Assembly: GCA_900079685.1 (NCBI GenBank)
Contig: LT599018.1
Coordinates: 489,012-553,011 of the forward strand
Reading direction: 5' to 3'
DNA: 64,000 bases
Source of the DNA: an uncultured delta proteobacterium
GTDB lineage: Bacteria; Desulfobacterota; Desulfovibrionia; Desulfovibrionales; Desulfovibrionaceae
A model generated the notes under the pieces. The model searched no databases. It saw only the letters and a program-made list of their open reading frames with translations, and was not told where the DNA came from. Within the stretch, counting starts at the first letter, position 1; every line of letters begins with the position of its first letter. This document shows positions 1 to 64,000 of the stretch, one piece after another. Position numbers and translations under genes: made by a program.

Positions 1-2
1 AG

Positions 3-416
3 GCCCTGGGCCGCAAAACGCCTTTGCCCCAGGCCTATCAGGATGCGCTTGTCGCCAAGTTCGACGACCCGGAAAGCGAGGTCCGTCTGGCCGTCATTTC
101 CGTTCTGAGCGCCGGCAAGGCTCCGGCTCTCAGGGATTGCCTCCTGCGGGGGCTGGAGGATTCCGACCCCTGGGTGCGGGTGCGCTGCATTGAGAACATC
201 GGCCGCCTCGGCCTGGAGGACGCCGTCCCCAGGCTTGTTGAGCAGCTGCATGATACGAATGAACTGATAGTCATCAAAACCATAGAGGTTTTGGGTTCCA
301 TGGGCGGCGAGCTTGCTTTCCGTTCCCTGTTCGACCTGATCGACCATGAAAACCCGGAAATCCAACACGCGGCGGAAGAGGCTGTGGAAAGAATCCGGTC
401 CGACGAGGGGGCCTAA
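3..416 (+). CDS. HEAT-repeat protein, 5' truncated by window edge
   Basis: The reading frame is open to the left edge of the window, so only the C-terminal ~137 residues are seen. The sequence is a series of ~30-residue helical repeats with regularly spaced Leu/Val/Arg and Asp-Pro turns (for example DPESEVRLAVISVL and DSDPWVRVRCIENIG), the pattern of HEAT/PBS-lyase repeats that act as protein-binding scaffolds. It ends 3 nt before cheR, so it is the upstream gene of the chemotaxis operon. The TTG at 24 could serve as a start, but the open frame above it and the repeat register favour a longer protein. Its role in the chemosensory complex is inferred from position only. Confidence 0.75.
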   Translation, partial: ALGRKTPLPQAYQDALVAKFDDPESEVRLAVISVLSAGKAPALRDCLLRGLEDSDPWVRVRCIENIGRLGLEDAVPRLVEQLHDTNELIVIKTIEVLGSMGGELAFRSLFDLIDHENPEIQHAAEEAVERIRSDEGA

Positions 417-419
417 CGC

Positions 420-1298
420 ATGTCGAGTTTGTTCAACAAGTCCCTGTCTCTCTCCAAGGAGCTGAAGATCACGGACAGCGAATTCATTCAGCTGCGTGAC
501 TTCATCTACCAGCAGAGCGGCATATACATTGCGGAGAACCGAAAATACCTGGTGGAGAACCGGCTCAGCAACCGGATCAAGGACCTGAACCTCAAAACGT
601 TTGGCGAATATTATTACTTTTTGCGGTTCGACGCGACCCGCAAGGAAGAGATGACCAAACTCTTTGAAGTCATTACCACCAACGAAACGAGTTTCTACCG
701 CAACCCGCCGCAGCTCAAGGTGTTCCAGGATAAAATCCTGCCCGCGACGTTGGAGGAGATACGGAAGAAAGGGTTGAAGAAGCTGCGCATATGGTCCGCC
801 GGCTGCTCCACGGGGGAAGAGCCGTATACGCTTTCGATGATCCTGCACGAGGTGCTGAAAACGGAAATATCCTCCTGGGACATCAAAATTACGGCCAACG
901 ACCTTTCCGAAGCCGTTCTGAAAGCGGCCCGCCAGGGACGGTATAACGAATACGCCCTCCGGACCACGCCCAAGGAAATAATCGACAAGTATTTCATTAA
1001 AAGAGACGCCGTGTACGACGTGCAGCCGAAGTTGAAGACCATCATCAACTTCGCTCCCATCAACCTTTCGGACAGGTTGATGTTGAAACGGAACGAAAAA
1101 TCGCACATCATATTCTGCCGGAACGTTATTATTTACTTTGACGATGAAATGAAACGGCAGGTCATAGAATCGTTTTATGACAACCTGTTGCCGGGCGGCT
1201 GCATGCTTATCGGGCATTCGGAATCGCTGCACAACATTTCGCGCACGTTCAAGCCCGAGCACCACGTCGGAACCATTGTTTACCGCAAACAGGCCTGA
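420..1298 (+). CDS. cheR: Chemotaxis protein methyltransferase CheR
   Basis: CheR transfers methyl groups from S-adenosylmethionine to glutamates of chemoreceptors in the cytoplasm. The 292-residue protein has the helical CheR N-terminal domain (about 20-75), the substrate-site segment TTNETSFYRN, the SAM-binding motif LRIWSAGCSTGEEPY at about 125-140, and the late motif IIFCRNVIIYFD near 235. Length and domain order match single-domain CheR proteins. It lies 3 nt after the HEAT gene and 2 nt before the ParA gene, so the operon is tightly packed. No CheB is visible in the window. Confidence 0.95.
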   Translation: MSSLFNKSLSLSKELKITDSEFIQLRDFIYQQSGIYIAENRKYLVENRLSNRIKDLNLKTFGEYYYFLRFDATRKEEMTKLFEVITTNETSFYRNPPQLKVFQDKILPATLEEIRKKGLKKLRIWSAGCSTGEEPYTLSMILHEVLKTEISSWDIKITANDLSEAVLKAARQGRYNEYALRTTPKEIIDKYFIKRDAVYDVQPKLKTIINFAPINLSDRLMLKRNEKSHIIFCRNVIIYFDDEMKRQVIESFYDNLLPGGCMLIGHSESLHNISRTFKPEHHVGTIVYRKQA

Positions 1299-1300
1299 TT

Positions 1301-2095
1301 ATGGACGGTACGCAGAAAAGCAGGAATGCAAGGGTCCTGGCCGTCGCCAACCAGAAGGGCGGCGTCGGCAAGACCACGACGGCGGTGACGTTGTCCGCCG
1401 CCCTGGCGCGCGCCGGGTACACGGTGCTTATCATCGACCTTGACCCCCATGCCTGCGCTTCCGTGCATTTGCGGTTTTATCCCGACGACGTGCACGGCAC
1501 CGTGAATGAAATTTTTACTTCCGAGGAGAAAGACTGGGCGGCAATCTGGCCGAAGATCCGCTACCGGCACGAAGGGCAGTCTTTTGACGTCACTCCCGGC
1601 AGTATCAGGCTTTCGGAGCTGGAAACGGACCTTCGGGGCAGGAAGGGCAAGGGCGCCATTTTGCAGCAGGCCCTTACCCATATCCGGAACGAGTATGACT
1701 ACATCGTCATCGACTGTCCGCCCCATGTCGGGATTTTGCTGGTGAACGCGCTGGTCGCCTGCGACCTTCTGGTTATCCCGATCCAGACGGATTTTCTCGC
1801 GTTGCACGGGCTTAAACTGTTGTTCGACTCCATCCGGATTTTGAACCGGGTTTTGCCGAACCCCATTGCCTACAGGGCGCTCGCGACCATGTATGACCGC
1901 CGGGCGCGCGCCTGCAACAGGGTGCTCGAGCTTTTGGATTTGAAAATGGACAACCGCATGTTCCGCACGGTCATCGGTGTGGACACCCGTTTCCGGGACG
2001 CCAGCGCCCTTGGCAAGGTTATTTATGAAATTGACCCCGAAAGCCGGGGGGCGAAGGAGTATGAGGAATTAGCCAGGGAGATCGTGGCCTTATGA
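1301..2095 (+). CDS. ParA/Soj-type ATPase of the chemotaxis cluster
   Basis: A 264-residue ParA-family ATPase. The deviant Walker A motif KGGVGKTT is at residues 19-26, the Walker A' segment LIIDLDPHA near 46, and DCPPHVGILLVNAL near 135. Family members bind nucleoid or polar partners as ATP dimers and position cargo. ParC-type ParAs encoded in chemotaxis operons place chemosensory arrays at the pole or midcell, so the same job is inferred here. The gene overlaps cheW by 4 nt (ATGA), which suggests translational coupling. No ParB is seen nearby, which argues against a chromosome or plasmid partition role. Confidence 0.88.
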   Translation: MDGTQKSRNARVLAVANQKGGVGKTTTAVTLSAALARAGYTVLIIDLDPHACASVHLRFYPDDVHGTVNEIFTSEEKDWAAIWPKIRYRHEGQSFDVTPGSIRLSELETDLRGRKGKGAILQQALTHIRNEYDYIVIDCPPHVGILLVNALVACDLLVIPIQTDFLALHGLKLLFDSIRILNRVLPNPIAYRALATMYDRRARACNRVLELLDLKMDNRMFRTVIGVDTRFRDASALGKVIYEIDPESRGAKEYEELAREIVAL

Positions 2096-2775
2096 ACAAG
2101 TCACCAGAGGAATATTTCCAGGAACAGAATTTTTCCACGGACGTGCCGCCGGATGCCAAACCCGGGGAATTCACCGACGCGGAACGGGCGTTCATGGAAA
2201 AATACATGGGCGTGGAGGCCGCATCCACCTTGCGGTCCATCGGGCTTACGGGGCCCGCCGCGGGCACCGCGGGAGACGCCGCCGGAGTCACGGAACAGGC
2301 TGCGCCTCAGGAAGAGGCGCTGGATTCGATCCTCCGCCGGAAGCCGGAACTGTTGATGGTCGGCTTTTTCCTCGGGAACCAGGAATTTGTCGTGCCGACA
2401 CTTGCCGTGCAAGAGGTCATCAAGTTTGCGCCTCCAGCCCGGCTCCCGGCGGCGCCTTCCTTTGTGGCCGGCGTCATCAACCTGCGCGGCAAAGTTACGC
2501 CGCTCATACGGCTGCGCGATATCCTCGGCGTTCCGGTGGACAAGGAGAACGAGAACAAGTTCATCATCGTATGCCGCCGCCAGGGGTTGCAGATGGGCTT
2601 GATGATAGACAGGGTGCGCACCATGTACCGGGTGTCCCAGGACGATATCGAATGGGGCATTGAAACGCACCTTGGCGCCAATGTTGATTTTATTTCCGGG
2701 CTGCTGAAACTGCGCGAAGAACTCGTGGGCATCGTTTCCGTGGACCGGATCGTGGAGATAGTCATTAAGCGCTGA
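2092..2775 (+). CDS. cheW: CheW-domain coupling protein with N-terminal extension
   Basis: CheW links chemoreceptors to the kinase CheA. The C-terminal ~145 residues (about 82-227) form the CheW domain: FFLGNQEFVVPTLAVQEV, then FVAGVINLRGKVTPLIRLRD, the classic receptor- and CheA-binding core. The first ~80 residues are Ala/Gly/Pro-rich and probably disordered. An N-terminal tail next to a ParA is reminiscent of ParP/ParC systems, in which an extended CheW-like protein contacts the ParA partner; that comparison is an inference. It starts inside the end of the ParA gene. Confidence 0.9.
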   Translation: MNKSPEEYFQEQNFSTDVPPDAKPGEFTDAERAFMEKYMGVEAASTLRSIGLTGPAAGTAGDAAGVTEQAAPQEEALDSILRRKPELLMVGFFLGNQEFVVPTLAVQEVIKFAPPARLPAAPSFVAGVINLRGKVTPLIRLRDILGVPVDKENENKFIIVCRRQGLQMGLMIDRVRTMYRVSQDDIEWGIETHLGANVDFISGLLKLREELVGIVSVDRIVEIVIKR

Positions 2776-2824
2776 TCGCAGAGCTTTTTTTGACGATGGT
2801 ACGTCAGCAAATATGGAGAGTACA

Positions 2825-3193
2825 GTGAGCAAGCATATCCTGATAGTCGACGACTCAAAGACGGTCCGAAATCTTGTGGCCTTCATCATGAAGAAGGAAG
2901 GGTTTTCGATCACGACCGCCGAAGACGGCCTTGACGGGTTGGAAAAATTATATGCCGCGGAACATGTTGACCTTATCATTTCGGACGTCAACATGCCCAG
3001 GATGGACGGGTTTACGTTCATCAAGACCGTGCGCGAGCAGGAAGCGTACCGTGATTTGCCCATCGTGGTGCTTTCCACCGAGGGGCAGGAGCGGGACATC
3101 CAGCAGGGGCTGAGCCTCGGCGCGAACTTGTACATGGTAAAACCGGCGCAACCCGATAAAATGGTCAAAAACGTCAGGATGCTGCTCGGCTGA
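2825..3193 (+). CDS. cheY: Chemotaxis response regulator CheY
   Basis: A single receiver domain of 122 residues. It shows the acidic pocket ILIVDDSK, the phospho-acceptor region LIISDVNMPRMDG, the Ser/Thr switch VVLSTEGQ, and the conserved Lys in YMVKPAQPDKM. CheA phosphorylates CheY, which then acts on the flagellar motor or another output. I chose the GTG at 2825, which has GGAG at 2815-2818 six bases upstream. The in-frame ATG at 2813 would add four residues but has no ribosome-binding site. The gene follows cheW by 49 nt. Confidence 0.93.
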   Translation: MSKHILIVDDSKTVRNLVAFIMKKEGFSITTAEDGLDGLEKLYAAEHVDLIISDVNMPRMDGFTFIKTVREQEAYRDLPIVVLSTEGQERDIQQGLSLGANLYMVKPAQPDKMVKNVRMLLG

Positions 3194-3336
3194 AAACAGC
3201 GGTTTTTTCCGCGTCGGCGTAAAGCTATTTTTCGTATGTGCGATAAGAGCATGTGCGGAGATGCCCGTCTTGTTCATGGGGCATCAGCGGTATATTCTTC
3301 ATTCGACGGACCGCAATACAGGAACGGGGTGTGGGT

Positions 3337-6231
3337 ATGAGCCAGGATTTCATGGATCCGGAAATTTTTGCGGATTTTATTATTGAAGCGCGCGAGCATT
3401 TGGAAACGATCGAGCCCAACCTGCTCGAGCTGGAAAAAACCCCGGACAACCTGGGGCTGCTGAATGAAATTTTCCGGCCCATGCATTCGCTCAAGGGGGC
3501 TTCGGGCTTTTTGGGGCTCAACAAGATGAACCGCCTGGCCCACAAGGCGGAGAACATCCTTGACGAACTGCGCAAAGGAACCATGAGCGTCACCTCCGAG
3601 ATCATGGACGTCATTTTGACCTCCACCGATGCTCTGCGCCAGATGATAGAAAGCCTTGAAAGCTCCAATACGGAAGGCGACGTGGACACCGCGCCCATCA
3701 TCGAGACGCTGGACGCCATCATGGCCGGGGAAATGCCTGCCTCGCCCGTGAAGGCCGCCGCCCCTGCCGCTCCCGTGGAAGCGCCTGTTGCCGAGGAACC
3801 GGCGGAACTCGCCGAACCCGAGCCCGAAGCCGCCCCCGCGCCCGCGCCGGCGGCAATGGCCGCCCCGGACAAGGGGGCGAAGCAGGAGAAGGAAGTCGCG
3901 TCTTCGGCCGAATGGATCGCTTCCCGCGCAAAGGGCGAGCCGTATGCGCTTACCGCCTTCGGCGAAGCCCACTTGAAGGATTTTATCGAGGAGGCGCGCG
4001 AAAACACGTCCAACCTCGGGTCCGGCCTTCTCGAGCTGGAAAAGCACCCGGACCAGGACGGCATGGTCAACGATCTGTTCCGGTTTTTCCATAACCTCAA
4101 AGGCAACTCCGGGATCATCGGGTACCAGGAAATGAACCGGGTGACCCATGAGGCGGAAACGCTGCTCAATTCCGTGCGCCATGGCGACAAGGCAGTCAGC
4201 CGGGAGCTTGTCGACCTGCTCCTTCTGGCCGTTGACGTGCTCGACGCGCTGATCGCCGCCATCAACCCGGCGGACGGGAAGGTCACGCCCTTTGAAATCG
4301 AGGAGCTCATCGACAAACTCAGCCAGGCCGTCGCCGGGGGCGTCATCGAACTTCCCGACAGCCTGCGCCGGGAGGGCGCGGCTGACGCGGCTCCCGCAAC
4401 GTCCGCTGATGTTGCGAGTGCCGCCGCCGACCTTGACGAAGACCTGGCGATATTCAAGGACACCATCGCCCAGCAGCAGAGCAATATCGACATGGCCCTG
4501 AAGGAACTGCGCCAGGACGGCACCAGCAAGGACTACATCGACGGGCTGTACCGCAGTCTTATCAGCGTCCAGAACAGCGCCGGGTTCATGGGGTTTGAGG
4601 AAATCAAAGTCTATGCCCAGCGCACGGCCGGAATCGTTGACCAGGGCCGCATAAGCGGGCTTGATTTTTCGCTCATGGTCGATCTGTTGGACCAGGAATG
4701 CGCGATCCTCAAGGATATGGTAACCGCCGCCGTCGCGGAGAAGGAAAGCGGCGCCGGCGCGGCGCCTGAAGCGCCGGAAGCCGCCACCAAACCGGCGGAA
4801 GAACCGGCGAAACCGCAGGAAAAGCCCGCGCCCGCCCCGAAAGCGGAAGCCGCGAAACCGGAAGCCGCGAAACCGGCTCCGGAAAAAGCGGCCGCCGCTC
4901 CGGCGGCGAAAGCTCCCGCAGCCCCGGCGGAACCGGCCGCCAAGCCCGCCGCCCCCGCCGCGGCGCCTGCCGCTCCCGCCGCCGCCAAACCCGCCGCCGC
5001 GCCTGCCGCCGGTGGCGACAGCCATTCCAAAACTTCGTCCACCATCCGCGTGGACCACGAAAAACTCGACCGCCTCATGGAACTCATCGGCGAGCTGATA
5101 ATCAACCGCAACCGGTACACCATGATCGCCCGCCAGCTGGAAGACAGCGACGGCAAGGACGTGGCGCACATCGCCCAGGATATTTCCGAAACCACCTACG
5201 CCATGGCCCGTATTTCCGACGACCTTCAGGACACGATCATGAAGGTGCGGATGGTTCCGGTGGCCTCCGTGTTCTCCCGGTTCCCCCGCCTTGTGCGCGA
5301 CCTTTCGCGCAAGAGCGGCAAGGAAGTGGACCTCATCATGGAAGGCGAGGAAACGGAACTGGACAAGAGCGTCGTGGAAGTTATCGGCGACCCGCTCGTG
5401 CACCTTATCCGTAACTCGGTGGACCACGGGGTGGAAGAGGAGTCCGTCCGCCGCGCGGCGGGCAAGGACCCCAAGGGAAGAGTCTGGCTGCGGGCCTATC
5501 ACAAGGGCAACTCCGTGGCCATTGAAATCGAGGACGACGGCAAGGGCATTGATCCGGAAAAGATGCGCGAAGTGGCCATCCGCAAGGGCATCATCACGCC
5601 CGAAGAAGCCAAGGCCCTTGACGACCGCGAAGCCCGCGAGCTGATTTTCGCCCCGGGGTTCTCCTCGGCCGAGGTCATTACGGATATCTCGGGCCGGGGC
5701 GTGGGCATGGACGTTGTCAGAACCAACATCAAGAGCCTTAAAGGGACCGTGAGCATCACCTCGGAAGTGGGCAAGGGCACCAAGTTCACGCTGTCGCTGC
5801 CGCTGACCCTCGCCATCATCGACGCGCTCATGATTACGGTGGATGACGCCATGTTCGCCATCCCGCTGGACGCGGTTTCCGAAACGACGAAAATAGAGGC
5901 GCACCGGCTTACGGACGTCAAGGGCAGAAAAGCCGTCACCCTTCGCGGTGAAGTTCTCGGCATCATCAGCCTTGCCGAACTCCTCGGCCTGCCGAGCCAT
6001 ATGAAAGAACAGGACGTGCTTTCCGTGGTGGTCATCCATGACAACGACAGACGCCTGGGCCTGGTCGTGGACCGCCTTCTCGAGCGCCAGGAAATCGTGA
6101 TAAAACCCTTAAGCGCGTATCTTGGCGACCTCAAGGGCATCTCCGGCGCCACCATCATGGGCGACGGCAGCGTCATCCTGATTCTCGACCCGCACGAAAT
6201 CTACATGATGGCGACGTCCAAAGCGTTGTAG
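3337..6231 (+). CDS. cheA: Chemotaxis histidine kinase CheA with three Hpt-like domains
   Basis: A 964-residue CheA. Hpt1 carries the phosphorylatable His at about residue 50 (MHSLKGASG) and Hpt2 a second at about 252 (FHNLKGNSG). A third Hpt-like bundle near 360-490 reads LISVQNSAGFMG, where the His, Lys and Gly are replaced. Ala/Pro/Lys-rich linkers separate the domains. From about 568 come the dimerisation helices (RVDHEKLDRLMELIGEL), the ATPase N box (HLIRNSVDHGVE), the G boxes (EDDGKGID, GRGVGMD) and a C-terminal CheW-like domain. The ATG at 3337 is chosen because it directly precedes the start of Hpt1. It is the last gene of the operon and is followed by a strong terminator. Confidence 0.95.
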   Translation: MSQDFMDPEIFADFIIEAREHLETIEPNLLELEKTPDNLGLLNEIFRPMHSLKGASGFLGLNKMNRLAHKAENILDELRKGTMSVTSEIMDVILTSTDALRQMIESLESSNTEGDVDTAPIIETLDAIMAGEMPASPVKAAAPAAPVEAPVAEEPAELAEPEPEAAPAPAPAAMAAPDKGAKQEKEVASSAEWIASRAKGEPYALTAFGEAHLKDFIEEARENTSNLGSGLLELEKHPDQDGMVNDLFRFFHNLKGNSGIIGYQEMNRVTHEAETLLNSVRHGDKAVSRELVDLLLLAVDVLDALIAAINPADGKVTPFEIEELIDKLSQAVAGGVIELPDSLRREGAADAAPATSADVASAAADLDEDLAIFKDTIAQQQSNIDMALKELRQDGTSKDYIDGLYRSLISVQNSAGFMGFEEIKVYAQRTAGIVDQGRISGLDFSLMVDLLDQECAILKDMVTAAVAEKESGAGAAPEAPEAATKPAEEPAKPQEKPAPAPKAEAAKPEAAKPAPEKAAAAPAAKAPAAPAEPAAKPAAPAAAPAAPAAAKPAAAPAAGGDSHSKTSSTIRVDHEKLDRLMELIGELIINRNRYTMIARQLEDSDGKDVAHIAQDISETTYAMARISDDLQDTIMKVRMVPVASVFSRFPRLVRDLSRKSGKEVDLIMEGEETELDKSVVEVIGDPLVHLIRNSVDHGVEEESVRRAAGKDPKGRVWLRAYHKGNSVAIEIEDDGKGIDPEKMREVAIRKGIITPEEAKALDDREARELIFAPGFSSAEVITDISGRGVGMDVVRTNIKSLKGTVSITSEVGKGTKFTLSLPLTLAIIDALMITVDDAMFAIPLDAVSETTKIEAHRLTDVKGRKAVTLRGEVLGIISLAELLGLPSHMKEQDVLSVVVIHDNDRRLGLVVDRLLERQEIVIKPLSAYLGDLKGISGATIMGDGSVILILDPHEIYMMATSKAL

Positions 6232-6248
6232 CTTTCTCCATATGAACG

Positions 6249-6281
6249 AAAAGGGCGCTCCCACATGCGGGGCGCCCTTTT
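6249..6281. terminator. Bidirectional terminator between cheA and symporter gene
   Basis: Ten-base perfect arms AAAAGGGCGC / GCGCCCTTTT surround a 13-base loop. A-rich and T-rich flanks on opposite sides would serve both convergent genes. Confidence 0.85.
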
Positions 6282-6302
6282 CATTGGTGGAATTATCTGG
6301 AA

Positions 6303-7778
6303 TCAGTCCCCGTCCGCCGCTGAAAACGACCGGCGGGACGCGGGGATCGCGGTTGCCGTCAGGCCCGCGCCCCAACCTGCAAGGGAAAAGAATACGCCGA
6401 TGAAAAAGGGCGGCACCTGGCCGGGGAATGCGCCGCTGAAAGAGGGGAAGGGCGCGGCCACCGCCGTTGGCGCGTAAACGCACAGGTACCAGAAAAGACA
6501 GGCGGACAACCCGCCGAGCATGGCGCACCATGCGGCGGAAGCGTGGCGCTTGTTGAAAACGACGAGCCCCAGATAGGGAACAAGCGCGGCGGACCCGACG
6601 ACGCTCCAGCTGGTGGTGCAGAGAATGGCGATCAGGCTTCCGTCCGTCTGGGCGCACAGGGCGCTTATCAGGATGCAGAGGGCCACCCCGATCCGCCAGG
6701 AGCGGGGCGTGCTCTTGCGGGCGGGCAGGTCTTCGGTCATCGCGAGCGAGGCGATGTGAAAAAGGGCCGTGGCGGTGGAGAGCGATGCGGACACGATGGC
6801 GAGCACGAAAAGATGCACCCCGGCCGACGGCAGAAGCTGGCGCATCAGGAGCGGTATGACGGCATCCGGGTTGGACACCTCCGGCAGAATCAGCCGGGAC
6901 AAGGCGGCCACAAAGTAGGTGCCGCCGACAAGAACCGTGAGCACCAGCATGGCGAGCGGGGCGACTCTCGCCGTCTGCGCCCTGGAGGAAAGGGCGAAGT
7001 GGCGCTGTATCATTTGCGGCTGCGCCCAGACCGCCACGGAAGTGACGACGACCAGGGAGAGGATGAAAAGCCCGGCCCCGCCGGAGGAAAGGGACGTAAA
7101 CCCGTTGTTGGCGAGTTTTGTCGGCTCCAGTTGGGCAAGGTCCGCAAGGCCCTGTATGGGGCCGCCCGTTCTGACGAGGACGGCGCCGACGATCATGAGG
7201 ATGCCCACCAGCATGATGGCCCCCTGCATGGCCTCGGTGTAAATCACGCCCCGCAGGCCCCCGACGCAGACGCAGACGCCCACGGCGACGGCGGTGATCC
7301 AGATGAGGCTCCACAGCGGCAAGGGGATGATCTGCCCCAGCAGCAGCGCCGCCCCTTTAATGACGGCGGACGCATACACGCTGAGGAACAGTGCGAAAAG
7401 CAGCGCCAAAAACCGGCCCAGCATCGGGGAATGGTGGCCCGTGCCGATCAGCGTGGCCGGGCTGCGCGCACCCAGGTGTTCCTGCCAGACCCGCGTGGGC
7501 CAGGCCAGGAAACGGTACACGGCCCAGGTGCCGAGCCAGACGTTGCCCGCGGCCACCAGCAGCATCTGCATGCCGTAGGCGTGGGCCAGGCCGCCGAAGC
7601 CCACCAGGGCCACGGCGGAAATGTAGGTGGCGACATAGGCGAAAGCCTGCACGGAAAAGCCCACGCGCCCGGCAAGGGCGGCATCGTGCCCGCGGCCCTT
7701 GCGGGCCAGAAAGACAAAGGCGCCGATGTACAAAAGCCAGATAAGGGCGTTGCCCGCTGTTTCCAGTACGGCTCCCAT
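6303..7778 (-). CDS. Sodium:solute symporter (SSS family)
   Basis: About 491 residues with roughly 13 hydrophobic segments. It shows SSS-family features: an early helix pair ending in VGFGGLAHAYG, the pairs GGLRGVIYTEAMQG and SVAVWAQPQMIQR, and a long Ser/Ala-rich helix SASLSTATALFHIASLAM. Proteins of this family use the sodium gradient to import amino acids, sugars or organic acids across the inner membrane. The ATG at 7778 is one base after the stop of the 40-residue upstream gene (TGAcATG), so translation is probably coupled. A Tyr/Phe leader peptide and attenuator-like terminator upstream hint that the substrate or control involves aromatic amino acids; this is an inference. Confidence 0.85.
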   Translation of the reverse strand: MGAVLETAGNALIWLLYIGAFVFLARKGRGHDAALAGRVGFSVQAFAYVATYISAVALVGFGGLAHAYGMQMLLVAAGNVWLGTWAVYRFLAWPTRVWQEHLGARSPATLIGTGHHSPMLGRFLALLFALFLSVYASAVIKGAALLLGQIIPLPLWSLIWITAVAVGVCVCVGGLRGVIYTEAMQGAIMLVGILMIVGAVLVRTGGPIQGLADLAQLEPTKLANNGFTSLSSGGAGLFILSLVVVTSVAVWAQPQMIQRHFALSSRAQTARVAPLAMLVLTVLVGGTYFVAALSRLILPEVSNPDAVIPLLMRQLLPSAGVHLFVLAIVSASLSTATALFHIASLAMTEDLPARKSTPRSWRIGVALCILISALCAQTDGSLIAILCTTSWSVVGSAALVPYLGLVVFNKRHASAAWCAMLGGLSACLFWYLCVYAPTAVAAPFPSFSGAFPGQVPPFFIGVFFSLAGWGAGLTATAIPASRRSFSAADGD

Positions 7779-7779
7779 G

Positions 7780-7902
7780 TCATGCCCCGTGCTTCGCCAA
7801 CCCGTGGCAAAGGCGGGCAAGAGAGAAGAAAAAGGCCGCGCAGAGGGAACAGATGCCCAGCAGGGTTATCCCGCCGCATTGGGAAAGTGTTTGTACCAGC
7901 AT
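7780..7902 (-). CDS. Small symporter-associated membrane protein (40 aa)
   Basis: A 40-residue frame begins at the ATG at 7902 with AAGGAG seven bases upstream, and ends one base before the symporter start. It reads MLVQTLSQCGGITLL at the N terminus, followed by one hydrophobic segment (GICSLCAAFFFSLARL) and a short basic tail. Short one-helix proteins encoded just before SSS symporters are known as symporter small accessory proteins. Assignment to that group rests on size, helix and position, not on alignment. Confidence 0.7.
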   Translation of the reverse strand: MLVQTLSQCGGITLLGICSLCAAFFFSLARLCHGLAKHGA

Positions 7903-7923
7903 GAGAACTCCTTGTTTTCGCGC

Positions 7924-7957
7924 AAAAAAAGACCGCCGGCCCTTGGGGCGGCGGTCT
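7924..7957 (-). terminator. Attenuator-type terminator in symporter leader
   Basis: On the minus strand GACCGCC...GGCGGTC pair around a GC-rich loop and are followed by seven T. The hairpin lies after the leader peptide and before the 40-aa gene, so it would stop the transcript before the symporter unless it is disrupted. Confidence 0.75.
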
Positions 7958-7986
7958 GATATGCAACGGGGTGCAGTGGTTTCAGA

Positions 7987-8061
7987 TCAGGCGCAACGCG
8001 TAAGGCCCGGGGTCGCTATGCTGTCCGGGTAATAATACGTGTATGTGAAAGCCTGAAGCAT
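7987..8061 (-). CDS. Tyr/Phe-rich leader peptide (24 aa)
   Basis: An ATG at 8061 with AAGGA upstream opens a 24-codon frame that reads MLQAFTYTYYYPDS and ends in TGA at 7987. Four Tyr and one Phe lie within seven codons, with no other obvious role. A short aromatic-rich peptide followed by a GC-rich hairpin plus T7 is the layout of ribosome-mediated attenuation, as in phe or trp leaders. Low charged tRNA-Tyr would stall the ribosome on the Tyr run and could favour read-through into the symporter. I could not settle the alternative antiterminator fold by eye. Confidence 0.65.
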   Translation of the reverse strand: MLQAFTYTYYYPDSIATPGLTRCA

Positions 8062-8087
8062 GGTAAATCCTTATAGGTTTCTTTTTT

Positions 8088-8114
8088 TCTATAGAGCATC
8101 GCGCGAGTTGTCAA
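8088..8114 (-). promoter_or_regulatory. Sigma70-like promoter for leader-symporter transcript
   Basis: A perfect TTGACA (8114-8109) and TATAGA (8093-8088) are separated by 15 bases on the minus strand, upstream of the leader peptide. The spacing is short; TAGAAA at 17 bases is an alternative -10. Confidence 0.6.
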
Positions 8115-8253
8115 TTCTTTCGTGCAAAACGGGCCGCGCGCCCCGGCCGGGAAAAAGACGCCCATGAGTCTGTTCGTTTCAGAAGTCCTGTGATATTCTT
8201 CATTGTATCGCACGATGGCGCGGATAATCAACAGGGACTATGGGGAAACGTCT

Positions 8254-10683
<2,430 letters not shown>

Positions 10684-10739
10684 GCGATTCCCGCGCGGCA
10701 AAATTCGTCATTTGAAGACAGCCCCCAGCAGGAGAGGCG

Positions 10740-11891
10740 ATGCAGTACCGGCAGATCGGCGCCACGGGCATGACGGCCAGCATCATCGGCCTGGGCCTTG
10801 AGCACCTTGACCGCAAACCTTACGCGGTTGTGGAAAATACCATCCACGCGGCTCTGGACCACGGCATCACCATCATGGACGCGTTCATGCCGGGGGAGGA
10901 GGTCCGCCGCAACATCGGCAGGGCGCTGCAAGGCCGGCGGGACAAAGTGCTGCTCCAGGGGCACGTCTGCTCGGTGGACATCAACGAGCAGTATGACATC
11001 AGCCGCGATCTGCCCACCTGCAAGCGGTATTTTGAAGACCTGCTGCGGTTCCTGGGAACCGATTACATTGATTTCGGCATGCTGTTTTTCCTGGATAACG
11101 AGGAGGCATTCACGCAGGTTTGGGAGAACGGCATTCTTGAATACGTCCAGGATCTGAAACAAAAAGGCGTCGTCCGGGCCATCGGGGCCAGTTCCCATAA
11201 CCCGGCGATCGCCCGCAAGGTCGTGGAGACCGGCGTCGTCGACCTGCTCATGTTCAGCATCAACGCGGCGTTCGATATGACGAGCGCCGGCACCGATGTC
11301 CTGGATACGCTGCAGGACGGTTTTGCCGGGCAACAGTACGAGGAGGGCATAGACCCGGCGCGGATGGCCCTGTACCGCCTTTGCGAGCGCAACGGCGTGA
11401 GCATTACCGCCATGAAGCCCCTTGGGGCCGGAAAGCTGCTGTCCGCCGAGCACACGCCGTTCGTCCGGCCCATGAGTGTCGGGCAGTGCCTGCACTATGC
11501 CCTGACCCGCCCGGGCGTGGTCAGCGCGCTTGCCGGGTGCCAGTCCCCCGAGCAGGTCGCGACGGCAGTCGCGTATCTGGATATGCCCGACGAAGACAGG
11601 GATTATACCCATATCCTGCGTGAAAGCCGGGGAAACATGCGGGGGAGCTGCGTCTATTGCAGCCATTGCCAGCCCTGTCCCGCGAACATTGATATCGCCG
11701 CCGTGAACCGGTACCTGGATATTGCCCTGCTGGACACGGAAAACATCCCGCCCAGCGTGCGGCAACACTACGGTGCGCTCGCGCAGCGCGGCGCGGACTG
11801 CATCGCCTGCGGCAACTGCGAGGAGCGCTGCCCCTTCGCCGTGCCCATCATCGAAAACATGGAGCAAGCGGCCGCAATCTTCGGATCATAA
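10740..11891 (+). CDS. Aldo/keto reductase with C-terminal 4Fe-4S cysteines
   Basis: 383 residues: an AKR-type TIM barrel (MQYRQIGATGMTASIIGLG, VRAIGASSHNP, ITAMKPLGAGKLL) followed by a Cys-rich tail. The tail has CVYCSHCQPCP at about 304-314 and CIACGNCEERCP at about 354-365; the second fits a 4Fe-4S site. Such fused reductases are common in anaerobes and presumably move electrons between a nicotinamide or carbonyl substrate and an iron-sulfur cluster; the substrate is unknown. AGGAGAGG stands directly upstream of the ATG. It follows the kinase by 56 nt on the same strand. Confidence 0.87.
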   Translation: MQYRQIGATGMTASIIGLGLEHLDRKPYAVVENTIHAALDHGITIMDAFMPGEEVRRNIGRALQGRRDKVLLQGHVCSVDINEQYDISRDLPTCKRYFEDLLRFLGTDYIDFGMLFFLDNEEAFTQVWENGILEYVQDLKQKGVVRAIGASSHNPAIARKVVETGVVDLLMFSINAAFDMTSAGTDVLDTLQDGFAGQQYEEGIDPARMALYRLCERNGVSITAMKPLGAGKLLSAEHTPFVRPMSVGQCLHYALTRPGVVSALAGCQSPEQVATAVAYLDMPDEDRDYTHILRESRGNMRGSCVYCSHCQPCPANIDIAAVNRYLDIALLDTENIPPSVRQHYGALAQRGADCIACGNCEERCPFAVPIIENMEQAAAIFGS

Positions 11892-11948
11892 CCGCCGGAA
11901 CGGAGAATGCGAAGGAGAAGCCGCGGCTTCTCCTTTTCGCGTCCGGCA

Positions 11949-11978
11949 TTGACAAGCCGTATGAAAACTTCCTATGAC
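11949..11978 (+). promoter_or_regulatory. Promoter-like site before MoxR/VWA pair
   Basis: TTGACA at 11949-11954 and TATGAC at 11973-11978 are separated by 18 bases and lie 37 bases before the chosen GTG start of the ATPase gene. Confidence 0.45.
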
Positions 11979-12014
11979 GGGCGATCGTTAACTTGTAACA
12001 CCTGGATAGACATC

Positions 12015-12845
12015 GTGAGCACGAATACGTTTGCCGGCAAACCCTCTTTCCGGGGCAGCGCGGACTATGTGGCTTCGCCGGAACTGATAAACTCCGTCAA
12101 CATTGCCATGGCGCTGCAAAAGCCGTTGCTGATAAAGGGCGAGCCCGGAACCGGGAAAACAATGCTGGCCCAGTCCATTGCGTCAGCCCTGGGCAAGGAA
12201 TTGATTATCTGGAGCATCAAATCCACCACCAAAGCGCAGGACGGCCTGTACGTCTACGACGTCGTGCAGCGGCTGTACGACAGCCAGTTCGGCGGGCAGG
12301 GCGTGGACGATATCGGCAAATACATCAAGCTCGGCAAAATCGGCGAAGCGTTCAGCCGGGACGGCCAGGCCATTCTGCTGATTGACGAGATCGACAAGGC
12401 GGACCTGGAATTTCCCAACGATCTTCTGTGGGAACTGGACCAGATGGAATTCTACATTCCGGAAACCAAGGAAACGGTCAAGGCCAAAAACCGGCCCGTG
12501 GTCATCATTACCTCCAACGCCGAAAAGGAACTGCCGGACGCGTTTTTACGGCGCTGCATCTTCCATTACATCGAATTCCCGGACCAGGCCCTGATGGAAG
12601 AGATCGTGCGCGTGCATTTTCCGGATGTGGAAAACAACCTTCTCGCCCAGGCGATTGAAGCGTTTTACCGCCTGCGGGAAATGTACTCCATCCAGAAGAA
12701 GCCGAGCACATCGGAACTCCTGGATTGGGTCCAGGCCCTGACCTTGAGCGGGATTGATGTTGCGAAAATTACGAGCGAGCTGCCGTTCGTCGGCGTCCTT
12801 TTGAAAAAAGATGAAGACCTCGCGGTCGTGCACGCGCAGCGGTAA
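12015..12845 (+). CDS. MoxR-type AAA+ ATPase
   Basis: 276 residues. Walker A GEPGTGKT lies near 35-42, Walker B ILLIDEIDKAD near 120, sensor-1 VIITSNAEKELPDAF near 165, and a Leu/Ile-rich lid at the end. MoxR-type ATPases act with VWA-domain partners as chaperones that insert metal cofactors or remodel enzymes. The neighbour 2 nt downstream is such a VWA protein. The GTG at 12015 is chosen because homology-like sequence begins there and a promoter-like site overlaps the longer frame; ATG 11961 is an alternative. Confidence 0.85.
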   Translation: MSTNTFAGKPSFRGSADYVASPELINSVNIAMALQKPLLIKGEPGTGKTMLAQSIASALGKELIIWSIKSTTKAQDGLYVYDVVQRLYDSQFGGQGVDDIGKYIKLGKIGEAFSRDGQAILLIDEIDKADLEFPNDLLWELDQMEFYIPETKETVKAKNRPVVIITSNAEKELPDAFLRRCIFHYIEFPDQALMEEIVRVHFPDVENNLLAQAIEAFYRLREMYSIQKKPSTSELLDWVQALTLSGIDVAKITSELPFVGVLLKKDEDLAVVHAQR

Positions 12846-12847
12846 CC

Positions 12848-14041
12848 ATGTTCGGGTCCTTTTTTTACTTGCTCCGCGCGCGGGGGCTGGATGTTTCCCT
12901 CAGCGAATGGCTGACCTTGGTCGAAGCCATGGACAAGGGGCTTTCCAACGCGGGATTCACCCAGTTTTATTACCTTGCCCGGTCCGTTCTTGTGAAAAGC
13001 GAAGTGGATTACGACAAGTTCGACCGGGTGTTCCTGGAGTTTTTCAAGGATATCGCGTTCGAGGACGGCGCGATGCCCCAGGAACTCCTGGACTGGCTGA
13101 ACAAGCCCGATTACGAAAAACGCGGTGACCTGGGACGCGGCGAGAGGGTCCTTTCCTTGAGCAACGAGACCATCACCCGCATGTTCAAGGAACGGCTCCT
13201 CGAGCAGAAAGAAGAGCACAACGGTGGAACCTACTGGATAGGCACGGACGGCGCGTCGCCTTTCGGTAACGCCGGGGAAAGCCAGAAGGGCATCCGGGTG
13301 GGCGGCGCATCCGAGAAGCGCATGGCCATGGCGGTCGCGGGCGAACGGCGGTTCCGCGATTTCCGCGACGACGCGACGCTCAACACCCGGAGTTTCCAGC
13401 TGGCGTTTCGCCGGTTGCGCCAGTTTTCCAACAGGGTGGACGCGCCCAGGACCGAGCTGAATATCAACGATACCATCCGGGCGACCTGCGACAACTTCGG
13501 GCACCTCAAGTTGGTTTTTGACAAGCCGCGTAAAAATACGGTCAAGCTGATGCTCCTGATGGACTCGGGCGGTTCCATGGACTCCTACAGCAGCTTGTGC
13601 GCCTCGCTCTTCCAGGCTGTCAGCAAGTCGAACCACTTCAGGGACCTGAAGGTTTATTACTTCCACAACTGCATCAAAACCCACCTGTATACGACCCCCC
13701 GGATTTCTTACAGGGAGTCCCTCAAGACCGATTGGGTCCTGAACAACCTTGACGGCGAATACAGGGTCATCATCGTGGGCGACGCGCTGATGGATTCCTC
13801 CGAGTTGATGGGCAGCGGGTATTTCGCCTACAAGCGGGACGTGCCGAGCGGCCTGCAATGGCTGCGGCGGTTCAAGGAGCGGTACCGCCATCTGGTCTGG
13901 TTGACCCCGGAGGACAACGACTCGCTGGCGAATACATTCTGGGGGGAGTCGTACCTTATCCTTAAACGCGAAGTGGACATGCATACGCTGACGGTCGAGA
14001 ATCTGACCTCCGTGATAAAAAAACTTATGGTGGCGCGGTAA
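12848..14041 (+). CDS. VWA-domain protein, CoxE-like
   Basis: 397 residues. The N-terminal half is helical and charged. The C-terminal half is a von Willebrand factor A domain with the metal-ion site LLMDSGGSMDSYSS near 236-250 and a second conserved Asp in VIIVGDALMDSSE. CoxE-like proteins work with the paired MoxR-type ATPase in maturing metal enzymes such as CO dehydrogenase; here no client enzyme is adjacent, so the target is unknown. It starts 2 nt after the ATPase gene and is followed by a strong terminator. Confidence 0.85.
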   Translation: MFGSFFYLLRARGLDVSLSEWLTLVEAMDKGLSNAGFTQFYYLARSVLVKSEVDYDKFDRVFLEFFKDIAFEDGAMPQELLDWLNKPDYEKRGDLGRGERVLSLSNETITRMFKERLLEQKEEHNGGTYWIGTDGASPFGNAGESQKGIRVGGASEKRMAMAVAGERRFRDFRDDATLNTRSFQLAFRRLRQFSNRVDAPRTELNINDTIRATCDNFGHLKLVFDKPRKNTVKLMLLMDSGGSMDSYSSLCASLFQAVSKSNHFRDLKVYYFHNCIKTHLYTTPRISYRESLKTDWVLNNLDGEYRVIIVGDALMDSSELMGSGYFAYKRDVPSGLQWLRRFKERYRHLVWLTPEDNDSLANTFWGESYLILKREVDMHTLTVENLTSVIKKLMVAR

Positions 14042-14060
14042 CCGCCCGCCGCGGTCTTGT

Positions 14061-14096
14061 GAACGCCCCCTGGCCATCCCGGCTCAGGGGGCGTTC
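14061..14096 (+). terminator. Terminator after VWA gene
   Basis: Twelve-base perfect arms GAACGCCCCCTG / CAGGGGGCGTTC with a 12-base loop and a short T-rich tail. Confidence 0.8.
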
Positions 14097-14194
14097 GTCT
14101 TGCCGCCATGCTAACCGCGTTGCGCATCCGGGCCGCTTTTGGTAATCCGGTATATGGCCGTAGTGCCGTGCACGCATGCAACAAGGAGAGACCC

Positions 14195-14570
14195 ATGAAC
14201 CTTTCTTCCGCGAAACGATTGAATAACGGGGTGGCGATGCCCTTTGTCGGCCTCGGCGTCTGGCTGGCGAAACATGACGAAACCGTCCAGGCCGTCAAAT
14301 GGGCGTTGGAGGCCGGGTACCGGCATATCGATACCGCGAAGATCTATCAAAACGAGGCGGCCGTAGGCCAGGGCGTCAGAGAGAGCGGCCTGCCCCGCGA
14401 TCAGGTTTTTATCACGACCAAGTTGTGGAATGACGATATGCGCACCGGCAGGCAGATGGAAGCCTTTGAGGAAAGCCTGAAGGCCCTGGGCACGGAGTAT
14501 GTGGACCTCTACCTGCTGCACTGGGCGGTGGACGACGTGTATATCCCGTCGTGGAACGTGCTGGAGAAGA
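14195..14570 (+). pseudogene. Aldo/keto reductase, 5' part (split by ISL3 element)
   Basis: The N-terminal 125 codons of a 2,5-diketogluconate-reductase-type AKR. It shows MPFVGLGVWLAKHDE, the catalytic region GYRHIDTAKIYQNE (Asp/Tyr), FITTKLWNDD with the catalytic Lys, and YVDLYLLHWAVDD with the catalytic His. AAGGAG stands eight bases before the ATG. The gene is cut after ...VLEK by the insertion element. Removing the element and one 8-bp target copy restores an uninterrupted 277-residue protein ending at 16363, so the insertion is recent. Confidence 0.9.
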
Positions 14571-15897
14571 GGTTCTTCCGGGTTTTCCGTGGGTAACCCC
14601 TGTCAGGAACTGGCCGGGTAGAGGTCCAGACCACCACAGAAGAAGTAGATGGCTGTCTTGAAATGCTCCCGGTTCCTATAACCGCAAGCCTTCCTCTTGA
14701 TGGCCATGATCTTGCTGTTGAGGCCCTCGGCCACGCCGTTGGTGATCCTGTGGCGGCAGAAGGTCAGGATGTTCTCAAGATGTCTCTGAATCAGTCCGCC
14801 CACTTTGCGCATTGGGGCAAGATCTGACCTGTTCACCCAGACCAGCCATCGCTTCACAAAACGTCTGGCCCATCCCGTGCTCAGGTACTTCCAGACGTCG
14901 TTCAGGCTTTCCTTCATGGCCCAGGCCTTGGCCACCTTGAGGTTCGCTGTCTTCAAGGCCTCCAGGGCTGGCCGGTGTTTGTCCGGCAGATTCTCCTCCC
15001 GGTATAGCCAGAGGAATTTCGTGCCCTTGAGTCGATGGTCATCCTGACTTGTGAGTTCGCGGTGCTCTTGCTTGCGTACCCGGTCCACAGCCTCGCCTAC
15101 GTGTTTCATGACGTGGAACCGATCGTGAACTATTTTCCCCGCCGCGTCCGGCACATGTTTGAGCGTAGCTTTAAAATAGGGCTCCCACATGTCCATGGCC
15201 ACGGCCTTGATCCGCTCCAACTGAGCCTTGGTGAACTGAAGGTAGTACCCCTCAAGGCTTTCGGCCTTACGCTCGTCGGCCACATACTCCACCGTGCTGC
15301 CGATCAGATCACAAACCACGGTCACATAGTCGTGCCCCTTGCGGAATGCCTTCTCGTCAACGCCAAGATACCGCGAGGGATTCGATTGCTTGCGCTCCCG
15401 GCCCCGGCGCACCGCCCTTTCCATGACACCCCATGCTTCGTCCCAGGTGATGCGCAGGATGCGCCGCGCTCCTGTTACGGTGGCGCACTCGGTCAGCACG
15501 TCGATGATCAATCGCTCCATCAATATGGTGAAACGTGCCTTGGACTCGGCCCAAGGCACGTTGACCTGAAGGACGCCATGCTCGGGGCAGTCCACTCGGG
15601 GAATCCGAGCATGCAGGAACGTCTTGAACTGGCACGTGTCCAGATGGCGCCAGACACGAGGCTCGACATGGTCGCGGCAAGCCAGCTCTCGACCACAAGT
15701 AGGGCAAAACCAGCGAACACCAGGACCATGCTCCACGCGGATGTCTACCCGACCTTCCGCCGTGTCCAGTTCAACAGCCTCAACAAACCAGGGCTCGGTC
15801 AGCCCCAGAATCCGAAAATATAGGTCCGTATCCTTCATTGGTGCCCTCCGGGAAGGACATTAGCAGATCAGCTACCCACGGAAAACCCGGAAGAGCC
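14571..15897. mobile_element. ISL3-family insertion sequence (1327 bp, complete)
   Basis: The ends are imperfect inverted repeats: GGTTCTTCCGGGTTTTCCG on the left and, read inward, GGCTCTTCCGGGTTTTCCG on the right, continuing to TGGGTA in both, 25 bp with one mismatch. The GG(T/C)TCTTC start is typical of ISL3. The direct repeat GGAGAAGA is present at 14563-14570 and 15898-15905, the 8-bp duplication this family makes. One transposase gene fills the element, and nothing in it looks broken. Confidence 0.95.
14603..15838 (-). CDS. ISL3-family transposase
   Basis: 411 residues. An N-terminal zinc-ribbon-like segment (CPTCGRELACRDH) is followed by a DDE catalytic region with GVDEKAFRKGHDYVTVV, AVAMDMWEPYFKA and, near the C terminus, HRITNGVAEGLNSKIMAIKR, the ISL3 signature region with the likely catalytic Glu. 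The enzyme moves the element by DNA cleavage and joining at the inverted repeats. The frame is intact and ends 32 bp from the left repeat, so the copy is probably active. Confidence 0.95.
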   Translation of the reverse strand: MKDTDLYFRILGLTEPWFVEAVELDTAEGRVDIRVEHGPGVRWFCPTCGRELACRDHVEPRVWRHLDTCQFKTFLHARIPRVDCPEHGVLQVNVPWAESKARFTILMERLIIDVLTECATVTGARRILRITWDEAWGVMERAVRRGRERKQSNPSRYLGVDEKAFRKGHDYVTVVCDLIGSTVEYVADERKAESLEGYYLQFTKAQLERIKAVAMDMWEPYFKATLKHVPDAAGKIVHDRFHVMKHVGEAVDRVRKQEHRELTSQDDHRLKGTKFLWLYREENLPDKHRPALEALKTANLKVAKAWAMKESLNDVWKYLSTGWARRFVKRWLVWVNRSDLAPMRKVGGLIQRHLENILTFCRHRITNGVAEGLNSKIMAIKRKACGYRNREHFKTAIYFFCGGLDLYPASS

Positions 15898-15905
15898 GGA
15901 GAAGA

Positions 15906-16363
15906 TTTATGCACAAGGCAGGGCAAAGGCCATCGGGGTGTGCAATTTCCAGCAGCATCACCTGGAGCGGCTCATGGACGGTGCCGCGGTCAAACCCGCC
16001 ATAAACCAGTTTGAGTGCCACCCGTATCTCACCCAGGAACCGCTTATCGCGTTTTGCGAGAAGGAAGGCATTGCCTGTGAAGCCTGGGGACCTTTGGGCG
16101 GCAAGGGAAGCCCGCTGGTGGACGACCCCGGTCTGGCGTCCATCGGCGAAAAATACGGCAAGAGCGCGGCGCAGGTGGTCTTGCGCTGGAATTTGCAACG
16201 GGGCGTGATTGTCCTGCCCAAATCCGTGCACAAGGAGCGCATCCTCGCCAACAGCCAGCTTTTTGATTTTACCTTGAGCGATGCGGACATGAAAGCCGTG
16301 AGCGCCATGAACAAGAACAAGCGTCTCAATATGGCCCTGGATCCGGACAAGGTGACCTGGTAG
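15906..16363 (+). pseudogene. Aldo/keto reductase, 3' part (split by ISL3 element)
   Basis: The remaining 152 codons of the interrupted reductase, in frame with the 5' part once the element is removed. It shows RAKAIGVCNFQQHHLERL, KPAINQFECHPYL, EAWGPLGGKGSPL and the NADPH-contact region GVIVLPKSVHKERI, all standard for this AKR group. It has no promoter or ribosome-binding site of its own at the junction and ends in TAG at 16361-16363. Confidence 0.88.
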
Positions 16364-16385
16364 ACGACACTGTCTAGGATAAAAA

Positions 16386-16443
16386 GCTTGAAAACGGATT
16401 CCGGCATACTGTGCGAACAGTATGCCGGAATCCGTTTTCAAGC
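16386..16443. terminator. Perfect 27-bp inverted repeat
   Basis: Arms 16386-16412 and 16417-16443 pair perfectly around the loop GCGA. On the minus strand the stem is followed by TTTTTA, so it can terminate the repressor gene, whose last codons overlap its right arm. On the plus strand it would protect or end the reductase transcript. Confidence 0.75.
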
Positions 16444-16866
16444 GCGCTGGTTGCTTTTATCCCCGGCAAACCGTATGCCGGTTTTTTTGCGTCTGACCAG
16501 TTCGCTTTGCAGATCCCTGGCGCGGAAGCATCCCAGAATCCTGCTCATAATCAAGCCATCCAGCGCCCGTACGGGCGGCGCTTCCTGCGGCGGGTTTGGG
16601 GTTTCCCGCGTTTCGCTGGGTAAAAGAAATTTCGCCCCGGAGCCGAAGATAATCCAGTCGGGGTTGATATTGCGCAACCGCAAAATTTTGAGCAACCAAT
16701 CGGAAGGCAGCCTGTTGCGGCGCTTTGCCACCGCAATGGAAGACTGGCGGATGCCGAGAAGGTCGGCAAGTTCCGCTTGCGTCCGGCAACCCGCGGCGTC
16801 AAACAAGCGATCGAATTGATTGTCCGCACCCTTTGCTTCTTCCGGTGCAGTAGGAGTTTCAGCCAC
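16438..16866 (-). CDS. CI-type phage repressor (helix-turn-helix)
   Basis: 142 residues from the GTG at 16866, which has GGAG five bases upstream. The sequence FDRLFDAAGCRTQAELADLL followed by GIRQSSIAVAKRRNRLPSDW and INPDWIIFGSG matches the N-terminal DNA-binding domain of Bac_CI repressors, which bind operators to hold prophage genes off. The C-terminal part is Pro/Glu-rich and too short for a LexA-like peptidase domain. It stands alone in AT-rich DNA with no phage genes around it, so it is probably the relic of an older element. Confidence 0.75.
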   Translation of the reverse strand: MAETPTAPEEAKGADNQFDRLFDAAGCRTQAELADLLGIRQSSIAVAKRRNRLPSDWLLKILRLRNINPDWIIFGSGAKFLLPSETRETPNPPQEAPPVRALDGLIMSRILGCFRARDLQSELVRRKKTGIRFAGDKSNQRA

Positions 16867-17429
16867 AAGTTCTCCGGCAACGTCTCGCCACGTTCTTGGC
16901 CGGTCGCCGGCAATGCAATTTTCCACTCGTGGAAACACCCGTGGAAAGGATCGGGTTTTTCGAGCGGCAAGACGGCGACCACTGTTTGGATATATGTATC
17001 GTCTTATAAAAGTATGCCGTAACTCGACGGGAGCCGTCAATGTTTCTACGCAGGATATGATGTAATTTGAGCATATGCACGGAAAAACTTATGTTTTTGT
17101 ATATGGTATGAATCATGGCGGAAAAATGTAGTGTTGATTTGTAAAATCAAATACTTGATACATATTTTATGCGTTTAAGGATGGTGCTTAAAAAAATATT
17201 ACCACAGTATTATATTGCCATGCAATGTTATCTCTTCTGTCTGCTGATAGTGATGTAGCGATGGTAATTTTATGGATGTTTTAAAATTTTTAATTTCGCA
17301 ATTCGTTCCTCTCGAAGTGTATTTCAGCTTTTTGTTCCGGCGTCGTTTACATGATACAGGAGTGTAGCACGGCACGGTCAAAAGTTGAATAAAAATATTT
17401 ATTTCAGTAGTTCCATGAAAAAAAACGGC
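16867..17429. other. AT-rich gene-free stretch
   Basis: About 560 bases, clearly more AT-rich than both flanks from about 17000. I see no frame with a ribosome-binding site and no tRNA. It probably contains the repressor promoter and relic foreign DNA. Confidence 0.5.
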
Positions 17430-17476
17430 AAAAATCCCTTGGGGGAATCATAAAATGATTCCCCCAAGGGATTTTT
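17430..17476 (-). terminator. Terminator of sodC
   Basis: Perfect 22-base arms AAAAATCCCTTGGGGGAATC... pair around a three-base loop, 30 bases after the sodC stop. On the minus strand the stem ends in a T-run that continues a few bases further on. Confidence 0.85.
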
Positions 17477-17505
17477 ACTATGATGACCGCAACGGTTATG
17501 GAACT

Positions 17506-18045
17506 CTAGCGAATGACACCGCAGGCCAGCCGCGCGCCGCCGCCGCCGAGCTCAACGGGCATATCGGAATAATTGTCGCCACCGGCATGAACCATTATGG
17601 CCCGCCCTTTAATATCCGTTGTGGTAAGACCGCCGATATCCATGGTTTCCTTGGCTGTGCCGTCGGGGGCTACTATCAGGGCAGGCAAGTCGCCTGCATG
17701 GCCGCCGCCTCCGGGTCCGAGATGTTTGCCCGTTTTTTGAGGATCGTAGTGGCCTCCGGCAGCACCGGCGGGAGTCATTTTGCCGTCTTTTTCCGCAGGC
17801 TCACAGGAGCCTTTTTCGTGAATGTGAAAGCCGTGTGCGCCGGGAGGCAGCCCGTTCAGGTCGGTTTTTATTGCCAATCCGGAGTTGGTGTCGGTGAAAA
17901 CGACGGTGCCTATGCGCAGCGTCTCGCCCTTGCCATCCACGAGAAACATGTCGGCGGTGAGGGAATCGGCCGCGGTGGCGCTCGCTGCCCAGAAGCCCAG
18001 GGTGAGGCTGAGCGCGGCGCAAGCCAGGACGGTCAAATATTTCAT
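17506..18045 (-). CDS. sodC: Cu,Zn superoxide dismutase, periplasmic
   Basis: SodC converts superoxide to oxygen and hydrogen peroxide. 179 residues with an N-terminal signal peptide (MKYLTVLACAALSLTLGF, cut after an ATA motif). Metal ligands are visible in GAHGFHIHEKGSCEP, AGGHYDPQKTGKHLGP and the C-terminal motif GGGGARLACGVI; the Cys pair for the disulfide is present. GGAGGATCCCC stands directly before ATG 18045, better than the longer in-frame ATG at 18102. An exported SOD suits an anaerobe exposed to oxygen. It is a single gene with its own terminator. Confidence 0.93.
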   Translation of the reverse strand: MKYLTVLACAALSLTLGFWAASATAADSLTADMFLVDGKGETLRIGTVVFTDTNSGLAIKTDLNGLPPGAHGFHIHEKGSCEPAEKDGKMTPAGAAGGHYDPQKTGKHLGPGGGGHAGDLPALIVAPDGTAKETMDIGGLTTTDIKGRAIMVHAGGDNYSDMPVELGGGGARLACGVIR

Positions 18046-18249
18046 GGGGATCCTCCAGGGTGAATTTTCCTGAAGGATAGGATTGGGAGGATTAGGCAAC
18101 AATGATGTAGCCGTGCTGCGGCTACGGCTGGGCGAGGTAGGATACGGACCGGAAGTGGGGAGTAGAAAAAAGGGGGCATGTTAGGTGGTGCAAAGCTCTT
18201 TTTTCAAATCACTCCTTGTGAAAAACTATGTGACAATTTTTATAAAAAA

Positions 18250-18277
18250 CCGGGTTACATTTTTACATGTAACCCGG
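18250..18277 (-). terminator. Displaced terminator of tRNA-Ser
   Basis: CCGGGTTACAT / ATGTAACCCGG pair around six bases, followed on the minus strand by TTTTTTATAAAA. It lies 8 bases beyond the degenerate tRNA 3' end at 18285-18308, exactly where a terminator for the minus-strand tRNA would stand before integration. Read as left behind when the element entered. Confidence 0.75.
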
Positions 18278-18284
18278 TGAAAAA

Positions 18285-18308
18285 TGGCGGAGAGGGAGGC
18301 ATTCTAAC
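18285..18308 (-). repeat. Left attachment site (degenerate tRNA-Ser 3' end)
   Basis: TGGCGGAGAGGG at 18285-18296 is identical to 59267-59278. The next 12 bases (AGGCATTCTAAC against TGGGATTCGAAC) differ at three positions, so 21 of 24 bases match the acceptor and T arm of the tRNA. Confidence 0.82.
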
Positions 18309-18457
18309 ATTAATCATAATATAGTGAAATTATTCAACAAAATTGCTGTGAAATTTACCAGTACCCCCTAAAATCCCCCCTTTTTTTGAAAATGTAGTTG
18401 GCTGCGGTTGGACGGCTATAGCAGGGGGCGGTATTCGAGTCTTCCAAGTCAAGTTGG

Positions 18458-18523
18458 ATGTGCGTTCGAAGGAGACTTTGGGACTTGGGTTCGGAGGACA
18501 TATTTGTATGTGCGTTCGAAGGA
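18458..18523 (+). repeat. Two 16-bp direct repeats, 50 bp apart
   Basis: ATGTGCGTTCGAAGGA occurs at 18458-18473 and 18508-18523. A related inverted form (TTCCTTTCGAACGAAT) is at 19378-19393. Being close to the left end they could be integrase arm or excision-factor sites. Apart from these repeats and the hairpin after them, I see no gene between 18309 and 18630. Confidence 0.5.
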
Positions 18524-18561
18524 AAAAATGGAACTCGATTATTAGTCGAGTGCGCTACAAC

Positions 18562-18614
18562 CACATAGCAAAGGGACTACTCGGGAAATTCCCAAGTAGT
18601 CCCTTTGCTATGTG
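18562..18614. terminator. 53-bp inverted repeat after PIN gene
   Basis: CACATAGCAAAGGGACTACT pairs with AGTAGTCCCTTTGCTATGTG around an almost self-complementary centre. It lies 16 bases past the stop of the PIN-domain gene and probably ends its transcript, although no long T-run follows. Confidence 0.6.
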
Positions 18615-18630
18615 CGGTTACTTCCTTTGG

Positions 18631-19047
18631 TCAGGCTGTCCGCATAAATTCGGCTACGGTAAGCATTGCGGGTTGTATAATGCCCGATTCAAGAAAATCC
18701 TTATCGCCGGTGAGTATGGCGTCTACCTTGGCGGCGACTGCTGCGCGATAGATCGGGCGGTCCTTCATATCGCGGATTTTTGCTTCATCCCCTTGCGCCT
18801 CTTCTTCGCCTTCCGGGGGCGTGGCGACAATATCTACGGAAAGGGCCATTGTTGAGACGAAACGCTCAAAGTCCGGTATTCTGTTTGGGAATTTCCGGTT
18901 AAAAACTCGGCGCATTTCATCAAAGGAATAATCACATACAACGGCATCATGCGGCGGCGTCACCGCCTTGAAAAATGCCTGTGCCGGGACGCTGGCGGGG
19001 AACAATGCGGCGGAAATCAGAATATTGGTATCAATCAAACACCGCAT
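18631..19047 (-). CDS. PIN-domain toxin (VapC-like)
   Basis: 138 residues. It opens with MRCLIDTNILISAAL, the first acidic site of PIN nucleases, continues with CDYSFDEMRRV, and has a later acidic site in AILTGDKDFLES. PIN toxins cut RNA with a magnesium-bound acidic triad. The start codon overlaps the stop of the AbrB-type gene upstream (TGATG), the usual order of antitoxin before toxin. Such pairs stabilise mobile elements. The subgroup resembles COG1569 putative toxins more than classical VapC; its exact RNA target is unknown. Confidence 0.82.
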   Translation of the reverse strand: MRCLIDTNILISAALFPASVPAQAFFKAVTPPHDAVVCDYSFDEMRRVFNRKFPNRIPDFERFVSTMALSVDIVATPPEGEEEAQGDEAKIRDMKDRPIYRAAVAAKVDAILTGDKDFLESGIIQPAMLTVAEFMRTA

Positions 19048-19316
19048 CAGTCATTGTCCTCGGCCCGCATATCCATGAGCAGTTGCGTAACATCTTCATC
19101 CGAGCGCAACCCGGCCTTTTCCGCTTCGCCTTCCATGGCCGTCTGCAACATCTTCATGGCATAAACAGCGGAATTCATCATTATAACCTGGTTGTCCTGC
19201 CTGATCAGCGTGACGCGGTCGCCTGTCTTGACGCCCAGGGCTTCCCGAATGTCTTTCGGCAAGGTTATCTGTCCTTTCGACATGACCTTGGCGTTATCGA
19301 CAAGAATGTTTTGCAT
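19047..19316 (-). CDS. AbrB/MazE-type antitoxin
   Basis: 89 residues. The swapped-hairpin DNA-binding fold is evident from VMSKGQITLPKDIREALGVK followed by GDRVTLIRQDNQVIM. The C-terminal 40 residues are acidic and helical and would bind the toxin. AbrB-type antitoxins neutralise the paired nuclease and repress their own promoter. GGAGGCGAGG stands upstream of the ATG. Confidence 0.85.
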   Translation of the reverse strand: MQNILVDNAKVMSKGQITLPKDIREALGVKTGDRVTLIRQDNQVIMMNSAVYAMKMLQTAMEGEAEKAGLRSDEDVTQLLMDMRAEDND

Positions 19317-19340
19317 ATGCCTCGCCTCCTAATGAGTGCT

Positions 19341-19410
19341 AAAAAGAAAAACCCTACTTATCCTAAAAGTAGGGTAATTCCTTTCGAACGAATAGGCAAG
19401 GGCTACCGGA
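19341..19410 (-). repeat. Repeat module copy 1 (terminator hairpin plus conserved tail)
   Basis: Contains ACCCTACTT...AAGTAGGGT followed, on the minus strand, by TTTTTCTTTTT, so it can terminate the long PHP/ATPase gene ending at 19465. The 70-base module recurs at 22416-22483, sharing AAAAAGAAA, the hairpin frame and GGCAAGGGCTACCGGA. Confidence 0.7.
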
Positions 19411-19464
19411 AAAACAATCGGTATCGACTTTCACTGCAAGTATATAAAATTATTAATGTAACTA

Positions 19465-22311
19465 TTATGGAGCGTTTCCCAGAGAGCGATACTTTTTCCC
19501 GCGCAACGCGAATGCAGCTAATCCACCTTCTAATATGTCACAAATATGCCCTTGTATGCCCTGCCTATCAAGAACGCCTTGAGTTTGATCACCTGCTCTC
19601 AAGGGAAGGGGGTAATTATTTTCGATTGAGCCTGCATGGTATTCAAATCTATAGTTCGCGTTGGGTGAGTTTTTTCCATGTTGGTTTGCCACAACGACTA
19701 ACTCTGCATCACTCCCGACAACTATATTAGCGTTATGAGTCACTATGATAATTTGCCTATCAATTTTACGTTTTTTTATAAATTCAATAAGCTCTCCAAA
19801 GATTGACCTATTATCTAGGTCGTCTTCGGGTTGGTCAATTAAAATTGGGCATTTACTTTCTGCCAGACTTATAAGAAGGCGTAACAATACTAAAGCCTTT
19901 TTTCCCGGCGACATATCATGTATGTCGTCATTATCCAATTTAACGATGTAGTTTATGTTATACCAGTTGATAAATATTTCCCTCAGTCCAGATTCATTGT
20001 CATATTCACTTTTCAAGCTGAGGCTCTGCTGCGCTGTTGACAAAATTGAGCGTACTAATTCTTTCAAAAACTCGATGGTTATATTTGTTTCGGAAGGATC
20101 TTTAAGAGTTTCTTTGAGAGAGGAACGTGCGTATGAGTGATTATTTAATATCCTCGCAAGAGATTGCTTTAAGTGTCCAGAACGGAAAACGACCTCAACA
20201 CGAAATTCCAAATCATCAGATGGTAGTTCGTTCAGTCGTGTATTAATTTTTTGCGCATAATCCTCTTGTGATTTTCGAAATTCAAAAAAATTGTCGCACA
20301 AGTTTTGTAGTGTATCTTCGAAATTTTTATTCTGTGTTTCAATTTTTGCATTTAACTCTGTTATTGAAGCCAATTTTTGTTTTTCTGCTGTAATTAGAGT
20401 GGACAGTTGAGTAATCTGCCCGTGTCCAGATATTTTAGGCTGAAGCTCACTTACCTTTGTTTCTGCTACTTTTAGTTTTTCTTTTGTTTCGGTGATCGTT
20501 TTATCTATTGAAATTAGAATGCTCTCTCTCCGCTGGCTCCATATTTTATTTGCCTCTTGAATTGTAAACTCAATAGCTTCCGATATTTGCTCTTTGAAGG
20601 CAGAAAAATCTTCGGGATCAATCGAAGCTTCTTCAATTATGGAGGTTGTGCTTTTGAGTTTTTCTTTGGTGCCGTCAAACGCTTTAAGAATGCGGGTATA
20701 TCTTTGAACAAATTCTACTGATTTTTGGTAGGTGGATATATCCTGTTCAGATAATTCATATGATTTTGAAAGGTCCGCTAATTGGCCTTCAAGTTTGGCA
20801 ATTTCAGTTCCAACACCTTTTTCATCACCTTTTTCCAGCCGTTCAGCATGCAATTTTGCTATTTCTTGGTGTGTACTGATTAGCGTAAGAATTAATTGCG
20901 TAGCTTCTTCGGTATGTTCCCATAATGAAGATTCCATGGTCTTATGGTCTTCATGCGAGTCTTCATTTTGCAATATGACATCTTGGATTATGGTGTCGAT
21001 CTCTGTGGTTTCTTCTTGTTCATCGCTGAGCTTGTTCAGGTATGTTTGTGGAATATATATAATCTTTCTGTTCTCAGTGCCCGCTGATCCTTTTGAGGCA
21101 ATAGAGGATTCAGTGCCATCACGCCAAAACACTTTTAGCTCGGGGATATTTTGAATCTTTGTTCCAGACTTATTGCTTTTTTCAATGGCTTGTTCACTAT
21201 CGAGAGCCAGGGCCATATTATGGAGCAACAAAGATTTTCCTGTTGATTTGCCGCCAATGATGCAGGTCAAGTTTTCATTGAAATATATCGGCTCGTTGGA
21301 AAAAAACTCGTTCCCTGAAATTTCGATCCTATCAATCGTGTTGTAGTCAGGCTTTAAAGATGGGTAAGTGCTTCCAGTAAATACTCTATCTGCTGGTTCA
21401 TATAGCACCTGTTTTAACCCTTCAAAAGTGGGGTCAGACTTAATCCAGCAATAGCGTTCTCCATCAGGTGCAAAAATCTTCTTGTTCTCGTGGGCATCGC
21501 AACCATGAACGCAGGGGAGTAACGACCCGTACCTTTTTAAAATTACGTCTGCAGTTTCTTTGGTAAGCCCAAGAAAATAGCCTTTGTCGCTGGGGTTCGA
21601 GGAAAATACGCAATCCGCAAGCTGATAAACGGCGTCGATTGTTTCGCCTAACTGTGAACCTCCGCTTTCAGTTAAATAGTCACTGTGGGAGCGTGCCCCC
21701 GAAGCTCCGTCTCCAGAGTTGTTGCTCACAATGATAATCACCTTGTCTCTTAGTTCCTTTTTGTCTTTGAAGACTTCTCGAATGCTTTCAGGTTCCAGAA
21801 CAAATTGGTCAATACCTTCTTTATAAGCTTCCGATTCAGGTAAACTTGGACTGTTTCTGTGCATTCTTCCCAGGCGGACTAATTCAGGCTTTGTTGCATA
21901 GAATTTGTCGTTTGGGGTTTTGAAGTACAGATTTGCGAGGAATTGGCTTTCAATTTGGCTGTCAAAGATTGGGTCAAAAAGAAAATGTATATTAATAGGA
22001 GCGTCTTTGGCTATCGGGGTCATTCTAGCTTCAATATTTGGAATAAGAAGCTTAACGCACCCAGGGAGCTTCTTCTCATTCTTGATTTTGAAATAATTAT
22101 CTATTGAAAGGTAGTCAGTTACGCCAATAGCAGCAATAGCCTTTAATGGATCAGAGCCGTCACCTACATACTCATGGATTGTTTTATAAAAATTATCCCA
22201 TTGTTCTTCTATAGACGAACCATCAAAGTTGGAATTCTTTTTTGTTTCAGGAGTGTGTAAGTGCAAATCCCATCTGCGCCAGATGGAACCGCGTGGGTAT
22301 GTATGGTTCAT
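19465..22311 (-). CDS. PHP-domain plus ABC-type ATPase, TrlF-like putative defence protein
   Basis: 948 residues from ATG 22311 (GAGG seven bases upstream). The N terminus GSIWRRWDLHLHTPET carries the PHP motif HLHT, and later VHGCDAHEN adds possible metal ligands. From about 355 comes an SMC/RecF-type ATPase: Walker A IIGGKSTGKSLLL, a long charged coiled coil (about 480-760), signature DMSPGKKALVLLRLL, Walker B CPILIDQPEDDLDN and the switch His in IIIVTHNANIVVG. Proteins with this layout are annotated as TrlF-family AAA-like ATPases and occur in defence islands; a nuclease role for the PHP part is inferred. It is much more AT-rich than its surroundings and is bracketed by a duplicated terminator module. 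Confidence 0.8.
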   Translation of the reverse strand: MNHTYPRGSIWRRWDLHLHTPETKKNSNFDGSSIEEQWDNFYKTIHEYVGDGSDPLKAIAAIGVTDYLSIDNYFKIKNEKKLPGCVKLLIPNIEARMTPIAKDAPINIHFLFDPIFDSQIESQFLANLYFKTPNDKFYATKPELVRLGRMHRNSPSLPESEAYKEGIDQFVLEPESIREVFKDKKELRDKVIIIVSNNSGDGASGARSHSDYLTESGGSQLGETIDAVYQLADCVFSSNPSDKGYFLGLTKETADVILKRYGSLLPCVHGCDAHENKKIFAPDGERYCWIKSDPTFEGLKQVLYEPADRVFTGSTYPSLKPDYNTIDRIEISGNEFFSNEPIYFNENLTCIIGGKSTGKSLLLHNMALALDSEQAIEKSNKSGTKIQNIPELKVFWRDGTESSIASKGSAGTENRKIIYIPQTYLNKLSDEQEETTEIDTIIQDVILQNEDSHEDHKTMESSLWEHTEEATQLILTLISTHQEIAKLHAERLEKGDEKGVGTEIAKLEGQLADLSKSYELSEQDISTYQKSVEFVQRYTRILKAFDGTKEKLKSTTSIIEEASIDPEDFSAFKEQISEAIEFTIQEANKIWSQRRESILISIDKTITETKEKLKVAETKVSELQPKISGHGQITQLSTLITAEKQKLASITELNAKIETQNKNFEDTLQNLCDNFFEFRKSQEDYAQKINTRLNELPSDDLEFRVEVVFRSGHLKQSLARILNNHSYARSSLKETLKDPSETNITIEFLKELVRSILSTAQQSLSLKSEYDNESGLREIFINWYNINYIVKLDNDDIHDMSPGKKALVLLRLLISLAESKCPILIDQPEDDLDNRSIFGELIEFIKKRKIDRQIIIVTHNANIVVGSDAELVVVANQHGKNSPNANYRFEYHAGSIENNYPLPLRAGDQTQGVLDRQGIQGHICDILEGGLAAFALRGKKYRSLGNAP

Positions 22312-22415
22312 AATATAACCTCGCAAGCCATAGCCATGCTTGAGTGTTGCCGCATACAATTTCTTTTCAGTTATACTACAATAACTTTTCTGACAGCTAC
22401 CGCCATGTGTGTCGA

Positions 22416-22483
22416 CAAAAAGAAACCCTGCTTATCCTGTAAGCAGGGTAATTGTTTACGGATAGCAAGGCAAGGGCTACCGG
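22416..22483 (-). repeat. Repeat module copy 2
   Basis: Same layout as the module at 19341-19410. The hairpin CCCTGCTT...AAGCAGGG shows a compensatory change (A-T pair to G-C pair) relative to copy 1 and is followed on the minus strand by TTTCTTTTT. It stands seven bases after the stop of the AlpA-like gene. Confidence 0.7.
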
Positions 22484-22489
22484 ACATAA

Positions 22490-22795
22490 TCAATCCTTCA
22501 TGGGGTGATGGACTGTCATACGCTGCAAGAGATTAATGCCGTATTTACGGGCCATCCAGGCAAAAAGCGCCTCGGTGGGATAGACCACCATTGTTCCTAC
22601 CTTATACGATTCTTCCGGGCCTTGTCCTGCCGAGTCGGCATTGGATAGCGTCTGTCGCCGGAGCACTCCCCCCGTAAGCCATCTGACTTCACGCCGCGCT
22701 ATAAAAGGCGGTAATCGTTCAATCATTTTGCAGATAAATTCCTGCTCGATTTCGGTAAGCGGTCGCAATTCGCTTTTGATTTCCTGGTCTGCCAT
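22490..22795 (-). CDS. AlpA-like DNA-binding protein
   Basis: 101 residues, no full match recognised. The central part FIARREVRWLTGGVLRRQTL followed by GPEESYKVGTMVVYPTEALFAWM has the shape of AlpA/excisionase winged-helix proteins: a recognition helix after a Gly turn, then a basic hairpin (here KVGTMVVYP) and a short C-terminal helix. Such small proteins regulate or assist excision of mobile elements. It is transcribed with the minus-strand genes at the element's left end. Confidence 0.6.
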   Translation of the reverse strand: MADQEIKSELRPLTEIEQEFICKMIERLPPFIARREVRWLTGGVLRRQTLSNADSAGQGPEESYKVGTMVVYPTEALFAWMARKYGINLLQRMTVHHPMKD

Positions 22796-23225
22796 CCCGA
22801 GGCTTCCCCCTAATAGTAATGAGAAGTATTCTCTATTCGCGTGTTGGTGTATCGAATAGCTGAAATTCAGCAGATATACAAGAAAATATCAACGCAAAAA
22901 TACGTATACCTCCGCGTCCCTATGCGTTATAACTACTGAAATAATTGAATAAAAAAACTTCAATAAGAGGCTGGCATGAAATGGATTTTAAGTTGTTTTT
23001 AATGACTTGTGCCATGTTAATGCATCGGGAGATAAAGAAAATTTTCCTTGGAGCCACCGCGCACGACCGAAACGCGGAGCAGCCCGGAAAGTCAAGGCAG
23101 GAGCGAAGCGGGCCTTTACTTCCCGGGCTGTGGAGTGAGAAGGGAGGAAGTGGGGGCGGAAAGGTAAATTTTCCTTGGTGAACCCGCCTCTGTCTCATAA
23201 ATGCTCCGGCCAAAGCCGGAACCAC
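22796..23225. other. Gene-free stretch with structured core
   Basis: About 430 bases with no credible frame. The left half is AT-rich. The right half holds an imperfect stem (23080-23092 with 23118-23130, 12 of 13 pairs, plus an inner AAGGC/GCCTT) flanked by the 13-base direct repeat AAATTTTCCTTGG at 23039-23051 and 23166-23178. Could be a non-coding RNA, an origin or a transfer-origin accessory site. Confidence 0.5.
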
Positions 23226-23456
23226 CTATTTTGAAGCGTTGAGATAGCATTTTGCGAGAAGAGCGAAGGTGTCTGTCGCGGACCTTATGACGAAGGAGGA
23301 TTGCTCCATGGCCAGGGTGATGGGTTCCACTTCGGGAGCATGGGACTGTTGGCGTTCACAAAACGTCAGAATCCGCGCCACAAAGTCTTTTCCTTCACGC
23401 TGAATAAGGTCCAACTCTGCCCGAGCGTCGTATCCGTTCTCGTTAAGCTTCGACAT
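23226..23456 (-). CDS. Small hypothetical protein, paralogue of 50881-51087
   Basis: 76 residues, helical, not recognised. It shares a pattern with the 68-residue protein encoded at 50881-51087: a start rich in Leu/Glu, then CERQQSHAPEVEP against CEKRLLAHPGEPS, then a helix with hydrophobic positions ending in AKCYL or VEKI. The two lie at opposite sides of the transfer genes and probably stem from one gene. No membrane segment or known motif is seen. Confidence 0.6.
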   Translation of the reverse strand: MSKLNENGYDARAELDLIQREGKDFVARILTFCERQQSHAPEVEPITLAMEQSSFVIRSATDTFALLAKCYLNASK

Positions 23457-23617
23457 GGCCGATACTCCTTGTGCGACCGAGCGTAGCCGGATGCCGCTGT
23501 ATGGGCCGTCTTACACCTGTTGCAAGGCTAAAAACCCCTCATGTACGCACGAGTCGCGGTTAAAGTCTCGTCCCTATTATATTCTGTTTTAGACCTGAAA
23601 AGTCAATGAACTGATGG

Positions 23618-24013
23618 TTACGTAACCTGGTCACCAGAATGGTCAGTCTCTGGCAGATCGGTCAGGTTATGGTTCAGCGCATACTCTTGTGCGAGAACGA
23701 TAAGATAGCAAATATCCTCGTTAAAAAAAGCCGCCATCCTGAAGGCGCTCTCCAGACTGACTGTCATTCGTTTATTGGTGTTGTAAGCATTTTTCCGCAT
23801 ATCCCGCCATCTCCCAAGAGCGGTAGCAACCGGCACATCCGGCCATACGGCCTGAACAAACTTTTTGTGCTGCACCCGTCTCGCCGTCACCCTTTCCTCG
23901 ATGACCCGGATGAAGGCTTCCTCGATTACCGGGGCTAAAGCCATAAATCTTTTTTGCATACCTGCGCGTCCTCCGGCGTTGGCTTCGGTTTTGTCGGAAA
24001 TGATTTCCGACAT
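23618..24013 (-). CDS. Putative regulator upstream of tra genes
   Basis: 131 residues, no family recognised with certainty. It has a basic helical middle (EERVTARRVQHKKFVQAVWPDV and GRWRDMRKNAYNTNKRMTVSLE) that resembles a helix-turn-helix followed by an arm, so DNA binding is possible. It is divergent from the traK operon with only 60 bases between the starts. A 9-bp perfect palindrome, TGTCGGAAA-TGA-TTTCCGACA, covers its start codon (23992-24012), which could be an operator. A regulatory role over transfer genes is inferred from position. Confidence 0.55.
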   Translation of the reverse strand: MSEIISDKTEANAGGRAGMQKRFMALAPVIEEAFIRVIEERVTARRVQHKKFVQAVWPDVPVATALGRWRDMRKNAYNTNKRMTVSLESAFRMAAFFNEDICYLIVLAQEYALNHNLTDLPETDHSGDQVT

Positions 24014-24073
24014 TCGCCAGAATGTTTTGCTATCTGTAGCGGAAATTCAGTTGGTGAACAAGCGAGGTTTTTA

Positions 24074-24259
24074 ATGCTGGAAATTGTCAACTACCTCCAA
24101 AGCCTTTTCCCAAGCCACAAAGATGCCGCTGCCGCTCTGGAATATAGTGAGCGCCAATGGCTGAATATTCGTCGCACGGTGGAAAAGGGGGAAACCCTCT
24201 CTCCGAGGACCGAACTCTGGCTTTACAGCAAGTACCAGACGCTTCGGAAGAAGAAGTAG
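24074..24259 (+). CDS. Small helical protein, first gene of tra operon
   Basis: 61 residues from ATG 24074, with GAGG seven bases upstream. It reads MLEIVNYLQSLFPSHKDAAAALEYSERQW and ends in a basic tail. The segment DAAAALEYSERQWLNIRRTV looks like a Cro/CI-type helix-turn-helix. It starts the plus-strand transfer operon 15 bases before traK and may regulate it; the function is not established. Confidence 0.6.
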   Translation: MLEIVNYLQSLFPSHKDAAAALEYSERQWLNIRRTVEKGETLSPRTELWLYSKYQTLRKKK

Positions 24260-24274
24260 GCAGCGGAACGATCT

Positions 24275-24586
24275 ATGGAAAACGCAAAGAAGCAAAGAAT
24301 CGCCAAACATGACGGCAGGGTTCAGTTTTTGGCGCACAGGGAAGTTATCAGCGAAAAGCTGGCACTCGGCTACAACAATCGCAAAATCCACGAATGCCTT
24401 GTGCAAGAATACGATGCGACCATGTCCTACCACACGTTCTGCTTCTGGATGCGTCACTTTAATCAACAGCAGCAGCCGGAAAAGGCCGCTATCAAAAATA
24501 CAACAGTTCTTCCCGTGATTACGACCGGAGCCCCGCAAGGAAAATTCATGAGGCCGGAAAACGTGGACCCCAAGAACTTGTTTTAA
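24275..24586 (+). CDS. traK: TraK-like relaxosome protein
   Basis: 103 residues. The part VQFLAHREVISEKLALGY, then IHECLVQEYDATMSYHTFCFWM, is the pattern of TraK-family proteins of IncP-like plasmids. TraK binds the transfer origin and bends the DNA around it. It is followed by traL and traM-like genes, the RP4 Tra1 trio. In RP4 the transfer origin lies next to traK, so the DNA just upstream is a candidate place to look. Confidence 0.75.
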   Translation: MENAKKQRIAKHDGRVQFLAHREVISEKLALGYNNRKIHECLVQEYDATMSYHTFCFWMRHFNQQQQPEKAAIKNTTVLPVITTGAPQGKFMRPENVDPKNLF

Positions 24587-24605
24587 CATATACGGAGTAA
24601 CTATC

Positions 24606-25334
24606 ATGGCAGTAGTGCACATGATTCTTCAAGGCAAAGGCGGGGTTGGCAAGAGCATGGTTTCCGTCCTGCTCTACCAATCCCTCCTTCGCCTCGGCCA
24701 CAAGGTTCACGGCATTGATACGGACCCGGTCAATGCCACCCTCGCCGGTTTCAAAGAACTGGCCGTAACCCGTCTTGAGATTATGCGGGACGACAACATT
24801 GATGTGCGAATGTTCGACGCGCTTATCGAAAAGATTTGCGAGATGCCGGAGGATTCGCACGTCATTATCGACAACGGGGCCAGCGCTTTCGTCGCTTTCG
24901 GGGGCTATCTCAGAGAGAACGAGGCAATTTCGCTGCTCCACGACAACGGCCACAAGGTTTATCTGCATACTGTGGTCACGGGCGGGCAAGCCATTGTCGA
25001 TACGACACAGGGCTTGAAAGTTCTTGCAACGAGTTTTCCGTCCGCGCCGCTGGTCGTCTGGCTCAACTCCTACTTCGGGGACATCCTCATGGACGGGAAA
25101 GGATTTACGTCCTTCAAAATCTATGAGGAACACGAGAAGCAGATTCATTCCATCATCACAATTCCCACAGGCAATTCAAACACTCTCGGGCAAGACCTCC
25201 AAGAGCTGTATGCCAAGCGCCAGACTTTTCAGGCGGCAATAGACAGTTCGCAGTCAATAGCCGTGCGTTCCCGGCTGCATCGGTATTTCAGCCAGGTCGT
25301 AACAGCGGTCCAGGTCGCGCAACTGACGGCATAG
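24606..25334 (+). CDS. traL: TraL-like P-loop ATPase
   Basis: 242 residues. It has a ParA/MinD-like P-loop QGKGGVGKS at 9-17, IDTDPVNATLAGFK, VIIDNGASAF and a Leu-rich C-terminal half. RP4 TraL is a nucleotide-binding protein of the transfer region that is not essential in all hosts. It lies between traK and a traM-like gene, 8 bases before the latter, so the trio is co-transcribed. A partition ATPase is the alternative reading, but the neighbours favour TraL. Confidence 0.82.
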   Translation: MAVVHMILQGKGGVGKSMVSVLLYQSLLRLGHKVHGIDTDPVNATLAGFKELAVTRLEIMRDDNIDVRMFDALIEKICEMPEDSHVIIDNGASAFVAFGGYLRENEAISLLHDNGHKVYLHTVVTGGQAIVDTTQGLKVLATSFPSAPLVVWLNSYFGDILMDGKGFTSFKIYEEHEKQIHSIITIPTGNSNTLGQDLQELYAKRQTFQAAIDSSQSIAVRSRLHRYFSQVVTAVQVAQLTA

Positions 25335-25342
25335 GGGGAACT

Positions 25343-25819
25343 ATGTCAGAAGCCACGCCCGCGCCCGCCTCTGGCGGCGAATCTACAGTTGCGCCCGAAA
25401 AACGGATTGAAGGCCCGCCACTCCTGCCGGACGGCAAGGGGATGGACCTGAAAAAAGTCCGCGATCTTATCCATAACCATCATAACCAATCGGTTCCGCA
25501 GGACGACCCGATTCTGGTTGTGGTCACAATCTGCAACGCCTTTTTGGGGGAAATTGAGGCGTTGCACGAACGTCATGAGGCGGGTCTGTCCCGCCTTATG
25601 GCCGACAAGTCCGGTGCATACGTTGCCGACATTATAAAGGCCGTGGACAAACTGTCTGCGGGCCTGTCTTCGGCTTCAGCCGAAAGCCTGAAGGCAACAA
25701 CCGGAGAACTCGAAAAACGGCTTGCCGTCTTTCGCGGTTCATTACTGTGGCTGGCGGCTGTCGTTTCCGTCTCCGCTCTGGTCAATGTAATCGCGTTCGC
25801 GCTTCTGGCGGTGCGGTGA
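25343..25819 (+). CDS. traM: TraM-like conjugation protein
   Basis: 158 residues: a Pro/Ala-rich start, a helical middle (DLIHNHHNQSVPQDDPILVV and a long amphipathic stretch) and one C-terminal membrane segment (LLWLAAVVSVSALVNVIAFALL). Single C-terminal anchors of this size occur in RP4 TraM. Its stop overlaps the trbB start (TGATG), so translation is coupled. Detailed function is not known. Confidence 0.7.
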   Translation: MSEATPAPASGGESTVAPEKRIEGPPLLPDGKGMDLKKVRDLIHNHHNQSVPQDDPILVVVTICNAFLGEIEALHERHEAGLSRLMADKSGAYVADIIKAVDKLSAGLSSASAESLKATTGELEKRLAVFRGSLLWLAAVVSVSALVNVIAFALLAVR

Positions 25820-26790
25820 TGGCCATGCAGGACGACAGCCGTCTTCTGGACAATCTCCGGTATGTATGCGGCCCGGTCATTACGACCGCGCTGGAAGCCC
25901 CGGACGTTGTGGAAATCATCCTGAATCCCGACGCCAATCTCTGGATTGAGCGGTACGGGCGGGAACCAAAAAACGAGGGGGTAATAGAGAGAGAACAGGC
26001 AAAATCCATAATGTACCTTGTCGCGTCCGGCCTCGGTATCGAGGTCAACGCGCTTAATCCCGTCATAGAGGGGATTTTTCCGCTGGATGGAACGTCGCGG
26101 TTCGAGGGGGTGTTCCCGCCCCTCTCGACCGCTCCGGCGTTCGCCCTGCGAAAACGCGCCACCAGGCGCATGTCGCTACAGGAATATTGCGACAACAAGG
26201 CCATCAGGCCCGAAGGCGTCTCCATCATTGAAGACGCGATTGCCCATCACAAAAACCTCATTGTCGTGGGCGGGACCAGCTCGGGCAAAACGACTTTCGT
26301 CAATGCCTGTATTGAGGCCATTTCCCGCCTGACGCCCAACGACCGACTGCTGATTCTGGAAGATACGCCGGAGCTTCAGTCGTCGTCTCCCAACTCCATA
26401 TCCCTTCAGACCTCGCTTATCGCCAACATTGATATGCGCCGCCTCGCGCAGATTTCCATGCGTATGGCTCCGCGCCGTATCCTCGTTGGCGAAGTCCGCG
26501 ACTTCGCGGCTCTGGAAATGCTGAAAGTCTGGTCCACCGGCCATCCCGGCGGCATCAGCACCTTTCATGCGGATTCCGCCGCTGACGCAATGCAGCGGCT
26601 TGAGTCGCTTGTCGAAGAAGCGGGCCTTGGTCCGAAGCGTGACCTCATAGGCCGCGCCGTGGATGTGGTCGTTTTCATGTCCAAGACCCCACAGCATACG
26701 CGGGTTGTGGACTCCATCATCAAAATCAACGGGTTCAACCCCGATAACCATATATATGAGAAGGAAACCGTTTATGCGTATTCAGCATAG
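25819..26790 (+). CDS. trbB: Conjugation ATPase TrbB (VirB11 family)
   Basis: 323 residues. The N-terminal domain is followed by the hexameric traffic ATPase core: Walker A GGTSSGKTT at about 151-159, the Asp box LLILEDTPELQ, Walker B MAPRRILVGEVRD and the His box STGHPGGISTFHADS. It powers pilus assembly and switches substrates at the cytoplasmic face of the secretion channel. ATG 25819 overlaps the traM stop; the longer in-frame upstream reading lacks family sequence. It starts the trb block. Confidence 0.93.
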   Translation: MAMQDDSRLLDNLRYVCGPVITTALEAPDVVEIILNPDANLWIERYGREPKNEGVIEREQAKSIMYLVASGLGIEVNALNPVIEGIFPLDGTSRFEGVFPPLSTAPAFALRKRATRRMSLQEYCDNKAIRPEGVSIIEDAIAHHKNLIVVGGTSSGKTTFVNACIEAISRLTPNDRLLILEDTPELQSSSPNSISLQTSLIANIDMRRLAQISMRMAPRRILVGEVRDFAALEMLKVWSTGHPGGISTFHADSAADAMQRLESLVEEAGLGPKRDLIGRAVDVVVFMSKTPQHTRVVDSIIKINGFNPDNHIYEKETVYAYSA

Positions 26791-27091
26791 CATCCTGGCC
26801 CTGGCCCTTGTCACCGTCCTTGCCATTCCCGAAGCGGCTTTTGCCAGCAACGGCATTACCGAGTTTTCCGGCCCCCTGGAAAGGGTCATGAGCACTCTGA
26901 CCGGCGACGCGGGCAAATGGATTTCGATTATCGCCATGGCGCTCTGCGGCGTGGTGTTCATCATACAGAAAGACGACATTTCGGGCGGCTTCAAAATGCT
27001 GCTCTCCGTGGTCTTTGCCATCAGCTTCATTGCCTTTGCGGCGAGTATCGTCAATTCCATCTTCACCTTCAGCGGGGCGTTGGTGGCGTAA
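26774..27091 (+). CDS. trbC: Conjugative pilin TrbC
   Basis: 105 residues with a signal peptide (MRIQHSILALALVTVLAI, then AFASNG) and two membrane helices (WISIIAMALCGVVFII and MLLSVVFAISFIAFAASIV), the layout of VirB2/TrbC prepilins. In RP4 the pilin is cyclised by TraF; a TraF homologue is present downstream. ATG 26774 has AAGGA nine bases before it. The stop overlaps the trbD start (TAATG). Confidence 0.88.
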   Translation: MRIQHSILALALVTVLAIPEAAFASNGITEFSGPLERVMSTLTGDAGKWISIIAMALCGVVFIIQKDDISGGFKMLLSVVFAISFIAFAASIVNSIFTFSGALVA

Positions 27092-27384
27092 TGCGGACGG
27101 TACACATTCACCAATCCCTGCATCGCCATGCCCATGTCCTGGGCGCGGAACGAACGCTGGTTCTGTCCAGCGGGCTTCTTGCCTTCCTCGTGGGCCTCGG
27201 CGGCATGACGTTTCTTTCGGCAGTATGCGCCGCCGCCTTTTGGGTGGCGTCCATTTTCGTTCTTCGCAACATGGCGAAAGCGGACCCGCAAATGTCCACG
27301 GTCTGGCTTCGCCATGTCAAACAGCAGATTTTCTACCCGGCGCGTGCCAGCCGGTGGGCGTTGCCCGGTCGGGTGTGGAAATGA
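27091..27384 (+). CDS. trbD: Conjugal transfer protein TrbD (VirB3 family)
   Basis: 97 residues with a short N-terminal arm and a pair of close membrane segments (LVLSSGLLAFLVGLGGM and LSAVCAAAFWVASIFVL), then a basic cytoplasmic tail, as in VirB3/TrbD. It assists pilus assembly at the inner membrane together with TrbE. It overlaps both trbC and trbE. Confidence 0.85.
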   Translation: MRTVHIHQSLHRHAHVLGAERTLVLSSGLLAFLVGLGGMTFLSAVCAAAFWVASIFVLRNMAKADPQMSTVWLRHVKQQIFYPARASRWALPGRVWK

Positions 27385-29789
27385 TCCGGCTGCGCGACTT
27401 CAGATCAAAGGCGCGGGGCTTGCCCGACCTCCTTCCGTATGCGGGGGTTATCGGTCCCGGCCTTGTACTCAATAAAGACGGCTCCCTGCTGTGCGCCTTC
27501 GAGGTGCGCGGGCAGGATTCGGACAGTTCGACACCGGAAGAACTCGCGTTCATCTCGTCGCAGCTCAATATGGCGATAAAGCTCCTGGGAACGGGGTGGA
27601 TGCTCCACCTTGACGCCATTCGCGGAGCGGAACGCGCCTATCCCGCCGACAATCTTTCGCACTTTCCCGACAGGGTCAGCCGGATGATTGACGACGAGCG
27701 GCGTGTCTGGTTCTCCGGCGACAAATGCTACAGCACCAACCTTGTACTGACGCTGACCTATAAGCCGAGTTTTGCGGAAAACCGCATTTCCACGGGCCTG
27801 CATTCGGGGAGCGCTCTGGACAAGGCTATACAGCGTTTCAATACGACAATCGCGGAGTTTGAGGACGCCTTGAGCGTGGCGCTCAAAATGCGGCGGCTGA
27901 CGGATTATGAATACGAACTGCGGGAGCGGAGTACGTCATTCATCCAATCCGATCTCCTGTCGCACCTGAACCAGTGCATCACGGGAGAATTGCAGCCGTA
28001 CCGGGTGCCCGCCGTGCCGATGTTTCTTGACGCCATGCTCGGCAATCAGGACATGATCGGCGGGGTGGTCCCGAAAATCGGCAACAAGCATGTGATGGTT
28101 GTCGCCATTGACGGCCTCCCGCAAGAGAGCTGGCCAGCCATCCTTTCGGACCTCGACACGCTCCCGGTGGAATATCGGTTCTCCACCCGGTTTATCTGCC
28201 TCGACAACTACGATGCGCAAAAGGAAGTCAAAACCTACTGCAAGACGTGGCGGCAACAGGTTTACCGGATAATCGACCAGTTCATAACCAACCCCAATGC
28301 CCGGATTAACCGGGACGCGGCCCTTATGGCCGAAGACGCCGAAGAGGCGTTGACGGCCATCAAGGGCGGCTATGTCGGGGCGGGCTACCTGACTTCCTGC
28401 ATCGTGCTCATGCACGAAGACCTTGACGTTCTTCAGGACAAATCAAGGGAACTGCGGCGCTGCGTCCAGACGTTGGGCTTCGGATGCCGCGTGGAAGCGG
28501 TGAACAGCGTTGACGCCTGGCTCGGCACCTTGCCGGGTAACTCCTGGGCCAATGTGCGCCGCCCCCTTATCACAACCCTTGTGCTGGCTGACCTTTTGCC
28601 GGTGCAATCCGTCTGGACCGGAAGCCCGGTTGCGCCGTGCCCGTTTTATCCTCCCAATTCGCCGCCGCTCTGCGTGGTGCAGACCGATGGGCGGACGCCG
28701 GTCTGGCTCAATCTCCATAGCGGTGACCTCGGCCATACCTTGGTGTTCGGCCCCACCGGCAGCGGCAAAAGTACCTTGCTTGGCCTCCTGATCGCGCAGT
28801 TCCGGCGCTATCCACATTCGACGGTCTACGTCATGGACAAAGGCCGCTCCGCGTATGCCCTGTGCCGGGGTGTGCGGGGCCGACACTACAATATCGGGGA
28901 AGCCGGTGGGCTTGCCTTTGCGCCGCTCTGGCGCATCGGCGAGTCACAGGAAGAGTTCGCCTGGGCCTTGGAATGGGTCGAGTCGCTTCTTGTCCTTCAG
29001 GGCGTGACGGTCACGCCCGCCGACAGGAACGCGCTGTATTCGGCCATGGACTCTCTTCGTTCCGCTCCGCAGACCATGCGGAGTCTGACGGATTTTGTTC
29101 ACCGCCTCCAGGACCTCAACCTGAAGGAAGCGCTCAAGCACTATACGGAGGCCGGGGCCATGGGCCGCATACTGGATGCCCGGCAGGATGGTCTTGCTGC
29201 CTCGGCGTTCACTGTTTTCGAGATGGAAAGCATCATGGAAATGGGAACGAAAAACCTTGTGCCGGTGCTTCTCTACCTTTTCCATCAAATCGAGCGTTCC
29301 CTGACCGGCCAGCCCGCAATGATTGTGCTGGACGAAGCGTGGATAATGCTCGGCCATCCGGTTTTCAGGGAGAAAATCAGGGAATGGCTGAAGGTGCTCC
29401 GTAAGCTGAACTGCATTGTTCTGCTTGCGACGCAATCTCTCAGCGACGCCCGCAACTCCGGTATTCTCGACGTTCTCGCGGAGAGCTGCCCGACAAAAAT
29501 CTTCCTCGCCAACATTGCCGCGACTTCGGACGTGCAAAGCGATCTGTACTCGGACCTTGACCTGAATACGCGGCAAATCCAAATAATCAGCACCATGCAG
29601 CCCAAGCGGGAATACTACCTCGTCCAGCCGGAAGGACGCCGGAAGATTCAACTCGCGCTTGGACCCAAAACCCTTTCGTTCATCGGGGCCAGCGACAAGG
29701 AGAGCATTGCCCGCATTGATGAACTGATAGCGGCTTACGGGGAAGACGCATGGCAAGAAAACTGGCTTGCAGAGCGCCAGGCAGCATAG
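27381..29789 (+). CDS. trbE: Conjugation ATPase TrbE (VirB4 family)
   Basis: 802 residues. An N-terminal CagE/TrbE-type domain (MIRLRDFRSKARGLPDLLPY and LDAMLGNQDMIGG) is followed by the ATPase core with Walker A FGPTGSGKSTLLG near 457-465, Walker B MIVLDEAWIMLG near 648, and LLATQSLSDARNSGI. It is the large motor of the secretion channel, bound to the inner membrane. ATG 27381 overlaps the trbD stop (ATGA). Confidence 0.94.
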   Translation: MIRLRDFRSKARGLPDLLPYAGVIGPGLVLNKDGSLLCAFEVRGQDSDSSTPEELAFISSQLNMAIKLLGTGWMLHLDAIRGAERAYPADNLSHFPDRVSRMIDDERRVWFSGDKCYSTNLVLTLTYKPSFAENRISTGLHSGSALDKAIQRFNTTIAEFEDALSVALKMRRLTDYEYELRERSTSFIQSDLLSHLNQCITGELQPYRVPAVPMFLDAMLGNQDMIGGVVPKIGNKHVMVVAIDGLPQESWPAILSDLDTLPVEYRFSTRFICLDNYDAQKEVKTYCKTWRQQVYRIIDQFITNPNARINRDAALMAEDAEEALTAIKGGYVGAGYLTSCIVLMHEDLDVLQDKSRELRRCVQTLGFGCRVEAVNSVDAWLGTLPGNSWANVRRPLITTLVLADLLPVQSVWTGSPVAPCPFYPPNSPPLCVVQTDGRTPVWLNLHSGDLGHTLVFGPTGSGKSTLLGLLIAQFRRYPHSTVYVMDKGRSAYALCRGVRGRHYNIGEAGGLAFAPLWRIGESQEEFAWALEWVESLLVLQGVTVTPADRNALYSAMDSLRSAPQTMRSLTDFVHRLQDLNLKEALKHYTEAGAMGRILDARQDGLAASAFTVFEMESIMEMGTKNLVPVLLYLFHQIERSLTGQPAMIVLDEAWIMLGHPVFREKIREWLKVLRKLNCIVLLATQSLSDARNSGILDVLAESCPTKIFLANIAATSDVQSDLYSDLDLNTRQIQIISTMQPKREYYLVQPEGRRKIQLALGPKTLSFIGASDKESIARIDELIAAYGEDAWQENWLAERQAA

Positions 29790-29799
29790 GGGGTACTCA

Positions 29800-30600
29800 A
29801 TGCGAAAACTGCTTTTGGCAACACTGCTGCTCGTGATGTGCGCGGCTCCGGCGAAGGCCCTTACCTTCGTTTGCGCGAATTGCAGCACCAATCTGGTGCA
29901 AATGCTCGACCGGATCACCAGCATGGAACAGTTGCAGAACATCATAGCCCAATACAAGGAAGACATTCAGCAAACCGCCGCGCAACTGCGGATGGTGCAA
30001 CAGAATATCGAGCAGTATGCGAACATGGTCCAGAACACCATTTCGCTGCCGCAAAATGTTCTCAAGGAAATCCAAAACAACCTTACCCAACTGGCGACAT
30101 TGTCCAGCCGCTTACGAACCGTCCGGGGCGACGCGGTCGCCATGGCGAACATTTTCGCCAACCTCTTCCCTGACCAGAGTTTTCTTGCGGACCTGGCCGG
30201 AAAGGGACCCGAGGCCATTGAAAAGGCAACGCAGGAATATGAGGCCGCGTGGAACGGATGGTCGAAACAGGTGGACCAGGCCACGGAAGCGACATTTCAG
30301 CTTTCCGGCATGCAGCTTGACGATTTGCAGAAGAGCCCGGCCAAGATGCAGTCCTATCTCAACGAACTGCTTTCGACGCCCGAGGGCCAGATGCAAGCCC
30401 TCCAGGCCGGGAACCAGTTGACCGCGCTTCAGATTCAGGAAGCGCGCCAGCTTCGGGAACTGCTTGCAACGCAAGCGCAGTCCGACATTGCGGCCAGTAT
30501 GAAGTCCGAAAAGGAAAGCCAGGTCAGACAGGAAGTCTGGCGCAACATGACCAAGACGGACAAGCTCGACAACCTTCAACCAAAACGTGACCCGTTTTAG
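29800..30600 (+). CDS. trbJ: Conjugal transfer protein TrbJ (VirB5 family)
   Basis: 266 residues: a signal peptide (MRKLLLATLLLVMCAAPAKA), then a long coiled-coil/helical region rich in Gln (DIQQTAAQLRMVQQNIEQY). VirB5/TrbJ proteins are secreted, minor pilus-tip components and often take part in entry exclusion. In RP4 the TrbK exclusion lipoprotein follows trbJ; no such gene fits in the 11 bases here before trbL. Confidence 0.88.
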   Translation: MRKLLLATLLLVMCAAPAKALTFVCANCSTNLVQMLDRITSMEQLQNIIAQYKEDIQQTAAQLRMVQQNIEQYANMVQNTISLPQNVLKEIQNNLTQLATLSSRLRTVRGDAVAMANIFANLFPDQSFLADLAGKGPEAIEKATQEYEAAWNGWSKQVDQATEATFQLSGMQLDDLQKSPAKMQSYLNELLSTPEGQMQALQAGNQLTALQIQEARQLRELLATQAQSDIAASMKSEKESQVRQEVWRNMTKTDKLDNLQPKRDPF

Positions 30601-30611
30601 GGAGGAGAGCA

Positions 30612-31751
30612 ATGCCTATCTCTCCGACCTATAGCCGGAAGATGGCAGTATGGGGCGGGGCCGTAATGGCCCTCGCCCTCCTGCTCTTTCTTCCTTCCGT
30701 GTCCCATGCCGCGCCGGACGGCGGGGATTTCGTGAACACCCTCGTCCGGTCGTTCTACGACAAGACGCAGATGTGGGAACCCGTCTTGCGGCGTTACGCT
30801 CTTGTTGTCTTGAAATGGCTCGTGATTCTGGAAGTGTGCTGGCTCGGCATCCGGGCGGCCCTGGGCCGGGAGCAGTTGCCGGACACCATCAAACACTTTG
30901 TCGTCATTATACTGGCCGCGTCGCTTTTTGCCGCTGTCATCAACCACTATTCCGAATGGGCGTGGCAGTTGATTAACGGTTTGAAACAGATTGGCCTTGA
31001 ACTGACAACCGGGGAATTTTCGAGCGACAGCCCCTTTATTACCGGCTTGCAGCTCGTCAAACTGATTCTCGGGAAAATGAGTTTCACGTCTCCTGCGGAT
31101 TCCCTCGGCCTTCTGATTGCCGCGCTTGTGATTCTGGTCTGCTTCGCGCTGATAAGCGCACAGGTGGTCCTTGTGAAATGTGAGGCCATGCTGTCCATGA
31201 TGGCCGCAATGGTACTGCTCGGGTTCGGCGGTTCCGCCTTTACCCGCGATTATGCCGTCAACGCCATTCGCTACGTTATCTCTGTTGCCTTCAAACTCTT
31301 TGTCCTGCAACTGGTTCTCGCCATTGGCGTCAGTTTTATCCGCGACTTCAATTCGGACAGCGCGGAGCTTCAGGACATTTTCGTCATTATCGGGGCCGCG
31401 ATTATCCTGCTGGCCCTCGTCAAATCCCTGCCTGACGTGGTGTCGGGCATTATCAGCGGTTCGCATGTCGGCGGCGGGAACCTTCTCGGAACCAGTGCTG
31501 CGGTCGCGGGCGGAGCCATTGCCGGTACTGGCCTTGTCGTGGCCGCTTCGCAAAACCTCCAAAACATCAAGGACGCGGCAAAGGTCGCCGGAGCCGAAGG
31601 CAAAACCGGAGTCGGCAAGCTGGCCGGGACCGCCGCCAACCTGTGGGGCGCTCGTCAGAGTGCCAAAGATTCAACCGAACGCTCCCTGTCTTCGCGTTCC
31701 CGCTCTGAAATGCAGGAGCGCCTTCATAAAGCAACAACTCTCAAGGGATAG
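30612..31751 (+). CDS. trbL: Conjugal transfer protein TrbL (VirB6 family)
   Basis: 379 residues with a signal-like start and about six membrane helices (for example YALVVLKWLVILEVCWLGI, LGLLIAALVILVCFALI), a Gly/Ala-rich stretch, then a hydrophilic tail rich in Ser/Arg. This is the polytopic inner-membrane channel part of the mating-pair apparatus. It begins 11 bases after trbJ with GGAGGAGAG before the ATG. Confidence 0.9.
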   Translation: MPISPTYSRKMAVWGGAVMALALLLFLPSVSHAAPDGGDFVNTLVRSFYDKTQMWEPVLRRYALVVLKWLVILEVCWLGIRAALGREQLPDTIKHFVVIILAASLFAAVINHYSEWAWQLINGLKQIGLELTTGEFSSDSPFITGLQLVKLILGKMSFTSPADSLGLLIAALVILVCFALISAQVVLVKCEAMLSMMAAMVLLGFGGSAFTRDYAVNAIRYVISVAFKLFVLQLVLAIGVSFIRDFNSDSAELQDIFVIIGAAIILLALVKSLPDVVSGIISGSHVGGGNLLGTSAAVAGGAIAGTGLVVAASQNLQNIKDAAKVAGAEGKTGVGKLAGTAANLWGARQSAKDSTERSLSSRSRSEMQERLHKATTLKG

Positions 31752-31756
31752 ATACA

Positions 31757-32467
31757 GTGAAATTCTTTAAGAAAACCGGCAAGGGCGCACAGCCCGATCC
31801 TTCGGATAATCCGTATATCACAGCCCGCCAGGAATGGATGGAGCGGTACGGCTCCTATATTGCCCGCGCTTCGCAATGGCGCATGGCCGCGCTGCTGCAA
31901 TCGGTCAGCCTCATTATTTGTCTGGCCGCTCTCGTCGTGCTGCTCAACCAGTCACAGGTGATTGCCTACTTCGTTTCCGTGGACAAGGTCGGCAAGACCG
32001 CCGTGGTCAAGGCTGACAGCGTTCCGAGCACTCCCCCGGAGATAATTCAGAACGCTATCGCGGAAAGCATCACGGCCTGGCGCACGGTGACGCCGGACTA
32101 CCACCTTCAGGGGGAGATGGTCAAAAAGCTCTCCGCGTATGTGGCCGGGTCCGCCAAGGGCGTTATCAAGTCGTGGTACGAACAGAACAATCCCGCTGTG
32201 ACCGCTGAAAACGGGCGCATGATTCACGTTGAAATAACGCAAGCGCCGCTTCCGGTCAGCAAAACCTCATACCGCGTGGAATGGCGGGAAACCATCCGTA
32301 ACCATGCGGGCGTCGTCATCGAGTCCGGCAACTACGTTGCGACCGTAACCATCCAAATCCAGAAACCGATCTCGGAAAAGATGCTTCTCGCCAATCCCGG
32401 CGGCGTCTTCATTACCGGCCTTGCGTTCTCCAAGACGTTCGCGGCCAACACTCCCAACGCTGAATAA
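31757..32467 (+). CDS. trbF: Conjugal transfer protein TrbF (VirB8 family)
   Basis: 236 residues: a short cytoplasmic arm, one membrane helix (LLQSVSLIICLAALVVLLNQ) and a periplasmic VirB8-like domain (YRVEWRETIRNHAGVV, YVATVTIQIQKP). It is an assembly factor linking inner-membrane and core-complex proteins. The start is a GTG at 31757 with AAGGGAT upstream. Confidence 0.9.
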   Translation: MKFFKKTGKGAQPDPSDNPYITARQEWMERYGSYIARASQWRMAALLQSVSLIICLAALVVLLNQSQVIAYFVSVDKVGKTAVVKADSVPSTPPEIIQNAIAESITAWRTVTPDYHLQGEMVKKLSAYVAGSAKGVIKSWYEQNNPAVTAENGRMIHVEITQAPLPVSKTSYRVEWRETIRNHAGVVIESGNYVATVTIQIQKPISEKMLLANPGGVFITGLAFSKTFAANTPNAE

Positions 32468-32478
32468 GGATACAGCCC

Positions 32479-33393
32479 ATGAAATTCATATATAGTGTTT
32501 TCACCTTTTGTTTACTGCTGTGCGCCGCTCCGGCCATGGCTGCGGTTCCTGCCGGGTATCCCCCGGCGCATGGCGGGCTGGAAAACCCGCCCCCGCCGAT
32601 TGACTATATCTCTCCGGACGCAGTCAAACTGACGCCGCAGGAAAAGAAGGCCCTGGACCTTTCCGGCCAGTGGTCCCGGCGCAACGTGGACCCGGTTCTT
32701 GCCGCTGGCGGCAAGGTTATCTACGTCCACGGCGCTTCGGAGCCGACTGTCATTGCTTCTCCGTATCAGGTCTGTGACCTTGAGCTGGAACAGGGGGAAA
32801 CGGTCAATGAGTTCGTTGTCGGTGATCCCGCCCGGTGGTTCGTCGAAGCCGGTGTTTCCGGCAGCGGCGGAAGTGCGACCGTGCATCTGTTCATCAAGGC
32901 CGTTGACGCCGGTTTGCAAACCTCCCTCGTGGTCACAACCGACCGCCGCACCTATCACGTCAAACTGGTTTCCAAACGGAGCGGGCATACTCCTTACATA
33001 GCCTTTGCTTACAATGACGCCATAAAAAGGCGGGTCAATCAGGACCGGGCGGAAGCGGATAAAAACCGCCATTGGGATTCCACTGTTATTGAAGGCCAGA
33101 CGCGGGAACTGGCGAATTTGAATTTCGCTTATGACGTGAAGGGGAAACGGGTTTCGTGGCGTCCTGAACGGGTCTATGACGACAAACGCAAATGCTACAT
33201 CCAGCTTCCGAAGGATGCCGGGGTAACGCCGGTTCTGTTGGTCCGCAAGGGCAGCAAGGATATGATCGTCAACTACCGCATTCAAGACGGAACTATCATC
33301 GTTGACGGCGTGTTCGACAAATACACGCTGGTTCTCGGCGTCGGCGGCGACCAGGAAAAAGTCGAGATCATCCGCAAGGGGGTGAAGCAATGA
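32479..33393 (+). CDS. trbG: Conjugal transfer protein TrbG (VirB9 family)
   Basis: 304 residues, with signal peptide MKFIYSVFTFCLLLCAAPAMA. The periplasmic part has VirB9-type segments: QVCDLELEQGETVNEF, then TSLVVTTDRRTYHVKLVS in the middle, and PERVYDDKRKCYIQLP near the C terminus. It is the outer-membrane core-complex partner of TrbI and the TrbH lipoprotein. It overlaps trbH by 4 bases. Confidence 0.92.
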   Translation: MKFIYSVFTFCLLLCAAPAMAAVPAGYPPAHGGLENPPPPIDYISPDAVKLTPQEKKALDLSGQWSRRNVDPVLAAGGKVIYVHGASEPTVIASPYQVCDLELEQGETVNEFVVGDPARWFVEAGVSGSGGSATVHLFIKAVDAGLQTSLVVTTDRRTYHVKLVSKRSGHTPYIAFAYNDAIKRRVNQDRAEADKNRHWDSTVIEGQTRELANLNFAYDVKGKRVSWRPERVYDDKRKCYIQLPKDAGVTPVLLVRKGSKDMIVNYRIQDGTIIVDGVFDKYTLVLGVGGDQEKVEIIRKGVKQ

Positions 33394-33896
33394 AACGCTT
33401 CGCCCTTGCTCTCCTTGTTCTGACGTGCCTTGCCTCCGGTTGCGCCAACAAGGGCTTTGTCGGTTCCTTCTACGGAGAAATTCCGCAACAGGGAGTTACG
33501 GCGGCTATCGCTGAAGACGCCGCGGACTTCCTCGCCGCGAAATATCCCCCCGGCCACACGACCTTGCAGATAGTACCGGCAGACAAGTCCGCCAATGCTT
33601 TTGATAACGTCTTTGAGGCCCGCCTTCGCACTCTCGGGTTTACGGTGAGGCCGTCCGCGCCGGCAGGGCCGGCCGCATCCGATGCCCTGACCCTGTCCTA
33701 CATTCTTGACCGTATAGAAGCGGACGCTTCGTACTATCTGCAAATCCGTCTTTCTGACGGCGCCGCGATTTCCCGCGCCTATACCGCGACCGGGCAACCG
33801 GAAGCGGGCCGGTCGTCCACGCCGCACGAGTTCAAATTGCCTGTGATGAAGCGGATGGAGCTGAAAGCGCGTTCCGCCGTCGATGGGCTTCAGTAG
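33390..33896 (+). CDS. trbH: Lipoprotein TrbH-like (VirB7 role)
   Basis: 168 residues with a lipoprotein signal ending in the lipobox LASGC (Cys at about 18). The rest is a periplasmic domain with TLSYILDRIEADASYYLQIR. Its position between trbG and trbI matches RP4 trbH, the lipoprotein that anchors the core complex in the outer membrane. The name rests mainly on position and lipobox. Confidence 0.8.
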   Translation: MKRFALALLVLTCLASGCANKGFVGSFYGEIPQQGVTAAIAEDAADFLAAKYPPGHTTLQIVPADKSANAFDNVFEARLRTLGFTVRPSAPAGPAASDALTLSYILDRIEADASYYLQIRLSDGAAISRAYTATGQPEAGRSSTPHEFKLPVMKRMELKARSAVDGLQ

Positions 33897-33904
33897 GGGG
33901 CTGT

Positions 33905-35131
33905 ATGGAAACAGGACCGAACAGCCTCATTATGCCGGAAGACGAGAAGATTACCGCCTTCAAACTCTCCCGCTGGCCGCTCTATGTGGTTATCGCGGTT
34001 GCCGCCGTCATGATCTGCGTACTGGTTTGGAGTATCAGCTTTTCCGGCAAGAATGGTTCCGAGGAAGCGGGCCGTAAGGATTTGGACATATCCGAAAACG
34101 GGCCTCCGCTGGTGGTCGCCGAAAATCGCGGGCTTGCCGCCCCGAGCCTCCCGGTCGGCGTTGCCCGCCAGAATACGCCCACGCCTTCGGCTCCGGCCCC
34201 GAAAGAACCGCTTATTGTCGTACAGGACAAGCCCGGCGAAGCGGATAGACTCAGGCAGCAGGAGCTTGAAAATCTGCGGCGGCGCAGAGCACAGGCGCAA
34301 CTTGACGGTTTGACCGCGCCTCTTGGCCTCAAACGCGCTCAATCCACACAGGGAAGCGGCCAAGCCGTTCCCGCTGATGCCACGCCGGTTCGTAACGCAT
34401 CCTCCCTCCAAATGCCGGGCATGCCCGGTATGGAAAACGGGTACGACATGGCCGCGCAGAAGGACAAGGAAGGTTTTTTCTCCCGTTCTTCCCGTGACGA
34501 CTCATGGATTTTGCCCCATGCCCGGACGGCTGGCCAACGCTATGAGCTGAAGACGGAGCGGGTCATTCCCGCTGCCATGATTACCGGCATCAATTCCGAT
34601 CTGCCTGGGCAGATACAAGCCCAAGTCACTCAGGACGTATATGACTCCGCGACCGGCGACCACCTTCTTATTCCGAAAGGGGCCAAACTGACCGGCTCCT
34701 ATGACAGCCGGGTTATCTTTGGTCAACGGCGGGTGTTGGTGGCCTGGACGCGGGTCATTTACCCGGACGGCTCCGCGCTCTCGCTCGGGGCCATGCCGGG
34801 AGCGGACATTGGCGGGTATGCCGGTTTCGCGGACAAGGTCAACAACCATTACCTGAAAATCTTCGGCAACGCGATTCTCATGTCCCTTATTACAGGCGGC
34901 ATGTCTTACGCTGTGGATAGTCTGGATTCGTCGAGCGGCGATAGCAATACGCCGACGATGCAGCAGGAAATGGGTACGGCCCTTGCCAGCCAGCTCGGGC
35001 AAACCAGCCTGTCGCTTCTGCAACGGAACATGAATATCGCTCCCACGCTTGAGGTGCGCCCTGGTTATGAGTTCGTGATTGTGGTCACGAAAGATATTGT
35101 CTTTGACCGCCCCTACAGGCCGTACAGGTGA
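33905..35131 (+). CDS. trbI: Conjugal transfer protein TrbI (VirB10 family)
   Basis: 408 residues: a cytoplasmic arm, one membrane helix (WPLYVVIAVAAVMICVLVW), a Pro-rich periplasmic stretch, a coil (LRQQELENLRRRRAQAQL) and the conserved VirB10 beta barrel (VIPAAMITGINSDLPGQI, GDHLLIPKGAKLTGSYDS, ATLEVRPGYEF-like end). It spans both membranes and senses energy for channel opening. It is the last trb gene before traG. Confidence 0.93.
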   Translation: METGPNSLIMPEDEKITAFKLSRWPLYVVIAVAAVMICVLVWSISFSGKNGSEEAGRKDLDISENGPPLVVAENRGLAAPSLPVGVARQNTPTPSAPAPKEPLIVVQDKPGEADRLRQQELENLRRRRAQAQLDGLTAPLGLKRAQSTQGSGQAVPADATPVRNASSLQMPGMPGMENGYDMAAQKDKEGFFSRSSRDDSWILPHARTAGQRYELKTERVIPAAMITGINSDLPGQIQAQVTQDVYDSATGDHLLIPKGAKLTGSYDSRVIFGQRRVLVAWTRVIYPDGSALSLGAMPGADIGGYAGFADKVNNHYLKIFGNAILMSLITGGMSYAVDSLDSSSGDSNTPTMQQEMGTALASQLGQTSLSLLQRNMNIAPTLEVRPGYEFVIVVTKDIVFDRPYRPYR

Positions 35132-35141
35132 TGGGGGGCGT

Positions 35142-37187
35142 ATGACTGATACCGTACAATATGGTCTGGCCGGGGAAAACCCCGGCCAGCTCCGGTCCCG
35201 GCTCTGGTACGCGCCTTTCGTGCTTTTGCTGGCGGTGGCCTGCATGTCCTTTGCCACGCAACGGACTGCCGATTATTTCCAGCATCACGCGGCGCTTGGC
35301 TCTCCCTTTCTCGGAGACTTCTACTTTCCGTGGATGGTCTTCATCTGGAAGCAAGCCTTTCTCGCGCAAGACACATACGGTTTTATGGCGAAAGCCGTTT
35401 CCGACAGCCAACTTCTCTATCTTGCGCCGCAATATCTTATTATGGCGTCCTGGCTGTTTTTCAGCCCCCGGCTGAAAGGCAACGCGCTTTTGCACGGCTC
35501 GGCCCGGTGGGCCACGGAGGACGACATTCGGGCCATGGGCTATTTTGATGGCCGTGGCGTGTATGTCGGCGGGTGGGTCAAGCAGTTGACCGGCTTTGCC
35601 TTTCTGTGGGCCTTTCTCCTCGGTCGCCCGAAGGAGCGCCATTTCTACCTTCGGGAAGACGGTCCCGCGCATGCCATCTGCTATGCCCCGACACGCTCCG
35701 GCAAAGGCGTGGGGATTGTCATTCCCTGTCTGCTCTCCTGGCCGCATTCCCTTATCTGCCTTGATATCAAAGGCGAAAACTGGAGTCTCACAAGCGGTTA
35801 CAGAAAATCGCAAGGCCAGGTCTGCCTGCGGTTCGACCCGTCCGATGCCAGCGGTACGTCCTGCCGGTTCAACCCGCTGGCCGAAGTCCGGCTTGATTCC
35901 ATACAGGCCATACCGGATTGCCAAAATCTGGCGACAATGCTGGTGGACCCCAACGGTTCCGGACTTGAAGACCATTGGTCCAAGGCCGGTTTCGGGCTGC
36001 TCTCCGGCGCTCTTTTGCATTGCTGCATCAGCGTCCGGGCGGAACAGGGCCGGGACGCGACGCTGTACGACCTTTCCTGCATGCTGGCTGATGAAAGCAA
36101 AACGATAACGCAGGTCTTTGAAGGGATGGTCAAATATGACCACAAGGCCGCGCTGGAAAAACTCTATCCCACGACTCCGGGCATATCCGACTGCGGGCTG
36201 AAGGCGCATGTTTTCGTCGCCTCCGCTGCCAAGGAAATGTTGAACAAGTCCGAGAACGAAGGTTCCGGCGTGGTTTCAACGGTGCTGGTCAACCTTTCGC
36301 TTTACCGTGATCCGGTTGTCGCCGCCGCGACCTCGGCCTGTGATTTCCGTATCGCGGACCTGATGAACCTTGATTCTCCGGTATCGCTCTATCTGGTCAT
36401 ATCGCCCGCCGACATTGACCGGGTCAAGCCTCTGGTCCGTCTGCTGGTGGATATGATTATCAGGCGTGTGTGCGCGAAGATGGAGTTCGCGGACGGCGCG
36501 ACAAAAGCCTCCTATCTTCACCGGCTCCTGATTTTCCTTGATGAGTTCACCTCCCTCGGGAAGCTGCAAATCATGGAAAAAGCCTTGGCCTACATCGCCG
36601 GTTACGGCGGCAAGGTCTTTCTCATTGTTCAGGACACAACCCAGCTCGCCAACGTGTACGGCAAGGAACATAGCATCATGGCGAACTGCCATGTTCGGAT
36701 TGCCTACGCGCCGAACACGATTGAAACCGCCAACCAGTTAAGCGACATGGCCGGGAAAACCACGGCCATCGACAAAAAAACATCCCTGTCCGGTTCCGGC
36801 ATGGGATTGACGAAATCCGCGTCTGTCAGCGTGAGCGAGACGGCCAGGCCGCTTCTGACCGCTGACGAGTGCATGCGTTTGCCGGGCATGATGAAGGATT
36901 CCAGCGGCAACGTGGTGAGAGCGGGCGACATGCTTGTTTTCACCGCTGGCCGCAATCCGATTTACGGTCGCCAGATTTTATATTTCCGCGACCCTGTCTT
37001 TTCCAGCCGCGCAAAGATTCTCCCTGCGGGAGCCATGCCGGAATATCCGGGCGGCGTCTCCGATTCCATCTATCACGACATGCCGTATTCGGCGGGCCCG
37101 GGGCGAAAAGCGCCAGAGCCCGCCGAAAAGGCCGAAATCATCCCAGCCGATGCGGCGGGGGAGTCTTTGAATGCGTACTTCCAATAA
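35142..37187 (+). CDS. traG: Coupling protein TraG (VirD4 family)
   Basis: 681 residues. Two N-terminal membrane segments (WYAPFVLLLAVACMSFA and the helix near 75-95) are followed by Walker A APTRSGKGVGIVIP near 183, DIKGENW, Walker B LLIFLDEFTSLGKL near 463, and VQDTTQLANVYG. The hexameric ATPase brings the relaxase-DNA complex to the channel. ATG 35142 starts 10 bases after the trbI stop; the upstream in-frame extension lies inside trbI. Confidence 0.94.
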   Translation: MTDTVQYGLAGENPGQLRSRLWYAPFVLLLAVACMSFATQRTADYFQHHAALGSPFLGDFYFPWMVFIWKQAFLAQDTYGFMAKAVSDSQLLYLAPQYLIMASWLFFSPRLKGNALLHGSARWATEDDIRAMGYFDGRGVYVGGWVKQLTGFAFLWAFLLGRPKERHFYLREDGPAHAICYAPTRSGKGVGIVIPCLLSWPHSLICLDIKGENWSLTSGYRKSQGQVCLRFDPSDASGTSCRFNPLAEVRLDSIQAIPDCQNLATMLVDPNGSGLEDHWSKAGFGLLSGALLHCCISVRAEQGRDATLYDLSCMLADESKTITQVFEGMVKYDHKAALEKLYPTTPGISDCGLKAHVFVASAAKEMLNKSENEGSGVVSTVLVNLSLYRDPVVAAATSACDFRIADLMNLDSPVSLYLVISPADIDRVKPLVRLLVDMIIRRVCAKMEFADGATKASYLHRLLIFLDEFTSLGKLQIMEKALAYIAGYGGKVFLIVQDTTQLANVYGKEHSIMANCHVRIAYAPNTIETANQLSDMAGKTTAIDKKTSLSGSGMGLTKSASVSVSETARPLLTADECMRLPGMMKDSSGNVVRAGDMLVFTAGRNPIYGRQILYFRDPVFSSRAKILPAGAMPEYPGGVSDSIYHDMPYSAGPGRKAPEPAEKAEIIPADAAGESLNAYFQ

Positions 37188-37881
37188 GTATCCCCGTTCC
37201 CTCCTGTGCTGCTGCATGGCTGTTTTCTTTCTTCTCGCTGCCGCGTGGTCTGCGGGCCTTCGGCTTCAGGTCACGCCTTCGATGCCTCGCGGCCTCTACC
37301 AGCTTCAGGAAGGGGAAGCGCTTCAGGTGGGCGACATGGTGTCGTTCTGCCTTCCCCCCGGTGAGTTCGCCGCGCTGGCGCTGGACCGGGGCTATCTTCA
37401 GGAAAGCAATATTTGTCCTTCGGGCGTTCGTCCGTTGGTCAAAAGGGTCGCGGGCCTTCCCGGCGACGTGGTTGATGCCGCGTCGCTTTCCATCCGGCCT
37501 GCCGATTCCCACAATCGTCCCTTGCCTACTGTTCTTTCAAGCGGCGTCATACCGGGCGGCTTTGCGCTTGTCCTCTCGCCGCACGGAGACAGTTTTGATT
37601 CACGATACTTCGGCCTCGTGCCTCTTTCCTCGCTGAAAAAGGTCGCGCCGATTTTTATATATACAGGAGGTTTTTCCATGGAAACTCAACAACGCCTTGC
37701 CGTATCCGCTGCGGCTGTAATGGACCAGATAACCGCAGACATTGATCTGGTGGTCCCGCTGCCGGATGAAGTTGCTGAATATATGGGCGCTTTTGAAGAA
37801 AACGCCGTCACGCCGGAAGATTTCGGCATGGAAACGCTGTTGGCCGTTGGGCCGGAGGGCAAAGTTTATGCAACCGACTGA
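37171..37881 (+). CDS. traF: TraF-type pilin-maturation peptidase, with C-terminal extension
   Basis: 236 residues. A membrane anchor (LLCCCMAVFFLLAAAW) precedes the S26 peptidase signature: catalytic Ser in TPSMPRGLY and Lys in LVKRVAGLPGDVV. RP4 TraF cyclises the TrbC pilin. The usual ~175-residue protein would end near ...VAPIFIYTGG, but no stop occurs and the frame runs on for 67 more residues that have their own start and a consensus ribosome-binding site. The gene overlaps the end of traG. Confidence 0.85.
   Translation: MRTSNKYPRSLLCCCMAVFFLLAAAWSAGLRLQVTPSMPRGLYQLQEGEALQVGDMVSFCLPPGEFAALALDRGYLQESNICPSGVRPLVKRVAGLPGDVVDAASLSIRPADSHNRPLPTVLSSGVIPGGFALVLSPHGDSFDSRYFGLVPLSSLKKVAPIFIYTGGFSMETQQRLAVSAAAVMDQITADIDLVVPLPDEVAEYMGAFEENAVTPEDFGMETLLAVGPEGKVYATD
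37678..37881 (+). CDS. Nested 67-aa protein in the 3' end of traF
   Basis: AGGAGG at 37665-37670 stands seven bases before ATG 37678, in frame with traF. This is the strongest ribosome-binding site in the region. It would give a separate acidic, helical protein starting METQQRLAVSAAAVMDQ. It may be an originally independent gene whose upstream stop was lost, or a true two-product gene. No family is recognised. Confidence 0.6.
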   Translation: METQQRLAVSAAAVMDQITADIDLVVPLPDEVAEYMGAFEENAVTPEDFGMETLLAVGPEGKVYATD

Positions 37882-38065
37882 TAGCAAACTTCGCCGCGCC
37901 GCAAGCCGCAACAAAAGGAAAATCCGTAATGTGGTGCATATGAAGGAAAGAACGCACCCGGACAACTGGCCGCTGCAAGAGGTCCAAACCCTGGAAGACC
38001 TCATTGCCGACCGCGCCGTGACACAAAGCATCAGAAAGGAGATTCTTCATGCAAACTATAGATGA
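37868..38065 (+). CDS. Small basic protein between traF and ardC-like gene
   Basis: 65 residues from ATG 37868 with GGAGGG 9 bases upstream. It starts MQPTDSKLRRAASRNKRKIR and continues with a helical acidic end (LQEVQTLEDLIADRAVTQSI). It overlaps traF by 14 bases and the next gene by 17, so it fits the compact operon. No family recognised; the basic N terminus could bind nucleic acid. Confidence 0.6.
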   Translation: MQPTDSKLRRAASRNKRKIRNVVHMKERTHPDNWPLQEVQTLEDLIADRAVTQSIRKEILHANYR

Positions 38066-39503
38066 AAGACCAACCTATCAGGGAAATGAGCAGGAACAGA
38101 AGCCGGAGCGCTCCAAGCGGCAGCCGTTCCACAGGGAATTGCAGGAAAAGACCATTGAGGCCATCAGGAACAATGATGCTCCGTGGCAAAAGGATATTTC
38201 CGAGACGTTCCACAACCGGCCTTTCAATCCGTCCTCCGGCAAACAGTACGAGGGCGCGAACATGGTCAATCTGGCGCTCCGCAAGGAACAAGACCCCCGC
38301 TGGCTTACCATGTGGCAGGTAAACCAGCTCGACAACGGCAAAGGCCGGGTCACTCCCGGCTCCGTTCCCGCCGCCATGGTTTTCTACACGATGCAGCGTT
38401 CCGAACCGAGAATTGACGGATACGGCAATCCGGTAATCGGCAGGGACGGCAAACAGGTTGTGGACAAGGTTCGTCTTTCCAAGCCGACGCTGGAACAGCG
38501 CTATCTTTTTCCGGCAAAAGCGGTGCGGGATGCTGACAAGGTGCTCGGCCCGCTTGAACCGCGTCCCGAGCCTGACCGCGCCGAAGGTATGAACCGCATC
38601 CGCACCATGATTGCCGCCTCCGGCCTTGAGGTCGTTCATCGGGACAAGGTCACGCCGCATTATGACCAGTTCGGGGATAAAATCGTTATGAATCCGCCCG
38701 AAAGCTATCCTTCCCGCGACGATTACGACAAGCAGCTTATGTATCACGTCATTGAGAGCACCCGCCATCAGGACCGCCTCAACCGATACACCGGTCCCAA
38801 TGGGACGGAGAACCGGACCCGCGAAGATTTGCGGGTCAAGGTCGCCGCGTGGATGGTCAGTCAGGAAGTGGGTGTACAGATTGGTACGCCGGGGAGCGAC
38901 CATGCTTTGACCAATGATTATGTCGCGCTGCTTGAAAAAGGCGAATACGAAATGATGCGCATTAGCCGGGACGCCGCACAGGCGAAAGATATGGTCATGG
39001 GCCTTGAACAGAAACTTGAGCTGCAACAGGAAAATCAGGTTGAGCGCGAAGACCGCCTTGAGCGGGACGGGCCTGAACTGGTTGATGCCGCCATGCCTAC
39101 CGAGTCGCTTCCGGGCATGGACGTGATGGAGCCGGAGGCCGAGCTTGCCGTTGCCCTGGAAAAAGTCGGCCTTGGTCTTGAGGGGCGCGACGTTGTCCTT
39201 GACGGCGGAACTCATGTTGTCGGCAACGGCTCGTATACCGCCCGTCTGGACGGGGCCACTGCCGAAGCCATTGTTGAGCGGGCGACCGGCGAAAAAGTGG
39301 AGGTTGCGACAACCGGCGTCATTCTGACGGACAACTCCGTTGGTACGCAGAAGGAAAAGGCGCATGCCAAACGGCAGGAACGGCAACAGGTCATGGAAAA
39401 GGGCATGGACAAGGAACAGGGCAAAGACCGGGACATGACCATGCCGCCCCCGGATGCCGGTAAAGCCCGCTCTGCGGGCCGCAGCAGGGGTATGAGCCGA
39501 TGA
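38049..39503 (+). CDS. ArdC-like ssDNA-binding protein with degenerate zincin domain
   Basis: 484 residues. The N-terminal DUF1738/ArdC domain is clear (FHRELQEKTIEAIRNNDAPW, NPSSGKQYEGANMVNLAL, MVFYTMQ). The second part corresponds to the ArdC metallopeptidase region, but the site aligned with HExxH reads YHVIE within LMYHVIESTRHQDRLNR, so the zinc ligands are missing. A charged C-terminal tail rich in Lys/Glu/Met follows. ArdC proteins protect incoming single-stranded DNA from restriction during conjugation. It overlaps the topoisomerase gene by 4 bases. Confidence 0.8.
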   Translation: MQTIDERPTYQGNEQEQKPERSKRQPFHRELQEKTIEAIRNNDAPWQKDISETFHNRPFNPSSGKQYEGANMVNLALRKEQDPRWLTMWQVNQLDNGKGRVTPGSVPAAMVFYTMQRSEPRIDGYGNPVIGRDGKQVVDKVRLSKPTLEQRYLFPAKAVRDADKVLGPLEPRPEPDRAEGMNRIRTMIAASGLEVVHRDKVTPHYDQFGDKIVMNPPESYPSRDDYDKQLMYHVIESTRHQDRLNRYTGPNGTENRTREDLRVKVAAWMVSQEVGVQIGTPGSDHALTNDYVALLEKGEYEMMRISRDAAQAKDMVMGLEQKLELQQENQVEREDRLERDGPELVDAAMPTESLPGMDVMEPEAELAVALEKVGLGLEGRDVVLDGGTHVVGNGSYTARLDGATAEAIVERATGEKVEVATTGVILTDNSVGTQKEKAHAKRQERQQVMEKGMDKEQGKDRDMTMPPPDAGKARSAGRSRGMSR

Positions 39504-41269
39504 ACGTCCTTATCATTGAATCCAAGGGAAAGGTGGAGAAGATACAGGGTTTTCTCGGCGCTGGCTGGCGGGTTGTCGCCACACTCGGCCATATCCGTGA
39601 CTTGCCCGTGAAACGCTTTGGCGTTTCTTCCGACATGAAGCCCGAATATGAACTGACGGAACGTGGCGTGGGCATTGCCAAACGCCTCAAGGCGGCGGTA
39701 AGCGGCAATGACGTGTATATCGCCACCGACCCCGACCGCGAGGGAGAGGCCATTGCCTGGCATGTGGCCCAAGTTCTGAAACTGTCGAAGGTCAAGCGCT
39801 GCGCCTTTACGGAAGTCACCGAGTCGGCGGTGAAGGCCGCTATCGCGTCTCCGCGTGATTTGGACATGAATCTGGTCCGGGCACAGGAAGCGCGGCGGGT
39901 TCTGGATCGGGCATGCGGGTATCTGGTTTCCAGACCGTTGCAGCGGGTCGTTGGCGAAAAACTTTCGGCTGGCCGGGTCCAGACCCCGGCAACCCGGTTG
40001 CTGGTGGAACGGGAGCGGGAGCGCACGGCGTTTTCCTCGGTCACGCATTACGGCGTCCGGCTGCACTTTGAATCCGTGGAAAATATTACGGACGGCTGGT
40101 GGGCGGACCTTGTGACTTCCTCCGTCCTTGCGGATGGGCAGGAGTATTTGCAGGACAAGGATCTGGCGAGGGTTTTGGCCGCTTGCCGGTCGCTGGAAGT
40201 CCTTGACTGCAAAACGACGACAAGTCGCCAAGGTCCGCCAGCGCCGTTCACCACGTCAACGCTCATGCAAGCGGCTGCCTCGCTGAACCTGAACGCCAAT
40301 CAGGTCCGCGAGATTTCCCAACGCCTCTATGATGCGGGGTTAGTGACGTACATCAGAACGGATAGTCCGGCCATGGCCCCGGAGGCTATTGAGGCCATTC
40401 GGGCGTACTGCTCTGAACAGAATTGGCCGTGCGTGGCGAAGTCGCGCATTTTCAAGGCGAAGGACAGCGCCCAAGGGGCGCATGAGTGCATCAGACCCAC
40501 GCATATCAAAGTTGAGGAAGCCGGGGAAACACCGGAGGAACGGGCGCTGTACCGGCTTATCCGGCTGCGGGCCTTGGCGACACAGCTTGAGGATGCGGAG
40601 TATTCGACGGTCGTTCTGTCGCTCGGGTCGGAGCATGAGGGGCGTCCGGTGCGGTTTGACGCTCGGGGGCGCGTGATGCGCTCCCCCGGCTGGCGTATCG
40701 TGTACGGCGCGGAGGTGCTTGACGAGAGCGTAGAGGACGCGCAAGCGGCCTCCAATCCCGTTCCGGCCATGAAGATCGGGACCAGGGCAACGGCGCTTTC
40801 CGGGGAAGTGACGACACAGAAAACGTCCCCGCCTTCGCGGTACTCGGAAGCGAAGCTCATTCGGGAGCTGGAAAAACGCGGCATTGGCCGTCCGTCTACC
40901 TATGCAATGATAATGGAGACTATCAAGCAGAGAGGTTATGCCAAGATTGAGAAAAACAACCTTGTCCCGACCGCTCTTGGCGAATGCCTGATTGCCACGA
41001 TGGAAGGCAAATTCTGTTTCGCGGATTACGAATACACGGGGCAGATGGAACGACAGCTTGACGAAATTGCTGCGGGCCAGCTTACCTATAACGCGGTCGT
41101 GGCTCCGGCCTATGCGCTCATTGACTCGGAAGTTCAGAACTTCCAGAAAGCCAATGGAAAGGTCTGCCCGAAATGCGGTAAGGCCATGTCGAAACGAAAA
41201 GGGAAAAAGGGATTCTTCTTCGGCTGCGAGGGGTATCCCGATTGTAAGGAAACCTTGGACGCGGCCTGA
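39500..41269 (+). CDS. Type IA DNA topoisomerase
   Basis: 589 residues. The Toprim domain has IIESKGKVEKI and TDPDREGEAIAWH, the catalytic Tyr is at about 284 in GLVTYIRTDS, and a C-terminal zinc ribbon reads CPKCGKAMSKRKG...GCEGYPDC. It relaxes or decatenates DNA by cutting one strand. RP4 carries a topoisomerase III-like TraE in its transfer region, so the position is familiar; this enzyme is closer in layout to TopA. It is the last gene before a strong terminator. Confidence 0.93.
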   Translation: MNVLIIESKGKVEKIQGFLGAGWRVVATLGHIRDLPVKRFGVSSDMKPEYELTERGVGIAKRLKAAVSGNDVYIATDPDREGEAIAWHVAQVLKLSKVKRCAFTEVTESAVKAAIASPRDLDMNLVRAQEARRVLDRACGYLVSRPLQRVVGEKLSAGRVQTPATRLLVERERERTAFSSVTHYGVRLHFESVENITDGWWADLVTSSVLADGQEYLQDKDLARVLAACRSLEVLDCKTTTSRQGPPAPFTTSTLMQAAASLNLNANQVREISQRLYDAGLVTYIRTDSPAMAPEAIEAIRAYCSEQNWPCVAKSRIFKAKDSAQGAHECIRPTHIKVEEAGETPEERALYRLIRLRALATQLEDAEYSTVVLSLGSEHEGRPVRFDARGRVMRSPGWRIVYGAEVLDESVEDAQAASNPVPAMKIGTRATALSGEVTTQKTSPPSRYSEAKLIRELEKRGIGRPSTYAMIMETIKQRGYAKIEKNNLVPTALGECLIATMEGKFCFADYEYTGQMERQLDEIAAGQLTYNAVVAPAYALIDSEVQNFQKANGKVCPKCGKAMSKRKGKKGFFFGCEGYPDCKETLDAA

Positions 41270-41278
41270 GTAGATTAG

Positions 41279-41318
41279 AAAAGCGCTGGCTCTTTCTTTC
41301 GAGGGAGCCAGCGCTTTT
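41279..41318. terminator. Terminator ending the tra/trb operon
   Basis: AAAAGCGCTGGCTC pairs with GAGCCAGCGCTTTT-type arm around a loop of about ten bases. It lies nine bases after the topoisomerase stop and serves the convergent nuclease gene as well. Confidence 0.85.
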
Positions 41319-41319
41319 G

Positions 41320-41829
41320 CTATCGGTTCTCCCGCTGGCGTTTTCGCCATTCCCACGGCGCTACCGGGTCCGGGGATGCCCAAAGGCCGATTTTCAGTTC
41401 GCGGCTGGTATGTTCAATTTCCCTGTAGCGGTCGCACACCGGCAGAAGACAATATTTGTCGTAAACCCAGGCCAAACCCTTTTCCAGCAAAAGTTCTTCA
41501 ACCGCCCGTCCTCCTTTGTAGACAAAAGCGACCGTGCGTCCATACCTGTCTCTTTCGACCGTTTCAATGGCAACAGCCGCGTTAAGCAAAATATCGGCAA
41601 GGTATTCCCGTGCGTCTTTTCCCCCGGCCTGGTTGATTTCCGGGCAATCAATGCCGTACACGCGGATGCGGCTTTTTTGCTGACCTGAGTCAACGACAAT
41701 GAGGCTGTCTCCGTCCGATACCCGTACAACTGTAACGAGCCATGCCGGAAAGGTATTTTCGGGCGTGGCCGCTTGCGCGGGGAACAGAAGAAGCAGCGCT
41801 ACAGCGCATGCCGACAGCATTTTTCTCAT
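41320..41829 (-). CDS. Exported thermonuclease-like (SNase) protein
   Basis: 169 residues with a signal peptide (MRKMLSACAVALLLLFPAQA). Staphylococcal-nuclease fold motifs are present: DGDSLIVV, RIRVYGIDCPEINQ with the catalytic Arg, and VERDRYGRTVAFVY with Glu/Asp/Arg. It would cut DNA or RNA in the periplasm using calcium. SNase genes are frequent on conjugative elements (ParB-like nucleases of RP4-type plasmids). It is convergent with the transfer operon. Confidence 0.87.
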   Translation of the reverse strand: MRKMLSACAVALLLLFPAQAATPENTFPAWLVTVVRVSDGDSLIVVDSGQQKSRIRVYGIDCPEINQAGGKDAREYLADILLNAAVAIETVERDRYGRTVAFVYKGGRAVEELLLEKGLAWVYDKYCLLPVCDRYREIEHTSRELKIGLWASPDPVAPWEWRKRQRENR

Positions 41830-42004
41830 TACAAGCCAGTTACGCGCTTGAGTGCAGCAAAAATAATTCGCTAGTTTTTCTGAAATCAGGATGTGGATTT
41901 ATTTTTGAATAAAAAGAAATCAAAATCAATATGAAAATAACGTATTGGATTGTTTAACAAAGAAATACCCCCACCTATACTGGATGCTTATAGGAGCAAC
42001 CAGC

Positions 42005-42343
42005 ATGGAAGAATTTCAGAAACAATTCGGGCTGTATCTCAAGCAGATGCGGCGGGAAAGGAATCTGTCGCAAGAGGACTTGGCGGCTGCAACGGGATTG
42101 ACGAAGCAGTATATCAGCACGGTGGAGCGCGGCTTGTCCCGCCCCGGCATTGACACGCTCTACAAGTTTGCCAACGGCTTCGGCGTAACGGTATCCGATT
42201 TGTTCCGCTTTGAGTATGAGGCGGGAAATTTGCAGGAACTAAAACAGCGAGTCGTTGAGGCTGTGAATGCTACGGAAGACAGCGCTACCCCGGAAACGCT
42301 CTACACGAAAATTCTCAATGTCTTCATACGGGGGCAAAAGTAG
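42005..42343 (+). CDS. XRE-family transcriptional regulator
   Basis: 112 residues from ATG 42005 with AGGAG upstream. The helix-turn-helix is clear: LKQMRRERNLSQEDLAAATG and QYISTVERGLSRPGIDTLYK. A short acidic C-terminal tail may dimerise. It stands alone between convergent minus-strand genes, with AT-rich DNA upstream (41830-42004). Probably a repressor of element genes; the targets are not known. Confidence 0.87.
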   Translation: MEEFQKQFGLYLKQMRRERNLSQEDLAAATGLTKQYISTVERGLSRPGIDTLYKFANGFGVTVSDLFRFEYEAGNLQELKQRVVEAVNATEDSATPETLYTKILNVFIRGQK

Positions 42344-42377
42344 CGGCCCGCCGCTGGATCGGCAAGGCCGTTTCCAG

Positions 42378-42812
42378 CTAGGCGCGGCTTCCGATAGTGT
42401 CCAGCGTAAAATATACAGGCGGGGTGTCAGTCGCTTCGAGTTTTTCAGGATGCCGCGCCAAATCTTTTTCGCCCGCAATGCCGATTTCCATTGTGGGCGT
42501 TTCTTTTCCTTCCATGAACACTTCCAAGACCACCTTGGAAGTGGGCCTTCCGTCAACCACTTCTCCCATAATCTCAAATTGCGCTCCGTTGCACTGCGCC
42601 ATGTGCAGGGCAGTTGCGGCCTCGTACAGAATTTCCGCGAGTTCCCTGTTCCCGTCAGCAGGGCTAGGCTTCCGCTCGTACAGGGGTTTCAATAACAGAT
42701 TCCATACGGCTTCTGACATGGAAACCATGTGAGGGCATGCATCCATTTCAGTCAGGCAGCGGATAAAATCTGCGGGTTGCTTTTCAAGGATTCGTTCAAT
42801 TTTTTCCTTCAC
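42378..42812 (-). CDS. Hypothetical protein
   Basis: 144 residues from GTG 42812, which has AAGGAG eight bases upstream. A longer frame from a TTG at 42866 has no such site. Mixed alpha/beta composition, with MDACPHMVSMSEAVWNLLLK and a beta-rich part (QFEIMGEVVDGRPTSKVVLE). No family recognised. It is convergent with the XRE gene. Confidence 0.55.
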   Translation of the reverse strand: MKEKIERILEKQPADFIRCLTEMDACPHMVSMSEAVWNLLLKPLYERKPSPADGNRELAEILYEAATALHMAQCNGAQFEIMGEVVDGRPTSKVVLEVFMEGKETPTMEIGIAGEKDLARHPEKLEATDTPPVYFTLDTIGSRA

Positions 42813-42946
42813 CGCGCTTTCTCCTTGGACGAGTTTTTCTTCACTATTGATTAACCCTATCTCCAAAGAAAAAACAATCAGTTTTGTATGGCAAATAACG
42901 ATATAGATTTACCTTTTAGATTCCATATCCGTAATTGAGTAAGCCA

Positions 42947-42988
42947 ATTACCGGAAATTGTCTTGAGCGATTACCAAAATTGTCTTTG
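42947..42988. repeat. Two near-identical 18-bp direct repeats
   Basis: ATTACCGGAAATTGTCTTG (42947-42965) and ATTACC-AAAATTGTCTTTG (42970-42988) are 23 bases apart. They lie between the hypothetical gene and a cluster of hairpins and might bind a regulator or replication protein. Confidence 0.55.
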
Positions 42989-43043
42989 GCCGGGGCCAAA
43001 TTCTGCCGCTCCGGCATTCGGGCGGACCCGGCCCCTTTGCTCT

Positions 43044-43149
43044 GCCGGATGCTCCGCATCCGGCGCGATGTTTTTGGACCGCCAGCACGGGAGAGCTGGC
43101 GCACCTTTTCGGCGGGCCATGTCCGGAAGGCCGGAGCCTTCCGGACATG
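43044..43149. repeat. Cluster of three hairpins
   Basis: GCCGGATGC/GCATCCGGC (43044-43064), CGCCAGC/GCTGGCG (43080-43101) and CATGTCCGGAAGG/CCTTCCGGACATG (43118-43149), all perfect. The last lies seven bases after the stop of the methyltransferase gene on the minus strand and may end its transcript; the other two have no clear role. No gene fits between 42870 and 43155. Confidence 0.65.
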
Positions 43150-43155
43150 CCTCTA

Positions 43156-45240
43156 TCATTTATATATATGGACCATGGCCGTATTAACGCCGGTCCCGTC
43201 AAAAGTATTCGGGGGGAGCACTTCATACCCGCCGCCGCTTTCTTCGGCCATGGGGCGCAAGCGGTCCTGTTGCCGGGGGCCGTTGGCGCAGATGGCGACG
43301 AGCACCCCGCCTGGATTCAGAAGCGAGTAGGCATGCTCAATGTGTTTAATGTCTATGCCGTTTTTGAATGGGGGATTCATCAGAATACGATCAAACCCGG
43401 CTGCGGCGCTGGTGCCGTACTGGAGAAAATCGCCCTGGCTGACATAGGGGTATTTTTCCCGCAACGCGGCGGCAAGCGTATAGTTCAGTTCGACAGCTTC
43501 CACGTTGTGAAGGTCAACGCCATGTTGCGCGAGGCCGTCCAGTATAGCGCCGGTCCCGGCTGAAGGTTCAAGAATCCGGCTGTCCGGCTGTATATCAGCG
43601 TAATCAATCATCTGTTCCACGATATGCGCGGGCGTAGGAAAAAGCTGGTCGGCCACGGCGATTTGTACGCCTTCTTTTAATTGGCCTTTCAGGTTCTTTA
43701 TTTCCTCGGCCATGCCGGGGGCTTCGTAGTCGTCGGCTGCGGGCGGGGTGTCAGTCTCGGACGCTGCCGGAGCCGGGACCGGGGCCGGGGATGCTGCCGC
43801 CCTGGGCATGAGTGCGGAAAGGTCGGTTTTTTCGGCACTCGGCGGGGGCAAGGGAATTTCTTTCTGGTCGGAGAGAAAAACCGGGCCGTAGCAAGTGCGC
43901 CCGTCCTCGCTCCACATGGCTTTTCTGTATCTGTATGCGCCGTGCTCGTCGTTGGCGCGTACCTTTTCAGTTCCCTTATAGTCCTTGTGAATTTTGGCCC
44001 ATTGCGCTTTTGTCATGTGCTTGTAGCCTTCGCCGGGAATATTGACTATGGGCGGCTGCACGGTCGCCTTCTTGACGGCTGCGGCGCTTTCCTCGGTCGG
44101 CGGGGTGTATTCGGTCACTTCCTCAATGGCGACGGCGTAGCGGCCCCACCGGCTGACGACTGTCAGACTATTGATAATGCCGTTTTTTTTGTTCACGCGG
44201 AGGATAGAAAGCAATTCACCGCGTGAATGGGAGCGGCTAATCTGGACCGTTCCGCCCGGCTGCATGTCCATTTGCTGGAAAGGAAGAATGGCCGCGCCTT
44301 TCGCCTCCGTGCCGGTGTCCTCGCCAAGCATGGCGCGTTCATAAGCTACGCGGTTTTCATAGTGTGCAATCCATCTGTTATCCCAGGCGATACCCCTTTC
44401 AAGGCGGGGGACCATAAGCGCCACGGCTTTTTTCTCGTCAATGATGCCGCTTTCAAGGGCGCTCCATACACTCCGCGAACCTTCATAGGGGGTATGGTCG
44501 CGGGGATACCTGGCAAGGGGAAATTCAAACGAGGTATAAATACCGAACAGGCTTTCACTATCGGCGATAGCAAGCGCCTTTTCATAGGTGATATCCGGCT
44601 GGCTCCATAATTTGAGGGCTTTTTGCTGGCCGTCCCGGCTGCGCTCATGTTTGCGCTTGCTGGCTTCCAGCTTCTTTATACGACGATAGCGCACGTCCGG
44701 ACGCTCTGCGTATCGAGCATGAGCGAGAGAGGCACGGGCGCGGCGCTGCCAGTATTCGGAGGTTTCCCACAGATTGACCGCTTTTCGCATGCCGTTTTCT
44801 ATGCGCTCGGCGTCCTTCCGTGCGCGGCGCTCGGAGTGATGGCCTACAAGAATAGGCTGGCCGAAAGGGATATGCTCGGTAATGCTCCGCACTGCGGATA
44901 CAGCCCGCTCGGCTTCCGTGCCGCGTTTCTCGCTGTAGCCTTCAAAGCGGGCGGCTCGTTCCGCTGCGCGTTCTTCGGTGGTGCTGTCCTCGTCCTCGAT
45001 GCACCCGGCCAGCTTCAAAAGCCAGTCCTCACGGGCCGGGGTCCACATGGGGGCAACGAAAAAGCCCTGTTTCGGTGCATACTTGAACCCGAGGCGCTTC
45101 GCTTGCGCGTAGGTGTCAGGGTCAAGGCGGCTGGCGGAGTACAGGCGCAACTTGTTATCCTGCGGGCTGTAAGTGGCGGTATAGTTGTCCCGTTCGGCCA
45201 TTTCGGGCGCGTCGTGTTCGTAGGTGGTGGCGGTGCTCAT
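43156..45240 (-). CDS. DUF3560-domain protein with DNA adenine methyltransferase domain
   Basis: 694 residues. The N-terminal third is the DUF3560 type: YSPQDNKLRLYSASRLDPDT, GFKYAPKQGFFVAPMWTP and a long Arg/Glu-rich helix (about 90-210). A Pro-rich linker (about 470-510) leads to a Rossmann methyltransferase with SAM motif RILEPSAGTGAILDGL and catalytic motif LMNPPFKNG, typical of N6-adenine enzymes. It may methylate the element's DNA against restriction in a new host. It follows a small gene by five bases on the minus strand. The target sequence is unknown. Confidence 0.82.
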   Translation of the reverse strand: MSTATTYEHDAPEMAERDNYTATYSPQDNKLRLYSASRLDPDTYAQAKRLGFKYAPKQGFFVAPMWTPAREDWLLKLAGCIEDEDSTTEERAAERAARFEGYSEKRGTEAERAVSAVRSITEHIPFGQPILVGHHSERRARKDAERIENGMRKAVNLWETSEYWQRRARASLAHARYAERPDVRYRRIKKLEASKRKHERSRDGQQKALKLWSQPDITYEKALAIADSESLFGIYTSFEFPLARYPRDHTPYEGSRSVWSALESGIIDEKKAVALMVPRLERGIAWDNRWIAHYENRVAYERAMLGEDTGTEAKGAAILPFQQMDMQPGGTVQISRSHSRGELLSILRVNKKNGIINSLTVVSRWGRYAVAIEEVTEYTPPTEESAAAVKKATVQPPIVNIPGEGYKHMTKAQWAKIHKDYKGTEKVRANDEHGAYRYRKAMWSEDGRTCYGPVFLSDQKEIPLPPPSAEKTDLSALMPRAAASPAPVPAPAASETDTPPAADDYEAPGMAEEIKNLKGQLKEGVQIAVADQLFPTPAHIVEQMIDYADIQPDSRILEPSAGTGAILDGLAQHGVDLHNVEAVELNYTLAAALREKYPYVSQGDFLQYGTSAAAGFDRILMNPPFKNGIDIKHIEHAYSLLNPGGVLVAICANGPRQQDRLRPMAEESGGGYEVLPPNTFDGTGVNTAMVHIYK

Positions 45241-45245
45241 ATCGT

Positions 45246-45449
45246 TTATTCCTTTATGGTTTGGCTGTTTTTAAGGTGCTGGAGCAGTTCGGCGTACTGG
45301 GTGGCCGTCTTCTTGTTGTTCCTGTGGCCGTCCCGGTTGAGCGTGTGTAGAAGGCTGGAACCTCTAAGGGCGTGTTTATAGGCATACTCGACAGCGGAAA
45401 GGACAAGGGCCATTTGCGGGCCGGTCAAATCAACGGCGTGTTGTGGCAT
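45246..45449 (-). CDS. Small hypothetical protein
   Basis: 67 residues from ATG 45449 with GGGGGGAAT upstream. It starts MPQHAVDLTGPQMALVLSAV and ends basic and polar. It overlaps the HicB-like gene and lies five bases before the methyltransferase gene, so the three form one operon. No family recognised. Confidence 0.55.
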   Translation of the reverse strand: MPQHAVDLTGPQMALVLSAVEYAYKHALRGSSLLHTLNRDGHRNNKKTATQYAELLQHLKNSQTIKE

Positions 45450-45822
45450 TATTCCCCCCGCTGGCTGATGCGCGAAACGCTGTAACCCGTGCGGCCATAT
45501 GGTCGAAGGTTTTACGGTCGTAAGGAATGGCGCAGATTGGCGCGTCACCGTCGAGCGGGTAGGAAACACGCCGGATATAGTCGAGGGTGTTTGCTTCCGC
45601 TACGCGACGGCAGGACGGAACCGGGAGCGGTTCCCGGTCTATCAGGTGGCGCAATAGAATATTGTTGAGAAGTTCCCGCGCCGCGTGGGGGCATTCTTCC
45701 AGCGTGGAAACCCTCGGTAGGGCGTGACAGAAGTCAGGGAAAATAATGAAATATTTACCCTGCGACGGGATAAAGAGCGCGTAATAAATGCTGCCGGGTT
45801 GTTTTTCCTTGGTATCTCCCAT
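45430..45822 (-). CDS. HicB-like domain protein
   Basis: 130 residues from ATG 45822, with AGGAG eight bases upstream. The N-terminal half SIYYALFIPSQGKYFIIFPD followed by LPRVSTLEECPHAARELLNN is the partial RNase H fold of HicB antitoxins. The C-terminal half lacks an obvious ribbon-helix-helix. No HicA-type toxin gene is visible beside it, so it is probably a stand-alone regulator. Confidence 0.65.
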   Translation of the reverse strand: MGDTKEKQPGSIYYALFIPSQGKYFIIFPDFCHALPRVSTLEECPHAARELLNNILLRHLIDREPLPVPSCRRVAEANTLDYIRRVSYPLDGDAPICAIPYDRKTFDHMAARVTAFRASASGGNNATTRR

Positions 45823-45864
45823 TCTCCAAACTCCTAAAGTTGAAATTCTGCTCTCAAAAACCAA

Positions 45865-45931
45865 CATATTCCCCCGGAGGGTGGGGGGCGGTCGTCAGAC
45901 CAGCCGCCCCCCCGCCCTTTGGGGGAATATG
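45865..45931. repeat. 67-base GC-rich hairpin
   Basis: CATATTCCCCC (45865-45875) and GGGGGAATATG (45921-45931) enclose further pairing between a G-rich run (45876-45891) and a C-rich run (45904-45920). It stands upstream of the HicB-like gene and downstream of the relaxase gene. Confidence 0.7.
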
Positions 45932-46235
45932 CGTAATCGTCAGGCCCGGAGGGCCATACCACTAAGTATTTTCATCCGCCTGCCGGGTATCGCGGGGCTG
46001 CTTGGAATGGAGGGGCTTGTTATGTGTGACAACCGCAGGAGCGCAGCGACGAGGATTGGCGCACATAATGCGCGTCCCGCGCACCCCGGAATGGAGAGCG
46101 GACCCGCGCCTTTTGTTTTCGGCTGTTCCGGCCTGAAAAGATTCAGGGTCCGGCAACAAAAGTTGACGGCAGATCCTCCGCGCAATTCCAAAGCGCCCGG
46201 TGGCTCTGCCGTGACCATGACTGAAAAAACGGTTT
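45932..46235. other. Gene-free stretch after relaxase gene
   Basis: About 300 GC-rich bases without a supported frame. It contains a second stem (CTTTTGTT...AACAAAAG, about 46112-46165, with an inner CCTGA/TCAGG) and, at 46224-46242, a short GGTAAAAACC stem followed on the minus strand by T6, the likely terminator of traI. Confidence 0.5.
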
Positions 46236-47984
46236 TTACCGCGACAATCCCTTGTTCCTGCGTTTTTCTTCTGGAAGTGTGGCCGGTCGGCCATCATCAG
46301 GGGAATGCCCCGAGCCCGGAAAATCCGGGCCCGGGAGCGGAGTGGATTTTTCCGGTTCCCGGCTGTCGAAGACAATCCGGCCCCGGTCGGATATGGTTCT
46401 GGTTCCCCATTTTTTGCGGGCGTATGCTTGGGCCAGCTTGACCGCTGTTTCGTCCAGGGGAGAAAAGTTGATTTCCTGACCGGCGTCGCGGACAACACCG
46501 CCGCCCGCCAACTCGAAAATGACGGTTCCTTTCTTGGTCACTCTCCGGGCCGGGTCCATCAGCTCCTTGTCCGGGATTTTCAGCCGCAGTTCCTTAATGA
46601 CTTCATCCATGCGGAGATACGCTTTCAGGCGGTTGCGGTTATGGCGGGCAAGGTCGGTATCCGCGACGACCGTCATGTTTTTTCCGGCATAATCCGCCCG
46701 CAACTCCAACATTTCACGGTAGGGAATAACCGATCTGTCGTTCTCGTGGATGGGCGCGGGCGTGTTGGCGTCAGGACCAAAGTGTTCTTCTCGCGCCCGG
46801 AGAACGCCAAGCGCGGCCCGGTTTCCAAGCTCGGCCTGTTGAATCAGAAATTGCGGCCAATCAAGGTACGGATTATCCGCGTGGTACTGGTCGCGCTCGG
46901 TGTAATGGCTCAGACGGACAGCGGCGATTTCCTCTTTCTCTTTCTGGCGGGCGAACTGCGCCAGGCTGCGCCGGTTCCGCTTGTGGATGGAGAGCGCGGC
47001 GACTTGGTCCTGCTTCGCGGCCCATTTCGCCCGGATGGCCTCAATGTCTTCCTTTTGCCGTGCCTTGAGCGCTTCCAGCCCTTCAATGCGGGCTTCAATG
47101 TACCTGTCGCATTCGGCACGGAGGGCTTCACAGGCCGGGGAGCGCTGGATTGGCTTGCCGCTGTACCGGGCAAGCTCCGGGGGGGCAAGGTCCGGGTCCG
47201 GCTGCTCAAACTCTCCGAATCGTTTGACAAGATTCCCCTTGGATATGGAACGGTCAAGAGCGCTGGCTTTCAGGCCGTGGTTGGCGTGAATGTTGACCAG
47301 CGCGAAGCCGTTGGCCTTCGCCCGCAGCGCAAGGCCGTACTGTTTCAAGAGCCGGTGCGCGTCCTGCCATGTTTCGGCGGCTTTCAGGCCGCCCATGATG
47401 GCCGGTTTGTGTTCCTCGACATAGGAAGCGAAAGACTGTTTGCCCTGATGCTTTTCGACGGCGCAGGCTTTTTCGTTGGCGCGGCCAGGCCGGTCCCGGT
47501 CCTTGCCGTTGTCGATGCGAAGGCCGTATTCTTTCTCCAGAGCGCGGCACAGGGCGTCGCGTTTGTCGAAGTCGCCGAAAGGCTCATGCCGGGTGTAGCG
47601 CTCGGGATGAATGAGGTTGTAGGCGACATGCAGGTGCATGTTTTCGGTGTCGGTATGAACGGCGCAATGCCGCTGATGGTCTGCAAGGCCCAAACAGTCG
47701 GCAAAGCGCCGTTCTATTTCCCGCAGGATTTTTGGGGTCAGCAGATGTTCGTCCTCGGGCCGAAAAGAAACTATCAGGTGATAGCTCTTGCTTTTTTCTG
47801 ACCGGGTGTGCATGCGCTGAACGTCTGTCGCCTCCCTGATCGTCTCCCTGTAATCGTCACTCCCCATACCGCCGACGCACCACATGATAGAAGGAGCGCG
47901 GCCCTTTTCCTCGCCCGCGATATACCGGGCGAGTCTGGCGTAGTTATCATGCTCCGGCGCTATGGAGATATGGCGGCTTATCAC
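46236..47984 (-). CDS. traI: Relaxase TraI (MOBP type)
   Basis: 582 residues. The N-terminal domain has the likely catalytic Tyr at about 21 (LARYIAGEE) and the three-His metal motif HTDTENMHLHVAYN with His 110, 117 and 119, as in RP4 TraI. A long helical, charged region follows and no helicase domain is present. The enzyme nicks the transfer origin and is carried into the recipient bound to the DNA end. The GTG start overlaps the traJ stop (GTGA). This confirms the transfer system as MOBP. Confidence 0.92.
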   Translation of the reverse strand: MISRHISIAPEHDNYARLARYIAGEEKGRAPSIMWCVGGMGSDDYRETIREATDVQRMHTRSEKSKSYHLIVSFRPEDEHLLTPKILREIERRFADCLGLADHQRHCAVHTDTENMHLHVAYNLIHPERYTRHEPFGDFDKRDALCRALEKEYGLRIDNGKDRDRPGRANEKACAVEKHQGKQSFASYVEEHKPAIMGGLKAAETWQDAHRLLKQYGLALRAKANGFALVNIHANHGLKASALDRSISKGNLVKRFGEFEQPDPDLAPPELARYSGKPIQRSPACEALRAECDRYIEARIEGLEALKARQKEDIEAIRAKWAAKQDQVAALSIHKRNRRSLAQFARQKEKEEIAAVRLSHYTERDQYHADNPYLDWPQFLIQQAELGNRAALGVLRAREEHFGPDANTPAPIHENDRSVIPYREMLELRADYAGKNMTVVADTDLARHNRNRLKAYLRMDEVIKELRLKIPDKELMDPARRVTKKGTVIFELAGGGVVRDAGQEINFSPLDETAVKLAQAYARKKWGTRTISDRGRIVFDSREPEKSTPLPGPDFPGSGHSPDDGRPATLPEEKRRNKGLSR

Positions 47985-48310
47985 GTTATCCTGTCTATAA
48001 GAGCTTGAATGGAGCGCTGTCGCTCGTCGATCTGGCGCAACAGGCGCGATACTTCGGCGCGGTCCGCCGCTTCCGCAGCAATGGCTTGCTTCAGCAAACC
48101 GCCGATATTACCAAGTAATCCTTTCAGTCTGCGGAGTTCCAGACGTTCCTCAACGTGCTCAAGGCTTTTCACCGGCTGGCCGGTGCTGACCAACTTCAGG
48201 AATTTTGACCGGGATATTCGCGCCCGTCTGGCGCTGGCCGTCACTGCCTCGTATTCCTCCGGCGTCAGGTATGCCGTGATTCCTTTCAACCGTGCGGTTT
48301 GCCTTGCCAT
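47981..48310 (-). CDS. traJ: Relaxosome accessory protein TraJ
   Basis: 109 residues. A ribbon-helix-helix start (RLKGITAYLTPEEYEAVTAS followed by RISRSKFLKLVS) and a long helical C terminus (LKGLLGNIGGLLKQAIAA) fit TraJ/MobC proteins, which bind beside the nick site and recruit TraI. ATG 48310 has AAAGAGG upstream. Its first 152 bases lie inside the end of the lytic-transglycosylase frame. Confidence 0.8.
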   Translation of the reverse strand: MARQTARLKGITAYLTPEEYEAVTASARRARISRSKFLKLVSTGQPVKSLEHVEERLELRRLKGLLGNIGGLLKQAIAAEAADRAEVSRLLRQIDERQRSIQALIDRIT

Positions 48311-48884
48311 GCCTCTTTTCCCCCTCAATCCTCCTTGCTGTATTGTAGATACTCCAGGCATACCGCCGCCCGCGTTCCGGGTCCGGGCTGTGGTAATAGC
48401 CGACCGCCCGCCAGTTCGGCCCGTGCCGTCTCAATTCGTCGGCCAGCAGTTTACGGCACCAGCGCAGATTAACGTCCGGGTCCATCAGGTCTTCGGCGGC
48501 GAAACCATGCTTTCGGGGGTGCTGGATGTTGATTTGTCCAAGGCCGATGTCGATGGACAGTCCAAGGGCGTCAGCCCGTTTTACGAGTCTGCGGCCTTCC
48601 TCTTCGGTTGCCGGGTAGAGCGATTGTAGTTCCACCGTAATTTTTGAAGAGGCGGCGGCGTATTTTAGGCCGAGGGCGTCCAGCTCTCGCCGGATGCGGG
48701 CCGCGTCCTCCGGCGTTGGGGCCGGAAGCGAGATTGTATTGAAACAGATTGCCCGAGGATTGCCCGACGATTCAAAACGGACAATGGCATTGGTCAGCCA
48801 TGCGGGCGGTTCCTGGACGTTGGCGCTGGCGGTCCCACTCTGGAACAGAACGAGGACCAGAGCCAGTGTGCAATATATCTTCAT
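48159..48884 (-). CDS. Lytic transglycosylase (TrbN-like)
   Basis: 241 residues, with signal peptide MKIYCTLALVLVLFQSGTASA. The SLT-type domain has the catalytic Glu in VRFESSGNPRAI and the pocket motif IDIGLGQINIQHP, then VGYYHSPDPERGRRYAW. It opens local gaps in peptidoglycan for the transfer channel, as RP4 TrbN does. Family sequence ends near residue 180; the last ~60 residues are Arg/Gly/Gln-rich and overlap traJ by 152 bases, so they are probably a read-through tail after loss of the natural stop. Confidence 0.85.
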   Translation of the reverse strand: MKIYCTLALVLVLFQSGTASANVQEPPAWLTNAIVRFESSGNPRAICFNTISLPAPTPEDAARIRRELDALGLKYAAASSKITVELQSLYPATEEEGRRLVKRADALGLSIDIGLGQINIQHPRKHGFAAEDLMDPDVNLRWCRKLLADELRRHGPNWRAVGYYHSPDPERGRRYAWSIYNTARRIEGEKRHGKANRTVERNHGIPDAGGIRGSDGQRQTGANIPVKIPEVGQHRPAGEKP

Positions 48885-49550
48885 GGGTTTTCCCCTGTTT
48901 TAGCGTTGAGCAACGCAGTTGCGAATAAGCAGCCTCGCAGAGCCGGTCAGTTTGTGGGTGCGGAAGTACCCTACAAACTCTGTCCGGCCCTTCAGCTTTG
49001 CTGAAACATAGCATATTATCTGCAAAAAATCCGGCTAAAGCCCTGTGTTTGCAGATGATTGAATGTATTTGCAGATGTGTTTGGATGTGTGCGAATGTGT
49101 GAAGATAGCAATAATATCGTTGCATATAGCGACAGTATATTTGCGGTTCGTAGCGTATATTTGTATGAGAGCAGATTTTCCCCCTTATCGGACTGCCTTT
49201 TTGCTTTTTCGGATTTCGGCGATGCCTGGAGTGGAGCCGGTAGCCCTTCTTGAGGCTGATTGTCCGAAGGCTGCCCTTCGGCCCTGTGCTCTTTCTTAAA
49301 ATTCTTGTCTCTTGGTTTATGCGCGACAGGTAGAGGGGCAACCACGCGACACATAAGTTTTTGCCGATAGGGCGCGTACAGGAACGAGCGCGGGGAAAAT
49401 TTTCGGGATTTTGGGTGTGGACGGCATTGAGCGGGAATGGACGGTGGGGAAAATCCGGCTGGACAGCCGGGGGAGTGGAGAGTGCGGCAGCGGGAGCCAG
49501 AAAAAGGAAAAAGCCCGCGCGGAAGTACCGCACGGGCCGGTGCCGGTGTA
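48885..49550. other. Gene-free stretch downstream of repA (candidate origin)
   Basis: About 660 bases without a supported gene. The part 48990-49150 is AT-rich and repeat-laden; the part 49180-49550 is GC-rich and unremarkable. IncFII-type origins lie downstream of repA, which is where this stretch sits. Confidence 0.45.
49018..49077. repeat. Iteron-like TTTGCAGAT repeats
   Basis: TTTGCAGATG at 49048-49057 and 49068-49077, exactly 20 bases apart, with an inverted TTTGCAGAT at 49018-49026. A decayed row of TG-rich copies follows up to about 49110. Confidence 0.6.
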
Positions 49551-50324
49551 TCAGGCGAGTTGTCCGGGGGAGAAGTCCGGGGGGAAGCCAAGCGCCAGAT
49601 TGGTAAGGCGTTGCGCTTCGGGCGGGTCAACGCCCGCCTTTATGAAGTCGCCCCATTTCATGCCCCATACGCGGCGTTGCTCGAACAGTTCTGCGTCCGG
49701 CAGTTTCCGGTGTCTGCGGGGGGAACGCATCATTTTTCCTTTCAGGCGTTCCATCAGGTTCGCCAAGCTTTTGTTGGCCGAGGCGGCTTTTCGCTGAAGC
49801 CGAGCCGTGGCTTTGCGCCGCTCCCGCGCAAGCATTTCGCCAAGGCCGAGATATTCAAAGAAAAGGACCGTCACAACGCGGATTGCCCGAAGGCCCACAT
49901 ACTCGCCCTGGTCGTTGATGCAACGCGGCTGCTCGACCTTCATGAAGCCCGCCGAAACAAGGTCGGCAATGGCTCTTTCACAGCGGCGCTGACTCATGCC
50001 GGAGGATTTGACGAGCGCCGCCATGCTCACGTCCACAAACCCATTATTCAGCGTGGGGGAGCCACAACACATGCTGGCTAAATCGAGGTGGAATAAAATC
50101 GCCTCAATGACGCGCTGGTAGGCTTCCCGCCTTTCGCTACGCCTGACGCGCTTCCCGGCCACACCTAACGCCGGACATTTGCGGGGGTGCCGATACCATA
50201 GTTTGGCGCGTTCCGCCGCGAGTGAGAGGATGCGCGGCAAGCCCCCCTTGCCCTTGCGGAGGGTAACAGCCGCATTCAGGCAGGGCCGACGTGGGTCATG
50301 GCCGCAACGATTCCCGGTTTTCAT
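49551..50324 (-). CDS. RepA-like replication initiator (IncFII-like)
   Basis: 257 basic residues. The middle has a winged-helix-like part: GFVDVSMAALVKSSGMSQRR, CERAIADLVSAGFMKVEQP, then RAIRVVTVLFFEYLGLGEML and an Arg/Lys-rich helix (ARERRKATARLQRKAA). This order resembles IncFII RepA proteins, which bind the origin and start one-way replication. Its presence suggests the element can replicate when excised. I recognise the pattern but cannot align it, so the family is probable rather than certain. Confidence 0.65.
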   Translation of the reverse strand: MKTGNRCGHDPRRPCLNAAVTLRKGKGGLPRILSLAAERAKLWYRHPRKCPALGVAGKRVRRSERREAYQRVIEAILFHLDLASMCCGSPTLNNGFVDVSMAALVKSSGMSQRRCERAIADLVSAGFMKVEQPRCINDQGEYVGLRAIRVVTVLFFEYLGLGEMLARERRKATARLQRKAASANKSLANLMERLKGKMMRSPRRHRKLPDAELFEQRRVWGMKWGDFIKAGVDPPEAQRLTNLALGFPPDFSPGQLA

Positions 50325-50340
50325 CGGGGCGCAAAGGGAA

Positions 50341-50368
50341 GGCAGTTACGGCCTTGACCGTAACTGCC
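50341..50368. promoter_or_regulatory. Perfect 11-bp hairpin in the repA leader
   Basis: GGCAGTTACGG / CCGTAACTGCC around six bases, 17 bases before the repA start on the minus strand and just after the AlpA gene. No T-run follows, so it is more likely a translation-control stem or operator than a terminator. Confidence 0.55.
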
Positions 50369-50388
50369 TGTAGCGGGTTGAAGAAGCA

Positions 50389-50610
50389 CTATTTCGCCGT
50401 TTTACTCTGCTGGCCTTCGGGATTACCAAGGCGCTGCACGAGGTCGACTATATCTTCGGCCTTCCATGCGGTGGAGTTGGGGCCGATTTTGACGGGTTTT
50501 GGATACCTCCCCGACTTGCATCCGTTCCACCAGGAGCTTTTGCTGACCGGGATAAGGGCGAGAACTTGCGGGAGCCTTAAAAAGCCTTGCGGCTGAATGT
50601 TAGTGTCCAT
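50389..50610 (-). CDS. AlpA-family regulator
   Basis: 73 residues from ATG 50610, with a perfect AGGAGG seven bases upstream. The sequence QGFLRLPQVLALIPVSKSSWW followed by GRYPKPVKIGPNSTAWKAEDI is the AlpA/Xis-like winged helix. Such proteins activate integrase genes or direct excision. It is the third AlpA-like gene of the element, together with those at 22490 and 57688. It lies upstream of repA on the same strand. Confidence 0.85.
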   Translation of the reverse strand: MDTNIQPQGFLRLPQVLALIPVSKSSWWNGCKSGRYPKPVKIGPNSTAWKAEDIVDLVQRLGNPEGQQSKTAK

Positions 50611-50880
50611 GAGTACACCTCCTGAATTGTGTCTTTCGGCAAGCGTATCATGGGTTTTTGAAAATAACGGTTTCCGGGCTGCTTCGGCGTTTTGCTCCGC
50701 GTACCTCCGCGTACCTGCCCGTTGCGAAAAAAGTAAAATTTTCGCTTGACGGGGTTGGCGGATGGGACAGGATACTTTTGTATCAGGCTGGATTGACTTG
50801 AAAAAGAAAAACGAAGCGGCCCGGAAATAGTTTTGGGCCACTTCGCTGAATTATACGCCGATAAACGGCTGCAAAGGCAG

Positions 50881-51087
50881 TTATTCGCAGATTTTTTCCA
50901 CCGCCAGAAAGGCGTCGATGGCTTTTTTCAAAGTCAGTGCGGAAGACGCCAAGGCAAGGTATTCCGTAGAGGGTTCCCCCGGATGCGCCAAAAGGCGTTT
51001 TTCGCACACTCTGAATAAAAGGGCTGTCAATTCCCTTGCTTTTTGCTCAAGCTCAATAACGTCTTGGTTTGGGATATGTTCAGCCAT
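50881..51087 (-). CDS. Small hypothetical protein, paralogue of 23226-23456
   Basis: 68 residues starting MAEHIPNQDVIELEQKARE with AAGGAGCGGC before the ATG. It is helical and shares CEK/CER-x-AHP and the following helix with the 76-residue protein at 23226. Unknown function. The DNA between it and the AlpA gene (50611-50880) holds promoter-like AT-rich sequence and a doubled CGCGTACCT. Confidence 0.6.
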   Translation of the reverse strand: MAEHIPNQDVIELEQKARELTALLFRVCEKRLLAHPGEPSTEYLALASSALTLKKAIDAFLAVEKICE

Positions 51088-51176
51088 AGCCGCTCCTTGT
51101 GGCTGTTAAGATAAAAATGCAACTGTCCAAAAACAGCATTATGCCTTTGTAGTATTTTGTTGCCCCAATGTTGTGA

Positions 51177-52172
51177 TCAATGAATATGTTTCCCCCAAAA
51201 ACGGATCGCCTGCTCGAACCACCCTTCAGCATCCGTTCCCACGCCCAGGCCAAAGCCGTGACCGGCATTTCGGAATTTGAGATACTCCACCTCGATCCCC
51301 GCTTCACGCATGGCCTGGACACGTTTTTCAACGGTTGCAATATTCACGATGCGATCATTCGCGCTCACCGTGACAAAGGTTGGGGGGTCACTTTTGGAAA
51401 AGGCCGAATGTCCCGTGTAGGCCATAACTATGGTGGACGGGTCGGGGAGATTGCCGTCGCCGAATCCGGCAGCGCCGTGTGAACCGATATAGGCCACCAT
51501 CCTTGCGCCTGCCGAACTACCCCAGAGCGAATAATTTTCCGTGCTTACGCCAAGGGCTTCGGCATTGGCGAGAATATACGACAACGAAGCCGCAAGATCG
51601 TTGGTGGCAATATTGCCGCCTTGCCCGACCCGATAGCGGAGAACAAAGGCGTTGAAGCCCTTTTTGCTCAGCTCCATCGCATAGGGGAAACCTTCGTGGA
51701 CAGAACCCACATAAGAGAACCCGCCGCCGGGGCAGATCACGGCAAAAGGCGCACCAGACTCGCCACGGAAGAAAAACAGCCCGGTTGATGCCTTTGTCGG
51801 GTCGGATTGCTTTTGCTGCTCCGAATAGAAATTATAGAAGATTGTTTTTCCTGCGGAGACATCGTCAACCATATGATTGAGTCCGGCCAGAACTGTGTTT
51901 ACATCCACAAAACCATGATAAGGCAATAAGGAATGAATACGGTTTATAGGCAGGCTCTGGTTGGAAGAGTCACCATCCCGCGTCAGCAGATGTTGGCCGA
52001 AACCCTTGAATGCCGGATGCTCCATGAGCATCTGGATGGTGTCACAGGCTTTTATATGGGGGTATTTATTCATGTCATCCGCTGCCCGCGCCGATTTCAT
52101 TGAGAGTTGGAGCGCCAGTATGGCTGCCAACAAGAAGGCAATCCGCCAGAAAAACAGACACGATTTCAGCAT
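51177..52172 (-). CDS. Exported alpha/beta hydrolase (esterase-like)
   Basis: 331 residues with a signal peptide (FFWRIAFLLAAILALQLS, then ARAADD). Alpha/beta hydrolase features: oxyanion region AVICPGGGFSYVG, nucleophile elbow LWGSSAGARM with Ser, Asp in SANDRIVN and the final His in RNAGHGFGLG. It resembles periplasmic acetyl-xylan-esterase/lipase-like proteins; the substrate is unknown. It follows the MBL gene by 15 bases and ends the cargo operon. Confidence 0.85.
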   Translation of the reverse strand: MLKSCLFFWRIAFLLAAILALQLSMKSARAADDMNKYPHIKACDTIQMLMEHPAFKGFGQHLLTRDGDSSNQSLPINRIHSLLPYHGFVDVNTVLAGLNHMVDDVSAGKTIFYNFYSEQQKQSDPTKASTGLFFFRGESGAPFAVICPGGGFSYVGSVHEGFPYAMELSKKGFNAFVLRYRVGQGGNIATNDLAASLSYILANAEALGVSTENYSLWGSSAGARMVAYIGSHGAAGFGDGNLPDPSTIVMAYTGHSAFSKSDPPTFVTVSANDRIVNIATVEKRVQAMREAGIEVEYLKFRNAGHGFGLGVGTDAEGWFEQAIRFWGKHIH

Positions 52173-52187
52173 TGCGCTTTCCCTTTC

Positions 52188-53327
52188 CTATTCGTTTGTC
52201 GCAGAGCCTTCTTTCCACCACTGCGAGAAACGGTGTTCCGTCGAATCGAGTGGAACCGGCTCTCCGATTTTGGGGGTGAGCAAGGGAACCGGTTTTTGCT
52301 CCATTGCCCGCGCAAGCCGGATAAACGGATCATCCCAGGAATGCCGGGCAATCGAGAATTTGCCCGCATGGGCGGGGAGAAGCGATCCGGCCTGAAGGTC
52401 TGCCGTGGCCTGCACAGCGTCTTCCGGCATCATGTGAACGTAACGCCACGCCTCGTTGTATTGGCCGCTGTCGAGCACGGCCAGATCGAAGCCGCTGAAC
52501 GCCTCCCCGGCCTCCCTAAAGTGGGAGCCATAGCCGCTGTCACCGCTGACATAAATTTTGCGGTTCGCACTGGTCAGGGCGTAGGCAGCCCACAAGCTCT
52601 TGTTACGGGTGAGTGTTCTTCCGGAATAATGCCTGGCAGGAAGCGCATGAATTCGCAAATCGTTTTTCAGATTCAGATATTCATTCCAATCCAGTTCAAG
52701 GATTGTGGACGGCTCAAAGCCCCACCGCTCGAAGTGCGCTCCAACGCCCAGAGGGCAGACTACTTTGGCAATTTTCCCCTTGAGCTTCATCACCGTGGGA
52801 TAATCAAGATGATCCCAATGATCGTGCGTGATCAAAAGGACGTCGATGCCCGGCATATCATCAGGGGTATACACATTTGTTCCCTGGAACGCTTCATTGG
52901 CAAAGGGAACCGGAGCAGCATTATCGCTGAAAACCGGATCAATCAGAATCGCATGACCGGCGAGCTGCATGTAAAAGGAAGAGTGGCCAAGCCAGATTAC
53001 CAGGTCTTCATACCTGTCCAGACATGCCAGGTTCGTTTTGACCGAAGGGATGGGCTTTTCCGGGCGTGGGCGGTCTTTTTCCGCTGTAAGCGCCCGGAAC
53101 AACCCTTTTATCACGCCACCCTTGTTGCTGGTGGAGGTGGGGATCGGCTCCAGGTTGCGGAATTCGCCGTCACGATAGTTTGGTGAGGCTTCAATTTTTT
53201 GAAGTCTGGCTCCCTCCGGGAAGGCTCCGAATTTTGCAGTGTGCATGTAGCCGTAGCCACCGCCGAAAAGAACAGCCGCAAGCAGTACAAGCCCGGTAAG
53301 CATTTTGAGGAGCCGCCTTTTTATCAT
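52188..53327 (-). CDS. Membrane-anchored MBL-fold hydrolase
   Basis: 379 residues: an N-terminal anchor (LLKMLTGLVLLAAVLFGGGY), then a metallo-beta-lactamase fold with LGHSSFYMQLAGHAILIDPV, the metal site THDHWDHLD, LPARHYSG, VSGDSGYG and a last His in LPAHAGKF. This is the UlaG/NAPE-PLD-like group (HxHxDH with a long lead-in), which cleaves phosphodiester or lactone bonds. The substrate is unknown. It stands between the flavoprotein and the hydrolase genes. Confidence 0.87.
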   Translation of the reverse strand: MIKRRLLKMLTGLVLLAAVLFGGGYGYMHTAKFGAFPEGARLQKIEASPNYRDGEFRNLEPIPTSTSNKGGVIKGLFRALTAEKDRPRPEKPIPSVKTNLACLDRYEDLVIWLGHSSFYMQLAGHAILIDPVFSDNAAPVPFANEAFQGTNVYTPDDMPGIDVLLITHDHWDHLDYPTVMKLKGKIAKVVCPLGVGAHFERWGFEPSTILELDWNEYLNLKNDLRIHALPARHYSGRTLTRNKSLWAAYALTSANRKIYVSGDSGYGSHFREAGEAFSGFDLAVLDSGQYNEAWRYVHMMPEDAVQATADLQAGSLLPAHAGKFSIARHSWDDPFIRLARAMEQKPVPLLTPKIGEPVPLDSTEHRFSQWWKEGSATNE

Positions 53328-53359
53328 GCTGTTTCCTTACTGGTTATTCTGAAAACGGC

Positions 53360-54004
53360 TCATGAGCCAGGATGCCGGATGCCGTGGAAGTTTGTCAAAA
53401 TCTGTTCCTCTTTTTCAGGGAACGGCACTCCGGCGGCAATCCCGGCCTCCTTACAGCGCAGGAACCAAGCCATATTGCGCCCAAGGTTCCGCATAATCTG
53501 CAAGCCTTCCAAATCTTGTCGTACGTCTTCCGGGGTGAAGCCATGCACCATGTTCCAGTAGGAAGATGCAATTATGGGCATCTGGCAGATGGTGAAATAC
53601 TTGTTCAGTTGGTCAAATGTGGCGGTAGTTCCGGCCCGACGAGCGGAAACTACTGCCGCAGCGGGTTTCAGATGGAACATGCTTCTTTCCGGACAGAAAA
53701 AAGCCCTGTCCATAAACGAGGTGATGCTTCCGGTTGCCGAAGAGAAATATACGGGGGAGCCGAACACAAAACCGTCAGTTTCCCGCGCCATCTCCACAAA
53801 GTCGTTCACAATGTCGTTGATGGCGCACCGGCCCGGCTTCTGTTGGCATTTGAAGCAGGCAATACAGCCGGAAATGGGCTTTTTCCCCAACTGGAATATG
53901 TGCGTTTCGATTCCTTCCTTGTTCAAGGTTTCCGCTACTTCGCTCAAAGCGGTAAATGTACAGCCTTGAGCGTTCGGACTGCCGTTAACCAGTAATACTT
54001 TCAT
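53360..54004 (-). CDS. Flavodoxin-like NAD(P)H-dependent oxidoreductase
   Basis: 214 residues from ATG 54004, with AGGAG eight bases upstream. The FMN-binding start MKVLLVNGSPNAQGCTFTAL and the loop FGSPVYFSSATGSITSF are clear. CIACFKCQQKPGRC has the Cys spacing of iron-sulfur flavoproteins. Enzymes of this group reduce quinones, nitro groups or chromate with NAD(P)H and FMN. First gene of the minus-strand cargo operon. Confidence 0.88.
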   Translation of the reverse strand: MKVLLVNGSPNAQGCTFTALSEVAETLNKEGIETHIFQLGKKPISGCIACFKCQQKPGRCAINDIVNDFVEMARETDGFVFGSPVYFSSATGSITSFMDRAFFCPERSMFHLKPAAAVVSARRAGTTATFDQLNKYFTICQMPIIASSYWNMVHGFTPEDVRQDLEGLQIMRNLGRNMAWFLRCKEAGIAAGVPFPEKEEQILTNFHGIRHPGS

Positions 54005-54102
54005 CGTATTCTCCTCATTGTTGGGGGCTATCCATGTGACCGACCCGGAGTTGCCGGGCCGGTCGTGAAAAGAGCATTGAGCTATCCTGACATAACGCAA
54101 GA

Positions 54103-54569
54103 TTATTTCAGGCTATCTCGGAAAAATTTCTCCAATTTGTCAAACGGAATCAGGTCGATCTTGTCATAGAGATCAAAGTGACCGGCATTCGCAACGGTTA
54201 TGAGTTCTTTCGGTTCTGCCGCCCGGCTGTGGGCGTCTTCCGTAAACGAACGCGAATGGGCGTTTTCTCCCATAATAAAAAGCATCGGACGCGGAGAGAT
54301 TGTTTCGATATCGTTGAAAGGGTAAAAGTTCATGAATTTCGCATTCGTAACCTTATCGGAACGGGTATTGATCTCAAAGGCTTCACCTTCGGGGATAAAT
54401 TCACCCCTGCCATGGTAAAAAGCATGCGAGTGTTTACGGGTGGCGGGTGAATTTTCATCAACTTTGAAGGGAGCGCCGCCAACAAAGACCTGCTCGCCGC
54501 CCAGGAAGGACGAATAACGCTGTTCAGCGGCATCAGCGATGATCTTTTTACGTTGCTCAAGACTTACCG
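54103..54569 (-). pseudogene. Alpha/beta hydrolase, 3' remnant
   Basis: An uninterrupted frame from about 54569 to the stop at 54103 encodes the last ~155 residues of an alpha/beta hydrolase: SLEQRKKIIADAAEQRYSSF, MNFYPFNDIETISPRPMLFI with MGENAHSRSF, and the final GHFDLYD with the catalytic His. The N-terminal half with the nucleophile is missing: the homology starts exactly at the end of the capsid gene. The remnant shares no start codon or ribosome-binding site of its own at the break. It is a recombination scar. Confidence 0.75.
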
Positions 54570-55763
54570 AACCGCGTATGCCGCTTCCGCGCGGATGGTG
54601 ACGGCGTTCTTCACGAAGTTGTCGCGGTCCTCAAAGGAGATGGCGATGTTGGCCTGCTCCCGGTCAAAGAGCTGCGCCGCCAGCATGAACGCACCCACAA
54701 GGAACTGGCCTTGAGGCATGGACATGGAAGGCACAACCGGCAGGCTCCACAGCATTTGCGACACTGTGCTTTGCGGGTTGGCGATCAGGTAGTTGCCGTT
54801 GGCGTCCTTGGTCAGGGTAATGCCTGCCCAATCTGTGGGATGCAGCACAATGCCGGAGGGCGGGTACAGAGCAAGCTGGACCTGAAGCATGGCGACACGC
54901 AGCACATCCATCTTGTTTTTATTCTGGATAGCCAGGGCGGTTTCCAGAGCGGCGTTATAGGCCGTGGCTTGGGGCATGATGCCCAGCAGGTTCTGGCCGG
55001 TGCCGTCGCCCAGCAGGATCTGCTGTTCTTCGGCCAGCTTCAGGCCGTAAAGGAGACGGCCGTTGATGTAGCTGGCAAGCTGGGGAGCATCGTCCATGAT
55101 CTGCTTGGATGCGTACATGAAGTGCGCAATGGTCTTGACCGTGGTGCTCACCATTTCAAAGGTGATGTCGGACTGAGCCTTTACGGCAAGTTCAGCCGTT
55201 TGCGGTGCGGCGCTGTTGGTGAACAGCTTTTCACGCGGGTATTCCAGCGCGTTGCTGGTTGTGGTGCCGGGCATAAGTAAACCGCGTACAAGCAGGGGCT
55301 GCTCCGGCGGAGAGATAAGGCCCAGGCGCTCAGGCTGCACCAGCGCCCCGGCGCTTGCCGTACCGCTGGTGATGTCCTTGGTTTCAAGGCTTTTCAGGTT
55401 GACAGTGGCATGAATGCTCTTGCCTTCCATCATGGCCTTGACGGCGTCGTTTTCAATGACGTGCTGACCAAGGCTCTTGAACTGATGCAGTGAGCCGCCA
55501 ATGGGGCGGGCCAGCTTCTGTTCAAGGGCCAGCATCTGTGTTGCGACTTCCTGAGCCTTGGCGCCGAGTTCGTCCAGCTTGCGGGCAAACTGTTCGTAAT
55601 CGGCCTTGTCGCCTTTGGTTTTTACGTCGTCGGCCATTTTAGTCAGCGTTGACTTAATCTCTTCGTCCCGCGCGTCCAGAACCTTTTTCAGTTCCACAAG
55701 CGTACCGGCAATACCGGCCTTTTCCTCAAAGGGAAGTGCAATAACTTTGAAAGGAGTCCACAA
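54564..55763 (-). CDS. HK97-type phage major capsid protein (5' end doubtful)
   Basis: About 399 residues. A coiled N-terminal scaffolding part (LVELKKVLDARDEEIKSTL) is followed by the shell domain (GTASAGALVQPERLGLI, MPQATAYNAALETALAI, FLVGAFMLAAQLFDREQ). The frame opens with a weak TTG inside the ribosome-binding region of the divergent phage gene at 55763, so the natural start is probably lost. It ends exactly where the hydrolase remnant begins. No portal, protease or tail genes are near; this is an isolated fragment. Confidence 0.8.
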   Translation of the reverse strand: MWTPFKVIALPFEEKAGIAGTLVELKKVLDARDEEIKSTLTKMADDVKTKGDKADYEQFARKLDELGAKAQEVATQMLALEQKLARPIGGSLHQFKSLGQHVIENDAVKAMMEGKSIHATVNLKSLETKDITSGTASAGALVQPERLGLISPPEQPLLVRGLLMPGTTTSNALEYPREKLFTNSAAPQTAELAVKAQSDITFEMVSTTVKTIAHFMYASKQIMDDAPQLASYINGRLLYGLKLAEEQQILLGDGTGQNLLGIMPQATAYNAALETALAIQNKNKMDVLRVAMLQVQLALYPPSGIVLHPTDWAGITLTKDANGNYLIANPQSTVSQMLWSLPVVPSMSMPQGQFLVGAFMLAAQLFDREQANIAISFEDRDNFVKNAVTIRAEAAYAVR

Positions 55764-55990
55764 TGATGTTCACCGAAGATGAAGCAAAAAGCAGAACATG
55801 TCCATTTGGCCCGCTTACTGTGCTGGCTGCCGGGGCATGTGGTGATGAGCCGCGCGACTATCCTGTGTGGTTCCGATGCCAAGCATCGGACTGCATGATG
55901 TGGCGTTTTGTACCCATAGCGCAAATACCGGGAGAGATACGGATTGAAACTCCGCATGGCTACTGCGGACTTGCCGGGGTGACACAATGA
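55763..55990 (+). CDS. Small phage protein with conserved Cys/Trp
   Basis: 75 residues from ATG 55763 with AAAGGAG nine bases upstream. It reads MMFTEDEAKSRTCPFGPLTV and WFRCQASDCMMWRFVP; two CxxxxC-like pairs suggest a zinc-binding knuckle. Similar short proteins are part of Mu-like or lambda-like prophages of sulfate reducers as far as I recall, but the role is unknown. It overlaps the next frame (ATGA). Confidence 0.6.
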   Translation: MMFTEDEAKSRTCPFGPLTVLAAGACGDEPRDYPVWFRCQASDCMMWRFVPIAQIPGEIRIETPHGYCGLAGVTQ

Positions 55991-56388
55991 TTTATCCCGT
56001 AATTTCCATACGCCAGCCATGAGCATGGGCCATTCTTCATGCAGGCAAAGACGTTGAAAACAGAACGTGGCATCTGCCCCGGCAGTACGTTAACACTCCC
56101 GTGCTTATCCATGCCGGGAAAAACGTGGACAAGGACGCGGTAGATTTCTTGGCCTGCATTGGCTTGATGATGTTTGAGCAACCCATGCCCGACACTTACC
56201 AGACAGGCGGCATTGTCGGTGCTCTGATTTTCCAGGGAGAAGGAACAAACCGCTTTTCCTCCTGGCGCGAAGAAGGCCTGAACCATTGGGCCATAGAACG
56301 AGCATGGCCGGTTCCATTCCACCCCTGCAAGGGCCAGCTTGGATTTTTCCGAGTTGATTATCCCCACGACATCAAGGCGCTTGCATGA
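55987..56388 (+). pseudogene. ASCH-domain protein with nonsense codon at position 12
   Basis: The frame from ATG 55987 reads MIYPVISIRQP, then TGA at 56020-56022, then AWAILHAGKDVENRTWHLP and onwards to 56388. In ASCH domains the motif is RQPWAWAI, so the TGA stands for the Trp codon TGG. The rest (LIHAGKNVDKDAVDFL, GALIFQGEGTNRF, WPVPFHPCKGQLGFF) is intact. ASCH proteins bind RNA or modified nucleosides. Either the gene is dead by one mutation, or translation restarts further on (ATG at 56101 lacks a good site). Confidence 0.8.
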
Positions 56389-56681
56389 GCCGCATCCCCG
56401 GAAACACAAACGACAAGCGGTTCCCGTGCCGGAAGGTGGAAGGCAAATGGCTCTGCCGAATGTGCGGAACGGAACTGTCAGGCCGGAAGACATCCTTCTG
56501 TGGCCGCCGCTGCCTGCGGGACTTCTTCATGCAAACGGACTGGACGCGGGTTCGCAAGGTCATCTTCGCCAGGGACGGCGGTGTTCCCCTGGCCGCAGGC
56601 GGTGACGAATGGGACTTGAACAATCTCGAACTCTCATGCCCACGATGCAACATCATCAAGGGCGCGAAACTGGACGGGTGA
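56385..56681 (+). CDS. HNH-endonuclease relic with internal deletion
   Basis: 98 residues. The start CRMCGTELSGRKTSFCGRRC is the first zinc knuckle of phage HNH nucleases, and the end WDLNNLELSCPRCNIIKGAK is the last. Between them, ARDGGVPLAAGGDEW jumps over the region that normally holds CxxCG and the DHxxP core with the catalytic His. An in-frame deletion of ~15-25 residues is the simple reading, giving an inactive protein. It overlaps the ASCH frame by 4 bases. Confidence 0.65.
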   Translation: MSRIPGNTNDKRFPCRKVEGKWLCRMCGTELSGRKTSFCGRRCLRDFFMQTDWTRVRKVIFARDGGVPLAAGGDEWDLNNLELSCPRCNIIKGAKLDG

Positions 56682-56685
56682 AAGC

Positions 56686-56964
56686 ATGCTAATTATAGGC
56701 AAAATATCTGACAGGAAATATATCTGCGAAGTTACTCATACAGAAATAGAAAAGTTCATGAACCTTTATTATAACAATATGAAAAAGTTTGAAGTTGGCG
56801 ATGAAGTCGACCTTGGGAAAGGCTATGACTTTTCGGTACAAACCCAAAACGCCATGAAGAAAACAGAAGACTTCATTGCTGGGAACAAGGAAATAATAGA
56901 AGCCATTCTTAACGGCATCAGTGTCGTTGGTTATGCCTCACAGCCGGAAGAAAAGGCTGAATAA
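56686..56964 (+). CDS. Hypothetical phage-associated protein
   Basis: 92 residues, Lys/Glu-rich, more AT-rich than its neighbours. It reads MLIIGKISDRKYICEVTHTE and ends VVGYASQPEEKAE. No family recognised. It lies four bases after the HNH relic and two bases before the radical SAM gene, so it belongs to the same small operon. Confidence 0.55.
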   Translation: MLIIGKISDRKYICEVTHTEIEKFMNLYYNNMKKFEVGDEVDLGKGYDFSVQTQNAMKKTEDFIAGNKEIIEAILNGISVVGYASQPEEKAE

Positions 56965-56966
56965 CC

Positions 56967-57686
56967 ATGCGCCCGCCCATCTACACCCCGTCAGGCGCTG
57001 CGCTCGAATACGCTCCCTTCGGCCTGAACATCTATGACGGCTGCCCGCACGGCTGCACCTATTGCTACGCCGCCGCAATGGCAAAGCGTTTCGGTAAACC
57101 GTGGGACGGAAAAGCCGTTGTTCGTCCCGGCCTGCTCGAAGCCCTGAACAGGCAACTGCCGCAAAAAGAATGGTGGAACGCCGGAAGGCTGATTCACCTT
57201 TGTTTCACCTGTGACCCGTACCCGTCTTTTTCAGACTCCACGGCCACAAGGGATGTCATCAAGGCTATCAAAGAATCGGGCAACCACGTCCAGATTCTGA
57301 CCAAGGGCGGCGCGGACGCCCGGCGCGACTTTGACCTTCTGGACAGCAACGACTGGTTTGGCGTGACGTGGAGCGGCGCGGAATACGTTGGCAACGATGA
57401 ACCCGGCGCTGCCCCGCAAAAAGTCAGGCATCAGAACATCGTCATGGCAAAAGAGGTTTACGGCATCAACACATGGTTAAGCTGCGAACCAGTCCTTGAA
57501 CCATACGCCATCTATGCAGCCATTGAAGTTCTGGACAGCGTAGACGTGTTCCGCATCGGCAAGATGAATCACCGGCAATCAAACATCAACTGGAAAGAGT
57601 TCGGCCACAAGGCGGAAGCCCTCTGCAAAGAGTATGGCCGGAACTACGTCATCAAGAAAGACCTGCGTAAAGCAATGGAGGCGTAA
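56967..57686 (+). CDS. Phage radical SAM protein (SPL-like)
   Basis: 239 residues. The iron-sulfur/SAM motif is CPHGCTYCYAAAMAKRF (Cys spacing CxxxCxxC, near residues 26-33), preceded by GLNIYDGC. Later parts IHLCFTCDPYPSFSDST and SCEPVLEPYA fit the spore-photoproduct-lyase-like group that phages of this kind often encode. The enzyme would make a radical to modify a nucleic acid or protein; the substrate is unknown. It is the best-preserved gene of the phage patch. Confidence 0.82.
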   Translation: MRPPIYTPSGAALEYAPFGLNIYDGCPHGCTYCYAAAMAKRFGKPWDGKAVVRPGLLEALNRQLPQKEWWNAGRLIHLCFTCDPYPSFSDSTATRDVIKAIKESGNHVQILTKGGADARRDFDLLDSNDWFGVTWSGAEYVGNDEPGAAPQKVRHQNIVMAKEVYGINTWLSCEPVLEPYAIYAAIEVLDSVDVFRIGKMNHRQSNINWKEFGHKAEALCKEYGRNYVIKKDLRKAMEA

Positions 57687-57687
57687 C

Positions 57688-57879
57688 GTGCAACCCCAAA
57701 CAAACCTTCTTCGCCTGGCCGATGTGAGAAAAATCGTTCCTTTGAGCCGTCCGACGATTTACCGGAGAATTCAGGAAGGCAAGTTTCCGGCCCCCATCAA
57801 AGACGGGCGCTGCTCCCTCTGGGATGAATCCAAGGTCAGGGCGTATGCTAACCAGCTTTTGCAGCAGCAGCCTTCTTGA
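57688..57879 (+). CDS. AlpA-type regulator/excisionase next to integrase
   Basis: 63 residues from GTG 57688, with GGAGG seven bases upstream. TNLLRLADVRKIVPLSRPTI followed by RRIQEGKFPAPIKDGRCSLW and a short helix is the AlpA/Xis winged helix. It converges with the integrase and overlaps its 3' end by 32 bases. P4-like elements use such proteins to direct excision. Confidence 0.83.
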   Translation: MQPQTNLLRLADVRKIVPLSRPTIYRRIQEGKFPAPIKDGRCSLWDESKVRAYANQLLQQQPS

Positions 57880-59068
57880 ATTCGTCAAGCATGTCGGCCC
57901 AATCCTGCATGAGTTTCCGACGCTCTTCCATGTACTGCGCCCGGTTGTATATGGCGCGTATCTTGTCGGCGCTACTGTGGGCAAGTTGGGCTTCAATCAC
58001 ATCTAATCTGTACCCGAATTCGTTCAGCAGGGTAGAGGCCATGGAGCGGAAGCCGTGCGCGGTCATCTGCTCCTTTCCATATCCCATGCGGCGGATTGCC
58101 ACGTTCACGGCATTTTCAGACATCGGCAGGTCTTTGTTTCTGGGATTCGGGAAAATGTACCTGCCGCGCCCGGTGAAGTGCTGAACCTTCAGCAACAAGT
58201 CAACTGTCTGCCGGGCCAGCGGAACAATGTGCGGTTCCTTCCGCAGCTTCATTTCCTTGGTCAGTTTCATTTTCTCCGCTGGGATAATCCACTGACAGCC
58301 TGAAAAATCTATTTCATCCCATTCAGCATGCCTGACCGGCCCTGGCCTGCAAAATGTCAGGGCAGAAAATACCAGAGCCGCCCGAACCACGGCGGTTCCC
58401 TGGTATTCGTCAATCCTGCGCATCAGTTCACCGGCATCTTCCTTCGTGGTCAGCGCCGCAAAGTGTGACTTGATACGGGGAGCCAACGCGCCGCCAAGGT
58501 CACGGCAGGGGTCAGACTTCACCAGTTGCAGGGCCACGGCATACCTGAAGACCTGCGAACATATTCCCAGAACGCGCTTGGCTACTTCCATGGAGCCACG
58601 GCCTTCAATGTCCTTCACCAGCACAAGCACGTTTATCGGCCCCACGTCGGCAATGGGCATGCTGCCTATGGCCGGATAGACGTTGGCAACAAGGCGGTCA
58701 ACAACCGTTTCGGTATGCCGCTGTGACCATATGCCGCTACGCCCGGCAACCCATTCACGCGCCACGTTCTCAAACGTCCGCCCTTGCGTATGCGCAGCAG
58801 CCTTCTTCCTGTTCTTGTTGCCGGGGTCAACGCCGCTCTTCAGAACCTTTCTGGCATCGTCACGCTTTTCCCGTGCCTGCGCTAAACTGACATCCGGGTA
58901 CGAACCAAGCGCAAGACGCTTTTCTTTTCCATCAAAGCGATATTTCCACCGCCACAGCTTTCCGCCCGCCTTGCTCAATTCAAGGTATAAACCGCCGCTG
59001 TCAGAGAAGCGTTCAACCTTGCCGGAAACCTTGATTGCTCTTAGCTTTGCTTCGGTAAGTGGGGGCAT
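57848..59068 (-). CDS. int: P4-type tyrosine integrase
   Basis: 406 residues. It has the P4-int N-terminal domain (LTEAKLRAIKVSGKVERFSD, GGLYLELSKAGGKLWRWKYR), a core-binding domain and the catalytic domain with Arg 241 (FCRPGPVRHAEW), His-x-x-Arg 338-341 (TAHGFRSMAS), His 364 (AQLAHSS) and Tyr 374 (IYNRAQYM). All catalytic residues are present. It joins the element to the 3' end of tRNA-Ser, which lies 199 bases upstream of its start. It should be intact and active. Confidence 0.95.
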   Translation of the reverse strand: MPPLTEAKLRAIKVSGKVERFSDSGGLYLELSKAGGKLWRWKYRFDGKEKRLALGSYPDVSLAQAREKRDDARKVLKSGVDPGNKNRKKAAAHTQGRTFENVAREWVAGRSGIWSQRHTETVVDRLVANVYPAIGSMPIADVGPINVLVLVKDIEGRGSMEVAKRVLGICSQVFRYAVALQLVKSDPCRDLGGALAPRIKSHFAALTTKEDAGELMRRIDEYQGTAVVRAALVFSALTFCRPGPVRHAEWDEIDFSGCQWIIPAEKMKLTKEMKLRKEPHIVPLARQTVDLLLKVQHFTGRGRYIFPNPRNKDLPMSENAVNVAIRRMGYGKEQMTAHGFRSMASTLLNEFGYRLDVIEAQLAHSSADKIRAIYNRAQYMEERRKLMQDWADMLDEFKKAAAAKAG

Positions 59069-59153
59069 AATCGGGAACCTTCCAGGGTGAATTTTGGGGG
59101 CATAAACACCCCGTCAGGGGCATGTTTTAAAATTGTGCCCCCAAAATGCCCCC
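59061..59153. repeat. GGGGGCAT-type repeats upstream of int
   Basis: GGGGGCAT at 59061-59068 (over the start codon) and 59096-59103, GGGGCAT at 59117-59123, and inverted TGCCCCC at 59136-59142 and 59147-59153. Likely binding sites of integrase arms or an AlpA-type regulator. Confidence 0.55.
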
Positions 59154-59214
59154 AACGTGTCGTAGCTGTCAAGATTTTCGGTTGTCGATATGAGCCGGGT
59201 TTTTGCCGAAAAAG

Positions 59215-59253
59215 CTAAGGCTCGTAACGCTTTTGAGACGATACGAGCCTTAG
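59215..59253 (-). terminator. Element-borne terminator behind tRNA-Ser
   Basis: CTAAGGCTCGTA / TACGAGCCTTAG are perfect 12-base arms, and the minus strand continues CTTTTTCGG. It lies 14 bases beyond the tRNA 3' end inside the element and replaces the terminator left at 18250-18277. Confidence 0.8.
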
Positions 59254-59264
59254 TGATTTTTTCT

Positions 59265-59361
<97 letters not shown>

Positions 59362-59546
59362 GCGTGCGTGGCACAATAGTCTATTCCGGCAGCGAGGGCA
59401 AGGGGAAAGCGCGGTTTTCAGCGGGGGAACGCTGGAGCAGTTTGCGCTTCAAATAGTCGATTAACGGCGGGCAAAGCCCGCCTGCGCCTATTTGGCGGCA
59501 AGGATTTGAGGACAAATCCTTGCGAGCATTTCAAGTGTGAAATGCT
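59362..59546. repeat. Intergenic stretch with three hairpins (REP-like)
   Basis: GGCGGGC/GCCCGCC (59466-59482), GCAAGGATTTG/CAAATCCTTGC (59498-59523) and GAGCATTTCA/TGAAATGCTC (59524-59547), all perfect and in a row. The last covers the EamA stop codon. The look is that of a repetitive extragenic element. No gene lies here. Confidence 0.6.
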
Positions 59547-60449
59547 CTAGCGCCGGTTCATGAGCAGGATGGAAAGCACGATGCAGGCGCAGCCGATCAC
59601 GTGCCGCGAGGCGATGCTCTCCCCCAGCACAGCCACGGAAAGGAGCAGGGCGGATACGGGGATAAGCCCGGAAAAGGCCGCCAGGGTGTACCCGTCGCAG
59701 GTGCGCGCGCCGTAAAACATGCAGGCGAACGCCACGATCGACACCATGCCGCCATACCAGGCGAGGGATATCCAGCCGCCGGTCGAAAGGGCGGGGAGCA
59801 GATGAAGCTGCCCTTCCCAGAACAGCAGCGGCAGGCAGGCGGCAAGCGAGATAAGGCTGACGTAACCCGAATGGACGATGGGATGCAGGCGGGCCGACGG
59901 TGTTTTTTCTTTCAGCGCCATGTTTCTGGCGATGATGACAAAGGCGGACTCGCACCCCGCCGCGCCGAGCACAAGCAGGTTGCCGAACAGGTGCGCCAGG
60001 CTGAACGCCTCCAGCGCGAACGGAAACCCCTGCAACACGGCCATGCCGATGAGGGTGGCGGCGATTCCCGCAATTTTGTTGCCGCTCAACGGCTCTTGTA
60101 ACAGTACCCGCGTCGCGATTGCCGTGATCGCCGGGGACGTGCCGATCAGGATGCCGGCCTCGGCCGCGCTGGTGTGCCGCAATCCGAATGTCAGAAATAT
60201 CCTGAACAGGAAAACGCCGATCAGCGATTGCCAGATCAGATTTTTCCACTGTTGCGCGGAAACGTCCTTGAGCGACGCGACCACTTTTTTGTTGCCGAGA
60301 AAGCCGGCCGTGACCACGGCGAACAGAAGGCTGACCGCCGTGATGGTAAACGGGCCGAGAACGGTGACCACGTATCCGGCCGCCACAACCGAAGACCCTG
60401 CCAGAAAAAAGGCCAGGCTGATGGAAAGTTTGCCGCGAATTTCATGCAT
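59547..60449 (-). CDS. EamA-family transporter
   Basis: 300 residues from ATG 60449, with about ten membrane helices in two repeats (for example GPFTITAVSLLFAVVTAGFL, then GILIGTSPAITAIATRVLL and GGMVSIVAFACMFYGARTC). EamA/DMT proteins export amino acids, metabolites or drugs. Its start overlaps the end of prmC region closely (prmC stops at 60457), so both may be one transcript. A longer start at 60548 lies inside prmC and adds a basic, non-membrane stretch. Substrate unknown. Confidence 0.87.
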   Translation of the reverse strand: MHEIRGKLSISLAFFLAGSSVVAAGYVVTVLGPFTITAVSLLFAVVTAGFLGNKKVVASLKDVSAQQWKNLIWQSLIGVFLFRIFLTFGLRHTSAAEAGILIGTSPAITAIATRVLLQEPLSGNKIAGIAATLIGMAVLQGFPFALEAFSLAHLFGNLLVLGAAGCESAFVIIARNMALKEKTPSARLHPIVHSGYVSLISLAACLPLLFWEGQLHLLPALSTGGWISLAWYGGMVSIVAFACMFYGARTCDGYTLAAFSGLIPVSALLLSVAVLGESIASRHVIGCACIVLSILLMNRR

Positions 60450-60456
60450 GGGAAGA

Positions 60457-61341
60457 TCAACCCCGCAAGGCGCGGAAGACGCGCGGCAAACCGGCAAGAT
60501 CAGGTATGACCCGGCAGTCCGTCCAGGCGGGAGCGGCTTGGGCGGCATCCATGAGGGCGCCGCCTTGTGTATGCCCCATTTCCATCAGCAACAGGCCGCC
60601 GGGGACAAGGAGGCCTTCCGCCATACGGAGGATGGCCACGAGATGTTCCAGCCCGTCCGCGCCGGGAACGGGCGGGACCAGAGCGGTTCCGGGTTCAAAG
60701 CAGCGCACCTCGGGGGAGACGGCGTGATACTCCTCCTCGCTGACATAGGGCGGGTTGGCCGTTATCATGCCGTAGGGACCTCGCGGGAGGGCCGGGCCGA
60801 GGTAATCGCACAGTATGAAATCAAGATTGGCCGCGCCGAGTGCGGCGGCGTTGCGTTTGGCGACGCCGAGAGCATCCGGGGAAATGTCAACGGCAAGCCC
60901 CCGCCATGCGGGCAGTTCCAAGGCCAGGGTCACGGCAATGGCCCCGCTCCCGGTGCCGAGGTCGATGAATGTTTGTTGCTCGGGCGGCATGCCTCCTCTG
61001 GCGAAATCAAGGGCGGCGTCCACCACTGTTTCCGTGTCCGGACGGGGGATCAGTGTGGCCGGGGTGACGATAAAATCCCGCCCGTAGAATTCCCTGACGC
61101 CGGTGATATACGCCACGGGTTCGCCTTTCTCCCGCCGCGCGGCAAAGGATTCGGCCTTCAGGGCCACTGCGGGCGACAAAACCGTTTCCGGTTCCAGAAT
61201 CAGGGTTTTCAGCAGGTCCGCCCGCGAAATTCCCATGGCGTGCGCGAGCAAAACCTCGGCGGACAGGCGCGGCGAATCGACTCCGGCGGTTTCGAACCGT
61301 TCCGTATACCGCGAAACAAGCGCCCGGAGCATCGCTGCCAT
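60457..61341 (-). CDS. prmC: Release-factor glutamine methyltransferase PrmC
   Basis: 294 residues. PrmC methylates the Gln of the GGQ motif in release factors with SAM. The N-terminal helical domain binds the factor (RYTERFETAGVDSPRLSAEV and PVAYITGVREFYGRDFIV). The catalytic part has the SAM site FIDLGTGSGAIAVTLAL and MITANPPYV, the NPPY motif for the Gln amide. It follows prfA, its substrate gene, on the same strand, as in many bacteria. ATG 61332 is an alternative start. Confidence 0.93.
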   Translation of the reverse strand: MAAMLRALVSRYTERFETAGVDSPRLSAEVLLAHAMGISRADLLKTLILEPETVLSPAVALKAESFAARREKGEPVAYITGVREFYGRDFIVTPATLIPRPDTETVVDAALDFARGGMPPEQQTFIDLGTGSGAIAVTLALELPAWRGLAVDISPDALGVAKRNAAALGAANLDFILCDYLGPALPRGPYGMITANPPYVSEEEYHAVSPEVRCFEPGTALVPPVPGADGLEHLVAILRMAEGLLVPGGLLLMEMGHTQGGALMDAAQAAPAWTDCRVIPDLAGLPRVFRALRG

Positions 61342-61384
61342 ACTTAACCCATACTGAAAAGGTTTGGAAAAAGAGGGGGAGGGG

Positions 61385-61439
61385 TATGGGGAGGGGAGAA
61401 AAAACCTTTTGAGGAAAGGTTTTTTCTCCCCTCCCCATA
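61385..61439. terminator. 25-bp perfect hairpin between prfA and prmC
   Basis: Arms 61385-61409 and 61415-61439 (TATGGGGAGGGGAGAAAAAA...) pair perfectly with a five-base loop directly after the prfA stop. It contains an internal A6/T6 run and would end or reduce transcription into prmC. Confidence 0.75.
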
Positions 61440-61440
61440 T

Positions 61441-62511
61441 CTATACATCCGACTGGGCTTTCAGCGCTTCCGCCTGGGCGGCCGTGGTCAGGCCGGTGAC
61501 CAGTTCCTGGATGTCGCCTTCCATGACCTGGTCCAGCTTGTACAGGGTAAGGTTGATCCGGTGGTCGGTAACGCGCCCCTGCGGGAAGTTGTAGGTACGG
61601 ATGCGTTCGGAGCGGTCGCCGGACCCGACCTGGGCGCGGCGCGTCTCGGCTTGTTCGGCGTTCAAACGGTCCTGCTCGGCTTGATACAGACGTGATTTCA
61701 AAACAGTCAGCGCCTTGGCTCTATTTTTGTGTTGCGATTTTTCGTCTTGCATTGCCACGGTTATGCCTGTGGGAATATGCGTTACGCGCACAGCGGAGTC
61801 CGTCGTGTTTACGGACTGCCCGCCGGGACCGGAGGACCGGTAAACGTCAAAGCGCAGTTCTTCCGGGCGTAAAACCACATCGGCCTCTTCCGCTTCGGGC
61901 ATAATGGCCACCGTGGCCGCCGAGGTATGGATGCGGCCCTGGGATTCCGTCACGGGGACGCGCTGCACGCGGTGGGTGCCGGCTTCGTATTTCAGCTGGC
62001 TGTAGGCCCTGTTGCCCTTGAGCAGGGCGATAATTTCCTTGTAGCCGCCGGTGCCGGTATCGGAACTGGACATGATCTCGACCTTCCAGCCCTTGGATTC
62101 GGCATAACGCGAATACATGCGGAACAGGTCGGCCGCGAACAGGGCGGCTTCATCCCCGCCAGTTCCGGCCCGGATTTCCAGGATGATGTTTTTTTCATCC
62201 ATGGGATCTTTGGGAAGGAGCAGAACTTTCAGCTCCTGCTCAAGCTCGTCCATGGATTTTTCCAGCTCTTTGGCTTCCTCAAAGGCCATGTCCCGGATTT
62301 CGGAGTCCGGGTCGTTCTGCATGGCTTTGCTTTCCGCAAGCTGGGCGCGCAGTTCCTTGTATTTTTTAAAGACGTCCACGACCTCGCGCAAATCCGCGTG
62401 GGCCTTGGTCATTTTTCTATACCGCTCCTGGTCGTTCAGAATGTCCGGCGAGGAGAGCTGCTGCTCAAGATCGGCAAAGCGCCGTTCAAGATTTTCAAGT
62501 TTGGCAAACAT
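61441..62511 (-). CDS. prfA: Peptide chain release factor 1
   Basis: 356 residues. RF1 recognises UAA and UAG and frees the finished protein. It shows the codon-reading motif PVT (HRVQRVPVTESQGRIH), the GGQ motif in RSSGPGGQSVNTTDSAVR and the typical helical N-terminal domain. Its start overlaps the DUF1385 stop (TAATG), so the two are translated together. Confidence 0.96.
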   Translation of the reverse strand: MFAKLENLERRFADLEQQLSSPDILNDQERYRKMTKAHADLREVVDVFKKYKELRAQLAESKAMQNDPDSEIRDMAFEEAKELEKSMDELEQELKVLLLPKDPMDEKNIILEIRAGTGGDEAALFAADLFRMYSRYAESKGWKVEIMSSSDTGTGGYKEIIALLKGNRAYSQLKYEAGTHRVQRVPVTESQGRIHTSAATVAIMPEAEEADVVLRPEELRFDVYRSSGPGGQSVNTTDSAVRVTHIPTGITVAMQDEKSQHKNRAKALTVLKSRLYQAEQDRLNAEQAETRRAQVGSGDRSERIRTYNFPQGRVTDHRINLTLYKLDQVMEGDIQELVTGLTTAAQAEALKAQSDV

Positions 62512-63530
62512 TACACCGACTCCATCTTGCTGTAGGCCGGGACACGAATAGGCACGGCGCTCTCGTCGCCAAGGGCCTCATGCAGGGCGACCATGGCGAC
62601 TTCAAGCTGTGAGGGGTCCGGCTCACGCGTGGTCAGCCTCTGCAACATCATGCCCGGCGCGCGTAAAACAAAGGCCACGAATCCCGAATTGATTTTTGCC
62701 GCGTACCGTATGGCCTCGTAGGCGATGGCGCTTATCGGGATCATCAGGAACAGCTTGAAGACAACGATGCCCGCATGTTCGAGAACGGCGTTGCCCGGCT
62801 TCCAGAATACCAGAACCAGCGGCACAAGGACCGCATGCAGAATAATGGAAATGGCCATGACGAACAGCATGAAGGTTGTGCCGCAGCGGGGGTGCAGCCT
62901 GCTTTGGCGCATGGCGGATTCCACGGTAATTTCGTCCTCGCGGCTCTCGTACGCCCAGATGACCTTGTGCTCCGCGCCGTGATACTCAAAAACGCGGCGG
63001 ATGTCCGGGAGGCGCGAGATGGCCACGATATAGCCGACAAAAATGGAGGCCTTGAAAAACCCGTCCCAGAGATGGAAGGTCAGCCCCTTGAGGCCGCTTG
63101 CAAACCCGAGCAGGTTCATAACAATGGTCACCAGGTGCGGCAGAACGACAAAGAGCAAGACCGCGAACCCGACGGCGGCCGCCAGGGTCAGCGCGAGCTG
63201 CCAGGGTTTGAGTTCCTCGCCCTCGGCCTCTACCGCGACCTCGGCGGAAAAATTCAGCGCTTTGATGCCGTTGACCAGCGTCTCCAGCAGAACGGGAAAC
63301 CCGCGAACGAACGCCTTGCGCATGAAGGCGAACCGCAGCAGGGTGAACCAGGGCCGCTGCCGGGCGATAATGGCGCCGTCGGGCTTGCGGACGGCGATGG
63401 ACAGCGTGTCGTCGTTACGCATCATGACGCCTTCCATGACGGCCTGACCGCCGACGGCAAGGCTTTCACATTCTTCGGACGTCACGAACCAGGCAAGACT
63501 CCTGGCCGCCAAACGGCGCGTTTTCGACAC
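62511..63530 (-). CDS. DUF1385 membrane protein
   Basis: About 339 residues. DUF1385 signature parts are present: LAVGGQAVMEGVMMRNDD, YHGAEHKVIWAYE and HPRCGTTFMLFV, with four to five membrane helices between and after them. It is conserved beside rpmE and prfA in many bacteria, yet its job is unknown; Cys, His and Glu residues in the conserved motifs suggest metal binding. I chose GTG 63530 (GGAG six bases upstream). The ATG at 63590 adds 20 residues but has no ribosome-binding site. Confidence 0.9.
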   Translation of the reverse strand: MSKTRRLAARSLAWFVTSEECESLAVGGQAVMEGVMMRNDDTLSIAVRKPDGAIIARQRPWFTLLRFAFMRKAFVRGFPVLLETLVNGIKALNFSAEVAVEAEGEELKPWQLALTLAAAVGFAVLLFVVLPHLVTIVMNLLGFASGLKGLTFHLWDGFFKASIFVGYIVAISRLPDIRRVFEYHGAEHKVIWAYESREDEITVESAMRQSRLHPRCGTTFMLFVMAISIILHAVLVPLVLVFWKPGNAVLEHAGIVVFKLFLMIPISAIAYEAIRYAAKINSGFVAFVLRAPGMMLQRLTTREPDPSQLEVAMVALHEALGDESAVPIRVPAYSKMESV

Positions 63531-63626
63531 GGATAACTCCACGGTGTGAAATAAGCCACATACGGGAGCCGGAACACCGTCCCCCTTCATGGCTTTGTAT
63601 CAGCCTGTCTGCAAAAGACAATAAAG

Positions 63627-63651
63627 GCTCCCCGGAGGATGGCCGGGGAGC
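63627..63651 (-). terminator. Terminator after rpmE
   Basis: GCTCCCCGG / CCGGGGAGC around seven bases, followed on the minus strand by CTTTATTGTCTTTT, 30 bases past the rpmE stop. Confidence 0.85.
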
Positions 63652-63681
63652 GACAAGTATTGGACTATACTGGAAAAACCA

Positions 63682-63891
63682 CTATTTTTTCGCGGCGGCG
63701 TACTTTTTACGGAAACGGTCAATGCGGCCGGCCGTATCCACAAAACGCTGTTTGCCGGTATAAAACGGGTGGCAGTTGGAGCAGATTTCCACGTGCACGT
63801 TGTCGCCCTTGGTGGAAAGCGCTTCAATTTCGTACCCGCAGGCGCAGTTGATTTTCGCGGTGTACGTTTTGGGATGAATACCTTCTTTCAT
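63682..63891 (-). CDS. rpmE: 50S ribosomal protein L31, zinc type
   Basis: 69 residues from ATG 63891 with GGAGGAAATC before it. It has [20 protein letters not shown] and [19 protein letters not shown]: the four Cys of the zinc-binding L31 type, followed by the conserved end [10 protein letters not shown]. It sits at the bridge between the ribosomal subunits. An upstream in-frame ATG at 63921 lacks a ribosome-binding site. Confidence 0.96.
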
Positions 63892-64000
63892 GATTTCCTC
63901 CGGTATCCGGCGGCTGGGCAAAAATGCTTGTACGCCGGGTAAACTATCGCATAATCCGGTTGCGGACCGGGACTAAAAAAGACACTATAGCGCTCGCGTT

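Follow-up and report, generated by a model that had tools for sequence, protein, structure and literature searches.

A sodium:solute symporter gene in the 64,000-nucleotide stretch of DNA analysed here (the window) appears to be governed by a short leader peptide rich in tyrosine codons. The mechanism is well supported by comparison among related loci, and the element is very probably a ribosome-mediated attenuator. The whole explanation, in which an attenuator responsive to tyrosine and phenylalanine would control a Na+-coupled importer of these two amino acids, we hold to be quite likely.

Organization of the symporter locus

The elements lie on the minus strand in the order promoter, leader, terminator, 40-aa ORF and SSS symporter. 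The first-pass annotation had described a promoter, a 24-codon peptide with FTYTYYY, a hairpin with seven T residues, a 40-aa gene and an SSS symporter in a row, and all of these were present. The predicted promoter (8114-8088) has a -35 element TTGACA (8114-8109) and a -10 element TATAGA (8093-8088) separated by a 15-nt spacer; a generic promoter scan overlooked it because the scan permits spacers of 16-18 nt only. Downstream of it are a Shine-Dalgarno sequence, AAGGA (8072-8068), and the leader ORF (8061-7987; ATG at 8061, stop codon at 7989-7987) for a 24-aa peptide, MLQAFTYTYYYPDSIATPGLTRCA, in which the control codons F-T-Y-T-Y-Y-Y occupy 8049-8029, as assigned from the sequence and from the composition of homologues. 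The leader is followed by an intrinsic terminator, the attenuator (7957-7924; dG -21.8), which consists of the hairpin AGACCGCCGCCCCAAGGGCCGGCGGTCT (7957-7930) and a T7 tract (7930-7924), then by the 40-aa hydrophobic ORF (7902-7780) with its own AAGGAG, and finally by the SSS-family symporter gene (7778-6303; PF00474, E 1.9e-26). The symporter is the last gene of the operon, with an oppositely oriented cheA-like gene 3' of it, and the upstream neighbour, a GAF-PAS hybrid histidine kinase (8254-10680), is divergent from the leader-symporter unit. Downstream of the kinase lies an aldo/keto reductase (10740-11888) with weak C-terminal 4Fe-4S matches.

The symporter scored 93.4 bits against PF00474 (gathering score 22.8), which places it in the SSS family, and fell below the NCBIfam equivalog cut-offs for PanF and PutP (81.9 vs 328 and 70.1 vs 515.5, respectively). 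The product of the 40-aa ORF is probably a single-helix membrane protein and perhaps serves as an accessory subunit of the symporter. Searches of Pfam and NCBIfam gave no family match for this small ORF; a similar small hydrophobic ORF (31-48 aa) is found immediately 5' of the symporter in most orthologous loci, with the attenuator present or not.

Distribution and conservation of the leader peptide

The window lies at G000:C1:489012-553011, and its relatives put it in Desulfovibrionaceae. Three sources supplied the orthologues: these relatives, a scan of 84,980 species and 288 Desulfovibrionaceae genomes. The species scan gave 52 symporter loci, in Desulfovibrionaceae and Synergistaceae, and one further record, labelled Deltaproteobacteria only, that is the sister genome; the symporter is carried by 54 of the 288 Desulfovibrionaceae genomes. 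An F/Y-rich leader with the same type of terminator was present in 26 of 57 distinct assessable orthologues, from both deep clades, Desulfovibrionaceae and Synergistaceae. Homologous leaders include MYQAFAYTYYYYPDHIAHPGLLRRA, MNKAFFFSFTYYYYPDALPRLGVMPCA, MTFSFMHFYYYYSGHRLWAPDRMCCA and MKLLSAIRDFRYYFTGVIH, and those of Synergistaceae include MMGKALFNNNYYYYYYAYPRTYDASGFLVFSSE and MKKHNATVHSYYYAYAYSRCIASGQMVFSAKSGQA. When the leaders of related genomes were aligned, the F/Y run was kept and the rest of the peptide varied; across clades the peptides share little besides this aromatic run, in which F and Y interchange. On a symporter tree of 60 rows, built by a quick method, all six Synergistaceae that could be assessed have the leader, as do most of the Desulfovibrionaceae that branch early, and a large clade around D. 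piger and the Desulfovibrio of the rumen is without it; five changes suffice to account for leader presence on this tree, as against about 19 in shuffles. Terminators found 5' of some leaderless orthologues (D. piger and a group behind a TetR-like gene) were considered as attenuators and rejected, since they lie a long way upstream or come immediately after the preceding gene, to which they were taken to belong.

In 19 non-redundant leaders, F, Y and W together made up 24% of residues in the reading frame and 9% when the two remaining frames were translated, the in-frame shares being 14% for Y, 9% for F and 0.4% for W, and the last control codon stood 58-95 nt from the terminator. The first-pass annotation had proposed Tyr control codons: the aromatic run proved to be conserved, but the signal is Tyr plus Phe rather than Tyr alone, one paralogue being Phe-dominated. 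It had also taken a lack of conserved Tyr codons in homologous loci as evidence against attenuation, and here the F/Y runs proved to be kept wherever a leader was recognized; 31 of the 57 distinct orthologues have no leader. A queuosine-based sensor, which would respond to the Tyr-Asn-Asp-His codon set, was ruled out, as in some leaders Phe runs replace Tyr. The rate of chance occurrence was gauged in 1.52 Mb (strand-summed) of fetched sequence, in which terminators with T>=5 were searched for a preceding Shine-Dalgarno-bearing short ORF that has three or more F/Y/W within six codons. The results showed such an ORF before 20 of 92 distinct terminators; 17 of these matches lay before the symporter, two before an aro operon, and one was a chance match. 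The same scan found no other pair of aromatic ORF and terminator in the window than the symporter leader.

Among the predicted promoters, 23 of 24 loci had a perfect TTGACA within 90 nt 5' of the leader start, as against 2% among shuffles, which counts against the possibility, raised at the outset, that transcription starts downstream of the peptide. The promoter comparison also bears on a reading that makes the short ORF a small gene in its own right, or an sRNA, ending at the terminator, and that gives the symporter a different promoter further downstream. The ORF, the terminator and the next gene could indeed be separate units, and many orthologues have no leader; however, the generic scan (16-18 nt spacers) gave no sigma-70-like minus-strand site between the terminator and the small ORF, and such an arrangement gives no role to the F/Y codons, to their spacing or to an antiterminator that covaries with the terminator (see below), so that we regard it as very unlikely. 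In a Desulfovibrio subgroup (L093, L094, L097, L103, L111, L113, L131, L132, L071 and L079), TTGACA stands 35-36 nt 5' of the leader AUG and there is no clear Shine-Dalgarno sequence, a spacing which suggests that the leader-peptide mRNAs of this subgroup are leaderless.

Terminator and antiterminator of the proposed RNA switch

The structure was both derived and counted on an alignment of eight window-type leaders (A3), on which the terminator was 98.8% paired, three of its pairs being changed on both sides, and had a covariation score reached by 0 of 500 shuffles. Its 5' arm is arm 3 (AGACCGCCGCCC, 7957-7946), and its 3' arm is arm 4. When the stretch under the stalled ribosome was masked and arm 4 left out as not yet transcribed, RNAalifold on A3 paired arm 2 (8009-7995) with arm 3 (7956-7949); on this same alignment the 2:3 antiterminator was 98.4% paired, three of its pairs being changed on both sides, and had a score reached by 1 of 500 shuffles, and the pairing fell to 19-72% when the arms were slid. 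The identical three columns of arm 3 change in both helices and thus covary with arm 2 and arm 4 together, a pattern that, as far as the alignment can be read, is the signature of classical ribosome-mediated attenuation. An antiterminator, which folding had been expected to reveal if the first proposal was right, was therefore found, and it covaries with the conserved terminator in the eight window-type leaders. According to RNAalifold and pair counts on A3, arm 1 (CCCGG, 8029-8025) pairs with the CCGGG at 8010-8006; the first base of this 1:2 helix is also the last one of the final Tyr codon, and the helix takes up part of arm 2 (CCGGG...CGcGUU, 8010-7995), whose partner by the pair counts is either arm 1 or arm 3. 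It was 90% paired on A3, and its covariation was not significant.

In Synergistaceae, the antiterminator comprises 17 pairs, 96% paired, one of them compensatory. RNAalifold gave no consensus antiterminator on the alignment of the Desulfovibrio 19-aa leaders; one is visible in single sequences of this group, e.g., L079. Generic duplex energies of arm 2 with arm 3 showed no significant excess over shuffled or swapped arms across all leaders. For the window alone, the conserved 2:3 register has an energy of -4.6 kcal/mol, and the free-RNA optimum after the stall (-14.5) is a neighbouring register that pairs GGG, GCG, GCG and CUGAU with AUCAG, CGC, CGC and CCC and likewise occludes arm 3. A covariance-model search against Rfam gave no T-box or other family, only chance-level matches to unrelated sRNAs.

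These features also allow a comparison with nascent-peptide arrest. In tnaCAB, the TnaC leader peptide precedes the Trp permease TnaB, and the operon is induced by Trp via peptide arrest and Rho. A similar reading of the window, in which the leader peptide itself detects a small molecule from within the ribosome and the terminator is exposed or hidden once the stall is released, would fit a short aromatic leader before an amino acid transporter, as in tnaC-tnaA-tnaB, and the symporter as we read it would likewise be an aromatic amino acid permease behind a leader peptide. Arrest, however, needs fixed residues at fixed positions, whereas these leaders vary outside the F/Y run and exchange F for Y within it, and the downstream element is an intrinsic terminator with a competing antiterminator and no Rho region; arrest of the TnaC type is thus most improbable here.

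Proposed mechanism

The conserved F/Y leaders, the terminator, the covarying antiterminator and the upstream TTGACA support the layout of ribosome-mediated attenuation that had been proposed from the window. In such an attenuator, RNA polymerase would start about 20 nt 5' of the leader AUG and a ribosome would translate the leader. If charged tRNA-Tyr/Phe is plentiful, the ribosome would reach the stop codon and cover arm 2, so that arms 3 and 4 would make the terminator and transcription would end near 7924. In a shortage of Tyr (or Phe), the ribosome would presumably stall at FTYTYYY and mask arm 1, upon which arm 2 would pair with arm 3, the terminator would be blocked and polymerase would be expected to read through into the 40-aa ORF and the SSS symporter. 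The operon would thereby be induced by a shortage of aromatic amino acids, and such induction is most simply explained, we infer, if tyrosine and/or phenylalanine enter the cell together with Na+ through the symporter.

The aro-pheA-tyrA operon as an internal control

In the window's genome, an aldolase-pheA-aroA-tyrA operon (L085, G000:C1:2578000-2596500) is also preceded by an F/Y leader, MHHITAARYSYPSESVFFYGFYFFGFSTACGRGCAA, and a T7 terminator, which together occupy positions 2077-2240 of the reverse complement of that locus. The sister genome shows the same arrangement at its aro-pheA-tyrA operon, and a comparable leader was found before the aro operon in 12 of 16 further genomes, one of the 16 loci being bounded by a contig end. 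In the seven genomes with trpE no more than 8 kb from pheA, the aro leader has 1-3 Trp codons, and in the six without trpE at that distance it has 0-1; over the 13 genomes the association gave a Fisher p of 0.02 (for at least two Trp codons) and a Mann-Whitney p of 0.004, with small numbers and kinship uncorrected. Given that Trp codons in aro leaders rise with trpE in the operon, leader composition tracks the pathway. Within Desulfovibrionaceae it thus appears to indicate the amino acids with which the genes behind the leader have to do; the symporter leaders, by analogy, appear to indicate Tyr and Phe rather than Trp.

Substrate of the symporter

Judged from its leader codons, the symporter is likely to import tyrosine/phenylalanine. 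The two symporter paralogues of Desulfovibrio cuneatus (L069 and L051) have leaders of different composition, one Phe-dominated (MHTIFFFMSFFFTPSYRKTLGSAAL) and the other mixed Phe/Tyr (MNTSFVFANSNYYRSFNERGQAVECAVF), which is consistent with different substrate preferences of the two copies. The gene neighbours are suggestive of amino acids and not decisive: a VorB-like 2-oxoacid:ferredoxin oxidoreductase lies 5' of one D. cuneatus paralogue, PRK07324 aminotransferases lie near Synergistaceae symporter loci, a branched-chain amino acid carrier lies 3' of the symporter in L064, and L081 has an Lrp-like regulator as neighbour. The window's genome has pheA and tyrA, and synthesis of Phe and Tyr is predicted. 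Auxotrophy as the reason for the transporter was ruled out, since the window's genome has both PF02153 and PF00800 and, of 59 genomes searched, 54 have the one and 54 the other; with pheA and tyrA in the host, an importer would spare synthesis rather than fill an absolute need. As a separate observation, no chorismate-binding protein (TrpE/PabB-type, PF00425) was found in the window's genome (95% completeness) despite pheA and tyrA, and Trp auxotrophy is possible.

The attenuator might respond to Tyr/Phe as a general signal of aromatic starvation while the symporter carries another cargo, such as an aromatic keto acid, a shikimate-pathway intermediate or a vitamin. The nearest named NCBIfam models (SSS superfamily, PanF and PutP) all remain below cut-off, the host makes Phe and Tyr itself, and the symporter's neighbours do not indicate aromatic metabolism, all of which leaves room for such a cargo. 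Set against it are the conservation of F/Y-specific, Trp-poor leaders in two phyla, the differently composed leaders of the two D. cuneatus paralogues and the way in which aro-operon leader composition follows the pathway, and we consider another cargo unlikely. The import of tyrosine and phenylalanine extends to a broader picture that we find fairly likely, namely that an SSS Na+-coupled Tyr/Phe importer with a small membrane subunit would stand under a tyrosine-codon attenuator in two phyla, and that Desulfovibrionaceae would have a leader-peptide aromatic regulon that includes an attenuated aro-pheA-tyrA(-trp) operon.

Discussion

The mechanism described here is a textbook one, which cannot be said of the gene under its control or of the control amino acid. 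Leader-peptide attenuation would now take in tyrosine codons and a sodium symporter, and an orphan branch of a large transporter family would gain a specific, testable cargo. The correlation of Trp codons with trpE in aro leaders suggests, moreover, that leader composition may help predict the substrates of unassigned transporters. A search of the open-access literature, with subscription literature outside its scope, found no report of the symporter attenuator, and a review from 2021 on the SSS proteins of prokaryotes uses none of the words tyrosine, phenylalanine, tryptophan and aromatic (PMC7918813).

PanF and PutP share with the symporter the Na+ symporter fold family PF00474, and the symporter differs from them in scoring far under both equivalog cut-offs. 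One comparative study notes attenuators of phenylalanine genes and mentions pheST, describes complementary triples that antiterminator and terminator have in common, as they do in the window-type leaders, and lists the RNA regulation of tyrosine under T-boxes (PMC1262725). The Tyr T-box riboswitches of Gram-positive bacteria are likewise Tyr-responsive transcription attenuators, sometimes of tyrosine-related genes; there, however, the RNA reads the tRNA directly without a leader peptide, and the symporter leader has no T-box match. The trp operon attenuator (trpL) has arms 1-4 with mutually exclusive 1:2, 2:3 and 3:4 helices, a scheme that the symporter leader matches with a putative 1:2 helix, but it combines Trp codons with biosynthetic genes, whereas the symporter leaders have almost no Trp. 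The pheA and pheST leaders of gamma-proteobacteria have a Phe-rich peptide, a terminator, a competing antiterminator and codon-stall logic, and resemble the symporter leader in its aromatic peptide, terminator and antiterminator and in the codon-stall logic proposed for it. They differ in that their codons are those of Phe and their genes serve biosynthesis or tRNA charging, whereas the control codons of the symporter leader are mainly Tyr and the gene behind it encodes a sodium symporter.
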